This document shows positions 1 to 48,619 of a stretch of 48,619 nt of DNA, piece after piece. Made by a program: the position numbers and the translations under genes. Numbering within the stretch: position 1 is the stretch's first letter; every line of letters begins with the position of its first letter. Source of the stretch: Solirubrobacterales bacterium (GTDB lineage Bacteria; Actinomycetota; Thermoleophilia; Solirubrobacterales; 70-9); contig JADGPJ010000011.1 of assembly GCA_017882505.1 (NCBI GenBank), positions 1 through 48,619 of the forward strand, written 5' to 3'. The notes under the pieces were generated by a model. The model worked only from the letters and a program-made list of their open reading frames with translations. It searched no databases and was not told where the DNA came from.

Positions 1-491
1 CGCTCGGCGTGCTCGACGCAGAAGTGGTTCGAGAGTGCGGGGTGGTTGAAGAGACCGTCGCGTTGCGCGCTCGCGGCCGTCTTCCACCAGTTCTCGACGG
101 GGATGCCGGCCAGCGTGTCGGCGAGCACGAGGCTTCGCACGCGATCACCGTGCTGGATCGCAAGCCCCATCGCGGCGCAACCGCCCATCGACTGCCCGAC
201 GACGTGCGCGCGCTCGACACCGAGGTGGTCGAGGATGGCGAGCAGATCGCTCGTTGCGGTGCGCGGATTCGCGAGCCCGTGATCGTTCGTCGACAGGCCG
301 AAGCCGCGTTGGTCCCACACGACGACGCGGTAGTCGTTCGCGAACGCGGGAACCTGTTGGAACCAAATCCCGTGGTTGCCCCCGGCGCCGTGCCCGAGCA
401 CGACCACGGGCGCGTCGACCGCGCCGTAGGTCTCGAAGTAGACGTCGTCGCCTTGTCGCGACAGGAAGTCGCTCGATTGCGCCTTCGTCAT
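1..491 (-). CDS. alpha/beta hydrolase, partial (C-terminus beyond left edge)
   Basis: The gene begins with ATG at 491 on the minus strand and runs off the left edge; 163 residues are visible. They show an alpha/beta-hydrolase N-terminal half: an HGAGG oxyanion-hole motif at about residues 34-38, a WDQRGFG strand-loop, and a GQSMGG nucleophile elbow at about 99-104 with Ser101 as the likely nucleophile. The acid and histidine of the triad would lie outside the window. The start follows the stop of the MBL-fold gene by 28 bases, in the same orientation, so the two are probably co-transcribed. The substrate cannot be told; esterases, lactonases and C-C hydrolases all share these motifs. Confidence 0.85.
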   Translation of the reverse strand, partial: MTKAQSSDFLSRQGDDVYFETYGAVDAPVVVLGHGAGGNHGIWFQQVPAFANDYRVVVWDQRGFGLSTNDHGLANPRTATSDLLAILDHLGVERAHVVGQSMGGCAAMGLAIQHGDRVRSLVLADTLAGIPVENWWKTAASAQRDGLFNHPALSNHFCVEHAE

Positions 492-519
492 GCGGCTACG
501 ACCTCGCCGAGTTCACGCG

Positions 520-1137
520 CTACCAGCCGCGCGCGATCCACTCGTCGAGATGCGTTGACTCGCTCGCGATCGTCGTGTCGAGCCCGTGGCCGGGGAGTAC
601 GAGCGTGTCGGGGGGCAAGGTGAACAGCCTCCGGTCGATCGACTCGATGATCGTGTCGAAGCTCGCGTCCTCGAACGTGGTGTTGCCCGGGCCGCCGGGA
701 AACAGCGTGTCGCCGCTGAACACGATGGGGTGGCCTTCGAGCAGGAAGCAGGTCGAGCCGGGCGTGTGGCCCGGCGTGTGGATCGTGCGCAGACGGAGGT
801 CTCCGACCTGAATCACGTCGTCGTCGGGGATCACGAAGTCGTAGCTCGGCAGCATCTTCGCGTCTTCCGCGGCGATGCCGACTTCGATCCCGGCGTCGCG
901 CATCTGGGTGACCGCCTGGATGTGATCGAAGTGGCCATGGGTGGTGAGCACGCGTCGGACGCCGGTGCGGCGCGAAACGTCGAGGAGGAGCTCGTGCTCG
1001 TTCGCGGCGTCGATGATCACCGCGTCACCGTTGCTCTTGCTCCGCAACACGAAGACGTTGTTCTCGAACGGCCCGACCACGATCTTCTCGATACGCACGT
1101 CGGAGGTCTCATAGTGCGGCAACAGCGTCATGACCAT
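520..1137 (-). CDS. MBL-fold metallo-hydrolase (glyoxalase II-like)
   Basis: The 205-residue protein has the full metallo-beta-lactamase-fold signature. THGHFDH at residues 66-72 supplies the first metal ligands. It is followed by a histidine in HTPGHTPGS, an aspartate in SGDTLFPGG and a terminal histidine in LPGHG. The size and the HTPG/GDTLF motifs are typical of the hydroxyacylglutathione-hydrolase-like group of small cytoplasmic thioesterases or hydrolases. The true substrate is unknown. An in-frame ATG three codons in (MTLLPHYE) is an alternative start. It lies directly upstream of the partial hydrolase on the same strand. Both sit in the leftmost 1.7 kb, whose continuity with the rest of the window is doubtful. 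Confidence 0.9.
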   Translation of the reverse strand: MVMTLLPHYETSDVRIEKIVVGPFENNVFVLRSKSNGDAVIIDAANEHELLLDVSRRTGVRRVLTTHGHFDHIQAVTQMRDAGIEVGIAAEDAKMLPSYDFVIPDDDVIQVGDLRLRTIHTPGHTPGSTCFLLEGHPIVFSGDTLFPGGPGNTTFEDASFDTIIESIDRRLFTLPPDTLVLPGHGLDTTIASESTHLDEWIARGW

Positions 1138-1159
1138 GACCGAAGGCTACTGCCGCGCC

Positions 1160-1429
1160 CCGGAAGATGGCCATGGAACATGGGCGGAGTTTATGGCGAC
1201 CGATGCCCTGGGAGTGGTTCCGCTTATAAAGGATGTGACGTTCGAACAGGGTGCGTCTTTGCTCGTCAACCCGCTCACCGCTTGGGCTCTTTTAAGCATC
1301 GCCAAAAAAGAAGGACATCACGCCTTGGTGCAGACCGCGGCGGCCAGCGCTCTAGGGCAAATGATCGAGCGGCTGGCGCGGCGATGGAAAATGGTGTCCA
1401 TCAATATCGTCCGGCGGCGGGAGCAGGTC
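1160..1429 (+). pseudogene. internal fragment of a zinc-type alcohol dehydrogenase/quinone reductase
   Basis: About 85 codons read as the middle of a medium-chain dehydrogenase/reductase: GTWAEF, then FEQGASLLVNPLTAWALL, then VQTAAASALGQM and INIVRRREQ. These match the substrate-domain to Rossmann-fold transition of that family. The first ~100 residues and the cofactor-binding C-terminal half are missing on either side. The frame stays open to 1702, but the downstream residues no longer resemble the family. The following stretch, about 1430 to 1723, has lower G+C than its surroundings and shows no recognisable gene. I infer a decayed or recombined remnant rather than an expressed gene. Confidence 0.6.
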
Positions 1430-1633
1430 TGTCGGCATCGCAGGGCGACGTCCGCCGGACAGCACGACGACCATTTTCACCATGCGGCCGCCCACTCAGA
1501 CTCCCCTGGGAGGGCCATTCTGTCGGGCCGAAGAATTTCGCACACTTCCGGTCAGGCATTCCAGCGAGAACTTCCGGGACTCTCGTGGGCCGATTCGTGG
1601 TCTCTTTCCCCTGACGCTCATCGGATTGGCGGG

Positions 1634-1966
1634 TCACTCTTGAGTACGGACAAGGGAGCCTGCAATGTCATCTACCTGGAAACGGTGCCTGCGAGTACTT
1701 GACCATGGAGGCGGGTCCAAGGATGCCGGCTCCAGGCAACGCATGCAGGGGCCCTCGATGCTGAGGGGAAAGCGGAGGCGGAAGGCGTAGCCGCCGCTGG
1801 GGCGGGAGATGTCGAGGCGGGTATCGAGGGTTTCGGAGGTCGTCGCATAGGCCTGTCCGCCCAGTTCCAACGGCTCGATCCGAACCGGGAGGTCGATCCG
1901 CTTTCCCTCTCCGTATGACAGCGTCAGGCGCGAGAGGTCGACGATCGTGGTGGGCGTTTGTTTCAT
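1634..1966 (-). pseudogene. yceD: truncated YceD/DUF177 protein
   Basis: From ATG 1966 (minus strand) about 81 residues match the DUF177/YceD family linked to large-subunit rRNA accumulation: a TLSYGEGKRIDLPV strand region, then RPSGGYAFRLRFPL and the conserved GPCMRCLEPA cysteine motif. Near position 1724 the similarity stops abruptly and the remaining ~30 codons to 1634 are unrelated, so the C-terminal half is lost. The start is well supported by a perfect GGAGGAG seven bases upstream. In most bacteria yceD lies just before rpmF on the same strand. Here it points away from rpmF with a methyltransferase between, and it is cut at what looks like a junction. Confidence 0.65.
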
Positions 1967-2025
1967 GGCGACTCCTCCAGCTGCGACGAGACTTACGATG
2001 GACACCCTCACGACGAGATTACGAA

Positions 2026-2520
2026 ATGGGTCAATTCGACTGGACACCCGAGATCTACCTGGAGCGAATTCGCTCCCAGCTCCCTCGCTATGACGAGCTG
2101 CAGGATCAGGCGGTTGCCGCGATTCCCTTCCCGCCTGACCGGGTCCTGGAGCTGGGGATGGGGACCGGCGAGACGACCCGCCGCCTGATCGAGGCCTACC
2201 CGGACGCTTGGGTCATCGGCCTCGACTCCAGCCCCGACATGGTCTTCCGCGCCCGCAAGACCTACGACGACGTCCAGCTGGCCCGGATGGAGGACCCGCT
2301 GCCCGACGGGCCCTGGGACCTCGTCATCTCCGTCCTCTCGATCAACCAACTCGACGATGAGAAAAAGCGGGCGCTCTTCCGCCGCGTCAGGGACCATGCC
2401 CGCTCCCTCGTCATCGGCGACCTTTTCGAAGGCAGCCAGCTTGCCGACCTCGTCGAGTGGAGCGGTGGCGAAATCACCTGGCAATCCGGAGACCTGGCCG
2501 TGATTCGCGCGACCTACTGA
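2026..2520 (+). CDS. class I SAM-dependent methyltransferase
   Basis: This 164-residue protein starts at ATG 2026 (MGQFDWTPEIYLERI). It carries motif I of class I methyltransferases, VLELGMGTGETT, followed by an acidic residue closing strand 2 (VIGLDSS) and a motif-III-like segment WDLVISVLSINQL. Only the Rossmann core is present, so substrate recognition is probably minimal and the substrate is unknown. An in-frame extension upstream to 1915 would overlap the divergent yceD and has no family support. It lies 50 bases before rpmF and 59 bases from the divergent yceD start, so the two genes share a short bidirectional promoter region. Confidence 0.85.
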   Translation: MGQFDWTPEIYLERIRSQLPRYDELQDQAVAAIPFPPDRVLELGMGTGETTRRLIEAYPDAWVIGLDSSPDMVFRARKTYDDVQLARMEDPLPDGPWDLVISVLSINQLDDEKKRALFRRVRDHARSLVIGDLFEGSQLADLVEWSGGEITWQSGDLAVIRATY

Positions 2521-2554
2521 GCGCAAGCTTCGGTCACTGAGCACCCGAACCGGC

Positions 2555-2560
2555 TACCAT
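2555..2560 (+). promoter_or_regulatory. putative -10 box (TACCAT) of rpmF
   Basis: The hexamer TACCAT fits the actinobacterial TANNNT -10 pattern and ends 10 bases before the rpmF ATG. No Shine-Dalgarno sequence lies between. The spacing implies a transcript starting at or very near the start codon. No convincing -35 hexamer is seen. Confidence 0.4.
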
Positions 2561-2570
2561 CTCGCGTCCG

Positions 2571-2786
2571 ATGGCTGTCCCGAAGAAGAGAACTTCCAGC
2601 GCACGGCGCGACAAGCGGCGCGCCAACCACAAGGCTGCGACGCCGCGGTTGAACAGCTGTCCTCGCTGCCACAGCCCGCGGCTCCCGCACCGGGTCTGTC
2701 CCACCTGTGGCACCTACGCCGGGCGTGAGGTCATCACTCACAAAGTCGCCGAGGCTCCGGCGGCACCCCGCACCGACTCCGAGTAG
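2571..2786 (+). CDS. rpmF: 50S ribosomal protein L32
   Basis: This 71-residue protein opens with the typical L32 start (AVPKKRTSSARRDKRR). It retains the zinc-binding form, with CPRC followed by CPTCG about a dozen residues later, giving four cysteines. The C-terminal extension after VITHK is Ala/Pro-rich and about 15 residues long, a common variation. It is the first gene of the plsX-acpP-rnc run, the usual bacterial order, and plsX follows after two bases. Confidence 0.97.
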   Translation: MAVPKKRTSSARRDKRRANHKAATPRLNSCPRCHSPRLPHRVCPTCGTYAGREVITHKVAEAPAAPRTDSE

Positions 2787-2788
2787 CC

Positions 2789-3817
2789 GTGGCGCCTGGG
2801 CGCGGGGTGACGGTCGCCCTCGACGGTTACGGGGCTGAGCAGGGATTTGACGTACTCGCCGAGGGCGCGAAGCTCGCCGCCGCCGATGGGATCGCCGTGC
2901 GCGTGTTCGGGCCCGAGCAGGCCTTGGGCCTCAATCGGGTCGAAGGAGTCGAGGTGGTGCCCACCACGGAGTGGATCGGCAACGACGAGGACCCCGTCGC
3001 CGCGGTGCGGGCCAAGAAGGAGGCCTCGGTTGTGCGGGCGGCGCGCGAGGTCGCCGAGGGGCGCGCCGAGGCGATGGTCAGCCCCGGCTCGACCGGTGCG
3101 ACGATGGCGGCGGCGACCTTCGGGCTGCGGCGGCTGAAGGGCGTGCAGCGGCCGGCCCTGGCGGTGCAGGTCCCGGTCCCGGGCAAACCGGTCCTCCTCC
3201 TCGACGTCGGCGCCAACGTCGAGGTCCGCGCCCAGCATCTGGTCCAGTTCGCCTTCCTCGGCGCGGCCTTCAGCGCTGCCGTCCTCGACGTCGATCGCCC
3301 GACGGTCGGCCTGCTCACGGTCGGCGAGGAGTCCGGCAAGGGTCGCGACGAGGTGGTCGAGGCGCACCGGCTGCTCAGCGCCGCCGAGGGCATCGAGTTC
3401 GCCGGCAACGTCGAGGGCCGAGATCTCCCCGCCGCCAAGGTGGACGTCGTCGTCACCGACGGCTTCACCGGCAACGTCGCCCTGAAGCTGCTGGAGGGGA
3501 CCGCTCGCGCGGTCGCCACCGCGGTCGGCGACGCTGCCCGCTCCAACCCGATCGCCTCGCTCGGCGGCCTGCTGCTGAAACCGGCGCTGGGCAGCCTGCG
3601 CCGCGAGCTCCACCCCGACACCACCGGCGGCGCGATCCTGCTCGGCCTGCGCGGCGTCGCCGTCGTCGGCCACGGCAGCTCCGGCGCCGAGGGAATCGCC
3701 AACGCGGTCCGCCTCGCCGCCCGCTGCGCCGAGGTCGACGCGGTCGGGCGCACGGCGGCGCTGTTGCTCGAGGGCGATGCCGGCCGCGGCGCCTTGGCGG
3801 CCGAGGATGGCGCGTGA
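2789..3817 (+). CDS. plsX: phosphate acyltransferase PlsX
   Basis: The 342-residue protein has the PlsX fold and length. Recognisable landmarks are SPGSTGATMAAATFGL, LLLDVGANVEV, VGLLTVGEESGKG, VVTDGFTGNVALK and the C-terminal GHGSS segment. PlsX converts acyl-ACP and phosphate to acyl-phosphate for membrane phospholipid synthesis at the cytoplasmic membrane. The GTG start lies two bases after rpmF stops. The N-terminal motif reads VALDGYGAEQG rather than the usual VAVDAMGGD, so the glycine-rich entry loop is altered. The downstream acpP encodes the likely acyl-donor carrier, in keeping with the usual plsX-acpP pairing. Confidence 0.93.
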   Translation: MAPGRGVTVALDGYGAEQGFDVLAEGAKLAAADGIAVRVFGPEQALGLNRVEGVEVVPTTEWIGNDEDPVAAVRAKKEASVVRAAREVAEGRAEAMVSPGSTGATMAAATFGLRRLKGVQRPALAVQVPVPGKPVLLLDVGANVEVRAQHLVQFAFLGAAFSAAVLDVDRPTVGLLTVGEESGKGRDEVVEAHRLLSAAEGIEFAGNVEGRDLPAAKVDVVVTDGFTGNVALKLLEGTARAVATAVGDAARSNPIASLGGLLLKPALGSLRRELHPDTTGGAILLGLRGVAVVGHGSSGAEGIANAVRLAARCAEVDAVGRTAALLLEGDAGRGALAAEDGA

Positions 3818-3830
3818 TAGGAAAGAGCGG

Positions 3831-4076
3831 ATGAACCGTGACGACGTCCTCACCCTCGTTCGCGAGCACCTCGCCGAGGAGCTCGAAGTCGACATCGCCC
3901 GGATCTCCGAGCAGAGCCGCTTCAAGCAGGACCTCGACGCCGACTCGCTCGACCTCTATGAGCTGGTGATGGAGCTCGAGGACCGCTACGGCGTCGCCGT
4001 CTCCGAGGAGCAGGCCTCGAGGATCGAGACGGTCGGTGACGCCGTCGGCTTCGTGGTCGAGCACGCGCCGGCCTAG
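3831..4076 (+). CDS. acpP: acyl carrier protein
   Basis: The protein is 81 residues from ATG 3831 (MNRDDVLTLV). The 4'-phosphopantetheine attachment serine is Ser39 in DLDADSLDLYEL, and the acidic helix II-III pattern (VMELEDRYGV) is typical of fatty-acid-synthesis ACPs. The frame is open upstream into plsX, but family length and the N-terminal helix support this start. It sits between plsX and rnc, as in many bacteria, and carries growing acyl chains for fatty acid and phospholipid synthesis in the cytoplasm. Confidence 0.95.
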   Translation: MNRDDVLTLVREHLAEELEVDIARISEQSRFKQDLDADSLDLYELVMELEDRYGVAVSEEQASRIETVGDAVGFVVEHAPA

Positions 4077-4088
4077 GGCATCCGCTCA

Positions 4089-4784
4089 GTGGCCGCGGAC
4101 CCCACCTCGGCAGTCGCGGCCCTCTCGGCGCTGATCGGCGAGCTGCCGGCGGAGCTGCGCGAGCAGGCGCTCACCCATTCTTCGTGGACCGAGCGGCGGA
4201 TCGACTCCTTCGAGCGGCTCGCCTTCCTCGGCGACAGCGTGCTCGGGCTCTCGGTCGCCACCGATCTCTTCGAGCGCTTCGACGCGACCGACTCGGGCGG
4301 CCTGACGAAGATCCACAACCAGGCCGTCAGCGGCGTCTCCTGCGCCGAGGTCGGTCGCCAGCTCGGCGTCCCCGAGATGCTGCGCGCGAACGAGCCCGAC
4401 GACGTCACCGCCGCGATCCCGGCCGAGATCCTGCTAGATGGCGAGAGGCCGCTGCCGGAGGCGACCGAGGCGCTGATCGGCGCCTGCTATCTCGCTTTCG
4501 GCTTCGAGCGCACCGCGGTCGCGGTGGCGGCGGCGTTCGAGCCTCGGATCGAGCTCGCGGCCGAGACCAGGATCGACTTCAAGTCCGCTTTGCAGGAGCT
4601 TTTGGCGCGTCGCGGGGCGCGCGTAAGCTACGAGGTGATCGCGGCCACGGGACCCCCGCACCGGCGCACCTTCGAGGTGGCGGCGATCGTCGATTCCGAG
4701 CGGGTCGGGTCGGGCGAGGGGCGCAGCAAGAAGGCGGCCGAGCAGATCGCCGCCGAGCAGGCGCTGGCGCAGCTCGGTGGCTAG
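4089..4784 (+). CDS. rnc: ribonuclease III
   Basis: The 231-residue protein has the RNase III signature ERLAFLGDSVLGL at residues 42-54, with the catalytic Glu/Asp pair. A second acidic segment, PEATEALIGACYL, supplies the remaining metal ligands. A double-stranded RNA-binding domain follows from about residue 157 to the end (DFKSALQELLARRG to KKAAEQIAAEQAL). It processes rRNA precursors and other dsRNA. The start is GTG at 4089, 12 bases after acpP. The gene leads into smc after 66 bases, the standard rnc-smc-ftsY neighbourhood. Confidence 0.95.
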   Translation: MAADPTSAVAALSALIGELPAELREQALTHSSWTERRIDSFERLAFLGDSVLGLSVATDLFERFDATDSGGLTKIHNQAVSGVSCAEVGRQLGVPEMLRANEPDDVTAAIPAEILLDGERPLPEATEALIGACYLAFGFERTAVAVAAAFEPRIELAAETRIDFKSALQELLARRGARVSYEVIAATGPPHRRTFEVAAIVDSERVGSGEGRSKKAAEQIAAEQALAQLGG

Positions 4785-4850
4785 GCACGAGACGGGCGTC
4801 GCGTCCGACCCAACCGCGAGGCTGGAGCTTCCAGGAGTGAGGAGCGGACC

Positions 4851-7229
4851 ATGTATCTGAGATCGATCACGATGAAGGGGTTCAAGTCGTTCCCCGAGCG
4901 GGTGAGCCTCGAGTTCTCGCCCGGCGTCAGCGTGATCGTCGGCCCCAACGGCTCCGGCAAGTCGAACATCACCGACGCCGTCCTCTGGGCGCTGGGAGAG
5001 CAGAGCCCGGGAGCGATCCGCGGCGCCTCGATGCAGGACGTGATCTCCGCCGGCGGCAAAGGCACCGGTCAGCGCCGCGCCGCCGAGGTCGAGGTCGTGA
5101 TCGACAACTCCGACGGCCGCGCCGCGACCGAGTTCTCCGAAATCGCCGTTCAGCGCCGGCTCGATCGCGCCGGTGAGGGCGTCTACCGGCTCAACGGCGC
5201 CCGCTGCCGGCTCGCCGACATCACCGACGTCCTCTCCGACACCAACCTCGGCCGCGAGATGCACTCGGTGATCAGTCAGGGCCGGGTCGAGACGATCGTC
5301 CACTCGAAGCCGCGCGAGCGCCGCCTCCTGGTCGAGGAGGCCGCCGGCCTTGGCAAGCACCGCAAGCGCCGCCGCCGGGCCGAGCTGAAGCTGCGCGCCG
5401 CCCGCGACAACCTCGACCGCGCCCTCGACGTCGAGCGCGAGGCCCGCGCCCGCCTGCGCCCGCTCAAGCGCCAGGCCGAAGCCGCCGAGCTCGGCGCCCG
5501 GATCGAGCGCGACGAGCTCGGGCTGCGCGGCAGGCTGGTCTCCGAGGAGCTCCGCTTCGGCGCCGATCGGGCCGCGGCCGCGGCGAAGGCGGCGACCAAG
5601 GCTCGCGCGACCAGGACCAAGCTCGAGGAGCGCCTGGTCGAGGTCAGCAAACGCCGCCGTGAGGCCGAGGAGCGCTTCGCCGCCCGCGACCGCGAGCGCA
5701 CCCAGGCCTGGGGGGTGCTGACCAAGCTACGCGGTGAGCAGGAGCGGGTCGCCGTCCGCGTCGCCGGCCTCTCCGGTCGCGAGACCGAGCTCGAGGCACG
5801 CCTGGAGGGCATTCGCGGCGAACTCGGGCCGCTGACCCTCGACATCGGCGCCAGCGGCGCCCCGGCCGAGCGCGCGCGCAAACTGGGGCAGGAGCTCGCC
5901 GAGGTCGACGCCGGCTTGAAGACCGCTGTCGACGGTCTCGCCGTCGCCCGCTCCGACGCCGCCGCCGAGGCGGCGCGCGAGGCGGCGCTCGGCGACGTCC
6001 GCGGCGGTGCCGAGCGCGCCTCCCGTCACGCCCGCCGCGCCGAGGGCCTGCTCGGCGAGCGCCACCGCGAGGCGCTGCGCCAGCGCGTGGCCGCCGGCGA
6101 GGAGCTGCTCGACGATGTTCGCGCCGCGCTGGCGGCGATCGAAGGCGTCGGTGCCGCGATCCGCGCCCGGGTCGAGCGGACCGAGCGCAAGGTGGTCGGC
6201 GGCGAGGGCGACGGCGACGAGATCGCCGATGAGATGCGCGCCTGCTCGCAGCAGGAGTTCGAGCTCCAGGCCGAGATGAAGGCGGCGTCCGACGAGCTGA
6301 CCAAGACCGAGGTCGAGGCCGCCCACCTCGGCGACCGCCGGGCCGAGGCGGAGCGGGACCTGGCGGCGATCGCCGAGCGCCTCGGCGAGGAGATCCCGCC
6401 GGCCGAGGAGGCGCTGAGCGAGGAGGAACGGGCCGAGATCGACCGCCGCCTCGAGCGCCTCGAGCGCCGCCGCTCCCAGATCGGCCCGGTCAACCCGCTG
6501 GCCGAGCGCGAGTACGACGAGGCGCGTGAGCACGTCGAGAGCCTGCAGGGCCAGCGCGAGGACACCGAGCGGGCGATGCGCGAGCTGGAGTCGCTGATCC
6601 GCGACATCGACAACGAGATCGAGCGCGCCTTCGAGCAGACCTTCGAGGCGACGGCGAAGAACTTCGAGGAGATGGTCGAGCACCTCTTCCCCGGCGGGCG
6701 CGGCCGCCTGCGCAGGGTCAGCCTGCGGCCGGTCCGCGACGAGGAGCGCCCGAGCGGTGAGCAGGAGGCAGCGTCCGACGCCGAGCCGGAGCCCGAGGTC
6801 GAGGAGGAAGAGGAGCGCGACGAACTCGGGGTCGAGATCGAGGTAACCCCGGCCGGCAAGTCGACCCGCAAGCTCTCGTTGCTCTCGGGCGGCGAGAAGT
6901 CGCTGGTCGCGCTGGCCTTCGTCTTCGCGGTCTTCCTCGCCCGGCCCTGCCCCTTCTACATCCTCGACGAGGTCGAGGCCGCCCTCGACGACGCCAACAT
7001 CGACCGCTTCCTACAGCTGATCCGCCGCTTCTCCGACCGCGCCCAGTTCGTCATCGTCACCCACCAGAAACGGACGATGGACGCCGCCGACGTCCTCTAC
7101 GGAGTCAGCATGGGCGGCGACGGCGTGACCAAGGTCGTCTCCAAGCGTCTGCCGCGGGACACCGCCGCCGAAGAGGTCGACGAGGACGAGGGAGAGGCCA
7201 CCGGCGGCACCCTCTCCGCCGTAGCCTGA
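4851..7229 (+). CDS. smc: SMC-type chromosome segregation ATPase, short and apparently hinge-less
   Basis: At 792 residues this is far shorter than the usual ~1150-1200 of bacterial SMC. The N-terminal head is complete: LRSITMKGFKSF start, Walker A GPNGSGKS at 31-38, and the SMC-specific ISQGRVETIV/EEAAGLGKHRKRRR segment at about 142-178. The C-terminal head is also complete: GPVNPLAEREYDEA, ABC signature LSGGEKS at 678-684, and Walker B FYILDEVEAALD from 702. Between them are only about 390 residues of charged, Ala/Glu/Arg-rich coiled coil. I find no hinge-domain motifs. An acidic Glu/Pro-rich insert (about 625-665) interrupts the C-terminal head. The frame is continuous without stops. Its position between rnc and ftsY is the canonical smc locus. 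No scpA or scpB is visible in the window. Alternatives are a diverged hinge I cannot recognise, or an SMC-like paralogue. Confidence 0.9.
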   Translation: MYLRSITMKGFKSFPERVSLEFSPGVSVIVGPNGSGKSNITDAVLWALGEQSPGAIRGASMQDVISAGGKGTGQRRAAEVEVVIDNSDGRAATEFSEIAVQRRLDRAGEGVYRLNGARCRLADITDVLSDTNLGREMHSVISQGRVETIVHSKPRERRLLVEEAAGLGKHRKRRRRAELKLRAARDNLDRALDVEREARARLRPLKRQAEAAELGARIERDELGLRGRLVSEELRFGADRAAAAAKAATKARATRTKLEERLVEVSKRRREAEERFAARDRERTQAWGVLTKLRGEQERVAVRVAGLSGRETELEARLEGIRGELGPLTLDIGASGAPAERARKLGQELAEVDAGLKTAVDGLAVARSDAAAEAAREAALGDVRGGAERASRHARRAEGLLGERHREALRQRVAAGEELLDDVRAALAAIEGVGAAIRARVERTERKVVGGEGDGDEIADEMRACSQQEFELQAEMKAASDELTKTEVEAAHLGDRRAEAERDLAAIAERLGEEIPPAEEALSEEERAEIDRRLERLERRRSQIGPVNPLAEREYDEAREHVESLQGQREDTERAMRELESLIRDIDNEIERAFEQTFEATAKNFEEMVEHLFPGGRGRLRRVSLRPVRDEERPSGEQEAASDAEPEPEVEEEEERDELGVEIEVTPAGKSTRKLSLLSGGEKSLVALAFVFAVFLARPCPFYILDEVEAALDDANIDRFLQLIRRFSDRAQFVIVTHQKRTMDAADVLYGVSMGGDGVTKVVSKRLPRDTAAEEVDEDEGEATGGTLSAVA

Positions 7230-7296
7230 GCGCAACCCTTCCGGGATATCTGGGCTGAGTCCCGGTCAGTACCCTCCGCCTGGGAGGGAGGATCCA

Positions 7297-8784
7297 ATGG
7301 CACAAAGCCACATGGACAGGCTGACGTCCTTCGACGCGTCGTTCCTGGCCAACGAGAGAGCGAACGGACACATGGCGATCGGCGCGCTGCTGATGTGCGC
7401 CGGGAGCCCACCCTCCGACGAGGACTTCCTCGCCCACATTCGCAGCCGGGTTCACCAGCTGCCGCGTTTGCGCCAGCGCCTGCTCTACCCACCGCTGCGC
7501 CTCGGGACGCCGTTCTGGGTCGACCACCACGACTTCGACATCCACCGGCATGTGCGCCGGATCGCCCTGCCGGCACCCGGTACCGAGGCGCGGTTCCGGG
7601 AGCTGGTTGGAGAGCTTCTGGCGCCTGCGCTCGATCGCTCCCGGCCGCTCTGGGAACTGATCCTGGTCGAGGGGTTCGAGGACGACCGTTTCGCGATCGT
7701 CTACAAGACCCACCACGCGATGGCCGACGGGATCTCGGCCGTCGACATCGGCATGCTGCTGTTCGACGTCGAGCCCCGCTCCGAGCCGGCCCGCGACGAA
7801 GCACCGTGGTCGCCGGCGAAGGCCCCTTCCCGGCTGGCGCTGCTGAGGAGGGCGGGCTCCGGGGTCGCCGCAACGATCGCCCGCCTCGGTCGCTGGCTGC
7901 GGCGAGCGATCCGCCAGCCGCAGCAGGCGCGCAGGCGCGCCGCCGACGGTCTCGCCGGCCTCTGGGAGGTGACCTGGAACCTGGCGCGGCCGGCGCCGGA
8001 GGTCCCGTTCAACACCGAGATCGGGGCCGCCCGCAGCTTCTGCTGGGCGAACTTCGATCTGGCCGAGTTCAAGCGGATCAAGAACGCCCTCGGTGGCACC
8101 GTCAACGACGTCTCGCTCGCCGTCGTCGCCGGGGCGCTGCGTCGCTGGCTGCAGGACCAGGACGTCCCCGTCGACGGGCTCGAGCTGAAGGCGCTGGTGC
8201 CGGTTTCGATCCGTACCGAAGACGAGCACGGCGAGCTCGGTAACAAGCTGACGGCGATGCGGGGACCGCTGCCGGTCGGGGTCGACGACCCGGTCGCTCG
8301 CCTGCGCACCGTCAGCGCGGCGATGGACGGACTCAAGGCCTCCAAGCAGCCGCTGGGTGCGGAAGCCATCTGGGGACTCAACGACTGGTTCCGGGACTTC
8401 GCGCCGCCGCTGCTGCTCGGGCCGACCGCGGCGGTCAACTTCTCGACCCGGCTCTTCAACCTGCTGGTGACCAACTTCCCGGGCCCCCAGGTTCCCTTCT
8501 TCGTCCTCGGCCGCGAGCTGACCGCGATCTACCCGGTCGGGTTTCTCGCCCGCAGGCACGCGCTGGCGATCGCGATCCTCAGCTACAACGGCCAGGTCGG
8601 CTTCGGGCTGCTCGCCGATCCCGGCTCGCTGCCCGACGCCGAGCGGATCGCCGCACACCTTGCGCCCTCCGTCGAGGAGCTCCTTGCCGCCGCGCCGATA
8701 GCCTCCCCCGGCGATGGCAACGAGCTGGCAGGAGATGATCGACCTCGGTTCGCGCGTGAGCGCGAACGCCTCGACCGAGGCTGA
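7297..8784 (+). CDS. WS/DGAT wax ester synthase/diacylglycerol O-acyltransferase
   Basis: The 495-residue protein matches actinobacterial WS/DGAT enzymes in length and motifs. It starts MDRLTSFDASFL (from M6) and carries PLWELILVEG, then the catalytic HHAMADG (HHxxxDG) at 139-145. Further on are NDVSLAVVAGALRRWL and the C-terminal NFPGPQ segment. These enzymes make triacylglycerol or wax ester storage lipid from acyl-CoA at the membrane. The start is supported by GGGAGGGAGG six bases upstream, and TACCCT at about 7267 may be its own -10 box. The gene is wedged between smc and ftsY, and its last 71 bases overlap the ftsY reading frame start. Confidence 0.92.
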   Translation: MAQSHMDRLTSFDASFLANERANGHMAIGALLMCAGSPPSDEDFLAHIRSRVHQLPRLRQRLLYPPLRLGTPFWVDHHDFDIHRHVRRIALPAPGTEARFRELVGELLAPALDRSRPLWELILVEGFEDDRFAIVYKTHHAMADGISAVDIGMLLFDVEPRSEPARDEAPWSPAKAPSRLALLRRAGSGVAATIARLGRWLRRAIRQPQQARRRAADGLAGLWEVTWNLARPAPEVPFNTEIGAARSFCWANFDLAEFKRIKNALGGTVNDVSLAVVAGALRRWLQDQDVPVDGLELKALVPVSIRTEDEHGELGNKLTAMRGPLPVGVDDPVARLRTVSAAMDGLKASKQPLGAEAIWGLNDWFRDFAPPLLLGPTAAVNFSTRLFNLLVTNFPGPQVPFFVLGRELTAIYPVGFLARRHALAIAILSYNGQVGFGLLADPGSLPDAERIAAHLAPSVEELLAAAPIASPGDGNELAGDDRPRFARERERLDRG

Positions 8785-9712
8785 GCCAGAGGCCGAGCGC
8801 CGCGGCGTCTTCAAGCGCCTGCGCGAGAGCCTCTCCAAAAGCCGTCAGGCGCTGACCGAGGAGATCTCGGCCAGCCTCTTCGACCGTATCGACGAGGAAA
8901 CCTGGGAGCGCCTCGAGGAGGCGCTGATCCTCGCCGATGCCGGCGCGCCGACCACCGCCGCGGTGGTCGAACGGCTCGAGCACGAGGTCGACGCCGGTGA
9001 GGTTCCCGCCGACGGCGCCCTGGTCCGCGACCGCTTGATCGAGATCCTTGCCGAGGTCGCGGCGACCGGGCGGGCGCCGATCGACCTCAGCGGCGAGCCG
9101 GCGGTGCTGATGATGGTCGGCGTCAACGGCACCGGCAAGACGACGACGATCGGCAAGATCGCCTGGCACCTGAGCAAGGAGATGGGCCTCTCCGTCGTCC
9201 TCGCCGCCGGCGACACCTACCGCGCCGCCGCCGCCGAGCAGCTCGCCGAGTGGGCGCGGCGCGCCGGCGCCGACCTGGTGCGGGGCGAGGAAGGCGCCGA
9301 CCCCGGCGCGGTCGCCTTCGACGCGATCTCCGCCGCCCGCGCCCGCGGCGCCGACGTCGTCATCGTCGACACCGCCGGTCGTCTCCATACCCAGAGCAAC
9401 CTGATGGAGGAGCTTTCGAAGGTGAAGCGGGTGATCGCCAAGCAGATCCCCGAGGCGCCGCACGAGACACTGATCTCGATCGACGCCACCACCGGCCAGA
9501 ACGGGCTGCGCCAGGCCAAGGTCTTCTCCGAAGCGGTCGACCTCGACGGCGTCGTGCTGACCAAGCTCGACGGCACCGCCAAGGGCGGGATCGCGCTGGC
9601 GATCGCCGCCGACCTCGGGATCCCGGTGAAACTGATCGGCGTCGGCGAGACGCTCGAGGACCTGCGCCCCTTTGACCCCGCCGAGTACGCCGCCGCCCTG
9701 CTGGCCGAGTAG
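8714..9712 (+). CDS. ftsY: signal recognition particle receptor FtsY
   Basis: The 332-residue protein has a short, moderately charged N-terminal region, an N domain (about 45-120) and the SRP-GTPase G domain. P-loop GVNGTGKTTT lies at 136-145, followed by DTYRAAAAEQL, DTAGRLHTQSNLMEEL, TKLDGTAKGG and IGVGETLEDLRPF. It docks the SRP-ribosome complex at the membrane and works with Ffh, encoded 20 bases downstream. The ATG at 8714 gives a 71-base overlap with the acyltransferase gene. A GTG at 8756 is a possible shorter start; neither has a clear Shine-Dalgarno sequence. Confidence 0.95.
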   Translation: MATSWQEMIDLGSRVSANASTEAEPEAERRGVFKRLRESLSKSRQALTEEISASLFDRIDEETWERLEEALILADAGAPTTAAVVERLEHEVDAGEVPADGALVRDRLIEILAEVAATGRAPIDLSGEPAVLMMVGVNGTGKTTTIGKIAWHLSKEMGLSVVLAAGDTYRAAAAEQLAEWARRAGADLVRGEEGADPGAVAFDAISAARARGADVVIVDTAGRLHTQSNLMEELSKVKRVIAKQIPEAPHETLISIDATTGQNGLRQAKVFSEAVDLDGVVLTKLDGTAKGGIALAIAADLGIPVKLIGVGETLEDLRPFDPAEYAAALLAE

Positions 9713-9732
9713 CTGCCTTAAGCTGGACGAGC

Positions 9733-11097
9733 ATGTTCGACCAGCTCTCAGACCGCCTCCAGTCGACCCTTTCCGACGTCCGCTCCCGCGGCAAGCTGAG
9801 CGAGTCCGACGTCGACGCGGCGATGCGCGAGATCCGCCTCGCCCTGCTCGAGGCCGACGTCAACTTCAAGGTCGTCAAAACCTTCACCAAGACGCTGAAG
9901 GAGCGCTGCCTGGGCTCCGGCGTGCTGAACAGCCTCGATCCCGGCCAGCAGGTGGTGAAGATCGTCAACGAGGAGCTGGCGGCGCTGATGGGGGGCACCG
10001 GCAGCGAGCTGGCGATGGCCCACAGCGGCCCGACGGTGATCCTGATGGCCGGCCTGCAGGGCTCGGGAAAGACCACCGCCTGCGCCAAGCTCGCCCTCCA
10101 CTTCAAGAAGCTCAACAAGGACGTCGGCATCGCCGCCTGCGACGTCTACCGGCCGGCCGCGGTCGAGCAGCTGGTCACCATCGGCGAGCGCGCCGGCGCC
10201 CACGTCTACGAGCGCGGCACCGACGCCGACCCGGTCGATATCGCCGAGTGGGCGCTGCAGCAGGCGCGGACCGACCGCCGCGACGTCCTCATCGTCGACA
10301 CCGCCGGGCGCCTCCACATCGACCAGGACCTGATGTCCGAGCTCTCGCAGATCCGCAAGAAGACGAAACCGCACGACGTCCTCCTCGTCGTCGACGCGAT
10401 GACCGGCCAGGACGCGGTCGGGGTCGCCGAGTCCTTCGCCGAGGCGGCCGAGTTCGACGGCGTCGTGATGACCAAGCTCGATGGCGACGCCCGCGGTGGC
10501 GCCGCGCTCTCGGTCAAAGCCGTCACCGGCAAGCCGATCCTCTTCGCCTCGACCGGCGAGAAGCTCGAGGACTTCGACAAGTTCCACCCCGACCGGATGG
10601 CCTCCCGCATCCTCGGCATGGGCGACGTCCTCAGCCTGATCGAGAAAGCCGAGGCGCAGGTCGACGAGAAGCAGGCGCAGGACCTGCAGGAGAAGATGCG
10701 GAAGGACCAGTTCACGCTCGAGGACTTCCTCCAGCAGATGAAATCGGTGCGGAAGATGGGCCCGCTCAGCGGCATCATCGGGATGCTGCCGGGGATGGGA
10801 GCGATGAAACAGCTGAAGAACGCCGACATCGACGAGGGCGAGCTGGACCGCGTCGAGGCGATCATCCTCTCGATGACCCCGGCCGAGCGGGCGGAGCCGG
10901 GGATGATCAACGGCTCGCGCCGCAAACGCATCGCCAACGGCTCCGGAACGCGGGTTCAGAACGTCAACCAGCTGGTCAAGCAGTTCGACCAGATGCGGGT
11001 GATGATGCGCTCGATGGCCAACGGAAAGATGCCCGACGCGCAGCAGATGGCTCAGCTCAGCGGCGCCGCGCCGCGCCCGAAGGTCCGCAGGCGCTAA
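9733..11097 (+). CDS. ffh: signal recognition particle protein Ffh
   Basis: The 454-residue protein has the N domain, the G domain (P-loop GLQGSGKTT at 107-115, DVYRPAAVEQL, DTAGRLHIDQDL, TKLDGDARGG) and the methionine-rich M domain from about residue 300. The M domain includes the conserved SRRKRIANGSGT motif that binds 4.5S RNA, with many Met residues (QMRVMMRSMANGKM) lining the signal-peptide groove. It is the SRP GTPase partner of FtsY just upstream. rpsP follows after 13 bases. No 4.5S RNA gene was recognised in this window. Confidence 0.96.
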   Translation: MFDQLSDRLQSTLSDVRSRGKLSESDVDAAMREIRLALLEADVNFKVVKTFTKTLKERCLGSGVLNSLDPGQQVVKIVNEELAALMGGTGSELAMAHSGPTVILMAGLQGSGKTTACAKLALHFKKLNKDVGIAACDVYRPAAVEQLVTIGERAGAHVYERGTDADPVDIAEWALQQARTDRRDVLIVDTAGRLHIDQDLMSELSQIRKKTKPHDVLLVVDAMTGQDAVGVAESFAEAAEFDGVVMTKLDGDARGGAALSVKAVTGKPILFASTGEKLEDFDKFHPDRMASRILGMGDVLSLIEKAEAQVDEKQAQDLQEKMRKDQFTLEDFLQQMKSVRKMGPLSGIIGMLPGMGAMKQLKNADIDEGELDRVEAIILSMTPAERAEPGMINGSRRKRIANGSGTRVQNVNQLVKQFDQMRVMMRSMANGKMPDAQQMAQLSGAAPRPKVRRR

Positions 11098-11100
11098 CCT
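11095..11100 (+). promoter_or_regulatory. putative -10 box (TAACCT) of rpsP
   Basis: TAACCT overlaps the ffh stop codon and ends 10 bases before the rpsP ATG. The arrangement matches the rpmF promoter, where TACCAT has the same 10-base spacing and a similar CTCGC follow-on. No Shine-Dalgarno sequence intervenes, so a near-leaderless transcript is inferred. Confidence 0.35.
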
Positions 11101-11110
11101 CTCGCCGCTC

Positions 11111-11365
11111 ATGGCCGTTCGAATAAGACTTAGACGAGTGGGTTCCAAGAAGAACCCGATCTGGCGGATCGTCGTCGCCGACAAACGCTCCCCGCGTGAC
11201 GGTCGGACGATCGAGACGATCGGTCAGTACAACCCGCAGACCAACCCGTCGCTGATCGAGTTCGACGAGGAGCGCGCGCGCCACTGGCTCGAGCACGGCG
11301 CCCAGCCCTCCGAGACCGTCGCGGGGCTGCTGCGCACCAAGGGCATCGCCGCCTCCGGCAGCTAG
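11111..11365 (+). CDS. rpsP: 30S ribosomal protein S16
   Basis: The 84-residue protein shows the S16 hallmarks: AVRIRLRRVGSKKNPIWRIV at the N-terminus, DGRTIETIGQYNPQ in the middle, and ERARHWLEHGAQPSETV toward the end. Length is typical. It lies between ffh and khpA-trmD, the common actinobacterial order ffh-rpsP-khpA-(rimM)-trmD-rplS. Confidence 0.97.
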   Translation: MAVRIRLRRVGSKKNPIWRIVVADKRSPRDGRTIETIGQYNPQTNPSLIEFDEERARHWLEHGAQPSETVAGLLRTKGIAASGS

Positions 11366-11375
11366 GGGCTGGGCG

Positions 11376-11606
11376 ATGACCGAGCTGCTCGAGTTCCTCG
11401 TCAGGGCTCTGGTCGAGGATCCCGAGGCGGTGGTCGTCGAGGAGCTCGAGGAGGACGGTGACCTCATCTACGAGATCACCGTCGCCGAGGGCGATCTCGG
11501 CCGGGTGATCGGCAAAGGCGGCCGGGTTGCGAACGCGATCCGGACCATCGCCAAGGCGGCGGCCGTCAGGATCGATCGACGCGTCATCGTCGACATTCTT
11601 GACTGA
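11376..11606 (+). CDS. khpA: KH-domain RNA-binding protein KhpA
   Basis: The 76-residue protein is a single small KH domain of the KhpA/YlqC family: LEFLVRALVEDPEAV, then the GxxG-type loop in GRVIGKGGRVANAIR, and the closing strand RVIVDIL. It binds RNA and, in other bacteria, pairs with KhpB to affect sRNA function and cell elongation. It starts 10 bases after rpsP. The next gene is trmD; the ribosome-maturation gene rimM that usually sits between khpA and trmD is absent. Confidence 0.93.
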   Translation: MTELLEFLVRALVEDPEAVVVEELEEDGDLIYEITVAEGDLGRVIGKGGRVANAIRTIAKAAAVRIDRRVIVDILD

Positions 11607-11626
11607 CCCCGGAGGCGAGTCCGCTC

Positions 11627-12307
11627 ATGAAGCTGGACATCTTCACGCTCTTCCCTGAGGCCTTTAGCTGGTTTCAGACGCAGCGCTCGGTGACGAACGC
11701 GATCGCCGAGGGGAACGAGCTGCGGCTGTTCAACTATCGGGATACGACGCCGCTGAAAGCGGGGCAGGTGGATGATTCGCCTTATGGGGGTGGGGCGGGG
11801 ATGGTGCTGCGGGTCGACGTGGTCGATGCGGCTCTGCAGGCCGCCTATCCGGACGGGGAGAGGCCACGGATAGTCCTGCTCTCGCCGACCGGCCTTCTGC
11901 TCGACGACCCGATCGCCGACGAGCTGGTCGCGGAGCCGCACGTGGCGTTGCTCTGCGGGCGCTACGAGGGCTTCGACGACCGCGTCCACCGGCACCTCGC
12001 CGACGACGAGATCTCAATCGGCCGCTATGTCCTCGCCGGCGGCGAGCTGCCGGCGATGGTCGTCGCCGACGTCCTGATGCGGAAGCTCCCGGGGGCGCTC
12101 GGCCACGCCGACTCCGCCGCCGAGGAGTCGTTCAGCCAGGTGCTGGAGGGAATGCCCGAGTACCCGCACTACACCCGGCCACCGGTCCACCGCGGCTGGG
12201 GGGTGCCGGAGATCCTGCTCTCCGGCGACCACGAGAAGGTGCGGCAGTGGCGGCTCGAGCGCAGCCGCGAGCGGGCCAAGCGCTACGAAGCCGAATCCAG
12301 TAACTAG
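11627..12307 (+). CDS. trmD: tRNA (guanine-N1)-methyltransferase TrmD
   Basis: The 226-residue protein begins MKLDIFTLFPEAF and carries DDSPYGGGAGMVLR, the trefoil-knot SAM site CGRYEGFDDRV and SIGRYVLAGGELPAMV, and the C-terminal HYTRPPVHRGWGVPEILLSGDH segment. TrmD methylates G37 of tRNAs reading CNN codons and prevents frameshifting. It follows khpA by 20 bases. It ends four bases before the convergent small basic gene on the other strand. Confidence 0.96.
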   Translation: MKLDIFTLFPEAFSWFQTQRSVTNAIAEGNELRLFNYRDTTPLKAGQVDDSPYGGGAGMVLRVDVVDAALQAAYPDGERPRIVLLSPTGLLLDDPIADELVAEPHVALLCGRYEGFDDRVHRHLADDEISIGRYVLAGGELPAMVVADVLMRKLPGALGHADSAAEESFSQVLEGMPEYPHYTRPPVHRGWGVPEILLSGDHEKVRQWRLERSRERAKRYEAESSN

Positions 12308-12311
12308 GCGG

Positions 12312-12536
12312 CTATTTCGAGCGCTTCAATTTCTCCGCCTCGACCCGCTTCGCGGCGGCCTGGAGCGCTTTCTTCGTCGTCTTCGCGATCGAGGCGGCGG
12401 CTTCGGTTATCGCCTCGCCAGCGTCCTTGGCGGCGTCTTTCGCCTCGCCCTGGCTCTGCTTCGCTTCGTTCTCCTTGCGGGTCGCGGCGCCTTTCTTGGC
12501 GGCGGCGCTTCGCTCAGCTTTGCTCCGAGTTGCCAT
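12312..12536 (-). CDS. small Lys/Ala-rich basic protein, histone H1-like composition
   Basis: From ATG 12536 ([16 protein letters not shown]) the protein has 74 residues, mostly Ala, Lys, Glu and Thr. There is a helical ([16 protein letters not shown]) centre and a basic end (AEKLKRSK). No catalytic motif or membrane segment is seen. The composition recalls histone H1-like tails and small nucleoid-associated or stress-linked proteins, but I do not recognise the family and assign no function. It sits alone on the minus strand between trmD and rplS, convergent with trmD. A reasonable GGAGGGATCACCTG leader precedes the ATG, which supports expression. Confidence 0.7.
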
Positions 12537-12703
12537 CAGGTGATCCCTCCGGTCGAGTCTGCCCACCATCCACGTCCCCGAAAGGGGTGGCTGGCAAACA
12601 TCATGAGCGCTTCGGGGGAACCCGGCGTACGGCCCCTTTGGGCTACCATTCCGCGACCGCGCGGTTCCCGTACCTGGGTCCGGCGGTTTTTTCTCGCCAA
12701 ATA

Positions 12704-13318
12704 ATGAGCTCCGTAATCGACAGCATCGAGCGTGCCCAGCTAAGAGAGGGACTTCCCTCCTTCAGCCCAGGCGACCGCGTGCGCGTTCACTTCCAGGTGA
12801 TCGAGGGCACGCGTAAACGTACCCAGGTCTTCGAGGGCGTCGTCCTGCGGCGCCAGGGCTCCGGTGCGCGAGAGACCTTCACGGTTCGCAAGCAGTCCTT
12901 CGGAGTCGGCGTCGAGCGGACGTTCCCGCTGCACTCGCCGAAGATCGAGAAACTCGAGGTCGCGGCGCGCGGTGACGTGCGACGGGCCAAGCTCTACTAC
13001 CTGCGCGGCCGAATCGGCAAGGCCGCCCGCGTCGCCGAGCGGCGCTGGGGAATCGACGATGACGTGGTCGCGGCGCCGAAAGCGGCCAGCCCGGCCGCGC
13101 CCGCGGCGACCGACGCCGACGGCGTCAGCCAGGAGGAGGTCGTACCCGTCGAGGAGCCGGCCGAGCCCGAGGCGGCGACGGATAGCGATGTTGGGGCAGG
13201 CACGGACGCGGCAGCGCCCGAGGCAGGGGAGACCGAGGACAACGCAGCGCCCGAGGATGCCGAGGACGAGAAGCCGGCCGATGCCGCCGGCGACTCCGAC
13301 GAGGACTCAGCGGCCTGA
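12704..13318 (+). CDS. rplS: 50S ribosomal protein L19 with long acidic C-terminal tail
   Basis: Residues 1-117 are a normal L19: [66 protein letters not shown] and [17 protein letters not shown]. The remaining ~87 residues form a low-complexity Ala/Glu/Asp/Pro tail not found on standard L19 (about 115-120 residues). The start at 12704 follows the family; the frame is open upstream but unrelated. About 165 bases lie between the divergent basic gene and this start. They include a TACCAT at 12644 resembling the rpmF -10 box, so a leader of about 50 bases is likely. lepB begins at the stop codon. Confidence 0.95.
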
Positions 13319-13935
13319 AACTCTCGATCCCGAAGCCGAAGGGCAAAGGCGGCGGGCTTGTCGAGTTGGTCGTCATCGTCGCGCTGGCCTTGGGGCTGGC
13401 GCTGGCGATCCAGGCCTGGGTCGTCAAGCCGTACCAGATCCCCTCGGAATCGATGGAGCCCACGCTCGACGTCGGCCAGCGGGTTCTGGTCAACCGCTTC
13501 CTCTACAACTTCACCGACCCGTCGATTGGAGACATCGTCGTCTTCCACCCGCCGGCCGGCGCCGACAGCGGCACCGAATGCGGAGTCGAGCCGAAAGCCG
13601 GCGAACCGTGCCCGAAACCGACCACCGCCGAGTCGAGTCAGAACTTCATCAAGCGGATCGTCGCCCTGCCCGGCGACACCCTCTCGATCAAGGAAGGCCA
13701 CCCCGTGGTCAACGGGGTCGAGAAGAAGAACGAGCCGTACATCATCCCCTGTGGCAACGCCGGCGCCTGCAACCTGGCGCGGACGATCAAGATTCCACCC
13801 GACCACTACTTCATGATGGGCGACAATCGTGGAGCCAGCGACGACAGCCGCTTCTGGGGACCCGTCCCCCGCGAATGGATCATCGGTGAGGCCTTTGCCA
13901 CCTACTGGCCACCCGACCGCCTCGGCACCCTCTAA
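13315..13935 (+). CDS. lepB: signal peptidase I
   Basis: Type I signal peptidase, about 206 residues. It shows the catalytic serine in PSESMEPTL, the catalytic lysine in [11 protein letters not shown], and the [16 protein letters not shown] box E. An N-terminal membrane segment ([19 protein letters not shown]) anchors it. The start is unclear. TTG at 13366 would remove the entire cytoplasmic leader. A CTG at 13315, overlapping the rplS TGA, would give a positively charged leader ([13 protein letters not shown]) before the membrane helix, as the family expects, with GAGG upstream. I prefer the latter. It cleaves signal peptides of exported proteins on the outer face of the membrane. Confidence 0.9.
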
Positions 13936-14602
13936 GCCGAAGTCCCACCGTCGCAGGCTGGCGCGCAGCCGCCGCCTCTTCGCTTTTGATCGCGGTCTCC
14001 AGAGCAGGTTCGTCGCCGGCGCCGACGAGGCCGGTCGCGGCTGCCTCGCCGGGCCGCTGGTCGCCGCCGCGGTCCTGATCGACTACGAGCGGCTCTCGAA
14101 TTCCGACCGCCGCGCCCTCGCCGGGCTGCACGACTCCAAGCAGATGACCGTCGAGCGACGGTTGGAGATGTTCCCCTGCGTGTTGCGGGCCGCCGAGCGG
14201 GTCAGCGTCGTGATCCGCTCCGCCGCCGGCATCGATCGCCGCGGGCTGCACGTGACCAACCTCGAAGCGCTCTCCAACGCGCTGGAACGGCTGGCGCCGG
14301 AGGAGAGTGCGATCAGCCTCGTCGATGGCTTCGCGCTGCCGCGTTGCACGGTGCCGCACCGGGCGGTGGTCCAGGGCGACGCCACCAGCGCCGCGATCGC
14401 CGCCGCCTCGGTGATCGCCAAGGTCACCCGCGACCGCTACATGCACGAAGCCGCGCTCGAGCACCCCGGCTGGGGCTTCGAGGAGCACGTCGGCTACTCG
14501 ACCCCCGAGCACCGCGCCGCGATCGACACGCTCGGGATCTCACCGCTGCATCGCAGGTCTTTTCAGTCCGTCGCCTACACGCAACTGGGACTCACCGGCT
14601 AG
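13886..14602 (+). CDS. rnhB: ribonuclease HII
   Basis: RNase HII core motifs are clear: GADEAGRGCLAGPLVAAAV with the Asp-Glu metal pair, SLVDGFALP with the third acid, and DATSAAIAAASVIAKVTRD with the fourth. The C-terminal PEHRAAIDTLG/SPLHRRSFQ segment is also typical. It removes RNA from RNA-DNA hybrids and misincorporated ribonucleotides. The start is uncertain: no ATG precedes the core. GTG 13886 (used here) overlaps the end of lepB, and GTG 13829 or TTG 13895 are alternatives. The extra N-terminal stretch is Pro/Arg-rich and has no family support. It overlaps the convergent membrane-protein gene by four bases. Confidence 0.9.
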   Translation: MRPLPPTGHPTASAPSKPKSHRRRLARSRRLFAFDRGLQSRFVAGADEAGRGCLAGPLVAAAVLIDYERLSNSDRRALAGLHDSKQMTVERRLEMFPCVLRAAERVSVVIRSAAGIDRRGLHVTNLEALSNALERLAPEESAISLVDGFALPRCTVPHRAVVQGDATSAAIAAASVIAKVTRDRYMHEAALEHPGWGFEEHVGYSTPEHRAAIDTLGISPLHRRSFQSVAYTQLGLTG

Positions 14603-14973
14603 ACAGCGTCGGCCGGCTCGCGGCGCGGTCCTCGCGCCCACAACAGGACGATCCCGACGCTGGCGAGGGCACCGAGCACCGGCACGGCCCGCCGGGCCGC
14701 GACCGGCGGCAGCACGAGCTCGAACAGTGGCGCCTCGTCGCCGATCCGATCGCCGAGGGGTCCCAGCGGGCAGTCGCCGTGATTGACGGCGACGATGCCG
14801 GCCTCACCTATCAGTCCGGCCACCGCGGGCTTGAGCAGTGGATCGCGGCGTCCCGTCAGAGCGCACCACCAGACGTAGGCGATCGAGCTGAGAAAGACGG
14901 CGGCGATGGCGGCGTGGAACGAGCGCCAGGCGAGGATGGCGGGGGAGAGCCGCTTACTGGTGCGGCAGGTCAT
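14599..14973 (-). CDS. small membrane protein of unknown function
   Basis: The 124-residue protein has a hydrophobic segment near the N-terminus (AILAWRSFHAAIAAVFLSSI), a short soluble loop containing CPLGPLGDRIGDEAPLFE, and a second membrane segment (AVPVLGALASVGIVLLWA) ending in a basic tail. I do not recognise a named family. The central loop looks conserved rather than random. It is followed on the same strand by the yraN gene, 22 bases further along in the direction opposite to transcription, and its end overlaps rnhB by four bases. Function unknown. Confidence 0.72.
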   Translation of the reverse strand: MTCRTSKRLSPAILAWRSFHAAIAAVFLSSIAYVWWCALTGRRDPLLKPAVAGLIGEAGIVAVNHGDCPLGPLGDRIGDEAPLFELVLPPVAARRAVPVLGALASVGIVLLWARGPRREPADAV

Positions 14974-14994
14974 GCGTCGCGACTCTAACGACGC

Positions 14995-15372
14995 CTAGAA
15001 GGCGGCGCGGATGTGCTCGACGTCGAGTACGCGCCCGGCGCGGTCGACGGTGACGCCGACGGCGTCGAAGCGGATGTCGTCGTAGGGAGGGGTGCGGCGG
15101 CGCTCGGCCATCCAGGCGGTGGCAAGGCGCCTGACCCGCTGCTGCTTGCGGCGATCGACCGCGAGGACGGGACGCTCGGGTCCGAAGGTGGCGTTCTGGC
15201 GCCCGGCCTTGACCTCGACGAAGACGAGCGCCCGGCCGTCGAGGGCGACGATGTCGAGCTCGCCGTGGCGGGTGCGGGCGTTGCGCTCGACGATCTCCCA
15301 GCCTGCGGCGAGCAGGCGGCGGGCGACCGTCTCCTCGGCCCTGGCGCCGGTTCTCTGGCGGGGGTCGGTCAT
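14995..15372 (-). CDS. YraN/UPF0102 family putative nuclease
   Basis: From ATG 15372 (MTDPRQRTGARAEE) the protein has 125 residues with the UPF0102 pattern: TGARAEETVARRLLAAGWEIVERN, then HGELDIVALDGRALVFVEVKA. The latter is a PD-(D/E)XK-like Glu/Asp/Glu-x-Lys arrangement. The end is FDAVGVTVDRAGRVLDVEHIRAAF. The family is thought to be nuclease-like but its role is unsettled. It usually lies next to rnhB, comM and dprA, as here, though on the opposite strand. The frame is open upstream to 15456, but that part lacks family support. Confidence 0.9.
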   Translation of the reverse strand: MTDPRQRTGARAEETVARRLLAAGWEIVERNARTRHGELDIVALDGRALVFVEVKAGRQNATFGPERPVLAVDRRKQQRVRRLATAWMAERRRTPPYDDIRFDAVGVTVDRAGRVLDVEHIRAAF

Positions 15373-15479
15373 CGGCCGGGACGCTAGGTGGCGGCGTTGA
15401 CCCAGACGCGCGTAAGCCGTTCCAACATTGATCCGACTTCCGCGCCACTTGCGCAACCTCGCTCCGTAGCGTCGAATCC

Positions 15480-16976
15480 GTGCTCGCCACCGCCCGGACC
15501 TTCACCCTCGACGGCATCTCCGCCCGCCCGGTCCGGGTCGAGGTCGACGTCCACCGGGGCCTGCCCGGCTTCGCGATCGTCGGCCTGCCCGACGCGGCGG
15601 TCAGGGAGGCGCGGGAGCGGGTGCGGGCGGCGCTGGTCAACTGCGGTTTCGAGTTCCCGTTGCGCCGGATCGTCGTCAACCTCGCTCCGGCGAGCCTGCG
15701 CAAGGCCGGGCCGGGGATGGACCTGGCGATCGCCGCGGCGCTGCTCAGCGCCTCCGGTCAGCTCGAGTGGGAGGCGCTGTCGCAGGTGGCGCTGGCCGGC
15801 GAGCTGGCGCTGGACGGTTCGACCAGGCCGGTCAACGGGGCCCTGGCGATCGCCGAGGCGGCGCGCGAGGGTGGGGCGGAGGCGATCGTCCTGCCGGCCG
15901 AGAACGCGCCCGAGGCGGCGCTGGCGGAGGGGATCGACGTGGTCTCGCTCGACGGCCTCGGCCGGCTGCCGGCGTTGGCGACGGGCGAGTGGGAGCCGGA
16001 GCGCCCTGAGGCGCTGCCGCTTCAACTCGGGGCGCCGGCCGGCGCCCCCGATCTCGCCGACCTGCGCGGCCAGCCGCACCTGCGACACGCGCTCGAGGTA
16101 GCCGCCGCGGGGGGTCACAGCCTGCTGATGATCGGTCCCCCCGGCGCCGGGAAGTCGCTGGCGGCCAGCCGGCTGCCATCGATCCTGCCGCCGCTGGCCT
16201 CGGTCGAGGCGCTTGAGGTCGCCCGCATCGCGAGCGCCTGCGGCCGGCTCGGCGGTGCGACGCCGGGGGGCCGGCCGTTCCGGGCGCCACACCACACGAT
16301 CAGCCCTGCCGGCCTGATCGGCGGCGGCACCCCGCCACGCCCCGGAGAGGCGACCCTGGCTCACCGCGGCGTCCTCTTCCTCGACGAGCTCTGCGAGTTC
16401 CGCCGCGACTCGCTGGAGGCGCTGCGAGCCCCACTGGAGTCGGGCGAAGTCTCGATCGCCCGGGCCGGCAGCCGGCGCAGCCTTCCCTGCCGCTTCATGC
16501 TGATCGCCGCCGCCAACCCCTGTCCCTGCGGCCGCGGCGAAGCCGACCCCGACTGCAGCTGCGCGCCGGTCTCCGTGCAGCGCTACCAGGGGCGGCTCAG
16601 CGGCGCCCTGGCGGATCGCATCGACATCCTCGCCGCGGTGCGCCAGCCTTCGGCGGCGGAGATCGGCGGCGGCGAGGGGGAGAGCTCGGCTGATGTGAGG
16701 GAGCGGGTGATCGCCGCTCGCGAGCGTCAGGAGCGGCGCCTGGGCCCGGGACGGTGCAACGCCGAGATGACGCCCGGCGAGGCCCGTGAGTGCGCCCTGC
16801 GGCCGCAGGCGGGGGCTCTGCTGGCGGAGCTCTACGCGCGCCAGCGCCTCAGCGGTCGCGCCCACGACCGGGCGCTGCGGTTGGCGCAGACGATCGCCGA
16901 CCTGGCCGGCGCCGACTCGATCGGCGAGGACCAGATGGCACAGGCGTTGCAGTTGCGGAGGCGAGATCGTGGTTGA
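15480..16976 (+). CDS. comM: ComM/YifB family Mg-chelatase-like AAA+ ATPase
   Basis: The 498-residue protein has the N-terminal ChlI-like domain (GLPGFAIVGLPDAAVREARERV; NLAPASLRKAGPGMDLAIA). An AAA+ module follows with Walker A GPPGAGKS at about 219-226, the FRAPHHTIS motif, Walker B GVLFLDEL and a cysteine-rich insertion (ANPCPCGRGEADPDCSC). The C-terminal Mg_chelatase_C domain holds RLSGRAHDRALRLAQTIADL. ComM is a helicase-like factor aiding branch migration during natural transformation. It starts with GTG at 15480, divergent from yraN, and is directly followed by dprA, a typical competence pair. Confidence 0.95.
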   Translation: MLATARTFTLDGISARPVRVEVDVHRGLPGFAIVGLPDAAVREARERVRAALVNCGFEFPLRRIVVNLAPASLRKAGPGMDLAIAAALLSASGQLEWEALSQVALAGELALDGSTRPVNGALAIAEAAREGGAEAIVLPAENAPEAALAEGIDVVSLDGLGRLPALATGEWEPERPEALPLQLGAPAGAPDLADLRGQPHLRHALEVAAAGGHSLLMIGPPGAGKSLAASRLPSILPPLASVEALEVARIASACGRLGGATPGGRPFRAPHHTISPAGLIGGGTPPRPGEATLAHRGVLFLDELCEFRRDSLEALRAPLESGEVSIARAGSRRSLPCRFMLIAAANPCPCGRGEADPDCSCAPVSVQRYQGRLSGALADRIDILAAVRQPSAAEIGGGEGESSADVRERVIAARERQERRLGPGRCNAEMTPGEARECALRPQAGALLAELYARQRLSGRAHDRALRLAQTIADLAGADSIGEDQMAQALQLRRRDRG

Positions 16977-18093
16977 GCCGCACGCCTGTCCGGAATGCCT
17001 GCGCCGCTCCTGGCTGCTGGCCCTGCTCGGCCCCTACGTCGAGCGGATCGCGACCGGCTCGCCCGGCTCACGCTCACCTGAACTGCTGAAACTCTCCAAC
17101 GAGGATCTGGTCGAGGTGGCCGCACCGAAAGTGGCCGCGCAACTGCTCGCCCGCGTCGAGGCGACACCGGAGCACCGCCTCGAGGAAGGGCTGGTTGCGG
17201 CCCAGTGCTGGGCCTGCTGCCGCCACGGCGACCTGTACCCGGCTTCGCTGCGGGACGCCGCCGACGCCCCCTGGGCCCTGATCGGCCGCGGCGACCCGAC
17301 CCTGCTCGAAGGCCTCGAGCCGTTCGGGACGGTGACGATCGTCGGGGCCCGTCGCGCCACCTCCTACGGCCGCGAGATCGCCCGCGAGCTCGGGCGGGAA
17401 CTGGCCAGCGCCGGGATGGTCGTCGTCAGCGGCCTCGCCTTCGGCATCGACGCCTGCGCCCACCGCGGCGCCCTCGACGGCGGTCGCACCATCGCGATAC
17501 TCGGCTGCGGCCCCGACAACGCCTATCCCGCGGCCCACCGCTCGCTCTGGCGCCGCATCTGCGAAAGCGGCCTGGTGATCTCCGAGTTCCCCCCCGGCGC
17601 GGCCCCCTGGCGCTGGACCTTTCCCGCCCGCAACCGGATCATGGCGGCGCTCGCCGGGATGACCGTCGTCGTCGAGGGCGCCGCCCGCTCCGGCTCGCTG
17701 ATCACCGCCGACCTCGCGGCGGACCTCGGCCGCGACCTCGGCGCCGTGCCCGGCCCGGTCACCTCGCGGGCGTCGGCTGGCCCCAACAACCTCCTCGCCG
17801 GCGGCGCCTGCCTGGTCCGCGACGCCCAGGATGTCCTCGACGCGATGCTGGGGCCGGGCACGACCAGCATCGAACGCTTCGGTCCCTCGCTCGACCCCGG
17901 CCTCGCCGCCGTCCTGGCCGCGGTCGACGCCGGCGAGTCCAGCTGCGACGCCGTCGCCGCGACCCTCGGCCTCCCCGGCCCCGAAATCGCCGCCACCCTC
18001 GCCCGCCTCGAGCTGCTCGGCTACGTCTCCTGCTCGCCGATGGGGGTCTATTCGAGGACGCTGCTGGCGTCGCCGTCCGAGACCGCCATCTAG
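16969..18093 (+). CDS. dprA: DNA-processing protein DprA
   Basis: The start is GTG 16969, overlapping the comM stop and preceded by GGAGG, giving 374 residues. The Rossmann-like DprA core is complete: [69 protein letters not shown] and [20 protein letters not shown]-terminal winged-helix segment follows ([19 protein letters not shown]). An N-terminal piece has CPECLRRSW and a second CW-CC pair, possibly a small metal site. DprA loads RecA onto incoming single-stranded DNA. It is in the usual place after comM, and thiD begins nine bases downstream. Confidence 0.95.
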
Positions 18094-18102
18094 GCTCCCC
18101 GG

Positions 18103-18906
18103 GTGGCCACGCGACCCGTACCCGCGGTGCTCTCGATCGCCGGCTCCGACTCCGGCGGCGGAGCCGGTATCCAGGCCGATCTCAAGGCCTTCGCCCGCTG
18201 CGGCGTGCACGGGATGACGGCGATCACCGCGATCACCGCGCAGAACACGATCGGGGTCGAGATGGTCGAGGCGATCTCTCCCCGGATCATCGTGGCCCAA
18301 GTGCGGGCCGTCGCCGAGGACATCGGCGTCGACGCGGTCAAGATCGGGATGCTGGGGACGGCCGAGACGGTCGACGCCGTGGTCGAGGCGCTTGGCTACG
18401 TCGGCGCGGCGCCCGTCGTCCTCGACCCGGTGATGGTCGCCGAGAGCGGCGCCTCGCTGCTCGACGACGAGGCTTGCGCGGCGCTGGTCGAGCGGCTGCT
18501 GCCGCTGACCACGGTGGTGACGCCGAACATCCCCGAGGCCCGCGTGCTGACCGGGGCGGGGGAGGATTCGAGTCAGGAGGATCTGGCGCGGGGGATGCTG
18601 GCGCTGGGGCCGAAGTCGGTGGTCGTCACCGGCGGCCACAGCGAGCGTCTCGTCGACCTCTTCTTCGACGGCGAGGAGCCGGTCGAGATCCCCGGCGAGC
18701 GCCATTCCGATGGCGCCGCCCACGGCTCCGGCTGCACCCACTCTTCGTCCCTCGCGGCGTTCCTCGCCCGGGGCGCCAGCACCCTGCAGGCGGCCGAGGC
18801 CGCGCGCCGGGTCGCCTCGGCCGCGGTCGGCGCGGGCCTGCGGGACATCGGCAAAGGGCCCGGTCCGGTGGACGTCTTCGGCCTCACGGCCCAGGCTCGT
18901 CAGTAG
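18103..18906 (+). CDS. thiD: hydroxymethylpyrimidine/phosphomethylpyrimidine kinase ThiD
   Basis: The 267-residue protein of the ribokinase-like superfamily begins [20 protein letters not shown], the ThiD signature. It also carries [35 protein letters not shown] and the anion hole/catalytic [15 protein letters not shown]. It phosphorylates hydroxymethylpyrimidine (phosphate) in thiamine synthesis. The start is GTG 18103, just after dprA. No other thiamine gene and no TPP riboswitch is seen nearby, so it may act in salvage or be supplied with substrate from elsewhere. ilvD follows after nine bases. Confidence 0.93.
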
Positions 18907-18909
18907 ATT
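18904..18909 (+). promoter_or_regulatory. putative -10 box (TAGATT) of ilvD
   Basis: TAGATT overlaps the thiD stop and ends six bases before the ilvD ATG, leaving no room for a Shine-Dalgarno sequence. If used, transcription would start on or next to the start codon. Confidence 0.35.
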
Positions 18910-18915
18910 TCCTCT

Positions 18916-20607
18916 ATGACCACTAATGGCATCGCCACGAGGCTCCCGCGTCCCCGTTCCGCCACCGTCTTCGACGGCCCCGACCGCGCCCACTCGCGCG
19001 CCTACATGAAGGGCATCGGCTTCGACGACGACGCCCTCAGCCGGCCGACGATCGGGATCGCCAACACCTGGACCGAGGCGATGCCGTGCAACTTCCACCT
19101 GCGGGCCCTGGCCGAGCACGTCAAAGAGGGCGTGCGCGCCGCCGGCGGCACCCCGATGGAGTTCAACACCGTCGCGGTCTCCGACGGGGTGACGATGGGA
19201 ACGCAGGGGATGAAGGCCTCGCTGATCAGCCGCGAGGTGATCGCCGACTCGATCGAGCTGATGGCCCGCGGCTACCAGTTCGACGCGATCGTCGCCCTCT
19301 GCGCCTGCGACAAGACGATCCCCGGCTGCGCGATGGCGCTGGCCCGGCTCGACGTGCCCTCGGTGCTGCTCTACGGCGGCTCGATCGCGCCGGGACACTG
19401 GCACGGGCGCGACGTCACCATCCTCGACATCTTCGAGGCGATCGGCGCCCACAACGCCGGCGACATGAGCGACGAGGAACTGCACGAGCTCGAGGGCGTC
19501 GCCAGTCCCGGAGCCGGCGCCTGCGGCGGCCAGTTCACGGCGAACACGATGGCCTGCGCCTTCGAGGCGCTCGGTATCAGCGCCGGCGGCTCGGCGATGG
19601 TCCCGGCCGAAGACGACGACAAGAACACCGTCGCCGAGAAAATCGGCGAGCTGGTGATCAAGGTCCTGGTCGACGACATCACCCCGAGCAAGGTGATCAC
19701 CCACGACTCGCTGGAAAACGCGATCGCCTGCATCTGCGCCTCGGGCGGCTCGACCAACGGCGTCCTGCACCTGATCGCGCTCGCCCACGAGCTCGGCATC
19801 GAGCTGACGATCGACGACTTCGAGCGGATCTCGCGGGCGACGCCGCTCTTCGCCGACCTCAAGCCGGGCGGTCGCTTCGTCGCCACCGACCTCTACGCCG
19901 CCGGCGGCGTGCCGGTGATCCTCAAGCGCCTCGCCGACGCCGGCATCCTCCACGGCGACGCGATCACGGTCAGCGGCAGGACGATCGCCGAAGAGGCCGA
20001 GGCTGCCCAGGAGAAGCCGGGTCAGGAGGTCGTGCGCCCGCTCGACGATCCGCTCAAGTCCGAAGGCGGCCTGGCGATCATGCGCGGCAACCTCGCCCCC
20101 GAGGCCGCCGTGGTCAAGCTCGCCGGCACCGAGCGGCGACAGCAGACCGGGCCAGCCCGCGTCTTCGAGACCGAAGAGGCGTGCTTCCGTGCCGTCAAGG
20201 AGCAGAAGATCAATCCCGGCGACATCGTCGTGATCCGCAACGAGGGCCCCGTCGGCGGCCCAGGGATGCGGGAGATGCTGCAGGTGACGGCGGCGATCGT
20301 CGGCGAGGGCCTCGGCCAGAGCGTCGCGATGATCACCGATGGCCGCTTCTCCGGCGCCACCCGCGGCCTGATGATCGGCCACGTCGCCCCCGAGGCGGCC
20401 AAGGGCGGGCCGATCGCCGCGATCCGCGAGGGCGACGAGATCACCGTCGACATCGACGGCCGCCGCATCGACGTCGCCCTCTCCGACGAGGAGATCGCGA
20501 AGCGGATCGCCGAGTACGAGGTCCCCGAGCCGCTCTACACCCGCGGCGTCATGGCGAAGTACGCGGCGACCGTGTCATCCGCCGCTTACGGCGCCGTTAC
20601 CAGCTGA
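18916..20607 (+). CDS. ilvD: dihydroxy-acid dehydratase
   Basis: The 563-residue protein is a full-length IlvD. Iron-sulfur cysteines lie in [20 protein letters not shown] and [17 protein letters not shown], the pattern of the [2Fe-2S] class. The C-terminal half has [12 protein letters not shown] and [18 protein letters not shown]. It dehydrates 2,3-dihydroxy-isovalerate and -methylvalerate in valine, isoleucine and leucine synthesis. It follows thiD directly but may have its own promoter. Its last 33 bases overlap the end of the convergent alpha/beta hydrolase gene. No other ilv or leu gene is near. Confidence 0.97.
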
Positions 20608-21513
20608 GTCCGGCCCGTCCAGGAATTCTTCGAGTAAGGCGTTGAAACGCGCTGGCTGCTCGAGCTGCGGCAGGTGCCCGGTGCGCTCGAAGATCTCCAG
20701 CCGGGACTGGGGGATGCGGCGGTGGTAGCTGATCGCCGCGGCAGCCGGGATCACCCGGTCCTCCAGGCCCCATGCGACCAGCGTCGGCATCTCGATCGCC
20801 GCCAGGCGCTCGCGGACGTCGCGGCGGATCAACGCCGTCAGCGCCGGGCCGAAGGCGGGGCAGCGTGCCCCGCCCTCCAGCTGCTCCAGCAGCAGCTCAG
20901 CGCCGAGCCGGTTGGGGTAGCGGAAGAAGGGCGCCAGGGCGAGCTGGCGGCTGCGCGGGTGGGAGACGATCCAGCGGCCCCGATCAGCCACCGTGGGACC
21001 GAGTTTCTTCCAGGCGTAGGCGGTGATCGTCGCCCGCTCCTCGGGGTTCCAGGTGTTGATGATCCCGGCGGCGGAGACGAGCGCGAGGCGCTCGAAGCGC
21101 TGCGGGCGCTCCGTCACCGCCTCCACCGCGATGAAGCCGCCCATCGAGTTGCCGACCAGGGTCACGTCCTCCAGTCCCAGCTGTGCGCAGAAGTCGCGCA
21201 GGAGGCGGCCGTAGGCGGGCATGTCGATCTCCCACGCCGGCATCGGGCTGGAGCCGAAGCCCGGCAGGTCGAGTGCGATCGCGCGGTGAGCGCGCCCGAA
21301 GTGGGGGAGGTTTTCGAGCCAGTTCTGCCAGCAGCCGGAGATGCCGTGGACGAAGAGGATCGGCTGGCCCTCTCCGATCTCGACATAGTTGACCACCGAC
21401 CCGGGCAGCTCGACGCTGCGGCGGTGCCGGCGCCAATCGATCCGCTTCCACTCCGGGTCCGGGTTTCCGTAGTCGGAGCCGGCGACGATGCGCGGGTCGC
21501 GGTCGAGCATCAC
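20575..21513 (-). CDS. alpha/beta hydrolase
   Basis: The 312-residue protein of the alpha/beta-hydrolase fold has the oxyanion [10 protein letters not shown], nucleophile elbow [11 protein letters not shown] (Ser), the acid in WGLEDRVIP and the histidine in [12 protein letters not shown] cap region lies between about residues 150 and 220. MhpC-like C-C hydrolases, esterases and haloperoxidase-like enzymes all fit; no substrate can be given. It is the second gene of a two-gene minus-strand unit, starting two bases after the small upstream gene ends. Its 3' end runs 33 bases into ilvD on the opposite strand. Confidence 0.9.
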
Positions 21514-21515
21514 GG

Positions 21516-21719
21516 CTACTGCGGCTCGCCCTTCTTCTTTCCCTCGGTGATCGTCCGCACCTCGCCGGCGTTGAGGAGCATTCTCGCGCCGTCGATCCGG
21601 GTCGCCTCGAAGAGCGGCAGTGACGCCGATTCGGCACCGGCGATCAGCCTCTTCACCTCGTCCCAGCCCTCCTGGACGGCAACGTAATGGTCGTCGCCGA
21701 AGCGAATGTAGGTCGTCAT
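21516..21719 (-). CDS. 67-residue conserved-looking small protein
   Basis: The protein begins MTTYIRFGDDHYVAVQ and ends in a Lys-rich tail (EGKKKGEPQ). The centre, FEATRIDGARMLLNAGEVRTI, resembles the beta-strand pattern of small FlbD-like proteins (RLNG..F.LN...I..I), but the match is too weak to name it. No membrane segment or signal peptide is present. It is the promoter-proximal gene of a unit with the alpha/beta hydrolase, with two bases between stop and start, which implies translational coupling. Function unknown. Confidence 0.7.
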   Translation of the reverse strand: MTTYIRFGDDHYVAVQEGWDEVKRLIAGAESASLPLFEATRIDGARMLLNAGEVRTITEGKKKGEPQ

Positions 21720-21799
21720 GGTCCGACCCTAGCCGAATGCTTTCGCGCCTCCCCGGGTAGGCGAGGCCAATCGCCCGACCAGAGGACGAGCCCCCCAGA

Positions 21800-21805
21800 T
21801 ACGAT
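21800..21805 (+). promoter_or_regulatory. putative -10 box (TACGAT) upstream of excalibur-like gene
   Basis: TACGAT ends nine bases before ATG 21815 with no Shine-Dalgarno sequence between. It fits the TANNNT pattern seen before several other genes here. The divergent small gene starts at 21719, so this intergenic region serves both directions. Confidence 0.35.
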
Positions 21806-21814
21806 CGCCTGCGG

Positions 21815-22417
21815 ATGAGACTCGACCGGCGGGCGAAACGACAGCTGTTCGCCTTCGCGGCGATTATCGGCGCCCTGTGCGTCTGGCTGCCGTCGAGCAG
21901 CGGCGCCGCGCCCGTCCCCGGCTGCCACTCGTTCGACAGCCAGGCCAGTGCCCAGGCCTACTTCATGGAAATGGGCGGCAGGCCCAGCAAGGCCGTCGGC
22001 CAGCTCGACAGCGACGGTGACGGCGTCGCCTGCGGGACCCTGAAGGGTCCCTATCAGGGCTACGCGACGATTGGCTACAACAAGAAGCACGACTTCTTCT
22101 ACGGCGTCGTCTCGATGCCCGAAGGCGATTCCGGTAGCGGCGAATACCCCTGCTTGGTCGGCAACACCCACTTCCCCGACGCCCCCCGCCGGCTCAACGT
22201 CTACCTGGTCCGCCCGGGAGCGGATCGCCCGATCCTGCCGCAGCGTGGGCGCGGGGCCGAAGCAAAGCCGAAAACCGGCAAGCTGCTCTGGCGAGCGGAC
22301 AAGAAGGTCGTCGCCAAGGGCCGCTACTACGTCGAATTCGAAGCCAAAGTGCAGTCGACCCCGTACGGCAAGAACCAGTGCCCGAGCTTCCGTTCGCGCG
22401 CGGTCCAACTGCCTTAG
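21815..22417 (+). CDS. secreted protein with excalibur-like calcium-binding motif
   Basis: The 200-residue protein has an N-terminal signal sequence (RRAKRQLFAFAAIIGALCVWL, cut near SSGAAP). It is followed by an excalibur-like module: GCHSFDSQASAQAYF, then QLDSDGDGVACGTL, where DxDxDG is a calcium loop and two cysteines likely pair. The rest, about residues 85-200, is a separate secreted domain with Tyr/Lys-rich strands and two further cysteines. I do not recognise it. It would act outside the cell or in the envelope. No partner gene is evident. The stretch after it (22418-22710) has no recognisable gene. Confidence 0.82.
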   Translation: MRLDRRAKRQLFAFAAIIGALCVWLPSSSGAAPVPGCHSFDSQASAQAYFMEMGGRPSKAVGQLDSDGDGVACGTLKGPYQGYATIGYNKKHDFFYGVVSMPEGDSGSGEYPCLVGNTHFPDAPRRLNVYLVRPGADRPILPQRGRGAEAKPKTGKLLWRADKKVVAKGRYYVEFEAKVQSTPYGKNQCPSFRSRAVQLP

Positions 22418-22710
22418 CTGCGTGCGTTTGGATCCAGGGCAGGAAAAGACCGCTCCTACGGTGGCCCTGCCAGTACTCGTCGTCGCCGTCGTGGCAAGGC
22501 TCTGCGCCCTTGGAGTTCACCAGAGCTGCTTCCATTTCGGGCCCTGCGCCCTGATCGGGTTGCTGGCGTTCGGCGCCCGGCCGTGGCCCGCCGGCGAGGC
22601 GGCTGTCCGAAGACTGCCGCGCCTGGCGCCTGCGGCGATGCCAGCGTTCGCTCTGCGCTGAAGGGGCTACGCTCTCCCGGCGATGGGCATTCCTCGAGCT
22701 GCTCCGATCT

Positions 22711-23256
22711 GTGCCTAGGAGGTTCTCCGCCCGTCTTCTGCTGGCCCTCGGTGCGCTCGCCGGCGCTTACGGGCTCTATTTGCGGAGCGGCGCCTATCGC
22801 AACGGCAATCGCCTCTTCTACCGAGATGGCAGGCCCAACCGCCTTGGCCGCGGAGTCGGGCGGCTGGAAGCGCTTCTGTACGGCTGCGGTGCCGGTCCTT
22901 CGTTCCTCGTCGCGCTGGAGACCACCGGTCATCGTTCGGGCAAGCCCCGGGTGATCCCGGTCGTGCTCGGCGAGTTCGGCGACGAGCAGTACCTGGTCTC
23001 GATGCTCGGCGAGCGCTCGCCATGGGTTCACAACATACGCGCCGCGGATGGCAGGGCGGCGATCAGGCATGGGAGCCGTCGCCAGGTCCACCTGGCCGAA
23101 GTGGCGCCCGAGGATCGTGCTCCCGTGATCAAGGCGTACCTCGGGCGGGCGCTCGGCGCTCGGCCCCACATCCCGGTCGACCACGACGCGCCGATCGAGG
23201 ACTTCGAGCGGATCGCCGCGACCTACCCGGTGTTTCGCGTCGAGCCCCCGGGATGA
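22711..23256 (+). CDS. deazaflavin (F420)-dependent nitroreductase family protein
   Basis: The 181-residue protein has the pattern of DDN-like split-barrel oxidoreductases: LETTGHRSGKPRVIPV, YLVSMLGERSPWVHNI, and RAADGRAAIRHGSRR. These use coenzyme F420 to reduce quinones or nitro compounds, often at the membrane. The N-terminus has a hydrophobic segment (LLLALGALAGAYGLYL) consistent with membrane association. The start used is GTG 22711; it lacks a good Shine-Dalgarno sequence, and a TACGCT about 37 bases upstream may be a -10 box. Its end lies 10 bases from the convergent cyclo-ligase gene. Use of F420 is inferred from family, not seen. Confidence 0.85.
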   Translation: MPRRFSARLLLALGALAGAYGLYLRSGAYRNGNRLFYRDGRPNRLGRGVGRLEALLYGCGAGPSFLVALETTGHRSGKPRVIPVVLGEFGDEQYLVSMLGERSPWVHNIRAADGRAAIRHGSRRQVHLAEVAPEDRAPVIKAYLGRALGARPHIPVDHDAPIEDFERIAATYPVFRVEPPG

Positions 23257-23266
23257 GCCAGGCCGC

Positions 23267-23980
23267 CTACGCGTAGCCCATCCGTTCCAGCACCGGGATC
23301 TCGCGGATCTGCGGCGGCTGGAGGTGGTCCCAGAGGATGCCGCGGGGGCGCTCGTACTGGCGCTCGACTTCGATCACGGCGCGCGGAGTGGCGATCATGT
23401 CGCAGGGAAGGTCGTGCGAGGTGACCATCAGGTGCTGGCGCAGGATCTGGATCGGGTGCACGGTCGTCGCGACAGTGGTGTGGGAGTCGATCTTGCCGGC
23501 GTCGACGAGGATCCCGTACTCGAGGTCGTGGTAGCCGCCGCCTTTGCCGATCCGGGCGCCGCTGAGGTTGACCGCGACCGAGCCGCAGAGGACGAAGTCG
23601 ATCTCCGGCAGCTCGTCGAGGGCGATCACGCGGCCGTGCTTGAGCGCGCCCTTGATCGTCGCCGCCTCCTTGACCGCCGCTTTCGAGAGCTGTTTCGGAT
23701 CGAGGACGCGGAACGGGTGCGGGTCGCGCAGGCGTGGCACGGCCATGATCACCGTCTTGCCCTCGTCGAGGGCGATCCGCCGGGCGTGCGTCTGCGGCGA
23801 GTCGGGGTTGGCCTTGATCACCCGCGCTCGCTTCCAGAGCCGGTGCCCGGCGAGCTTCTCGGCCGCGAGCTTGGCGCCGGCGAAGTTCGGGATCCGCCCC
23901 TCGGCTCCGGGAAAGCGCGAAACGCCCTCGCGTTCCATCGCCTTCCAGACCTCCTTGCGGACCTCGTCCTTGGAGCGCAT
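23267..23980 (-). CDS. 5-formyltetrahydrofolate cyclo-ligase family protein
   Basis: From ATG 23980 (MRSKDEVRKEVWKAMEREG) the protein has 237 residues. It carries the MTHFS-type features ARVIKANPDSPQ, a basic KHGRVIALDELPEIDFVLCGSVAVN segment and the nucleotide-binding GKGGGYHDLEYG. The family converts 5-formyl-THF to methenyl-THF with ATP. This version is closer to the longer MTHFSD/archaeal-like branch than to E. coli YgfA, so the exact substrate is less sure. The reading frame is open for 58 more codons upstream, but these overlap the divergent L,D-transpeptidase and show no family match. Confidence 0.82.
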   Translation of the reverse strand: MRSKDEVRKEVWKAMEREGVSRFPGAEGRIPNFAGAKLAAEKLAGHRLWKRARVIKANPDSPQTHARRIALDEGKTVIMAVPRLRDPHPFRVLDPKQLSKAAVKEAATIKGALKHGRVIALDELPEIDFVLCGSVAVNLSGARIGKGGGYHDLEYGILVDAGKIDSHTTVATTVHPIQILRQHLMVTSHDLPCDMIATPRAVIEVERQYERPRGILWDHLQPPQIREIPVLERMGYA

Positions 23981-24126
23981 CGGCGAAAGATATCCGTCTC
24001 GGCTGCCGATAAGTCCGGTGCAGATGCGAACTTGCAGGCAAGACGGACATTCCAGCCGAATGATTCGAGTACCTAGACTCTCCGAAAACGAGTGCATGGC
24101 AACTCTGGGGAGAGCTGAACGCACCG

Positions 24127-25164
24127 ATGGGCCGTAAGAGTCAGATCGCAGCAATCGTCGTCGTTCTCGTCGTCGTTCTGGTCGCGGGCGGCGCCTACGC
24201 GTATGACAGCTCGCAGAAGGACAAGATCGCCGACGGGGTGACGATCGCCGGCGTCGACGTCGGTGGCCTCAACGCCGAAGAAGCCGAGGCCGCGGTGCGC
24301 CGCAGGTTGCTGGCGCCGCTGCGCCACTCGCTCCAGGTCAGCTTCGACGGCGAAACCTGGGCGCTGCCCGGGGCGAAGCTGAAGGTCCGCGCCGACATCG
24401 GTGGCGCCGTCGAACGCGCGGTCGAGGAGAGCCAGGAAGGCGGCCTGCCGACCCGTCTCGTCCGCTACGTCACCGGCGGCGAAGTCGACGAGCCGGTCTC
24501 GGCCCAGCTCAGCTACTCCCAACCCGCGATCAACCGCTTCGTCCGCCGGGTCGCCGAGGAAATCAACCGCGAACCGCGGAACGCGACGGTCAGCCCCACC
24601 TCCGACTCGCTCGAAGTCGTCGCCGGCAAGAGCGGCCGCAAGCTCCGCGACGTCCTCCTGACCAAGGAACTCGAACACGCGGTCCTCAACGCCGACGCTT
24701 CCCACACCGTCACCGCGGTGGTCCACGAGACCAGGCCCGAGGTAACGACCAAGGACGTCGCATCCAAGTACCCCTCCTACCTGACCCTCGACCGCAGCAC
24801 CTTCACGCTGCGGCTCTGGGAGGACCTGAAGCTGGCCAAGACCTACACGGTCGCGGTCGGCCAGGAAGGGCTGGAAACGCCCGAAGGCCTCTACGCGATC
24901 CAGGAAAAGGAAGAAAACCCCTCCTGGCACGTTCCCGACTCCGCCTGGGCGGGCGATCTCGCCGGCCAGGTGATCCCGCCCGGGCCCGCCGACCCGATCA
25001 AGGCGCGCTGGATGGGGATCTTTGAAGGCGCCGGGATCCACGGCACCGAAGAGATCGAATCGCTCGGCAGCGCCGCCTCCCACGGCTGCGTCCGGATGTC
25101 GATTCCCGACGTCGAAGAACTGTACGACCTGGTCGAAGTGGGAACTCCGATCTACATCGGCTAG
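24127..25164 (+). CDS. L,D-transpeptidase with peptidoglycan-binding domain (YkuD)
   Basis: The 345-residue protein has an N-terminal membrane anchor (AAIVVVLVVVLVAGGAYAY) and a PG_binding_4/VanW-like region beginning GVTIAGVDVGGLNAEEAEAAV. A YkuD catalytic domain follows from about residue 225. The active-site motif is intact: GIHGTEEIESLGSAASHGCVRM contains the catalytic His and Cys. It forms 3-3 cross-links in, or attaches molecules to, the cell wall outside the membrane. It is divergent from the cyclo-ligase gene with 146 bases between; TAGACT at 24075 may be its -10 box. A second YkuD protein lies at 42.4-44.1 kb. Confidence 0.93.
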   Translation: MGRKSQIAAIVVVLVVVLVAGGAYAYDSSQKDKIADGVTIAGVDVGGLNAEEAEAAVRRRLLAPLRHSLQVSFDGETWALPGAKLKVRADIGGAVERAVEESQEGGLPTRLVRYVTGGEVDEPVSAQLSYSQPAINRFVRRVAEEINREPRNATVSPTSDSLEVVAGKSGRKLRDVLLTKELEHAVLNADASHTVTAVVHETRPEVTTKDVASKYPSYLTLDRSTFTLRLWEDLKLAKTYTVAVGQEGLETPEGLYAIQEKEENPSWHVPDSAWAGDLAGQVIPPGPADPIKARWMGIFEGAGIHGTEEIESLGSAASHGCVRMSIPDVEELYDLVEVGTPIYIG

Positions 25165-25247
25165 CGGCGCGGATACTCGTCCTTGACCTGCTTGGTCTCC
25201 CCACCGCCTTGCGCAGGACGCCGGGGCAGCGGGGCGAAAGACACTTC

Positions 25248-26135
25248 GTGAACTGGGAAACGGCGCTGTCCGAGTACGACCGCGATCTCCGCGCCCGCGG
25301 CTCGGCGGAGCGGACCAGGCGCGCCTACGCGGTCGATCTCGCCGGCTTCGTCGAGTGGGTCGGGCCGCAGGGGCTCGACCCCGGCGACGTTCGCCACCGC
25401 GACGTGCGCCGCTTCGCCGCCGGGCTCTCCTCGGCCGGCGCGGCGCCGGCCACCGTCGCCCGCAAGCTGGCGGCGATCCGCGGCCTCTACGGCTTCCTGG
25501 TCCGCACCGAGCGCGCCGGCCAGAACCCGGCCGAGCTGGTCTCCAGCCCGAAGCGCTCGGAGAAGCTGCCGAAGGTGCTCTCGACCGAGCAGATGCGCTC
25601 GCTGCTGGAGCGGATTTCGGCTCGCACGCCGCTCGAGATCCGCGACCGGGCGATGCTCGAGCTCGCCTACTCGTGCGGGCTGCGCTGTGAGGAGATCGTC
25701 AACCTCGACGTCGGCGCGATGGATTTCGACGGCGAGCAGCTGCGGGTGCTCGGCAAGGGCTCGAAGGAGCGGATCCTGCCGGTCGGAGAGCCCGCCCAGC
25801 GAGCGCTGGAGCGCTACCTGGAGCGCGGCCGGCGGGCGCTGGCCACCGATCCGCGCGAGCCGGCGCTGTTCCTCTCCAAGAGCGGCCGCCGCCTCTCGAA
25901 CTCCGATATCACCCGGCGATTGGGCCTCTGGACCCGCGAGGCGGCACTCGCCGCCGGCGTCTCGCCCCATTCACTTCGGCATTCCTTCGCGACCCACCTC
26001 TTGGAGGGCGGGGCGGATCTGCGTACGATCCAGGAGTTGCTCGGCCACTCCTCGATCTCGACCACCCAGGTCTACACCCGCGTCGACGCCGCTCGTTTGC
26101 GGGACACCTATGCGGCCAGTCATCCCCGCGCGTGA
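25248..26135 (+). CDS. XerC/XerD-type tyrosine recombinase
   Basis: From GTG 25248 the protein has 295 residues, the usual Xer size. An N-terminal SAM-like core-binding domain (ALSEYDRDLRARGSAERTR to GFLVRTERAGQNP) is followed by a catalytic domain. That domain has the arginine of SCGLRCEEI, HSLRHSFATHLLEGG (His-x-x-Arg), GHSSISTTQVYTR (His and nucleophile Tyr) and the beta-hairpin lysine in LGKGSKERILPV. It resolves chromosome dimers at dif. A TTG at 25209 is the alternative start. The position before the sigma factor gene matches housekeeping xer genes of actinobacteria rather than an island integrase. XerC and XerD cannot be separated here. Confidence 0.92.
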   Translation: MNWETALSEYDRDLRARGSAERTRRAYAVDLAGFVEWVGPQGLDPGDVRHRDVRRFAAGLSSAGAAPATVARKLAAIRGLYGFLVRTERAGQNPAELVSSPKRSEKLPKVLSTEQMRSLLERISARTPLEIRDRAMLELAYSCGLRCEEIVNLDVGAMDFDGEQLRVLGKGSKERILPVGEPAQRALERYLERGRRALATDPREPALFLSKSGRRLSNSDITRRLGLWTREAALAAGVSPHSLRHSFATHLLEGGADLRTIQELLGHSSISTTQVYTRVDAARLRDTYAASHPRA

Positions 26136-26157
26136 GTCCAAACAGGCCAATCGAACG

Positions 26158-26163
26158 TAGAAT
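26158..26163 (+). promoter_or_regulatory. putative -10 box (TAGAAT) of the sigma factor gene
   Basis: TAGAAT is a near-consensus actinobacterial -10 element. It ends 11 bases before ATG 26175, and no Shine-Dalgarno sequence lies between. No clear -35 element is visible 17 bases upstream. Confidence 0.4.
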
Positions 26164-26174
26164 CGGATAACTCC

Positions 26175-26948
26175 ATGGAAACCGGCGTAAAAGAGGTAGA
26201 GCTCCGCGATCTATGGCGACGCTATAAGGACGACGGCGACGGCACCGCTCGCGAGCGTCTGGTGGTCGCCTATTCGCCGATGGTCAAGTTCGTTGCCGGA
26301 CGTCTCGGCGCCGGGCTTCCCTCGCATGTCGAAGACGCCGACCTGATCTCCTACGGGCTCGTCGGCCTGATCGGCGCGATCGAGCGCTTCGAGCCCGAGC
26401 GCGGGATCAAGTTCGAGACCTTCGCGATGACCCGTATCCGCGGCTCGATCATCGACGAACTGCGCTCGCTCGACTGGGTGCCGCGCTCGGTCCGCTCGCG
26501 GGCGCGCGAGATCGAAGTCGCGCAGGCCAAACTCGAGCACGAGCTGCAGCGGGCCCCCTCAGAGAGTGAGCTTGCGGCGAAACTGAACATGTCGGAAGAA
26601 GAACTGCAGAGCTCGCTGCTCGAGATCGCCAACTCCTCGGTCTACGCGCTCGACGAGCTCTGGACCGTCTCGGACTCCTCCGGGGACCAGGTCTCCCTGC
26701 TGGACACGATCGCCGACGACGGCTCCGCCGACCCGCAGGAGGCGCTCGCCACCAGCGAGGTCAAGGAGCGGCTGACCGAGGCGATCAGCGGGCTGCCCGA
26801 GCGCGAGCAGCTGGTCGTCGCCCTCTACTACTACGAGAACCTGACCCTGCGGGAGATCGGCGAGGTCCTCGGAGTCACCGAGTCGCGGGTCTCCCAGTTG
26901 CACACCAAGGCCGTGATGCGGCTGAAGTCCCACCTGCAGCAGGACTAG
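26175..26948 (+). CDS. FliA/WhiG-family RNA polymerase sigma factor
   Basis: The 257-residue protein has region 2 (LVVAYSPMVKFVAGRLGAGLP; EDADLISYGLVGLIGAIERFEPERG; FETFAMTRIRGSIIDELRSLDWVPRS). Region 3 (IEVAQAKLEHELQRAPSESELA) and region 4 follow, with the helix-turn-helix LTLREIGEVLGVTESRVSQL. The DWVPRS motif and the length place it in the FliA/WhiG/SigB-like group. In non-motile actinobacteria WhiG governs development; no flagellar or sporulation gene is in the window, so the regulon is unknown. It lies 39 bases after the Xer gene. Confidence 0.93.
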   Translation: METGVKEVELRDLWRRYKDDGDGTARERLVVAYSPMVKFVAGRLGAGLPSHVEDADLISYGLVGLIGAIERFEPERGIKFETFAMTRIRGSIIDELRSLDWVPRSVRSRAREIEVAQAKLEHELQRAPSESELAAKLNMSEEELQSSLLEIANSSVYALDELWTVSDSSGDQVSLLDTIADDGSADPQEALATSEVKERLTEAISGLPEREQLVVALYYYENLTLREIGEVLGVTESRVSQLHTKAVMRLKSHLQQD

Positions 26949-26953
26949 GCGCG

Positions 26954-27424
26954 GTGCGCTGGCGCCTCCGTCACCGGCGAGCGCAGCTTCCGGTCTCCGC
27001 GCCGGGGTCGCGGCTGACGAGCGCCGATCCGGCGGCTCGCGGGGCCCGGGCGGAGAGGGGAGAGGCCGAGCTCTCGCCGCTGAGCCGCTTCGAGCGCGCG
27101 GCGGCCCGCTTCAACGCCAGCGATGCCGGCCACACCGTGTCCGGCCTGGTCAGAACGCTCGGCAACCCCTGGGTCTCCGTCGGCGCCTCGGCCGGGGCCG
27201 CCGAGGAGGTGCGGATCACGGTCGCCTGGGAGCTCTCCTGGTACCAGTGGGGGGTCGACCTCGGCGACGAGATGCGCCCCGTCTTCGAGCTCGGCAAGGG
27301 CCGCGAGATGTCCCAGATCGATGCCGCCGCGCGGCAGTGGAACGCCTCGACGATCGAGGGCGGCAGGATCGTCCTCGTCGCCCCCACCGCCCGCCGGACC
27401 GCCGCCGACCGGGTCCGGCGCTGA
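26954..27424 (+). CDS. hypothetical protein
   Basis: An open frame of 156 residues from GTG 26954, five bases after the sigma factor gene. The first ~40 residues are Arg/Ala/Pro-rich and may not be translated. The rest (LSPLSRFERAAARFNASDAG onward) looks structured, with a VRITVAWELSWYQWGVDLG strand-helix region rich in Trp and Tyr and a final EGGRIVLVAP strand. No signal peptide, membrane segment or known motif is seen. Close spacing with the sigma factor upstream and RNase HI downstream suggests one transcript. The family is not recognised and the start is uncertain. Confidence 0.65.
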   Translation: MRWRLRHRRAQLPVSAPGSRLTSADPAARGARAERGEAELSPLSRFERAAARFNASDAGHTVSGLVRTLGNPWVSVGASAGAAEEVRITVAWELSWYQWGVDLGDEMRPVFELGKGREMSQIDAAARQWNASTIEGGRIVLVAPTARRTAADRVRR

Positions 27425-27430
27425 TTCGCG

Positions 27431-27838
27431 ATGACCAGGGTCACGGTCAACGTCGACGGTGGTGCCAGGGGCAACCCGGGCCCGGCCGCGATCGGTGTCG
27501 TCGTCCGTGGCCCGGACGAGAAAGTGCTCGAGGAGCTCGGCGAAGCGATCGGTCGCGCCACGAACAACGTCGCCGAGTACAGGGCGCTGCTGAGAGGGAT
27601 CGAGCTGGCGGCAGCGCACGGCGCCGACGAGCTGGAGCTGGTCGGCGACTCCGAGCTGGTGGTGCGCCAGGTCGAAGGCCGCTACAAGGTCAAGGACGCG
27701 ACTCTGCGCGAGCTTCACGCCGAGGCAAAGCGCGAGCTCGCTTCCTTCGACAGCTGGTCGATCCGCCACGTGCGCCGGGAGAGCAACGCCGACGCCGATC
27801 GCCTGGTCAACCGGGCGCTGGATGGCGCCGATGGCTGA
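27431..27838 (+). CDS. RNase HI family protein (ribonuclease H-like)
   Basis: The 135-residue single-domain RNase H fold carries the four catalytic carboxylates: Asp in NVDGGARGNPGPAAIG, Glu in NNVAEYRALLRGIELA, Asp in LVGDSELVVRQVEGRYKVK, and Asp in ESNADADRLVN. It is close to the actinobacterial and plant-type RNase HI group that lacks the basic protrusion of E. coli RNase HI. It would cleave RNA in RNA-DNA hybrids. The stop overlaps the start of the following VOC gene by eight bases. With RNase HII at 13.9-14.6 kb the cell has both RNase H types in this region. Confidence 0.92.
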   Translation: MTRVTVNVDGGARGNPGPAAIGVVVRGPDEKVLEELGEAIGRATNNVAEYRALLRGIELAAAHGADELELVGDSELVVRQVEGRYKVKDATLRELHAEAKRELASFDSWSIRHVRRESNADADRLVNRALDGADG

Positions 27839-28322
27839 GCCGATCGATCCCGGCGTCGACATCGGCCACGTCCACCTCAAGGTCGCCGACGTCGACCGCG
27901 CCCTCGAGTTCTACTGCGGCGTCCTCGGCTTCGAGCTGATGCAGCGGTACGGCGCTGACGCCGCCTTCATCTCGGCCGGCGGCTACCACCACCACATCGG
28001 CCTCAACTCCTGGGAGTCCAAAGGTGGACCGCCGCCGCCGCGGGGCACGACCGGGCTCTACCACACGGCGATCCGCTACCCGACCCGCCGCGCCCTCGCC
28101 GACGCGCTGAAACGGCTGGTCGACGCCCGGATCAGGCTCACCGGCGCCTCCGACCACGGCGTCAGCGAGGCGCTCTACCTCAACGACCCCGACGGCAACG
28201 GCGTCGAGCTCTACTGGGACCGGGCGAAGGAGGACTGGCCGCAGCCGCAGCCCGGCCAGAAGGTCGAGATGTTCGTCCATCCACTGGACCTCGAAGACCT
28301 CCTGGCCGAGCTCGGCGAGTGA
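27831..28322 (+). CDS. VOC family protein (glyoxalase/extradiol dioxygenase-like)
   Basis: From ATG 27831 the protein has 163 residues with the vicinal-oxygen-chelate pattern: IGHVHLKVADVDRALEFYCGVLGF with the first metal His, then FISAGGYHHHIGLNSW, LYHTAIRYPTRRALADAL, and LYLNDPDGNGVELYWDR with the metal Glu. The N-terminal and YHHH motifs recall CatE-like catechol-2,3-dioxygenase relatives common in actinobacteria. True substrate unknown. ATG 27822 is an alternative start three codons upstream. It overlaps the RNase HI gene by eight bases. The convergent protease gene ends three bases beyond its stop. Confidence 0.88.
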   Translation: MAEPIDPGVDIGHVHLKVADVDRALEFYCGVLGFELMQRYGADAAFISAGGYHHHIGLNSWESKGGPPPPRGTTGLYHTAIRYPTRRALADALKRLVDARIRLTGASDHGVSEALYLNDPDGNGVELYWDRAKEDWPQPQPGQKVEMFVHPLDLEDLLAELGE

Positions 28323-28325
28323 AGC

Positions 28326-29153
28326 TCAGGAGCCGAGGATGGCTCCCGGCAGTTCACCCTCGAACGGCACCGTTCCTGGAGCCAGCTGCATCCCCGTGAA
28401 GGCGCTGTGCGCGTGCAGGTAGGCGAGCTCCCGGCTGAGGTCTCCGACCCCGTTGGAGCCGGGTAGCGGCGCCAGCTGCAGGGTGCTGAGGATCCCGATC
28501 GCTTCGCCGGAGGCGTTCATGAAGCCGCTGCCGGAATCGCCGGGGACGCCGGGGGAGAGGGTGATCACGTTGTGGCTCCAGCCGCCGCCTTCGTTCTGCA
28601 CGACCACTCCCTGCTTGGGGCTGAGCATGGTGACGCCGCCGCGCAGCTCCGAGTTGCCGTAGGAGTAGACGGTCGAGCCGAGTTCGCCGACGGTGCCGAC
28701 GCCGCTGGGACCGCCGAAGCCCGGAACCGAGGGGTTCACCCTGGCGGCGTCGGCCGGGTCGAGCCTGATCAGCGCCAGGTCGTTGTAGGCGCAGGTGTCG
28801 GGGTCGGTCTCAGCGGCCGCCTGCATCGTCAGCCAGGAGTTGTAGACCAGGGTTCCCGGCTTGCTCGCGCCGGTGACTTCGATCGGCGTACCGAGTGGCA
28901 GCGAGCCGCTGGTGCAGCCGTTGGTTTCGGTTTGGCCACCGGTCCCGGAGCAGTGGGCGGCCTGCCCGAGGAAGACGGTCGAGCCTTCCTCGAAGACGAA
29001 GTTCGAGGTGCACTGGGCGCCCGCGGTGAAGGTCTGGACGCCGGGATGGATCCGAGCCGTCCCGGCCGGCGCCCACGCCGATGCGGCGGTGGGGACGAGC
29101 ATCGCGACCGCGAGGGCCAGCGAGGCCGCGATTGCGAACATGCTTCGATTCAT
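28326..29153 (-). CDS. secreted trypsin-like serine protease
   Basis: From ATG 29153, preceded by GGAGGAGG, the protein has 275 residues. A signal peptide (NRSMFAIAASLALAVAMLV, cleaved near ASAWA) is followed by a chymotrypsin-fold domain with the triad His in FLGQAAHCSG, Asp in CAYNDLALIRL and Ser in GVPGDSGSGFM. Cysteine pairs (QCTS/AHC and GCTS/DTC) fit extracellular disulphides. It would act outside the cell; the target is unknown. It is divergent from the NAD(P)-binding gene with 117 bases between. Confidence 0.9.
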   Translation of the reverse strand: MNRSMFAIAASLALAVAMLVPTAASAWAPAGTARIHPGVQTFTAGAQCTSNFVFEEGSTVFLGQAAHCSGTGGQTETNGCTSGSLPLGTPIEVTGASKPGTLVYNSWLTMQAAAETDPDTCAYNDLALIRLDPADAARVNPSVPGFGGPSGVGTVGELGSTVYSYGNSELRGGVTMLSPKQGVVVQNEGGGWSHNVITLSPGVPGDSGSGFMNASGEAIGILSTLQLAPLPGSNGVGDLSRELAYLHAHSAFTGMQLAPGTVPFEGELPGAILGS

Positions 29154-29270
29154 GGATACGCCTCCTCCGTAATGCGCGTGATCACCGTTTCCCAACGGCC
29201 TGAGCGGAGGAGACTACCCAATAATGAGTATTCCCAGTCGAGTCCCGGCTGGCAAGGAAAGGAGCCGAGC

Positions 29271-29918
29271 ATGGAGATCGAGGTGGCGATAGCGGGAGGC
29301 CACGGCAAGATCGGGTTGCTGCTCGGCAAGCTGCTGGTCGAGCAGGGACACACGGTCCTGGGTCTGATTCGCAATCCCGACCAGGAAGACGACCTGCACG
29401 CCATCGGCGTCGAGCCGGTTCTCTGCGACCTCGAGGCCGACGACGACGTCGGCGAGGCCGTCGCGGGCGTCGACGCCGTCGTCTTCGCCGCCGGCGCCGG
29501 GGCCGGGAGCGGCGTCGAGCGCAAGCGGACGATGGACCTCGGCGGCGCCGTCAAGCTGATCGAGGCCGCCAGGGAAAAGGGCATCGGCCGCTACGTGATC
29601 GTCAGCTCGATGGGCGCGGCCGACCCGCCGGCCGAGGGGGGCGACGCCTTCGGCGAGTACCTGCGGGCGAAGGCGGCCGCCGACCGGGCGCTGGTCGAGA
29701 GCGGCCTCGACTACACGATCGTACGCCCGGGGATGCTGACCGACGAGCCGCCGACCGGGCGGGTCGAGATCGGCTCGCGGGTCGAGCGCGCCGAGGTTCC
29801 CCGCGCCGACGTCGCCGCGGTGCTCGCCGCCGTCTTGGTCGCGCCCAACACGATCGGCGAGACCTTCGAACTGATCTCCGGCGAGACCCCGATCGGGGAC
29901 GCGGTGGCGGCGCTCTGA
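29271..29918 (+). CDS. NAD(P)H-binding atypical SDR (YwnB/NmrA-like)
   Basis: The 215-residue Rossmann protein starts at ATG 29271 behind AAAGGAGC. The dinucleotide motif is VAIAGGHGKIGLLLGKLLVEQG. An acidic-loop region LCDLEADDDVGEAV follows, then VIVSSMGAADPP, a YLRAKAAADRALVESGLDYTIVRPGML segment and AEVPRADVAAVLAAVL. This is the NAD(P)H-binding single-domain epimerase-like family (BVR-B/YwnB-like); substrate unknown. It stands alone on the plus strand. Its end converges on the MBL-rhodanese gene with 10 bases between. Confidence 0.9.
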   Translation: MEIEVAIAGGHGKIGLLLGKLLVEQGHTVLGLIRNPDQEDDLHAIGVEPVLCDLEADDDVGEAVAGVDAVVFAAGAGAGSGVERKRTMDLGGAVKLIEAAREKGIGRYVIVSSMGAADPPAEGGDAFGEYLRAKAAADRALVESGLDYTIVRPGMLTDEPPTGRVEIGSRVERAEVPRADVAAVLAAVLVAPNTIGETFELISGETPIGDAVAAL

Positions 29919-29928
29919 GCTCGCCGGC

Positions 29929-31329
29929 CTAGAGCGCGGGGCTGGCGTCGCGGGCGCCGCTGCGCACCGGGTGGCCGCCATCGCGCCAGGTTCCGACGCC
30001 CTGGCCGACGTGGACGACGTCGGCGAAGCCCTCGCGCTGGAGGATCGAGGCGGCGAGGCCGCTGCGCTTGCCGCCGCGGCAGATCGCCGCGATCGGGCGG
30101 TCGCGGGGGAGCTCGTCGAGGCGCTCGGCGAGGTCGCCGTAGGGGATGTGGAGCGAGTCGGGGATGTGCTCGCCGGCGTACTCGGCGGCGTTGCGGACGT
30201 CGAGGATCAGCGGCGGCTCCGGCGCCTCGACCCGTCGGGCCAGCTCGTCGGGGTCGATCAGCTCGATCTTGCGCACCGGACGCTCCTCCGTGCGCCAGGC
30301 GGTCATCCCGCCCTCGAGGAAGCCGCGAACCCGCAGCCCGACCGCGGCCAGCAGCGAGGAGGCGTGGCGCTCGTCGCCGTCGGAGGCGGCGACGACGATG
30401 ATCTCGGCGCCGTCGGGTGCGACCCGGGAGACCTTGGTGGCGAAGCCCGTGTCGTAGGAGGAGGTGCTGAGGGCGCCGGCGATGTGGGCCTCGTCGAACT
30501 CCTCGTTGGTGCGGCCGTCGATCACGACGGCGCCGGCGGCGACGGCCTCCTCAATCTCGTGCGGGGTCAGCGGACACGGGGTGCCGAAGTCCTCGACCAG
30601 TGGTCCGCGGTTGAGGCCGACGATCTGCTCGACGTTCGGTGGCTTATCGCCCAGCGAGGCGAGGGCGTCCTCGACGAACTCGGCCTCCTCGGTGAGCGCC
30701 AGCGCCCGGTTGTGCTGGCGCTCGAAGCCGATCGTCGAAGAGGTCTTGAGGTCGATCCCGGAGCCGCCGCAGAGCGAGCCGCCGAGGTGGCCGGGCCAGA
30801 TCTCGACCTCGTCGTCGAGGGTCAGCAGACGCCCGTGCAGGGAGCGGAACATGTCCGTGGCGCCCTCGCGGGGCTCGACGGCCAGGTCTGGCCGGGCGAC
30901 GTCGCCGATGAACAGCGAGTCGCCGCCGAGCAGCGCCCAGGGGGCGCCGTCGCGGCTCGCGTCGCGCAGCAGGAAGGAGGTGTGCTCGGGCCGGTGCCCA
31001 GGGGTGTGGATCGCCTCGATCGAGAGGTCGCCGAGCTCCAGCACCCAGCCGTCGCCGAAGGGCTCGTGCTCGTAGGCCGCTTCGGCCAGCTCGTGGATGT
31101 GGATCGTGGCGCCCGTGGTCCGCGCCAGGCGGCCGTGTCCGGAGACGTGGTCGGCGTGGTTGTGGGTCTCCAGCACGTGGCCGATCCGCACCCCGTGCAG
31201 GCGCGCCAGCCGCCGGTAGGGATCGATGTCCCACTGCGGATCGACGACCACGGCGACGCCGGTTTCGCGGTCCGCGACCAGGTAGGAGGCGCAGCCGAGA
31301 TCCTCGTGGATTATCTGACGGAAAAGCAT
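29929..31329 (-). CDS. MBL-fold persulfide dioxygenase-like protein with two rhodanese domains
   Basis: From ATG 31329 the protein has 466 residues. An ETHE1-like MBL domain comes first: THNHADHVSGH, TPGHRPEHTSF, LGGDSLFIGDVARPDL and IWPGHLGGSLCG. Then come two rhodanese domains (about 265-355 and 370-460). The second has the active-site loop AAICRGGKRSG with Cys. The first reads VVAASDGDERH at the equivalent place and lacks the cysteine. Such fusions oxidise persulfides and transfer sulfane sulfur. It is divergent from the nitroreductase gene with 123 bases between. The open frame continues far upstream, but the MLFRQIIHEDLGCASY start fits the family. Confidence 0.92.
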   Translation of the reverse strand: MLFRQIIHEDLGCASYLVADRETGVAVVVDPQWDIDPYRRLARLHGVRIGHVLETHNHADHVSGHGRLARTTGATIHIHELAEAAYEHEPFGDGWVLELGDLSIEAIHTPGHRPEHTSFLLRDASRDGAPWALLGGDSLFIGDVARPDLAVEPREGATDMFRSLHGRLLTLDDEVEIWPGHLGGSLCGGSGIDLKTSSTIGFERQHNRALALTEEAEFVEDALASLGDKPPNVEQIVGLNRGPLVEDFGTPCPLTPHEIEEAVAAGAVVIDGRTNEEFDEAHIAGALSTSSYDTGFATKVSRVAPDGAEIIVVAASDGDERHASSLLAAVGLRVRGFLEGGMTAWRTEERPVRKIELIDPDELARRVEAPEPPLILDVRNAAEYAGEHIPDSLHIPYGDLAERLDELPRDRPIAAICRGGKRSGLAASILQREGFADVVHVGQGVGTWRDGGHPVRSGARDASPAL

Positions 31330-31452
31330 GTCGTTCAGGCTAGCGCGGACTCGCCCAACCGGCTTGGAGGAAGCACAACGGGCCGTTCTCCGGCCACCGG
31401 TGCAGCGACTAGATTGAACTCGCCCGGTTCCGCTCCCAAGGAGAGACTGACG

Positions 31453-32130
31453 ATGTCGACCGCTGCGGCCCCTGAATCCCTGCTTCCGCTCAGTGCCGAG
31501 GAGCTCCTGATGACGACTCGTGGCGTCCGCAAGCGGCTCGACTTCTCGCGCCCGGTCGAGCGCGACGTGCTGCGCTCCTGTGTCGCCGCGGCACTGCAGG
31601 CTCCCTCTGGCTCGAACCGCTGGGCGCTTCAGTTCGTGATCGTCACCGACGCCGACCGTCGCCGGGCGATCGGCGAGGCCTACCGCGCCGGCTACGAGAC
31701 CTATCGCAGTCTCGACGGCGTCTACATCGGCAGCATCGAGAAGGGCGATCCCGACCTCGACCGCCAGCAGCAGCGGACCGCCAGCTCGGCCGACTTCCTC
31801 GCCGAGCACATGGGGGAGGCGCCGGCGATCGTCGCCGCCTGCGCCCCCGGGCGCGCCGAGGAGGGCCCGGCGATCAGGAAGACGACGCTGCTCGGCAGCG
31901 TGATGCCGGGGATGTGGTCGTTCATGCTCGCCGCCCGGCTGCGCGGGCTGGGCACCTGCTGGACCACGGTCAGCCTCTTCGAGGAAGAGGCAACCGCGGC
32001 GGCCTTCGGCATCGACAAGGACGCGGTCACGATCGCCGCCGTCTCCCCGGTCGCCTACACCCGCGGCACCGACTTCAAGCCCGCGCTCCGTCCCGATCCG
32101 GACGAGGTCATCCACTGGGATCAGTGGTAG
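31453..32130 (+). CDS. nitroreductase family protein
   Basis: From ATG 31453 (Shine-Dalgarno AAGGAGAG) the protein has 225 residues of the FMN-dependent nitroreductase fold. Features are TTRGVRKRLDFSRPVERDVL, AALQAPSGSNRWALQFVIV with the FMN-contacting Ser and Asn, a central helix MPGMWSFMLAARLRGLGTCWT, and VSPVAYTRGTDFKP. The substrate is unknown. A TAGATT at 31410 may be the -10 box. The reading frame is open far upstream on this strand, but only as the shadow of the divergent MBL-rhodanese gene. A nitronate monooxygenase gene follows after 29 bases. Confidence 0.9.
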   Translation: MSTAAAPESLLPLSAEELLMTTRGVRKRLDFSRPVERDVLRSCVAAALQAPSGSNRWALQFVIVTDADRRRAIGEAYRAGYETYRSLDGVYIGSIEKGDPDLDRQQQRTASSADFLAEHMGEAPAIVAACAPGRAEEGPAIRKTTLLGSVMPGMWSFMLAARLRGLGTCWTTVSLFEEEATAAAFGIDKDAVTIAAVSPVAYTRGTDFKPALRPDPDEVIHWDQW

Positions 32131-32159
32131 CGCCGGTCTGGATGGTCGACTCCATCTAG

Positions 32160-33116
32160 ATGAGCGGCCTGCCGGAGCGGATAGCGTCGCGCCTGAGGCT
32201 GCCGCTGATCGTGGCGCCGATGCTCAACGTGTCGGGGGTGGAGCTGGTCACCGCAGCCTGCGGCGCCGGCGCGATCGGCGCCTTCCCGGCCGCCAACCCC
32301 GGCAGCGCCGCCGAGCTCGACCGCTGGCTGAGCGAGATCGAGCAGGCGGCCGCCGCGGCGGACAACCCGGCTCCCCACTGCCCCAATCTGATCGTTCGCG
32401 ACCCGCGCCTGGCCGAGCACCTCGAGGTCGTCGTCGCCCACCGAGTGGAGATGGTGATCGCCAGCGTCGGCTCGCCGGCGCCGCTGGTCGAGCCGCTGCA
32501 CGACGTCGGCGCCCTCGTCTTCGCCGACGTGGCGACGCTCGAGCACGCCCGCAAGGCGGTGGCGACCGGCGTCGACGGGCTCGTCCTGCTCACCGCCGGC
32601 GCCGGCGGCCAGACCGGCTGGATGAACCCCTTCGCCTTCACCAGGGCGGTGCGCTCCACCTTCGACGGGCCGATTGTGCTCGCCGGCGGGATTAGCGACG
32701 GGCACGCGCTGCGTGCCGCACTCGACCTCGGCGCCGACCTCGCTTACATGGGCACCCGCTTCATAGCCAGCCAGGAGAGCCTGGCCGACCGGGTTTACAA
32801 GGAGATGCTGGTCGAGAGCTCGCTCGACGACGTCGTCCTCACCGAGGCCTTCACCGGCCTGCCGGCGAACATGCTGGCGCCGTCGATCCGCGCCGCCGGC
32901 CTCGACCCGGAAGCGCTCGACGAGTCGGTCACGCCGGCTGGCGCCGCCGAGCTATACGGCGCCCGCGCTGCCAGCGCCGGCCCCCGTCGCTGGACCGACA
33001 TCTTCAGCGCCGGCCACTCGGTCTCAGGGGTTGAGCGGATCGAGCCGGCCGCCGAGATCATCGAGCGGACTCGCGCCGAGTACCTCAGCCCCCGCTCTTC
33101 CTCTCCAGCTTGCTGA
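32160..33116 (+). CDS. nitronate monooxygenase
   Basis: The 318-residue FMN TIM-barrel protein of the NMO/2-nitropropane dioxygenase family carries LPLIVAPMLNVSGVELVTAA, VGSPAPLVEPLHDVGALVFADV, LTAGAGGQTGWMNPFAF, IVLAGGISDGHALRAALDLG and AYMGTRFIASQES. It oxidises alkyl nitronates such as propionate-3-nitronate. The gene follows the nitroreductase on the same strand, and together they could handle nitro compounds (inference). Its last 32 bases overlap the end of the convergent coiled-coil gene. Confidence 0.92.
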   Translation: MSGLPERIASRLRLPLIVAPMLNVSGVELVTAACGAGAIGAFPAANPGSAAELDRWLSEIEQAAAAADNPAPHCPNLIVRDPRLAEHLEVVVAHRVEMVIASVGSPAPLVEPLHDVGALVFADVATLEHARKAVATGVDGLVLLTAGAGGQTGWMNPFAFTRAVRSTFDGPIVLAGGISDGHALRAALDLGADLAYMGTRFIASQESLADRVYKEMLVESSLDDVVLTEAFTGLPANMLAPSIRAAGLDPEALDESVTPAGAAELYGARAASAGPRRWTDIFSAGHSVSGVERIEPAAEIIERTRAEYLSPRSSSPAC

Positions 33117-33615
33117 CCCGTTCAGCGAGTTCGGCGAGTTCGGCTTCCACGTCTTCCTGACCCACGTTGACGTTGGAGACGCTCTTCTTCAGCTTGCCGT
33201 CCAGGCTCTGCACTTCGGCCATCTGGGCTTCCAGGCCGCCGACTCGCGATTCGAGCTTGCGCAGCTTCTTGGTCCCGCCGGCCACGGCGGCGTTGACCTG
33301 ACGCTTGATCCTCGCCCGGTCCCGCTGAGCGAGCTTGTCGCTTTCTTCCTGGAATTCGTCGGCGGCCTTGAGGGCCCCGTTGAGCCCGTTCAGTTCTCCC
33401 CTGATCTGGGCCGTGGCGTCGTTGACGAGCTTCTTCTCGTTGACGCTGCTGTTGTTCGCCGAGATCGCGATCACGAGGCCGACCGCGGCGACCGCGAAGA
33501 CGATGGCGAAGAGGATCCAGAACCAGGGGCGGGTGTCGCGAATGTCGTCGATGCCGCGCAACCTACATCGACCGCCGGCCGTGTCCGCCCAAGGCCGCAA
33601 CCGTCCCCTGGCCAC
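33085..33615 (-). CDS. membrane-anchored coiled-coil protein
   Basis: The 176-residue frame has one membrane helix (WFWILFAIVFAVAAVGLVIAI) near the N-terminus. A long charged coiled coil follows (KLVNDATAQIRGELNGLN to ELAELAERVSKLERKSGG) with heptad-like Leu/Val/Ala spacing. The topology suggests a cytoplasmic start and an extracytoplasmic coil, but this is a guess. No enzyme motif is present. The start may instead be TTG 33561 (LRGIDDIRDTRPW), with AGG just upstream. It overlaps the nitronate monooxygenase gene tail-to-tail by 32 bases. Function unknown. Confidence 0.75.
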   Translation of the reverse strand: MARGRLRPWADTAGGRCRLRGIDDIRDTRPWFWILFAIVFAVAAVGLVIAISANNSSVNEKKLVNDATAQIRGELNGLNGALKAADEFQEESDKLAQRDRARIKRQVNAAVAGGTKKLRKLESRVGGLEAQMAEVQSLDGKLKKSVSNVNVGQEDVEAELAELAERVSKLERKSGG

Positions 33616-33667
33616 GGCTCCGAATGCGGGTCAGGTGAGGCGGAGGGAGGAAACCACGAGTCCAGGC

Positions 33668-33673
33668 TAGAAT
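33668..33673 (+). promoter_or_regulatory. putative -10 box (TAGAAT) of tRNA-Gly
   Basis: The same TAGAAT hexamer as before the sigma factor gene, ending 11 bases before the first base of the tRNA. No clear -35 hexamer is visible. Confidence 0.4.
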
Positions 33674-33684
33674 CACCGCTCAGT

Positions 33685-33758
33685 GCGGCTGTAGCTCAGC
33701 TGGCTAGAGCGTCTGCTTGCCATGCAGAAGGTCGAGGGTTCGAATCCCTTCAGCCGCT
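33685..33758 (+). tRNA. tRNA-Gly (anticodon GCC)
   Basis: A complete 74-base cloverleaf. Acceptor arms GCGGCTG and CAGCCGC pair perfectly; the D-arm is GCTC/GAGC, the anticodon stem TCTGC/GCAGA with loop TTGCCAT giving anticodon GCC, and the T-arm GAGGG/CCCTT with loop TTCGAAT. The 3' CCA is not encoded. The 3' half of this gene recurs downstream at 34879 and 38102, making it a likely integration target. A strong hairpin follows it at 33764. Confidence 0.97.
33719..33757 (+). repeat. tRNA-Gly 3'-half, copy 1 (within the intact tRNA)
   Basis: This segment, from the anticodon to the end of the acceptor stem, is the reference copy of a direct repeat. It reappears at 34879-34916 and 38102-38147 in the same orientation, the arrangement expected of attachment sites of tRNA-targeting integrative elements. 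Confidence 0.7.
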
Positions 33759-33763
33759 TCACC

Positions 33764-33789
33764 GGAAACCGCGCTATGGCGCGGTTTCC
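33764..33789 (+). terminator. inverted repeat downstream of tRNA-Gly
   Basis: GGAAACCGCGC and GCGCGGTTTCC form a perfect 11-base-pair stem around the loop TATG, starting six bases after the tRNA. There is no long T-run, only CGCGTTTC, so it may act as a processing or termination hairpin rather than a classic intrinsic terminator. Confidence 0.55.
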
Positions 33790-33986
33790 GCGTTTCAGGG
33801 GTTGGAAGGCGTCGAAGCGTAGGAGTGAGGACTCGCGCTTTGCGCCCGATTGCGCCCGTTACGCGGCGCCGAGGGGGGTTGCGGTCGTTGATCGTGTCGT
33901 CCGCGACCGTCCATGCGGGCTGACGACGACCCTCCGGCGGGTGGCGGATACGCTGGCCCACGCATCCCAACCCGAGGAGAGACATC

Positions 33987-34796
33987 GTGTGCTTCGAGTT
34001 TGACGCCCTGCCCCCGCGAGTCCCGGAGAGCCGCGTCATCCCCGCGCTGGCGGGTGGCGCCGCCGCCGAGATGCTGACCCTGAAGAGCGCTGACGGAACC
34101 GAGTTTTCGGCCGCGCTGGCCGAGTGTCCGGAGCCGGTCGGCGGCCCCGCAATCATTGTGCTGCCGGATGTTCGCGGCCTCTACCGCTTCTACATCGCCC
34201 TCGCCGAGCGCTTCGTCACCGCCGGCTACCACGCGATCGCGATCGACTACTTCGGCCGGACCGCGGGGATCGGCGAGCGTGGGGAGGATTTCGACTTCAT
34301 GACCCACACGATGCAGACCACGCCCGCCCAGGTCCAGGCCGACGTCGCGGCGGCGCGGGCGGCGCTCGCCGAGCGAACCGGGGCCGACGGCTTCGTCACC
34401 CTCGGGTTCTGCTTCGGCGGCGCCCAGTCGGACCTCTGTGCCACCAACCCGGAGTTGGACCTCGACGCCGTCATCAGCTTCTACGGGATGCTGGAACCGG
34501 CCCGGGCGGGGATCGAGTCCGAGCACTTCCCAGCGCCGCTGAAGAACGCCGAGGCGATCAGCAAGCCGGTCCTGGCCCTGTTCGGCGGCGCCGACGACCT
34601 GATCCCGCCGGAGGACATCGAGGCCTTCGACGCCGCTCTCACGACCAGCGGGGTCCCGCATGAGGTCCACGCCTACCCGGGCGCCCCGCACTCGTTCTTC
34701 GACCGCTCCTACGAGGAGTTTGCCGAGGCCTCGGCAGACGCCTGGGAGCGAGTTCTCGACTACCTCGGCAAGATCGGGACCGCCACTCCCGCCTGA
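33987..34796 (+). CDS. dienelactone hydrolase family protein
   Basis: From GTG 33987, behind GAGGAGAG, the protein has 269 residues of the DLH-type alpha/beta-hydrolase fold. The nucleophile is a cysteine (TLGFCFGGAQSD), the acid is in LFGGADDLIPP and the histidine in YPGAPHSFFDRSYEEF, the full Cys-Asp-His triad of the family. VLPDVRGLYRFYIALAERF is also typical. It lies alone in the segment between the tRNA-Gly and the first downstream copy of its 3' end, so it may be cargo of a small integrated segment. The natural substrate is unknown. Confidence 0.9.
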   Translation: MCFEFDALPPRVPESRVIPALAGGAAAEMLTLKSADGTEFSAALAECPEPVGGPAIIVLPDVRGLYRFYIALAERFVTAGYHAIAIDYFGRTAGIGERGEDFDFMTHTMQTTPAQVQADVAAARAALAERTGADGFVTLGFCFGGAQSDLCATNPELDLDAVISFYGMLEPARAGIESEHFPAPLKNAEAISKPVLALFGGADDLIPPEDIEAFDAALTTSGVPHEVHAYPGAPHSFFDRSYEEFAEASADAWERVLDYLGKIGTATPA

Positions 34797-34878
34797 GCGG
34801 AGACGGACTGCGGCCGCCGGTTCGCCCGCCCAGCGAAGTTCCCCGGGAATGCGCTCGGCATCCATTGGCGACTCCGCC

Positions 34879-34916
34879 GCCATGCCGAAGGTCGAGGGTT
34901 CGAATCCCTTCAGCCG
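34879..34916 (+). repeat. tRNA-Gly 3'-half, copy 2 (putative attachment-site remnant)
   Basis: 38 bases match the intact tRNA from the anticodon region to near the end of the acceptor stem, with one mismatch (CATGCCGAAG against CATGCAGAAG). The match stops before the acceptor stem is complete. No 5' half is present, so this is not a functional tRNA. The 34797-35005 stretch around it has no gene. Confidence 0.7.
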
Positions 34917-35005
34917 GGCAATTGCCTCGCCGGTGACCAGGAGGACAGCAAGTTTGCGTTGGCGCCTTGCGCACCGAAGCTCGCTCGGGGATGATGGCCC
35001 CGTCT

Positions 35006-35038
35006 CGTCTCATCCGTAGCTGCTTTGGAAATGAGACG
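35006..35038 (+). promoter_or_regulatory. inverted repeat in the leader of the secreted-protein gene
   Basis: CGTCTCAT (35006-35013) and ATGAGACG (35031-35038) are perfect 8-base inverted repeats separated by 17 bases. They lie directly before the GGAGG ribosome-binding site of the gene at 35050. They could form a leader hairpin or an operator for a dimeric regulator. Confidence 0.4.
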
Positions 35039-35049
35039 GAGGAAGCAAC

Positions 35050-35523
35050 GTGAAGCTCACATCGAAGTCCGCCCGGTCGAGGGCCTTTGCCGCTGTTGGC
35101 TTCTGGGTGATGCTCGCGGCGTTCACGGGTTCTGCCTACTCGGCACTTGCGAGCGGCAAGGGGTCCCCGGCCCCCAGGCCCGGAACCTATTCCGGATTCG
35201 ATGCCGCCGACACGATCAGCTTCAAGGTGTCGGCCAACGGGAAGATGATCACCGGCCTGTCGAGCACCTTCAATCCGGCAGCCGACTGCGGCATCCCCAC
35301 CAACGGTCAGCACGAGCGCTTCCCAACGCTCAAGATCAAGAAAGGGCACTTCAAGGGCTCCACGTCGGTAAACAGGGGGGCTGAGGAACACTTCGCGATC
35401 CGAGGGAGGTTCGTGACGCCAACCGAAGCGACGGGGAAGATAAGCGGCAACCTCAAGATTCGGTCTCTTCCACCGTGCAGCGCGTCGACGACCTTCACGG
35501 TCAAGCGCAAGGCGGGTCAATAG
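35050..35523 (+). CDS. secreted hypothetical protein
   Basis: From GTG 35050, behind GGAGG, the protein has 157 residues. A signal peptide (SRAFAAVGFWVMLAAFTGSA, cut near SALA) precedes a mature part rich in Ser, Thr, Lys and Gly. That part has beta-strand-like repeats (TISFKVSANGKMITGLSSTF; HFAIRGRFVTPTEATGKISG) and two cysteines (ADCGIP and PPCSAS). This looks like a small extracellular beta-sandwich; I do not recognise a named family. It lies in the segment flanked by the tRNA-Gly end copies at 34.9 and 38.1 kb. Confidence 0.75.
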   Translation: MKLTSKSARSRAFAAVGFWVMLAAFTGSAYSALASGKGSPAPRPGTYSGFDAADTISFKVSANGKMITGLSSTFNPAADCGIPTNGQHERFPTLKIKKGHFKGSTSVNRGAEEHFAIRGRFVTPTEATGKISGNLKIRSLPPCSASTTFTVKRKAGQ

Positions 35524-35573
35524 CTGCTGCGATTCTGCCCGATTCTGCCCGTTAGGTGCTGACTATCCTGGGC

Positions 35574-36032
35574 CTATCGGAAGGTTCCCGGTTGGCCGTT
35601 CTCGCGGGCGCCGTTGCAGTACTCGGCCATGTCCTGGGACCAGAACTCGACCACGTTGCCGTCCGGATCGGTGACGTAGATTGCCCGGCCTGGACCCAGC
35701 TGGATCGGCCCCTCGACCTGGCCCGCACGGGCTTCGACGCGGGCTTGAATCAGCTCTAACTCGGCGTCCTCGACGTGGAAGGCGAAGTGGACATGGACAC
35801 CGCCACGGCCACCAGCGAGACCGACCTGCTCCGTCCAGATGCCGAGCCGGGCGGACTCCCCGACGAGGTACCAGCAGCGCCCCTCGCGCCCCTCGCCGTA
35901 GAGGGTCTCCTCGAGGCCGAGCAGGTCACGGTAGAAGGCCCGGGAGGCCTCCAGGTCGGCGACCTCGAGGACCAGCTCGGAGATGCCGGTGACGGCTGGC
36001 GGCTTCTCTTCCACGCCTCCATCTAACCGCAC
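35574..36032 (-). CDS. VOC family protein (glyoxalase/bleomycin-resistance-like)
   Basis: The 152-residue protein shows a VOC module: GISELVLEVADLEASRAFYRDLLGLEETL, RCWYLVGESARLGIWTEQVGL, VHVHFAFHVEDAELELIQARVE, and RAIYVTDPDGNVVEFWSQD with the metal Glu. The start is GTG 36032. The frame is open further upstream through the decayed SnoaL gene, so the true start could be elsewhere, but the VOC domain itself is complete. It is in the accessory segment between tRNA-Gly end copies. Substrate unknown. Confidence 0.85.
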   Translation of the reverse strand: MRLDGGVEEKPPAVTGISELVLEVADLEASRAFYRDLLGLEETLYGEGREGRCWYLVGESARLGIWTEQVGLAGGRGGVHVHFAFHVEDAELELIQARVEARAGQVEGPIQLGPGRAIYVTDPDGNVVEFWSQDMAEYCNGARENGQPGTFR

Positions 36033-36086
36033 CGCGTCGGCGACGCAAGCTCGATGGCTGACCCGGCAACGGCGTCGGCGCCGGAA

Positions 36087-36360
36087 CTCGAGCTGCTCGA
36101 AGATGATGCAGGCGTCAACATCGAGGCGCTTACCGTTTCGCTCTCAGCTGTTGTGATGCACGCCGACCACGCGGCCGTCGTCATCTTCAATCACGTGTCG
36201 CAATTCGGCCTTGAAGGTCCCTCCCGTCTCGCCCCCTTACCGGCCGAATTGGGCAAAGGCCGCCTCGCGCCCCTCGTGGTCGCCAGCGATGGGGCTTCGC
36301 CCCGGGGTTGCCTCTCCGAGGTCGCCGGCGCGGTGCTCGAGCTGCAAGGCCGTACCGATG
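36087..36360 (-). pseudogene. SnoaL/NTF2-like protein, two in-frame stops
   Basis: Reading the minus strand in one frame gives ATPGRSPIAGDHEGREAAF, then AQFGR, a TAA stop (36237-36239), then GGETGGTFKAELRHVIEDD, DGRVVGVHHNS, a TGA stop (36144-36146), then ERNGKRLDVDACIIFEQLE. This is the core of a SnoaL-like polyketide-cyclase/ketosteroid-isomerase-fold protein in correct order without frame loss, broken only by nonsense codons. The N-terminal third is not recognisable. It lies directly upstream of the VOC gene, in the same frame, so the two may once have been neighbours in one operon. Confidence 0.65.
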
Positions 36361-36414
36361 GGCCTTGGAAGCGGAGACGGGCTTAACGAGCTTCTGCGAG
36401 AAGCTTTCCCCGTC

Positions 36415-36969
36415 TCAGTTAGCCGGCTCGACCTTGATGCTGCCCTGCATGAAGGGATGAATCGCGCACATGAAGTAGAGCGTCGTACCCGAGGACGCGC
36501 TGACCACCTGGGAGAACGACGTTCCGGGCTTTTCTCCGGTGAACCAGGAGTCACCCTTCTTGTTGAGGTTGCCCATCGTGCTCCACCCTTCAGGCCCGGC
36601 TTTCGCGGGATTCTTCGTCGGAGGGCTTTTGCCGTTGGAGCCCTGCCATTTGGCGATCGCCATGCAGATGTGATTCGGGGTGAAGCAGTTTTCCTGCGCC
36701 GAGTGCGATTTTGGCAGCGACCCCTTGGTCACCAGCGAGAAGGTATGCGGGCCGACCTGCTTTGGATTGGTCGTGTTGACGATTTCCAGATCGTCACCGC
36801 GGCTCACGGTCTTCGGGCCGACGAACTTCAGGTTTCCTTTCACGATCTTGATTTCGATCTTGTCGGTTTTGGGGGTCGTCGTCGTTTCGGCTCCGGCGAG
36901 ACCGGGCCCGAATAGGGCAAGCGCGGTGGCGGCCAAGGCTACGATGGCAAGAGCGAGGCGCTTTCTCAT
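36415..36969 (-). CDS. secreted cupredoxin (plastocyanin-like) protein
   Basis: From ATG 36969 (AGAAAGGGA upstream) the protein has 184 residues. A signal peptide (RKRLALAIVALAATALALF, cut near LAGA) is followed by a type-1 copper domain. Ligands appear as His in QVGPHTFSL and the C-terminal Cys-His-Met set in YFMCAIHPFMQGSIKVE. A long insertion with HSAQENCFTPNHICMAIAKW carries two more cysteines. It is probably an extracytoplasmic electron carrier or copper binder; the partner is unknown. It lies in the accessory segment between tRNA-Gly end copies. Confidence 0.87.
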   Translation of the reverse strand: MRKRLALAIVALAATALALFGPGLAGAETTTTPKTDKIEIKIVKGNLKFVGPKTVSRGDDLEIVNTTNPKQVGPHTFSLVTKGSLPKSHSAQENCFTPNHICMAIAKWQGSNGKSPPTKNPAKAGPEGWSTMGNLNKKGDSWFTGEKPGTSFSQVVSASSGTTLYFMCAIHPFMQGSIKVEPAN

Positions 36970-37306
36970 AGTGGTCCCTTTCTGCTCCGTGGGCCGCCCC
37001 GGCAGGGGAAGTACAGCGAACCTATTCCGGCCATCGACCAGGCGCAACCCCAGTTCTCGGTCAGGGTGGACGAAGGACATTTGGCCACGTCAAAGGCAGT
37101 TATCACCCACGTTCGCTGAGAGCGTTCTCAGGGGAGGCACGAGAGCCAGCCCGGCTCCTGACTGTCATATCGCGGACTTTCAGATCCAGATCCCGGCGAT
37201 GCCGTCGCCCAAGCGGACGTCCTTGACGGGTCGCTGGCGAGGACGCGGTGGAGGGTCCAGTAGTCGAAGTCTTCTGCTGATCGCACCCGGGAGGCACAAT
37301 GGGGAG
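36970..37306. other. 337-base intergenic region, no gene recognised
   Basis: Lies between the divergently transcribed cupredoxin and RodZ-like genes. Short open frames exist on the minus strand, but none has a ribosome-binding site or family resemblance. It should contain promoters for both genes; I cannot point to convincing boxes. Confidence 0.5.
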
Positions 37307-38080
37307 ATGGACGGTGGCGTAGGCGCAACGTTGCGAGAGGCGCGCGCCCAGCGCGGGATCGACCTTGCCGAGGTTGAAGCCTCGACCAAGATCCGGGCGC
37401 GGTTTCTGCGTGCTATTGAGAACGAAGAATGGGACCTGCTGCCCGGCGAGTTCTCCACTCGCGCCTTCATACGTGGATACGCGACCTACCTGGGCCTGGA
37501 CGACGCTCGCCTGGCGGAGGAGTACGGGCGGGGTTACAGCCCCGCCAGACCGGCGGACCGGCTGCCTCGGATCGACTCCGCACCGCCGCAGCTGGCTGGT
37601 TCCGTGCGCCCGAAGCGTCTCTCGCCACGCCTCGTGGCCGCGATCGCCACGGTCGCGCTGGTCGCCGTTCTCGTGACGATCGGGCTGTCGAGTCTGGGCG
37701 GCGGATCGACCCGCCCGTCACGACTCCACCATCAAGCTGGCGGCGGGCGGGATGCCGCCGCGGGTCACACCGAGCAGCCTCCCGCGCAAGAGAAACCCGG
37801 TACGAGCTTGAGCCTGACGGCGACCGCAGAAGTTTGGGTCTGCTTGCTCGACGAACACGGCCGGGCGCTGATCGACGGCCAGATCCTCAGCCCCGGATCG
37901 GAAGAGGGTCCGTACCGCTCCGGTAGCTTCACGGTCTCGCTCGGCAACGGGGAGGTGACGATGACCGTGGAAGGACAAGCGGCGAGCATCCCGCAGACCC
38001 CCAACCCGATCGGCTTCTCGATCGATGGCGGCGGCGCGCTTCGCGAACTGCCCGAAGGTGAACGGCCCACCTGCATGTAA
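37307..38080 (+). CDS. RodZ-like helix-turn-helix membrane protein
   Basis: From ATG 37307 the protein has 257 residues. The N-terminal HTH_25 domain reads GATLREARAQRGIDLAEVE, STKIRARFLRAIENEEWDLLPGE and FIRGYATYLGLDDARLAEEY. A membrane helix follows (LVAAIATVALVAVLVTIGL, about 108-126). After a Gly/Pro/His-rich linker comes a C-terminal extracytoplasmic domain (TSLSLTATAEVWVCLLDEHG) resembling DUF4115 of RodZ. RodZ links MreB to the cell wall; no mreB is nearby, and the role here is inferred only. An ATG at 37299 is in another frame. It ends 21 bases before the third tRNA-Gly end copy. Confidence 0.85.
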   Translation: MDGGVGATLREARAQRGIDLAEVEASTKIRARFLRAIENEEWDLLPGEFSTRAFIRGYATYLGLDDARLAEEYGRGYSPARPADRLPRIDSAPPQLAGSVRPKRLSPRLVAAIATVALVAVLVTIGLSSLGGGSTRPSRLHHQAGGGRDAAAGHTEQPPAQEKPGTSLSLTATAEVWVCLLDEHGRALIDGQILSPGSEEGPYRSGSFTVSLGNGEVTMTVEGQAASIPQTPNPIGFSIDGGGALRELPEGERPTCM

Positions 38081-38101
38081 TCCGTGCCGGAATCGTCCAA
38101 C

Positions 38102-38147
38102 GCTTGCCGTGCAGAAGGTCGAGAGTTCGAATCTCTTCAGCCGCTTC
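38102..38147 (+). repeat. tRNA-Gly 3'-half, copy 3 (putative attachment-site remnant)
   Basis: 46 bases match the intact tRNA-Gly from the anticodon stem through the acceptor stem and four bases beyond, with three differences. Two of them are paired: the T-stem reads GAGAG/CTCTT instead of GAGGG/CCCTT, so base pairing is kept. No 5' half is present. Confidence 0.7.
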
Positions 38148-38241
38148 CGGCATCCCGTCGGTATCTTCTTCGGCGCTCCTACTGCCGAATCAGCGCCGCC
38201 TCGACCCTATGCCGATCGGGCGGCGGCTGGCAAGGTGCCGC

Positions 38242-38247
38242 TAGGGT
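38242..38247 (+). promoter_or_regulatory. putative -10 box (TAGGGT) of the 86-residue gene
   Basis: TAGGGT ends seven bases before ATG 38255, without a Shine-Dalgarno sequence between. This fits the short-leader pattern of other genes in the window. Confidence 0.3.
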
Positions 38248-38254
38248 CCAACCC

Positions 38255-38515
38255 ATGGTCTATGCCTTCAGATATGTACCCGCCGGCGGCGAGCCGCAGC
38301 CAGTTGGAACAGGAGAGGGCAGTGGCGACACGGCCGCTCTCGACGCGTTCAAGGATCTTCGCGATCAGAGTGCAGGCGTCGGACTGCCCGCTGGGGAATA
38401 CCAGTACAAGGCGATGGATGAGGGAGGGATTCCGGGCGTCATGCCCGGCGTCTCGGTCGGCCCCGATTTTTGGGCACCGTTGATCTTGGACCCAGACGGA
38501 ACCATCAATATCTAG
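38255..38515 (+). CDS. small hypothetical protein
   Basis: From ATG 38255 the protein has 86 residues: a strand MVYAFRYVPAGGEP, a helical region DTAALDAFKDLRDQSAGVG, and a Gly/Pro-rich end finishing PDGTINI. No signal peptide, membrane segment or known motif is visible. It follows the third tRNA-Gly end copy by 107 bases. Its evidence is the well-behaved composition and the upstream -10-like box. The frame also extends upstream, through the tRNA fragment, but that part is not credible as protein. Confidence 0.5.
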   Translation: MVYAFRYVPAGGEPQPVGTGEGSGDTAALDAFKDLRDQSAGVGLPAGEYQYKAMDEGGIPGVMPGVSVGPDFWAPLILDPDGTINI

Positions 38516-38622
38516 ATCGCTCGTCACGGGTTCGCCCCCTTGCGCCCGCTGGCAACCGTCGGTTAGCGTCGAAGCCCAGGCCCCAAGTGGGGGTCGACAC
38601 GACTCCGAAGGGATGTCCTTTG

Positions 38623-38913
38623 ATGGCAATCCTCACGATGTTTGAGATCCACGGCAACACCGACCAGTTGGTGGCAAAGATGAACCAGCTCTTCGACGCC
38701 GATGCGAACAAGCTCGCGGGCGAGCATGGCGGACTCTCCAGCACGGTTGTAGGGACCGAGCAAGGGGTCATGGTCGTCAACCGCTGGGAGTCTGAGCAGG
38801 GGATGGAGGCGTTCGCGGCGGTGATGCGTCCTCGGGCCGAAGCGGATCAGATCGGTGAGCAGACTGGCTGGCGGATGTTTGAGGCCCTGATCGACAGGAC
38901 GCCGAGCGATTAG
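38623..38913 (+). CDS. ABM-like (dimeric alpha/beta-barrel) small protein
   Basis: From ATG 38623, with GAAGGGA upstream, the protein has 96 residues. The pattern ILTMFEIHGNTDQLVAKMNQ, HGGLSSTVVGTEQGVMVVNRWES and GMEAFAAVMRP resembles antibiotic-biosynthesis-monooxygenase-type ferredoxin-like folds (strand-helix-strand-strand-helix). No catalytic residue set is clear. TTGCGC (about 38540) and TAGCGT (38564) with about 17 bases between could be its promoter. Function unknown. Confidence 0.72.
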   Translation: MAILTMFEIHGNTDQLVAKMNQLFDADANKLAGEHGGLSSTVVGTEQGVMVVNRWESEQGMEAFAAVMRPRAEADQIGEQTGWRMFEALIDRTPSD

Positions 38914-38983
38914 CGCCGGCACTCGGCGCAAAGCCTTTGGAAAGCATTTAGGAAGGCCATGGGCCGGCTGAAGAAAGCTCCGG

Positions 38984-38989
38984 TAGCGT
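38984..38989 (+). promoter_or_regulatory. putative -10 box (TAGCGT) of the 66-residue gene
   Basis: TAGCGT ends seven bases before ATG 38997 with no Shine-Dalgarno sequence between. The same hexamer occurs upstream of the 96-residue gene. Confidence 0.3.
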
Positions 38990-38996
38990 CGCACCC

Positions 38997-39197
38997 ATGA
39001 GCAATGCCAAGTCATATTTTCGGGTCCTGGACGTATTTGTCGCCGAGGCCCGAGTCGGTCGCATCGGTCGAGTGGTCACCGGGGGCCGGGAAGACCCAAG
39101 CTGGGAAAAGTCGCGCGGTGCTCGGGGGTGGATCAACGGCCATGAGGTCGGCGACCCCAACCCACGCTTCGCGCATATCGGTCGCAGCCACGACTAG
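38997..39197 (+). CDS. small hypothetical protein
   Basis: From ATG 38997 the frame has 66 residues (MSNAKSYFRVLDVFVAEARVG to NPRFAHIGRSHD), soluble and slightly basic, with no recognised motif. Support is limited to a plausible composition and a -10-like hexamer. The following stretch, 39198-39407, shows no recognisable gene. It could be a chance frame. Confidence 0.4.
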   Translation: MSNAKSYFRVLDVFVAEARVGRIGRVVTGGREDPSWEKSRGARGWINGHEVGDPNPRFAHIGRSHD

Positions 39198-39407
39198 GCG
39201 AACCCGGGGTCTGCCGCTGCTAGGGGACCTTGCAGTCACGGGCGCCTGGACCGGGCGGCGGCCCGTGGGCGCAGAACACGATCCCGCGCCGAAGAAGCGC
39301 CCAGTCGCGCCCGATCGAGCCTAATCCGAGACCGGTCGAGCAGTTCGTCGGGCGAGCCGTGAACCGCTCTGGACAGCCGAAAAGAAGGACTTGAGACCGC
39401 CTGGCCG

Positions 39408-39704
39408 TCAACTCTTGGGCGCCTCGTCGCCTGCCTTGCGTCCGCTCAGCGTGTCCCGGCGCTCGCGGTACTCCTCGGGGGAGATCTCGCCATTGGCGAG
39501 ACGGTGTTCGAGCACTTCGATCGCGGTGCTCGCACCGTGGCCGTGTGAAGTCGCGGTGAGGGAGCGCACCAGCCAGACGATGCCGACGATCACAAGACCC
39601 CAGAACGCGACCATCAGGAAGGCCATGAGAATCCACCAGCCGGCGCCCCAGTCGCTCATGTGGTTGCCCCAGCCCATGTTCGCCAGCGGCAAGGAGACAA
39701 GCAT
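39408..39704 (-). CDS. membrane protein with C-terminal SHOCT domain
   Basis: The 98-residue protein has a Trp/Gly-rich N-terminus (MGWGNHMSDWGAGWW) running into one membrane helix (ILMAFLMVAFWGLVIVGIVWLV). A His-containing linker (TATSHGHGAS) is followed by a SHOCT domain, EVLEHRLANGEISPEEYRERRDTL. SHOCT is a short C-terminal helical-hairpin module of bacterial membrane proteins, probably for oligomerisation. It is the second gene of a pair; the first, six bases upstream on the same strand, also ends in a SHOCT domain. Confidence 0.85.
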   Translation of the reverse strand: MLVSLPLANMGWGNHMSDWGAGWWILMAFLMVAFWGLVIVGIVWLVRSLTATSHGHGASTAIEVLEHRLANGEISPEEYRERRDTLSGRKAGDEAPKS

Positions 39705-39710
39705 CCTCGG

Positions 39711-40421
39711 TCAGCTCCCTTCCAGTAGTCGTTTGCTCTCCTCGTACTCCTCGGCGGTCAGCTCCCCGTGGGCATAGCGCCGCTTCAGCGTCTCCAACGC
39801 GCCGGTGCCGCGGCGCCGGGCCAGCAAGAGGACTGCGACCGCGACCCCTCCGATCAAGATCGCCATCATCCCCACCATCGCCGCCGCTGAAGGCCCGTTT
39901 ACGTCGTCGTCGCCGGCTCTCGCCCCCGACCAGTCGCCCCCCATCATCCCTGGTCCGTAGCCGCTCCCATTCCCGCCCATCATGCCGGGGCCGGAACCGT
40001 CCGATTCGGGGCCGTAGCCGCCGCCGTACATCATCCCCGCCATCGGACCCATCCAGCTCGAAGCCGGGCCACCCCGACAATCGGCGTAGCGGTAGCCGAG
40101 CGCCATGTGCATGCGGCGCTCGCCGGTTTCTCCCATCATCAGGGTCATCCGTCGGTTCATCGCGGCGTGGGTGGCTTCGTCGCCCAGGTAGCTCCCCATC
40201 GCGTACTCCCCGATCAGCTCGAATTCATCGGCGGAGAGATCGGAACATTGCTTTTCTCCGGATCGCACCGCTTCGGCGATCCCTTCGCCCTCTCGTTCCT
40301 CTTGGGCCAGGGTGGGCGCGGCCGCGGCAATCGGTGATCCGACGGCGCCGAATGCCAGGAATGCCAATCCCGTCGTCAGCGCGAGAATCGTGACCCATCG
40401 TGGGGCGAGCGGGTGCATCAT
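39711..40421 (-). CDS. secreted/membrane Met-Gly-rich protein with C-terminal SHOCT domain
   Basis: From ATG 40421 (GTGGAGC upstream) the protein has 236 residues. A signal peptide (ILALTTGLAFLAFGAVGSPI) is followed by an extracytoplasmic helical part with two cysteines (GEKQCSDLSADEFELIG; YRYADCRGG) and Met/His-rich runs (RMTLMMGETGERRMHMALG). A Met/Gly-rich low-complexity stretch (GPMAGMMYGGGYG) comes next, then a membrane helix (AMVGMMAILIGGVAVAVLLLA) and a SHOCT domain (LKRRYAHGELTAEEYEESKRLL). The Met and His clusters suggest metal, perhaps copper, binding; this is inference only. It pairs with the smaller SHOCT protein downstream. Confidence 0.82.
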   Translation of the reverse strand: MMHPLAPRWVTILALTTGLAFLAFGAVGSPIAAAAPTLAQEEREGEGIAEAVRSGEKQCSDLSADEFELIGEYAMGSYLGDEATHAAMNRRMTLMMGETGERRMHMALGYRYADCRGGPASSWMGPMAGMMYGGGYGPESDGSGPGMMGGNGSGYGPGMMGGDWSGARAGDDDVNGPSAAAMVGMMAILIGGVAVAVLLLARRRGTGALETLKRRYAHGELTAEEYEESKRLLEGS

Positions 40422-40563
40422 CTGAAGCTCCACGACCCCATCCTCGCCTGGAAGCCGCCTCACCGCTTCCGTCCAAACCACCAGGGACGATGCGGGAAAC
40501 CCCTGACGGACTGTCCGCCGAAGGCTCGCGGTGACCGGCCCTGGGTGGGCCGCGGGTCGGGAG

Positions 40564-41811
40564 TTACGGATTGGTCGGCTCCAGCCCGATCAGGTCGAAA
40601 TAGCCGACCAGGTAGAGGTGTCGGGCGTCGGACACGACGGGCGTGTAGCCGGCCGTGTCCAGCTGGAAGACCTTGCGATGGGTGCGGACGTCGATGCCGA
40701 TCGCGTCGTGCGTGTCGAAGCTCGAGGTGTAGACGGTGTGGTCGATCACCACGGCCGTGCCCGGTACCGGCCCGCCGACGTCGTAGTGCCACCGCAGCTT
40801 GCCGCTGCGGGCGTCCAGCGCGTAGAAGCGGCTGTTTTCGGAGCCGATGTAGATGGTCGCCGGGGTACCGGGGACCCTTGCCGCCGCGGGCGAGCCGTAG
40901 ATGGGGGCGCCGGTCGGGAAGGACCATGCGACCTTGCCGGTCCTTTCGTCGAAGGCGAAGACCGTGCCGTCGTTGCGGGCCGCGTAGACGCGGCCGAAGG
41001 AGATCGAGGGGGAGGAGTAGAAGCCGCCCTCTCCGAACGGCGGCACCCTGGTGGTGTTGGTGCGCCAGACCGGTCTGCCGGTGGCCGCGTCGAGCGCGAA
41101 CATCGCCCCCAGGTAGTCGGCGACGAAGAGGCGCCCGTGATGGAAGCTGGGACTGGCTTTGATCGCGCCCGGCGAGTCGAAGCGCCAGAGGAACTTCCCG
41201 TCGGAGGCCCGCAGAGCGACGACGTCGGTCTCGTCGTCCCCGAGGTAGATACGACCCCCGACGGCCATCGGCGAGGACTCGAGGTGGGCGTGGAGGTCGC
41301 GCTTCCAGACCAGCTTCCCGGTCGCCGCATCGACCGCGACCAGGTCGCCGTCGAGGAAGGCGAAGAAGACCTTGCCTTCGTGGTAGGCCGGCGCGGTGAC
41401 GTCGGTCGGGTTGCCCTTGTCCTCCGGGTCGGCAAGCCGCTGCCAGAGGATCTTGCGATCCCGCAGCCGCACGGCTTTCGCGTTGCCGTACTTGTTGACC
41501 ACGTAGGCGACGCCGTTGGCGATCGCGGGGGGGAACTCGATCAGCGCGTGCGTGTCGATCGACCAGGCCTGGCGCAGAGGAGGGTCGAGCGCCCGGTTCC
41601 TGACCGGCAGGTAGTGCGTGCGCTCCGGCAACCTCCCGAACAGCGGCCAGGCGACGTGGTAGGTGACCCTCTCGGTCGGCCCCGTCGCCTTTCCGGTCGA
41701 TTCGTTCCTTTCCGTTTCGCCGGAGCTGCCACCACAGCCCCCGAGTGCGACCAAGCCCAGGGCCAGCGCCAGGACGGCGAGGGCGGAGAGCCTTGCGGGA
41801 ATCGTGCGCAT
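40564..41811 (-). CDS. PQQ-like beta-propeller lipoprotein
   Basis: From ATG 41811 the protein has 415 residues. The signal peptide ends in a lipobox (LVALGGCGGSSG), so it is probably a lipoprotein on the outer face of the membrane. The rest is a beta-propeller of repeats of the PQQ/Pyrrolo-quinoline type: VVALRASDGKFLWRF, MFALDAATGRPVWR, VFAFDERTGKVAWSF and FYALDARSGKLRWHY. The AxDxxTGKxxW pattern is seen in each. Binding of PQQ itself is not shown; BamB-like scaffold roles use the same repeats. A TTG start seven codons upstream is less likely. Confidence 0.9.
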   Translation of the reverse strand: MRTIPARLSALAVLALALGLVALGGCGGSSGETERNESTGKATGPTERVTYHVAWPLFGRLPERTHYLPVRNRALDPPLRQAWSIDTHALIEFPPAIANGVAYVVNKYGNAKAVRLRDRKILWQRLADPEDKGNPTDVTAPAYHEGKVFFAFLDGDLVAVDAATGKLVWKRDLHAHLESSPMAVGGRIYLGDDETDVVALRASDGKFLWRFDSPGAIKASPSFHHGRLFVADYLGAMFALDAATGRPVWRTNTTRVPPFGEGGFYSSPSISFGRVYAARNDGTVFAFDERTGKVAWSFPTGAPIYGSPAAARVPGTPATIYIGSENSRFYALDARSGKLRWHYDVGGPVPGTAVVIDHTVYTSSFDTHDAIGIDVRTHRKVFQLDTAGYTPVVSDARHLYLVGYFDLIGLEPTNP

Positions 41812-41878
41812 TCCGTTGTCCTGTATCGGCAACGTGCTGCGGATGCGAGAGGGCGGAAGGTCGAAGGCGCCGACGTCG

Positions 41879-42013
41879 CTAGCGGCCGGCGCCGCACTTC
41901 TGGCATTCCTCGTCGTGGGTCCAGAGCCGGGTTACGCGATCGCCGATGACGTTCGCGGGGGCAGGACTCCACTGATGCCGACAGACCACCTGCTTGACTT
42001 TCTGCTTCAGCAT
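41879..42013 (-). CDS. 44-residue zinc-ribbon-like mini-protein
   Basis: A short frame from ATG 42013: MLKQKVKQVVCRHQWSP, then GDRVTRLWTHDEECQKCGAGR and stop. The CxHxW near the front and the CxxC near the end resemble the metal-binding pattern of small actinobacterial and phage zinc-ribbon proteins (Cys-x-His ... Cys-x-x-Cys). It has no clear Shine-Dalgarno sequence. It lies between the lipoprotein gene and the large L,D-transpeptidase gene, on the same strand as both. The motif order is unlikely by chance, but a gene this short stays provisional. Confidence 0.5.
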   Translation of the reverse strand: MLKQKVKQVVCRHQWSPAPANVIGDRVTRLWTHDEECQKCGAGR

Positions 42014-42425
42014 CACGCGGTCGAGCGGAGAGGGCATCGGCAAGGCACGCACGAATCTCTAATCGGCAACTCGGCCGCCGAACTTCAGTCCCGCGGGAAA
42101 TTTCCTTTGCGGATGTGGTTCAGCGGACCGCGCCGGCTTCGGCCGCCGCCCGAAGCTGCCATAGTGGTTGTCGTTGGACGCTGTAACGGACGGAATCGTC
42201 CGAGCTGAAGACAAGGGACTGCGCAGCCGCGTGGTCCCACTCGCGTTCTGGGGCCTTTCTCGGGTCTTCACGCCCTGGGTCGAATTCGGCGGACCGCGAA
42301 AATGCCGGTCGACGACGATCCGGTCGTCCGTCGCGGGTGGGCTTGCGGTCGCTGGGGAGCTTTCGCGTTTCATGGGCGGTAGGTACGCAGAACGCACCAA
42401 TGCCGTTCAACCCGACTGGTCGTGC
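42014..42425. other. 412-base region without a recognised gene
   Basis: Lies between the mini-protein start and the end of the large L,D-transpeptidase gene. Several open frames cross it on both strands, but none resembles a known family or has a good start. Short inverted repeats (GGACG/CGTCC around 42189-42202) are present. It may hold the terminator of the transpeptidase gene and the promoter of the minus-strand genes beyond. Confidence 0.5.
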
Positions 42426-44072
42426 CTACGATTCGACCGTGACCAGGGTGCCGACCGGCGTGTAGGGCCAGATCTTGGCGGCGTCTTCGAGCCGCATCTC
42501 GACGCAACCGAGGCTCTGCGGGCTGCCGTAGGAGGCGCGGTCGAAGCTGTGCAGGGCGTCGCCGCCGTTGAAGTAGCTGACCCACATGATCCCGGGGTCT
42601 TCGTAATGGGAGCCGTCGGGGTTTTCGCCACTCATCGTCGTTTCTTCGAGGTGCTCGAAGACGGGGAAGGTCCCGAGTTCGGTTTCGGCGCCGGGGATGC
42701 CGGTGTTGGCCGGCACGCTGACGACGATGTGTCCGTTGTGCCAGAGCGTCGTCTTCTCGGGCAGCGTCTCGCTGACGTAGACATAGCTGTAGCCGGGTTC
42801 GGAGCTGCGCTTGCCGGCGATCGCGTCTTCCAGCAGGGCGCTCCAGACTTCGGCCCCGGGTTCGCCGTCGGGTTCCATTTCGTGCTGGGTCTCGAACGCC
42901 ATCAGCGCGCCTTCGGTGACGACGCTTTCTTCGCCGGGCGTCCAGGCTTTCTTCAGGCTCGCGGGCGTGTTCGGGTAGCGCCATTCGAAGCTGCCCTTGG
43001 GTGGTTCGACCGCGGCGCGCAGCTCCCCGGCCGGGGTCTTGGCGACGGGGGCGCTCTTGGGCTTCCACTCGACCGGCAGATAGCCGGCGTCGGCGAGCAG
43101 CTGCTGCAGCCGCAGGGTGGATCCCGGCGGGATCGTCCAGTCGATGCTGCGCGAGGTGTGCAGCGAGCCGTCTTCGGCGATCACGGCGACCTTCTCCGGC
43201 AGCTTCACTTCGACGTCGGTGCTGAGCCCGGCGCCGTAGCCCGAGGGCCGGAAGAGCAGGGTGTGGCGGTCAACCTGGTGCCAGCTGCCGGAGGCACTGG
43301 GGATCAGCTTCGGCTTGGCCGAGCCGAGCACCTTGTGGACCGGCTGGGAGAAGGTCAGGCGCAGCGGTGTCGCCGGCGAGACCTCGGAGCCGGGCGCCGG
43401 GCTTGCGGCGACGCTGGGGGAGTCGCTGGCGGGGAACCAGGTGACGCTCTGCGGCTTGCCCGGCCGCTCCCAGGTGCGGGGAACGCCGGCGACGATGACG
43501 GTGCCGGCGGCCTGCTGGGAGCCGAGGCTGACCGAGCTGCGGGGGTGCGCGAAGGCGCGGTGGTGAAGGTGACCGGGGGTCCCATAGGAGACGGAGCTGA
43601 CCGGTTGATCGAAGGAGACCCTGGGCGGGGAGTTGGGGCTTACGGTCAGCCAGCGGCTGCGGACTCGCGCCGCGGGGGCGTGCAGGGTCAGGTGCTCGTG
43701 CTTTTCGCTGCCGACCAGCCAGCCGACCAGGCTGGGGCGCTTGACGACGACGTCGACCGAGACCGCCTCTCCGGGACTGAGCTGCAGCTTCGGGATCAGG
43801 CGGCCGTTGTGAACCGCGATCGGGATCGGCTTCCCGTCGGGTCCGGTGGCGTCGACCCGCTCGATCGTGCCGCCGAAGGTTTCGGTTTCGACCTTGGCGA
43901 GGGCGCTCGGATCCGAGCTCAGGCTCGATCCCGACATCGCGAAGGCGACGACCCCGAACCCGGCCAGGACGATCACCACGACCGCGCCGACGATCAACGC
44001 GGCGCGCAGACGCCAGCGGGAGTGTTGCTCCGGCGCAGAGCTGGCGTCGAGCTGCGGCTCCTCGTTCACCAC
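42426..44072 (-). CDS. large L,D-transpeptidase (YkuD) with Ig-like domains
   Basis: The 548-residue protein has an N-terminal membrane anchor (LRAALIVGAVVVIVLAGFGVVAF). Beta-rich regions follow (about 60-330), including SEVSPATPLRLTFSQPV, an Ig-like pattern. A peptidoglycan-binding-like stretch (LRLQQLLADAGYLPVEWKP) comes next, and a C-terminal YkuD domain ends in LHSFDRASYGSPQSLGCVEM with catalytic His and Cys. The active site reads SLGCVEM, unlike the SHGCVRM of the enzyme at 24-25 kb. It probably forms cell-wall cross-links outside the membrane. A divergent enoyl-reductase-like gene starts 111 bases upstream. Confidence 0.9.
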   Translation of the reverse strand: MVNEEPQLDASSAPEQHSRWRLRAALIVGAVVVIVLAGFGVVAFAMSGSSLSSDPSALAKVETETFGGTIERVDATGPDGKPIPIAVHNGRLIPKLQLSPGEAVSVDVVVKRPSLVGWLVGSEKHEHLTLHAPAARVRSRWLTVSPNSPPRVSFDQPVSSVSYGTPGHLHHRAFAHPRSSVSLGSQQAAGTVIVAGVPRTWERPGKPQSVTWFPASDSPSVAASPAPGSEVSPATPLRLTFSQPVHKVLGSAKPKLIPSASGSWHQVDRHTLLFRPSGYGAGLSTDVEVKLPEKVAVIAEDGSLHTSRSIDWTIPPGSTLRLQQLLADAGYLPVEWKPKSAPVAKTPAGELRAAVEPPKGSFEWRYPNTPASLKKAWTPGEESVVTEGALMAFETQHEMEPDGEPGAEVWSALLEDAIAGKRSSEPGYSYVYVSETLPEKTTLWHNGHIVVSVPANTGIPGAETELGTFPVFEHLEETTMSGENPDGSHYEDPGIMWVSYFNGGDALHSFDRASYGSPQSLGCVEMRLEDAAKIWPYTPVGTLVTVES

Positions 44073-44183
44073 TCAGAGAATAGGCAGGTGAACCGATGGT
44101 CCCCGAGAGTGGACGGCTGTCTGAAAGCAATCTGCCGACCCTCGGAGAGGGGTGTGGCCGCTGAGTTGTCAGAATGCCTCCCC

Positions 44184-45368
44184 GTGGAGGCTGAACGGCA
44201 ATACGACCTCGCGCTGTTCGGTGCCACCGGGTTCACCGGCGGTCTCACCGCCCGATACCTGGCCCAGCATGCGCCGGAGGGGCTGCGCTGGGCGCTCGTC
44301 GGTCGCAACCGTGGCAAGCTCGAGGCCGTCGCGTCGCAGCTCGCGCAGCTCGAGCCGGCGGCACCGGCTCCCGACCTGCTCGAGGCCGATGCCGCCGACC
44401 CCGCCGCCCTGGCGAAGGTCGCGGTGGCGGCAAGGGTCGTGATCACGACCGTCGGGCCCTACGCGCTCTACGGCGGGCCGCTGGTCGCCGCCTGCGCCGC
44501 GGCCGGGACCGACTACGTCGACCTCACCGGCGAGCCGGAGTTCGTCGACCGGATGTGGGTCGAGAACCACGCCGAAGCCGAGCGGACCGGGGCACGGATC
44601 GTCCACTGCTGCGGCTTCGACTCGATCCCGCACGACCTCGGCGTCTACTTCACCATCCAGCGGCTGCCCGAGGGGGTGCCGCTGAAGGTCAACGGCTACG
44701 TCCGCTCCAGCGCCAGCTTCTCGGGCGGCACCTACGCCTCGGCGATCAACGCCTTCGCCCGCTTCCGCCAGACCCTCGGCGCCGCCAAGCAGCGCCGTCA
44801 CTCCGAGCCGCGCGCGGAGGGGCGGGAGATCCACTCCTCCGCGCCGGTCGTTCGCCGCGACACCGACCTCGGCGGCTGGGTCGTGCCGCTGCCGACGATC
44901 GACGGCACGGTCGTCCGCCGCTCCGCCGCCGCGCTCGATCGCTACGGCCCGGACTTCACCTACGGCCACCACATGGTCAGCCGCCATCTGAGCACGATCG
45001 CCGCGATCTCGGCCGGGGTCGGCGCCGTTGCCCTCCTGGCGCCGCTGCCGCCGGCGCGCAAGCTGCTGCTGAAGGTCAAGTCCTCCGGCGAGGGGCCGGA
45101 CGAGGCCGAGCGCGAGCGCAGCTGGTTCCGGGTCCGCTTCGTCGGCGAAGGCGGTGGCAAGCGCGTCGTCACCGAGGTCTCCGGCGGCGATCCCGGTTAT
45201 GGCGAGACCTCGAAGATGCTGGCCGAGTCGGGTCTCTGCCTCGCCTTCGACGAGCTGCCGCCGAGCGCCGGCCAGGTGACGACGGCGGTGGCGATGGGTG
45301 ACGCACTTCTCACGAGGCTGCAGAGGGCGGGAATAGCCTTCAGCGTGCTCGAGCCAGCGGAAGCCTGA
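44184..45368 (+). CDS. saccharopine dehydrogenase-like NAD(P)-binding protein (trans-acting enoyl reductase type)
   Basis: From GTG 44184 (VEAERQYDLALFGATGFTGG) the protein has 394 residues. The Rossmann motif GATGFTGGLTARYL is followed by WALVGRNRGKLEAV, VVITTVGPYALYGGPLVAACAAAGTDYVDLTGE, and HCCGFDSIPHDLGVY. This is the pattern of mycobacterial trans-acting enoyl reductases (Rv2953-like) and related saccharopine-dehydrogenase-fold proteins. In mycobacteria they act on phthiocerol-type lipids; no polyketide synthase is nearby, so the role here is open. A GTG 30 bases upstream is an alternative. The monooxygenase gene follows after two bases, implying coupled function. Confidence 0.88.
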   Translation: MEAERQYDLALFGATGFTGGLTARYLAQHAPEGLRWALVGRNRGKLEAVASQLAQLEPAAPAPDLLEADAADPAALAKVAVAARVVITTVGPYALYGGPLVAACAAAGTDYVDLTGEPEFVDRMWVENHAEAERTGARIVHCCGFDSIPHDLGVYFTIQRLPEGVPLKVNGYVRSSASFSGGTYASAINAFARFRQTLGAAKQRRHSEPRAEGREIHSSAPVVRRDTDLGGWVVPLPTIDGTVVRRSAAALDRYGPDFTYGHHMVSRHLSTIAAISAGVGAVALLAPLPPARKLLLKVKSSGEGPDEAERERSWFRVRFVGEGGGKRVVTEVSGGDPGYGETSKMLAESGLCLAFDELPPSAGQVTTAVAMGDALLTRLQRAGIAFSVLEPAEA

Positions 45369-45370
45369 CC

Positions 45371-46879
45371 ATGGGAGCGGAGAGAGTGTCATCTGAACAT
45401 TTCGACGTGCTGATCGTCGGTGCCGGCCTTTCCGGCATCGGCGCCGCCCACCACCTGCAGCAGCGCTGTCCCGGCAAGACCTACGCGATCCTCGAGGCGC
45501 GCGAGGAAATCGGCGGCACCTGGGACCTCTTCCGCTACCCGGGGATCCGCTCCGACTCCGACATGCACACGCTCGGCTACCGCTTTCGTCCCTGGACGGA
45601 GGCGAAAGCGATCGCCGACGGCCCCTCGATCCTGCGCTACGTCCGCGACACCGCCAGCGAGGGCGGGATCGACCGCCACATTCGCCTCCGCCACCGCGTA
45701 GTCAACGCCGAGTGGTCGAGCGCCGACGCCCGGTGGACCGTGGAAGCGGAGCGCACCGACAGCGGCGAGACGGTGACCGTGACCTGCGGCTTCCTCTTCG
45801 TCAACAGCGGCTACTACCGCTACGACGAGGGCTACACCCCGGAGTTCCACGGCCTCGACCGCTTCACCGGTGAGGTAGTCCATCCCCAGCACTGGCCCGA
45901 GGAGCTCGACTACGCCGGCAAGCGGGTGGTCGTGATCGGCAGCGGCGCTACCGCGGTGACGCTGGTCCCGGCGATGGCGAAGGACGCCGCCCACGTGACG
46001 ATGCTGCAGCGCTCGCCGACCTACATCGTCTCGATGCCCGGCGAAGACGCTCTCGCCAATCGCCTGCGCCGCCACCTGCCCGACCGAGTCGTCTATCCGA
46101 TCGTGCGCTGGAAGAACGTCTTCCTACAGGGAGTCAGCTACCGGCTCAGCCGCCGCCGCCCGGAGCTGATGAAAAAGCTGCTGCGCCGCGGGGCGATGAA
46201 GGCGCTGCCACCGGGCTACGACGTCGACACCCACTTCAACCCCCGCTACAACCCCTGGGACCAGCGCCTCTGCCTGGTCCCCGACGCCGACCTCTTCAAG
46301 GCGCTCCACGACGGCAGCGCCGAGATCGTGACCGACCGGATCGAGAGCTTCACCGAGGACGGGATCAGGCTCGAGTCGGGAGCCGAACTGAAAGCCGACC
46401 TGGTCGTCACCGCGACCGGCCTCAACCTGCTCTTCCTCGGCGGCATGCGGGTCGCGATCGACGGCGAGGAGCCGGACATGGCGCGGGCGCTGACCTACAA
46501 GGGGATGATGCTGAGCGACTTCCCCAACTTCGCCTACACGCTCGGCTACACCAACGCCTCCTGGACGCTGAAGGCCGACCTCACCTCCGAATACATCTGC
46601 CGCCTGCTCAACCACATGGACGCCGGCGGCTACAGCATCTGCACCCCCAAGGTCAGCGACCCGTCGATCACCGAGCAGCCGCTGCTCGACTTCAACTCCG
46701 GCTACGTCCTGCGCTCGATCGACGCCCTGCCCAAGCAAGGCTCGAAGGAGCCGTGGAAGCTGCGCCAGAACTACCCGCTCGACCTGCGGACGCTGCGCCA
46801 CGGCCCTGTCGCCGACGGCACGATGCAGTTCTCCAACCCGACGCCGAAGGCGCAGGTCGCGGAGAGGGCGGCCGTCTGA
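45371..46879 (+). CDS. flavin-containing/Baeyer-Villiger-type monooxygenase
   Basis: The 502-residue protein has the FAD site VLIVGAGLSGIGAAHHL, the motif EIGGTWDLFRYPGIRSDSDMHTLGY, the NADPH-binding VVVIGSGATAVTLVPAMA, and the region FHGLDRFTGEVVHPQHWP. The FxGxxxHxxxWP-type fingerprint is present in the last of these. It is close to EthA-like enzymes, which oxidise ketones or thioamides. The start follows the enoyl-reductase-like gene by two bases. Downstream, the glycosidase frame begins at its stop codon. Substrate unknown; a lipid ketone is possible given the neighbour. Confidence 0.92.
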   Translation: MGAERVSSEHFDVLIVGAGLSGIGAAHHLQQRCPGKTYAILEAREEIGGTWDLFRYPGIRSDSDMHTLGYRFRPWTEAKAIADGPSILRYVRDTASEGGIDRHIRLRHRVVNAEWSSADARWTVEAERTDSGETVTVTCGFLFVNSGYYRYDEGYTPEFHGLDRFTGEVVHPQHWPEELDYAGKRVVVIGSGATAVTLVPAMAKDAAHVTMLQRSPTYIVSMPGEDALANRLRRHLPDRVVYPIVRWKNVFLQGVSYRLSRRRPELMKKLLRRGAMKALPPGYDVDTHFNPRYNPWDQRLCLVPDADLFKALHDGSAEIVTDRIESFTEDGIRLESGAELKADLVVTATGLNLLFLGGMRVAIDGEEPDMARALTYKGMMLSDFPNFAYTLGYTNASWTLKADLTSEYICRLLNHMDAGGYSICTPKVSDPSITEQPLLDFNSGYVLRSIDALPKQGSKEPWKLRQNYPLDLRTLRHGPVADGTMQFSNPTPKAQVAERAAV

Positions 46880-47936
46880 GCCGCCGTCGGGTCCCGCGCC
46901 TGGCGATCGCTTTCGCCGCGGCGCTGGCGCTCCTCGTCGCGGCGGCGCCGTTCGCGCGCGCCGCGACTCCCTGGATCGGCGTCCGCGACAACCGCCTCGT
47001 CGACGGCGCCGGCCACACGGTCCGGCTGCTCGGCGTCAACCGCTCGGGCACGGAGTACTCCTGCCAGCAGGGCTATGGCTTCTTCGACGGGCCCAGCGAC
47101 GTCGCCTCGATCCGGGCGATGAAGAGCTGGCACATCGACGCGGTCAGGCTGCCGCTGAACGAGACCTGCTGGCTGGGGATCAACGGAATCGCTCCCGACC
47201 TCGGCGGGGCGGCCTACCAGGCGGCGATTCGCTCCTACGTGGACAGGCTGGAGGCCGCCGGCCTCTACGTGATCCTCGACCTCCACATCGCCGCCCCGGG
47301 CGGCTTGCAGGCGACCGGGATCATCCCGATGCCCGACGCCGACCATGCCCCCGACTTCTGGCGCAGCGTCGCCGCCGCCTACCGCGACGACCACGCTGTT
47401 CTCTTCGACCTCTACAACGAGCCGCACGACGTCGGCTGGCACTGCTGGGAGTGGGGCTGCCAGATCCACGACCAGCGGGTGGGCGGCTACCGCGCCGCGG
47501 GAATGCGGCAGCTGGTTGCCGCGGTGCGCTCGACCGGCGCCGAACAGCCGCTGCTGATCGGCGGTGTCGGCTGGTCCCGCAACCTCGATCGCTGGCTCGC
47601 CACCTGCCGCCAGACCCGCTCCACGCCGAGGTCGCCTCCAACCACACCTACGACTTCGCCGCCTGCTACTCGACCTGCCGCGCCGACCTATCCCGGATTG
47701 CCGCCCGCCACCCGGTCGTCACCGGTGAGATGGGGGAGGGGGACTGCCGTCACACCTACATCGACCCCTACATGCGCTGGGCCGATCGCCACGGAGTGTC
47801 ATATCTCGGCTGGACCTGGGACACCCACGGCGGCTGGACCTGCCGGGCCGGGCCTTCGCTGATCACCGACTACAGCGGTTCCCCGACCGGTTTCGGGATC
47901 GGCCTCCGCGAACACCTGCGGGCGCTCGCCCGCTGA
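46876..47936 (+). pseudogene. secreted GH5-type glycoside hydrolase (cellulase-like), single frameshift
   Basis: The first frame encodes a signal peptide (RLAIAFAAALALLVAAAPFARA) and the front of a GH5 barrel: RDNRLVDGAGHTVRLLGVNRSG, YVILDLHIAAPGG and LYNEPHDVGWHCWEW, with acid/base Glu in NEP. Near 47610-47616 similarity jumps to a different frame, giving DPLHAEVASNHTYDF, VVTGEMGEGDC with the nucleophile Glu, and YLGWTWDTHGGW, ending at 47936. Adding one C to the run at that point restores a single frame of normal length. The likely start is CTG 46876, overlapping the monooxygenase TGA and preceded by GGAGAGG. It is either a recent mutation or a sequencing error. Confidence 0.78.
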
Positions 47937-47941
47937 CCACC

Positions 47942-48218
47942 GTGGCCGGGCTGCGGGCGCTGGTCGGCCCCGACGTCGACGATCCAGGCCCGCCACGACG
48001 TCCGTCCCATGCGCGGCGGCACGTCGAAGATCGACCACCCCCAGGTCGGTCAGCCGGAGCTCGGCTACGAGGAGCTGCCGGTTCCCGACGTCGACTGCAT
48101 GACGCCCGTCCTCTACCACGCCAAGGCCGGCAGCCCGAGCGCCCAGAAGCTCGCCCTCCTCGCCAGCACCATCGCCGCCGAGCGCAAGCCACGCGAGCCG
48201 CCGCGCAGCGGCGGGTAA
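47942..48218 (+). pseudogene. remnant of an MmyB-type helix-turn-helix regulator (ligand-binding domain)
   Basis: The first ~20 codons read TVAGLRALVGPDVDDPG, and then in a different frame ARHDVRPMRGGTSKIDHP, VGQPELGYEELPVPD and YHAKAGSPSAQKLALLASTIA. In order these are two pieces of the MmyB-like ligand-binding domain (LR..., ..DDP, ..HDVR.., HP.VG.L.L.YE.L, GSPS..L.LL). The N-terminal HTH is gone and the stretch between DDP and ARHDVR is deleted with a frame change. It is a decayed regulator between the broken glycosidase and the DUF2630 gene. Confidence 0.6.
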
Positions 48219-48221
48219 TCT
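48216..48221 (+). promoter_or_regulatory. putative -10 box (TAATCT) of the DUF2630 gene
   Basis: TAATCT overlaps the stop of the MmyB remnant and ends eight bases before ATG 48230. No Shine-Dalgarno sequence intervenes, as at several other genes here. Confidence 0.4.
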
Positions 48222-48229
48222 ACGTCGAC

Positions 48230-48490
48230 ATGGACGACCAGCAGGTACTCAGCCGCATCGACGAGCTCGTCAAGGAGGAGGAGGATCTTCTCCACCGTCA
48301 CGAGGCCGACGGCCTCAGCTCCGAAGACCACGCCCGCCTGGAGGAGCTCAAAGTCCAGCTCGACAAGGCCTGGGATTACCTGCGCCAGCGCCGCGCCCTC
48401 CGCCAGTACGGCGAGGACCCCGACGAGGCCAGCATGCGCGACGGCGGCACCGTCGAGGGCTACGGCACCGTCAAGGACTACGAGGGCTGA
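48230..48490 (+). CDS. DUF2630 family protein
   Basis: From ATG 48230 the protein has 86 residues with the typical DUF2630 layout: VLSRIDELVKEEEDLLHRHE, LSSEDHARLEELKVQLDKAWD and YLRQRRALRQYGEDPDEASMR. It is mostly helical, with two charged helices followed by a conserved RRALRxxGEDPDEA segment. The family is common in actinobacteria and of unknown function. It stands alone, just before tRNA-Cys. Confidence 0.92.
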   Translation: MDDQQVLSRIDELVKEEEDLLHRHEADGLSSEDHARLEELKVQLDKAWDYLRQRRALRQYGEDPDEASMRDGGTVEGYGTVKDYEG

Positions 48491-48548
48491 CGTCCGCAGG
48501 GCCCCCGCCCGAGAGGCCCTGACCGTCGCTAGGCTTCAACCGCTTCTC

Positions 48549-48619
48549 GGCGCCTTGGCGGAGTGGCTACGCAGCGGCCTGCAAAGCCGTTTACACCGGT
48601 TCGATTCCGGTAGGCGCCT
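48549..48619 (+). tRNA. tRNA-Cys (anticodon GCA)
   Basis: A complete 71-base cloverleaf ending exactly at the window edge. Acceptor arms GGCGCCT and AGGCGCC pair, the anticodon stem is GCGGC/GCCGT with loop CTGCAAA giving anticodon GCA, and the T-arm is ACCGG/CCGGT with loop TTCGATT. The discriminator base is T; CCA is not encoded in what is visible. Confidence 0.95.

What the first reader, a model, noticed from the sequence alone, without database searches (positions are those of the whole stretch)
4851..7229. SMC with intact ATPase heads but no recognisable hinge domain
The gene at the canonical rnc-smc-ftsY locus encodes 792 residues instead of about 1150-1200. Walker A, signature and Walker B motifs and the SMC-specific segments of both heads are intact, and the frame has no stop. 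Only about 390 residues join the heads, with no hinge-like motifs. SMC dimerises through its hinge and folds its long arm there, so a hinge-less SMC would need another way to pair and entrap DNA, or would work like MukB/Rad50-type variants or as a minimal head-only loader. No scpA or scpB is in the window.
Basis: partly seen in the sequence, partly recalled or inferred. Interest (0 to 1): 0.78.

Follow-up and report, generated by a model that had tools for sequence, protein, structure and literature searches.

The report
Natural hinge-less bacterial SMC protein
In a family of uncultured soil and freshwater actinobacteria, the only SMC chromosome-organising protein has lost its hinge, the part that normally joins two SMC arms, and carries a short conserved hairpin in its place, which makes it a natural test of what the hinge is for.

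Summary
The gene at 4851-7229 is the single-copy orthologous smc of a Solirubrobacterales genome: intact ATPase heads, 792 aa, no hinge. It is not an artefact. Thirty-one complete orthologues from eight genera are 774-820 aa, with inter-head lengths of only 374-378 residues (hinge-bearing Solirubrobacterales: mostly 660-691). No SMC_hinge domain occurs in any frame of the genome. A clade-built hinge profile separates the two groups cleanly. AlphaFold2 gives only helices between the heads here, but an alpha/beta hinge in a sister from the same family. Profile alignment shows that about 339 residues (hinge plus hinge-proximal coiled coil) of the sister are replaced by a new hairpin of about 51 residues. 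Its motif RRxExLLGxR is in 31/31 hinge-less and 0/31 other SMCs compared. ScpA, ScpB, ParA, ParB and a parS-like site are present in the genome, so the partners remain. Most likely it is a working 'core-only' Smc-ScpAB whose arms pair through the new tip; dimerisation is inferred, not shown. SMCs without a detectable hinge recur in other actinobacterial families. A marine actinobacterial hinge-less clade was published in 2025, so this is a new variant of a known kind. The Rad50-hook idea is not supported.

The parts
4851..7229 (+). smc, hinge-less, 792 aa, single copy
4851..5345 (+). N-terminal ATPase head half (aa 1-165); Walker A at 4941-4964
5346..5909 (+). N-terminal coiled-coil arm (aa 166-353), homologous residue for residue to aa 166-353 of hinge-bearing sister L053
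   Evidence: hhalign, probability 100
5910..6062 (+). new helical hairpin tip (aa 354-404) replacing about 339 aa of the sister (hinge and hinge-proximal coils); predicted turn at aa 368-372
6033..6062 (+). tip motif RRxExLLGxR (aa 395-404); relaxed pattern in 31/31 hinge-less and 0/31 other SMCs of the comparison set
6063..6485 (+). C-terminal coiled-coil arm (aa 405-545), homologous to aa 693-830 of L053
   Evidence: hhalign, probability 99.7
6486..7226 (+). C-terminal head half (aa 546-792): signature 6882-6902, Walker B 6957-6992
4089..4784 (+). rnc (ribonuclease III), canonical upstream neighbour
8714..9712 (+). ftsY (SRP54-type GTPase), canonical downstream neighbour

Best explanation
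This is the orthologous, functional SMC subunit of a Smc-ScpAB complex. It has naturally lost the SMC 'periphery' (hinge plus hinge-proximal coiled coil) and keeps the 'core' (ATPase heads, joint and head-proximal arms). Shown here: the hinge is absent; about 339 residues are replaced by a conserved hairpin of about 51 residues; inter-head length is 374-378 residues; ScpAB and ParAB/parS are retained; the gene is under purifying selection; there is no second SMC. Inferred: two such SMCs pair through the new tip (motif RRxExLLGxR) together with arm-arm rod contacts; ScpA closes the ring at the heads; ATP-driven loading at parS and loop extrusion continue; the single-strand gate/obstacle-bypass function assigned to the hinge is lost.
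For: Conservation and length. No hinge. AlphaFold2 shows no strands between aa 143 and 616, whereas the same pipeline on hinge-bearing sister L053 gives an alpha/beta hinge at about 446-570. Boundaries of the replacement. ScpA/ScpB. ParA, ParB and parS-like site. dN/dS 0.04-0.30 in all regions. [quoted passage not shown] In B. subtilis the hinge can be replaced by an unrelated dimeriser, and only certain arm lengths work (PMC5344682). Arm-arm contacts are reported to contribute to dimerisation of hinge-less Smc in vivo (PMC5526789).
Against: No dimer model or biochemistry. The AlphaFold2 monomer has modest confidence (pLDDT 75.8, pTM 0.49). In B. subtilis, abolishing hinge dimerisation is non-functional (PMC5344682), so a changed or reduced activity is conceivable. 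The motif could bind DNA or a partner rather than a second SMC. In the core-only Wadjet experiment closure was by an engineered disulphide; reducing it abolished activity.
Confidence: 0.6

Rival explanations
1. The hinge function is supplied by another protein that binds the new tip and bridges two SMC arms.
For: The tip has a strongly conserved motif in an otherwise fast-changing coil (0.91 mean column conservation at aa 396-405, against 0.42-0.6 in most of its surroundings).
Against: No candidate gene was sought genome-wide. The immediate neighbours checked (rnc, ftsY) are ordinary, apart from a WS/DGAT gene.
Confidence: 0.15
2. The complex has no stable contact at the tip: two SMCs are held together only by ATP-dependent head engagement and ScpAB (RecN-like working), or tips of different complexes touch in trans.
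For: Arms are short and no known dimerisation domain was found. Heads and ScpAB are intact.
Against: Near-constant inter-head length (374-378) and an invariant tip motif would be unexpected if the tip did nothing. In the Wadjet core construct the ring had to be closed at the shortened end.
Confidence: 0.2
3. A divergent hinge is present but missed.
For: PF06470 can miss real hinges: the Caulobacter control genome did not ring.
Against: A clade-built hinge profile scores 29-179 bits in all 30 hinge-bearing proteins of the set and at most 2.8 bits in the 31 hinge-less ones. hhalign of the hinge profile against the coil gives probability 0.1-0.2. The AlphaFold2 contrast. Only about 377 residues lie between the heads.
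Confidence: 0.02
4. Assembly or deletion artefact, pseudogene, or a paralogue of a full-length smc elsewhere.
For: The genome is a 127-contig draft, 93% complete.
Against: 31 complete orthologues in independent assemblies, several of few contigs (G025 is a single contig, G027 about five). No second smc seen in the family genomes searched. dN/dS is well below 1.
Confidence: 0.01

Closest known systems
Hinge-less SMC clade of marine Actinobacteria (Sussfeld et al. 2025, PMC12153180)
   Same: SMC heads plus coiled coil, no hinge, no CxxC zinc hook; not found alongside a normal SMC
   Different: That clade is known from ocean metagenomes without named genomes; paralogy and function were left open there. 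Here the gene is an orthologue at the rnc-smc-ftsY locus with ScpAB and ParABS in the same genome, the replacement boundaries are mapped and the tip motif is defined. Whether the marine clade equals family f15 found here was not tested.
Canonical bacterial Smc-ScpAB (B. subtilis; hinge-bearing Solirubrobacterales such as L053)
   Same: Heads, head-proximal arms, joint, locus, ScpA, ScpB, ParB/parS
   Different: No hinge; about 339 residues replaced by about 51
Engineered core-only Wadjet JetC (PMC12647877)
   Same: Hinge and hinge-proximal coil removed, head-proximal arms kept, a short connection at the cut
   Different: Natural, chromosomal, a conserved hairpin instead of a GGGGSGGGG linker, no nuclease partner
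Rad50/SbcC
   Same: Heads plus antiparallel coil without an SMC hinge
   Different: No zinc-hook CxxC; head sequences are SMC; partners are ScpAB
Archaea-specific SMC-related proteins (ASRP)
   Same: Short SMC-like proteins; weak profile match (67 bits)
   Different: Far below that family's cut-off (300); here the SMC equivalog scores 612 bits

Membership tests
Bacterial SMC (Smc-ScpAB) | SMC ATPase heads with Walker A, signature and Walker B | tested here: met
   TIGR02168 612 bits above cut-off, PF02463 220 bits
Bacterial SMC (Smc-ScpAB) | Hinge domain PF06470 | tested here: not met
Bacterial SMC (Smc-ScpAB) | Orthology: same locus, single copy, heads cluster with neighbours' smc | tested here: met
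Bacterial SMC (Smc-ScpAB) | Kleisin ScpA and ScpB present | tested here: met
Bacterial SMC (Smc-ScpAB) | Homodimerisation at the end of the arms | not testable with these tools
   no complex prediction or biochemistry available
Rad50/SbcC | Zinc-hook CxxC at the tip | tested here: not met
   no CxxC in 31 proteins
Rad50/SbcC | Rad50/SbcC sequence profile | tested here: not met
   72.7 bits against a 700-bit cut-off
Hinge-less SMC (Sussfeld 2025 clade) | SMC heads, coil, no hinge, no CxxC | tested here: met
Hinge-less SMC (Sussfeld 2025 clade) | Same monophyletic marine clade | not tested
   their sequences are not held here; the phylogeny shows that hinge-less SMCs of the phylum are not one clade

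The most novel reading that the evidence does not exclude
Actinobacterial lineages have repeatedly turned their only SMC into a natural 'core-only' condensin. In this family a newly evolved hairpin of about 51 residues with the motif RRxExLLGxR took over arm dimerisation, so chromosome loading and loop extrusion go on without a hinge or hinge gate.
Probability: 0.45. Interest if true: 0.87.

Novelty: new variant of a known kind. Interest (0 to 1): 0.75.

Why it matters
The hinge is treated as an essential part of SMC proteins, and its role (dimeriser, DNA entry gate or obstacle-bypass gate) is debated. A family whose only SMC lacks it, but keeps ScpAB and ParABS, is a natural knockout of the hinge with hinge-bearing sisters in the same family for comparison. 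It resembles an engineered Wadjet construct that stayed active without a hinge, and it gives a specific replacement motif to mutate. It makes the question 'what is the hinge for' testable in nature.

Tried and rejected
Divergent hinge: rejected by the clade profile, hhalign and AlphaFold2 with a positive control. Second smc or split gene: none in six-frame searches. Zinc hook: no CxxC. Single clean loss event in the family: not settled. The neighbour-gene tree places hinge-bearing genera g4/g9/g10 among hinge-less ones (AU p = 0.0065 against one hinge-less clade). The heads and arms do not reject one clade (p = 0.196; 0.49 and 0.15), and both hinge-less branches share the tip motif. So either one origin with later transfer or regain, or two losses. 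Fold search against PDB gave SMC heads first and nothing informative for the tip. Phylum-wide protein searches failed twice and were replaced by a PF06470 survey plus a targeted search. Minnen et al. 2016 is not held; its result is cited through PMC5526789.

Full report
OBSERVATION. The ORF at 4851-7229 (+) encodes 792 aa. It passes the curated cut-off for bacterial SMC (TIGR02168, 612 bits), and Walker A, signature and Walker B are intact. It lies between rnc and ftsY. The SMC_hinge profile PF06470 finds nothing in the protein or in any frame of the 2.63-Mb assembly. That also excludes a hinge encoded by a separate piece of gene in the assembled part (93% complete).

NOT AN ARTEFACT. All 50 genomes of the same family have an smc-like match; some matches are fragments at contig ends, and a few genomes show only weak or very short hits. 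Thirty-one complete hinge-less orthologues from eight genera (g1, g2, g3, g5, g6, g7, g11, g12) are 774-820 aa long. They come from independent assemblies, one of them a single contig (G025). Record titles from the genome collection name them mostly as Solirubrobacterales or Actinomycetota MAGs, such as Solirubrobacterales bacterium 67-14 and 70-9. Genera g4, g9 and g10 of the same family have a normal hinge. No genome shows a second full SMC; the other matches are weak and fit SbcC-like or other ABC ATPases. dN/dS is 0.04-0.30 in the head, arm and tip regions of four genus-mate pairs.

NO HINGE. A hinge profile built from the clade's own hinge-bearing relatives scores 29-179 bits in all 30 hinge-bearing proteins and at most 2.8 bits in the 31 hinge-less ones. 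Profile-profile comparison of the hinge with the region between the heads gives probability 0.1-0.2. AlphaFold2 on 31 aligned sequences (pLDDT 75.8, pTM 0.49) predicts only helices and loops from aa 143 to 616. As a positive control, the same pipeline on the hinge-bearing sister L053 with a shallower alignment (23 sequences) predicts an alpha/beta domain with eight strands at about 446-570.

ANATOMY. Residues 166-353 align one to one with residues 166-353 of L053 (hhalign probability 100), and residues 405-545 align with L053 693-830 (probability 99.7). So about 339 residues of the sister (part of the arm, the hinge-proximal coiled coil, the hinge and the way back) are replaced by about 51. 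On the N-terminal side the cut falls at a predicted break of the coiled coil in L053 (354-360). The replacement is predicted as a helical hairpin with a turn at 368-372. It carries RRxExLLGxR at 395-404. A relaxed form of that pattern is in 31 of 31 hinge-less proteins and 0 of the other 31 in the comparison set (30 hinge-bearing plus the short L152). Mean column conservation is 0.91 at aa 396-405, against 0.42-0.6 in most of the tip's surroundings. Inter-head length is 374-378 residues in all 31 although coil identity falls to 38%. In hinge-bearing Solirubrobacterales it is mostly 660-691; the set also holds one shorter value (519) and two more distant relatives at 806-808. B. subtilis Smc is known to work only at certain arm lengths (PMC5344682); the constancy here fits such a constraint.

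PARTNERS. ScpA (242 aa) and ScpB (203 aa) are adjacent and intact in the same genome. ScpA matches are found in 47 of 50 genomes of the family and ScpB in 46 of 50. ParA and ParB are adjacent. A parS-like site (CGTTCCACGTGAAACG, three mismatches to the consensus; two such places in the genome, none with the reversed control pattern) lies just upstream of yidC, about 2.3 kb before parA. The loader and kleisin partners of normal SMC are therefore retained.

MECHANISM. Shown: the architecture, its conservation and the retention of partners. Inferred: the SMC pairs through the new tip, helped by arm-arm contacts, and works as a core-only loop extruder. The closest experimental support is the Wadjet JetC construct in which the elbow-to-hinge segment was replaced by nine residues. 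With the two arms cross-linked at that point it kept DNA cleavage and lost obstacle bypass; breaking the cross-link abolished activity (PMC12647877). That result predicts that a natural core-only SMC needs a closure at the shortened end, which is where the conserved motif lies. I put 0.6 on this explanation as a whole; that the protein is the orthologous SMC of a Smc-ScpAB complex without a hinge is nearly certain.

EVOLUTION. On a tree of neighbouring genes the hinge-bearing genera g4, g9 and g10 sit within the hinge-less family, and one hinge-less clade is rejected (AU p = 0.0065). The SMC heads and arms do not reject it, and the shared tip motif argues for one origin of the tip. One loss with later transfer or regain, or two losses, both remain possible. 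A survey of 297 genomes of the phylum found 53 without a PF06470 hit. A targeted search of 20 genomes without a hit showed: family f15, frames of 741-779 aa with inter-head length about 369-402; family f33, frames of 893-900 aa; family f12, about 1018 aa; and genus g31 of family f3, about 931-961 aa (with L152), with a short W-rich segment where the hinge should be. Pfam finds no hinge in the five tested and finds it in the control L053. In a tree of heads these do not form one clade (six changes; AU p about 1e-80). For f12 and g31 the case rests on profiles and sequence only and is tentative; f15 and f33 are long branches, so their joining to each other may be false.

KNOWN. A hinge-less SMC clade in marine Actinobacteria was reported in 2025 (PMC12153180). 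Its authors left open paralogy, lineage and function. The present case answers the paralogy question for another lineage and adds locus, partners, replacement boundaries and the tip motif. No held paper mentions SMC, hinge and Solirubrobacterales together. I therefore rate it a new variant of a known kind.

Noticed in passing
families f15 (L191, L192, L194), f33 (L185, L190), f12 (L187, L193), genus g31 of f3 (L152, L181): Other actinobacterial SMC genes without a detectable hinge, of about 740-1020 aa, not one clade in the head tree; hinge loss or replacement seems recurrent in the phylum.
   Followed up: partly
L152 and L181 (G153, G145), also L151 and L180: In these SMCs a segment of about 60 residues with a pattern like W..TW.EVR.VI.EGVE stands where the hinge should be: a possible mini-hinge.
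   Followed up: partly
7297-8784 (+): A wax ester synthase/diacylglycerol acyltransferase (WS/DGAT) gene lies between smc and ftsY; relatives of it also lie just downstream of smc in many genus g1 and g11 loci.
   Followed up: partly
G151 contig C138 (L001): A second hinge-bearing SMC with a much stronger bacterial profile score than the resident one; perhaps contamination of that draft genome.
   Followed up: no
L070 / L099 (G019): smc read in two overlapping frames (687 + 233 aa), probably a sequencing frameshift.
   Followed up: no

Follow-up and report, generated by a model that had tools for sequence, protein, structure and literature searches.

The tRNA-Gly(GCC) gene of an uncultured soil actinobacterium of the Solirubrobacterales is followed, in the 48,619-nt stretch of DNA analysed here (the window), by two short gene-bearing islets, each closed by a displaced copy of the tRNA 3' half. 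Most likely, these islets are what remains after elements entered tRNA-Gly site-specifically at least twice, one after another, and lost their integrases, in other words a decayed tandem accretion of the CIME-like kind. The window is contig C20 of the host genome (G000; 2.63 Mb, 127 contigs, 93% complete), and the array is made up as follows.

33685-33758, + strand: tRNA-Gly(GCC), detected by ARAGORN and taken as the restored target gene
33761-33792, + strand: terminator-like hairpin directly 3' of tRNA-Gly (fold of 33756-33800, -24.5 kcal/mol, z -4.5)
33761-34878: islet 1, 1,118 bp, without integrase
34879-34916, + strand: proximal displaced tRNA-Gly 3' half (tRNA positions 35-72, one mismatch; BLAST 97%, E 9e-12)
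34917-38101: islet 2, 3,185 bp, without integrase
38102-38147, + strand: distal displaced tRNA-Gly 3' half (tRNA positions 31-76, three mismatches; BLAST 93%, E 2e-13)

The repeat search returned three in-register, same-direction repeats (at 33715, 34875 and 38102) and, together with BLAST, placed both displaced 3' halves to the base where the original prediction had put them; the measured islets likewise agree with the lengths proposed there (about 1.1 and 3.2 kb). An intact tRNA gene is thus accompanied by same-orientation fragments displaced to the proper side, as in tRNA-targeted islands. The computed structure of the intact gene has a 7-nt anticodon loop, TTGCCAT, on a stem of TCTGC/GCAGA, and we presume the loop to be the crossover region and the stem arms to be the core sites. 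In the proximal copy the stem and loop (CTCCG CCGCCAT GCCGA) and the acceptor end are degraded, tRNA positions 31-34 and 73-76 are missing, and folding gave no terminator-like hairpin after it; its position and similarity suggest that it is an att scar. The distal copy has the loop TTGCCGT and a T stem of GAGAG/CTCTT versus GAGGG/CCCTT in the tRNA, a compensatory G-C to A-U change that keeps the pairing and that occurs in none of 40 full-length tRNA-Gly rows. Because its T stem was kept by a compensatory pair, this half probably once belonged to a working tRNA and was later replaced. Chance is excluded as the origin of the tRNA-Gly repeats.

A BLAST search of the host genome for further copies, as the original prediction had advised, yielded one more partial copy (C45:3522-3566, 45 nt, 100%, E 7e-17), the remaining matches to tRNA-Gly being only 75-80% identical. 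This copy has an MFS transporter gene on one side and an amino-acid permease gene on the other; it is unlikely to be the far end of the array, C20 being continuous through to tRNA-Cys.

The position of the breakpoints was assessed across relatives by BLAST of the tRNA against 61 genomes, which gives lower bounds for the partial copies, and by comparison of 60 fetched loci with the window. At least 19 3'-type copies are found across 12 genomes in these loci and the window (three in G000, two each in G002 and G003, four in G010, and one each in G005, G007, G015, G019, G022, G032, G033 and G044). Their starts fall at tRNA positions 30-35 in 14 of the 19, at 19-28 in three and at 47-49 in two (P ~8e-10 for the clustering, with starts assumed uniform over positions 1-50 and copies treated as independent); the last two (G015, G010) are loop-less and are perhaps not att scars. 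All four 5'-type copies (G005, G008, G022, G035) end at positions 39-41, and the overlap between the two types, TTGCCAT, coincides to the base with the 7-nt anticodon loop, which the stem arms TCTGC and GCAGA enclose. The breakpoint therefore lies at a sublocation known for tRNA-targeted islands, and the pattern agrees with the 7-bp overlap and flanking palindromic stem that PMC8371274 describes for tRNA-targeting tyrosine recombinases. An origin without any integrase, through plain segmental duplication or through illegitimate recombination near the tRNA, would suit islets that have no integrase and a cargo resembling ordinary family genes, but it is very improbable given that most breaks, in copies from 12 genomes, fall at one loop, and from both sides, and that relatives carry integrases at this very tRNA. 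The tRNA-Gly(GCC) gene of the Solirubrobacterales is an integration hot spot.

Those integrases approach the gene from either end. On the 5' side, tyrosine integrases of 351 aa (G005) and 437 aa (G008), 78% identical to each other, end ~19 bp 5' of tRNA-Gly; in G005 the element measures 5 kb and has a displaced 5' half at the end opposite the integrase, and G035 retains part of an integrase of this type (73% over 41 aligned residues). Convergent on the tRNA 3' end are a 339-aa integrase in G025 and a 199-aa remnant in G044, the latter with a displaced half ~33 kb away, and a further integrase lies near a displaced half on contig C115 of G010. A viral contig from IMG/VR (68 kb, 6.2 kb examined) encodes a 441-aa integrase adjoining a tRNA-Gly 3' half that starts at ~position 25, the arrangement to be expected if this were an attP. 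Five of these tRNA-Gly-linked proteins, the viral one included, match PHROG integrases. In a phage collection, the 15 matches listed of 782 records are near-whole tRNA matches rather than 3' halves, and they are tRNA-Gly wherever annotated; these matches reveal no known phage with the same att.

Members of PF00589 are present in every genome searched, and most strong matches near tRNA-Gly are the housekeeping XerC in a conserved mltG-xerC-whiG-rnhA synteny, the one in the window (25209-26135) among them. A Xer recombinase within ~20 kb of tRNA-Gly in most loci of the order examined might suggest that XerC itself works at the tRNA-Gly sites, the two forming a resident system akin to an integron. 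We consider this extremely unlikely: the same synteny is also found at loci whose tRNA is free of partial copies, the orientation of the tRNA relative to xerC flips, and the known role of XerC is chromosome dimer resolution. As the islet integrase XerC is rejected on its housekeeping synteny. Integron cassettes were likewise rejected, XerC being the only recombinase nearby, the repeats being tRNA 3' halves, and no IntI-type integrase with attI and folded attC sites being found.

The search for an integrase elsewhere in the host genome, also advised in the original prediction, found five PF00589 places, none of them inside the islets, and no intact phage-type integrase in an assembly that, at 93% completeness, could lack one. 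Of the non-Xer members, a 210-aa remnant stands beside tRNA-Val(CAC), a second, broken, beside tRNA-Asn(GTT), and the third is truncated where its contig ends; as the remnants beside tRNA-Val and tRNA-Asn indicate, decay is general in this genome.

The islets carry the following genes.

33987-34796, + strand: dienelactone hydrolase (DLH) family gene (PF01738, 1e-40)
35050-35523, + strand: 157-aa ORF without family, a probable secreted protein
35574-36032, - strand: VOC/glyoxalase-family gene (PF00903, 1e-10)
36040-36410, - strand: possible SnoaL-like pseudogene (stop-broken reverse-strand peptides, judged by eye)
36415-36969, - strand: cupredoxin-like secreted protein, an extra copy (paralogue on contig C31, 68% identity)
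37307-38080, + strand: RodZ-like HTH gene (HTH_25 3e-21, RodZ_C 6e-5)

Islet 1 is host-like in base composition (69.9% G+C), and islet 2 stands at 64.6% versus 70.1% upstream. Pfam supported the labels DLH, VOC and RodZ-like given in the original prediction and left SnoaL and cupredoxin without confirmation, since at a threshold of 0.01 there was no match for the 157-aa ORF, the cupredoxin-like protein or the forward ORF over the SnoaL-like pseudogene. The cupredoxin label is plausible from the sequence: there is a C-terminal CxxHxxM motif that we take to be a cupredoxin mark, and the protein weakly resembles copper nitrite reductase (E 0.15). Among 50 family genomes, matches to the DLH gene occur in six, the host included (E<=1e-20), which makes it accessory, to the cupredoxin-like gene in 19 (the host itself has two copies), and to the RodZ-like gene in 24; the last has a single match within the host genome, the next best being 51% identical (G031). 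A PHROG search with five window proteins found no match, so the cargo is not phage-like, and no transfer genes appear among the Pfam matches of the islet genes; the cargo consists of ordinary or accessory genes. As had been predicted, neither islet contains an integrase by PF00589, and tblastn with nine integrase sequences found no remnants in them (the sole strong matches were tRNA DNA translated within one query).

The comparison of empty and filled sites points the same way. In three genomes of the genus g11 (G021, G028, G036) tRNA-Cys begins within ~50 nt after tRNA-Gly, as it does in five of the 19 named loci (L112, L114, L116, L120, L126), some of which may duplicate the numbered genomes; from these sequences the ancestral arrangement seems to be tRNA-Gly adjoining tRNA-Cys. 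At an empty site in the same genus (G009), tRNA-Gly is directly followed by a helicase gene, F09 (ResIII/DEAD). A 2.8-kb islet with a displaced 3' half separates the two genes in G002, and a displaced 3' half precedes F09 on contig C82 of G010. Conservation of the same gene order and repeats across the class, which according to the original prediction would argue for old duplications, is not what we see, the DLH gene, the 157-aa ORF, the VOC gene (VOC2), the cupredoxin-like gene and rodZ occurring at none of the 60 relatives' loci compared. Loop-clustered boundaries, empty and filled relatives and integrases or their remnants at the same tRNA together bear out its central proposal of tyrosine-integrase scars at a tRNA gene.

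Integrase-free islets are common at this site: of eight 3' islets contained in full on a single contig, seven are without integrase (two in G000, one in G002, one in G005, two in G010, of which one is bounded by a loop-less copy, and one in G022), the exception being G044 with its remnant, and the figure becomes eight of nine if G015 is counted, in which the distal copy lacks the loop. The cargo of relatives' islets includes AbiEii-type genes (G002, G005), in G010 a D12 methyltransferase together with a DndB/DpdB-like protein, and in G022 a DUF5122 propeller.

In the history that we propose, at least two integrative elements would have entered tRNA-Gly(GCC) in succession, the tyrosine integrase of each crossing over within the 7-bp anticodon loop. 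Each element would have supplied a new 3' half, so that the tRNA was restored and the old 3' half displaced downstream; the distal copy would then mark the older event and the proximal copy the newer one. Integrase and transfer genes of both elements would have been deleted, leaving short gene-bearing remnants between old att sites, and we infer that the islets arrived as such elements and were not shaped later. Replacement of 3' halves by incoming elements fits two observations in relatives: in the T stem, two displaced halves in G010 carry T/A instead of the A/T of the present tRNA, and G001, the closest relative as judged by XerC (92%), has a tRNA that is identical over positions 1-50 but whose 3' half departs at four T-stem positions. 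On the other hand, no relative among those compared has either islet intact with an integrase, and the source elements are unseen; the host-like G+C of islet 1, the cargo unlike that of phages and the incomplete proximal copy also speak against this history.

The high proportion of integrase-free 3' islets, and the anticodon loop that the 5'-side integrase of G005 shares with the 3' islet of the same genome, could also mean that mobility persists, the islets being cassettes on whose anticodon-loop sites an integrase encoded elsewhere acts in trans. Tyrosine recombinases require matching overlap sequences, and the three loops in the window differ (TTGCCAT, CCGCCAT, TTGCCGT); and of the non-Xer integrases found in the host, two are remnants next to other tRNAs and the third is an ORF truncated by the end of its contig. 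We regard present mobility as unlikely and judge the window islets to be immobile remnants. Thus, of the three fates originally offered (decay, mobilisation in trans, successive accretion), decay combined with accretion fits best, and mutated loops and the lack of an intact phage-type integrase weaken the second. A broader and rather doubtful possibility is that in Solirubrobacterales one anticodon loop serves as a shared, two-sided attachment hub at which unrelated elements restore either half of tRNA-Gly, 3' or 5', with an integrase on one side able to move the integrase-free islets of the other, a slow collector of cassettes that in relatives include AbiE-type and DNA-modification genes.

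Beyond the distal copy, the window continues as follows.

38148-44180: extra DNA with two small ORFs, two SHOCT proteins and a PQQ beta-propeller
44181-45365, + strand: ancestral flank gene F08, common to G001, G002 and G009
48230-48463, + strand: ancestral flank gene F14, common to G002 and G009
48549-48619, + strand: tRNA-Cys(GCA), the apparent original neighbour of tRNA-Gly

The DNA at 38148-44180 has no counterpart among the relatives' loci compared. Since F08 and F14 are retained ahead of tRNA-Cys and the helicase gene F09 is absent, islets 1 and 2, and perhaps the DNA up to ~44.2 kb, form the insertion zone, and the insert-rich part seems to extend past 38147 toward tRNA-Cys at 48549.

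The window islets exemplify a well-known process and are nothing new in kind. Less usual is that elements in a single genome (G005) exploit the same tRNA from its 5' and its 3' side, each side being known singly. Overall, the analysis describes an integration hot spot in an actinobacterial order that is little studied and mostly uncultured, and indicates that islands can shrink greatly while their tRNA scars persist, that catalogues demanding an integrase and 2 kb overlook such remnants, and that the tRNA-Gly(GCC) anticodon loop is a ready attachment site with candidate integrases. Among the matches listed in a literature search on Solirubrobacterales islands and integrase-free tandem islands there was no account of this locus.

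Tandem accretion and CIMEs of the Streptococcus ICESt1/CIME302 type have already been described (PMC5704250). Like the CIMEs portrayed there, the window islets are remnants without integration or transfer genes, bounded by putative att sites (present at both islets, with loop mismatches) and arranged in tandem at one target gene; unlike them, they are smaller (1.1 and 3.2 kb), have no functional neighbour in cis, have partly degraded sites and belong to an uncultured host (PMC5704250). No mobilising ICE or IME adjoins them, XerC being the only integrase on the window contig by PF00589, and so we call them CIME-like rather than CIMEs. As no integrase lies inside them, they are also termed remnants rather than complete islands. 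The Islander figures given in PMC4383910 comprise 3919 islands, 2083 of them anticodon-centred; a 3' fragment marks 3760 and a 5' fragment 159, and tandems number 125 of two or more and four of three or more. The window resembles these in having a tRNA and a displaced fragment in the same orientation, but Islander, as described there, demands an integrase and at least 2 kb, and both window islets would fail (PMC4383910). At the ssrA gene of Dehalococcoides, PMC3146451 reports over a dozen repeats and 15 islands without an integration module. The likeness lies in multiple direct repeats downstream of one tRNA-like gene, whereas that system involves a serine recombinase and the tmRNA T-loop, and the present one tyrosine integrases and the tRNA-Gly anticodon loop (PMC3146451).

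On the 5' side of tRNA-Gly(GCC), the integrase-bearing elements of two Solirubrobacterales relatives, G005 and G008, which restore the 5' half of the gene, also supply it with a new upstream region, so that the promoter of the tRNA-Gly gene may be exchanged upon insertion. Comparison of the two loci (L021 and L031, respectively) showed that the last 20-30 nt before tRNA-Gly are near-identical.

On the 3' side, AbiEii genes and DNA-modification genes are gathered in relatives (the 3' islet of L021, the islet of the G002 locus L020 and the island of L022), and this side is possibly a defence hot spot. Inspection by eye revealed the motif CTGCAA repeatedly, ∼40-50 nt upstream of displaced tRNA-Gly 3' halves in genomes G010 and G019 (loci L022, L023, L024 and L067), and again downstream of tRNA-Gly in G005; it may represent an integrase arm site.

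Locus comparison with two same-genus genomes, G002 (L020) and G009 (L033), showed that tRNA-Gly forms one block with the MBL-rhodanese and F09 helicase genes and that this block is inverted there with respect to window positions 27800-48600, with VOC1/rnhA on one side and the flank genes F08 and F14 with tRNA-Cys on the other. A tRNA-Gly facing rnhA is also seen in other families of the order.

Elsewhere in the own genome, the following features were located:

C45 (L019) 3522-3566, tRNA-Gly 3' half, perfect, 45 nt, between an MFS transporter gene and an amino-acid permease gene
C110 (L129:3873-4505), integrase remnant convergent on tRNA-Val(CAC)
C108 (L130:3543-4292), integrase remnant convergent on tRNA-Asn(GTT)

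Besides this 45-nt copy, no tRNA or integrase was found on contig C45. The C110 and C108 remnants are two further decayed tRNA insertions of this genome.
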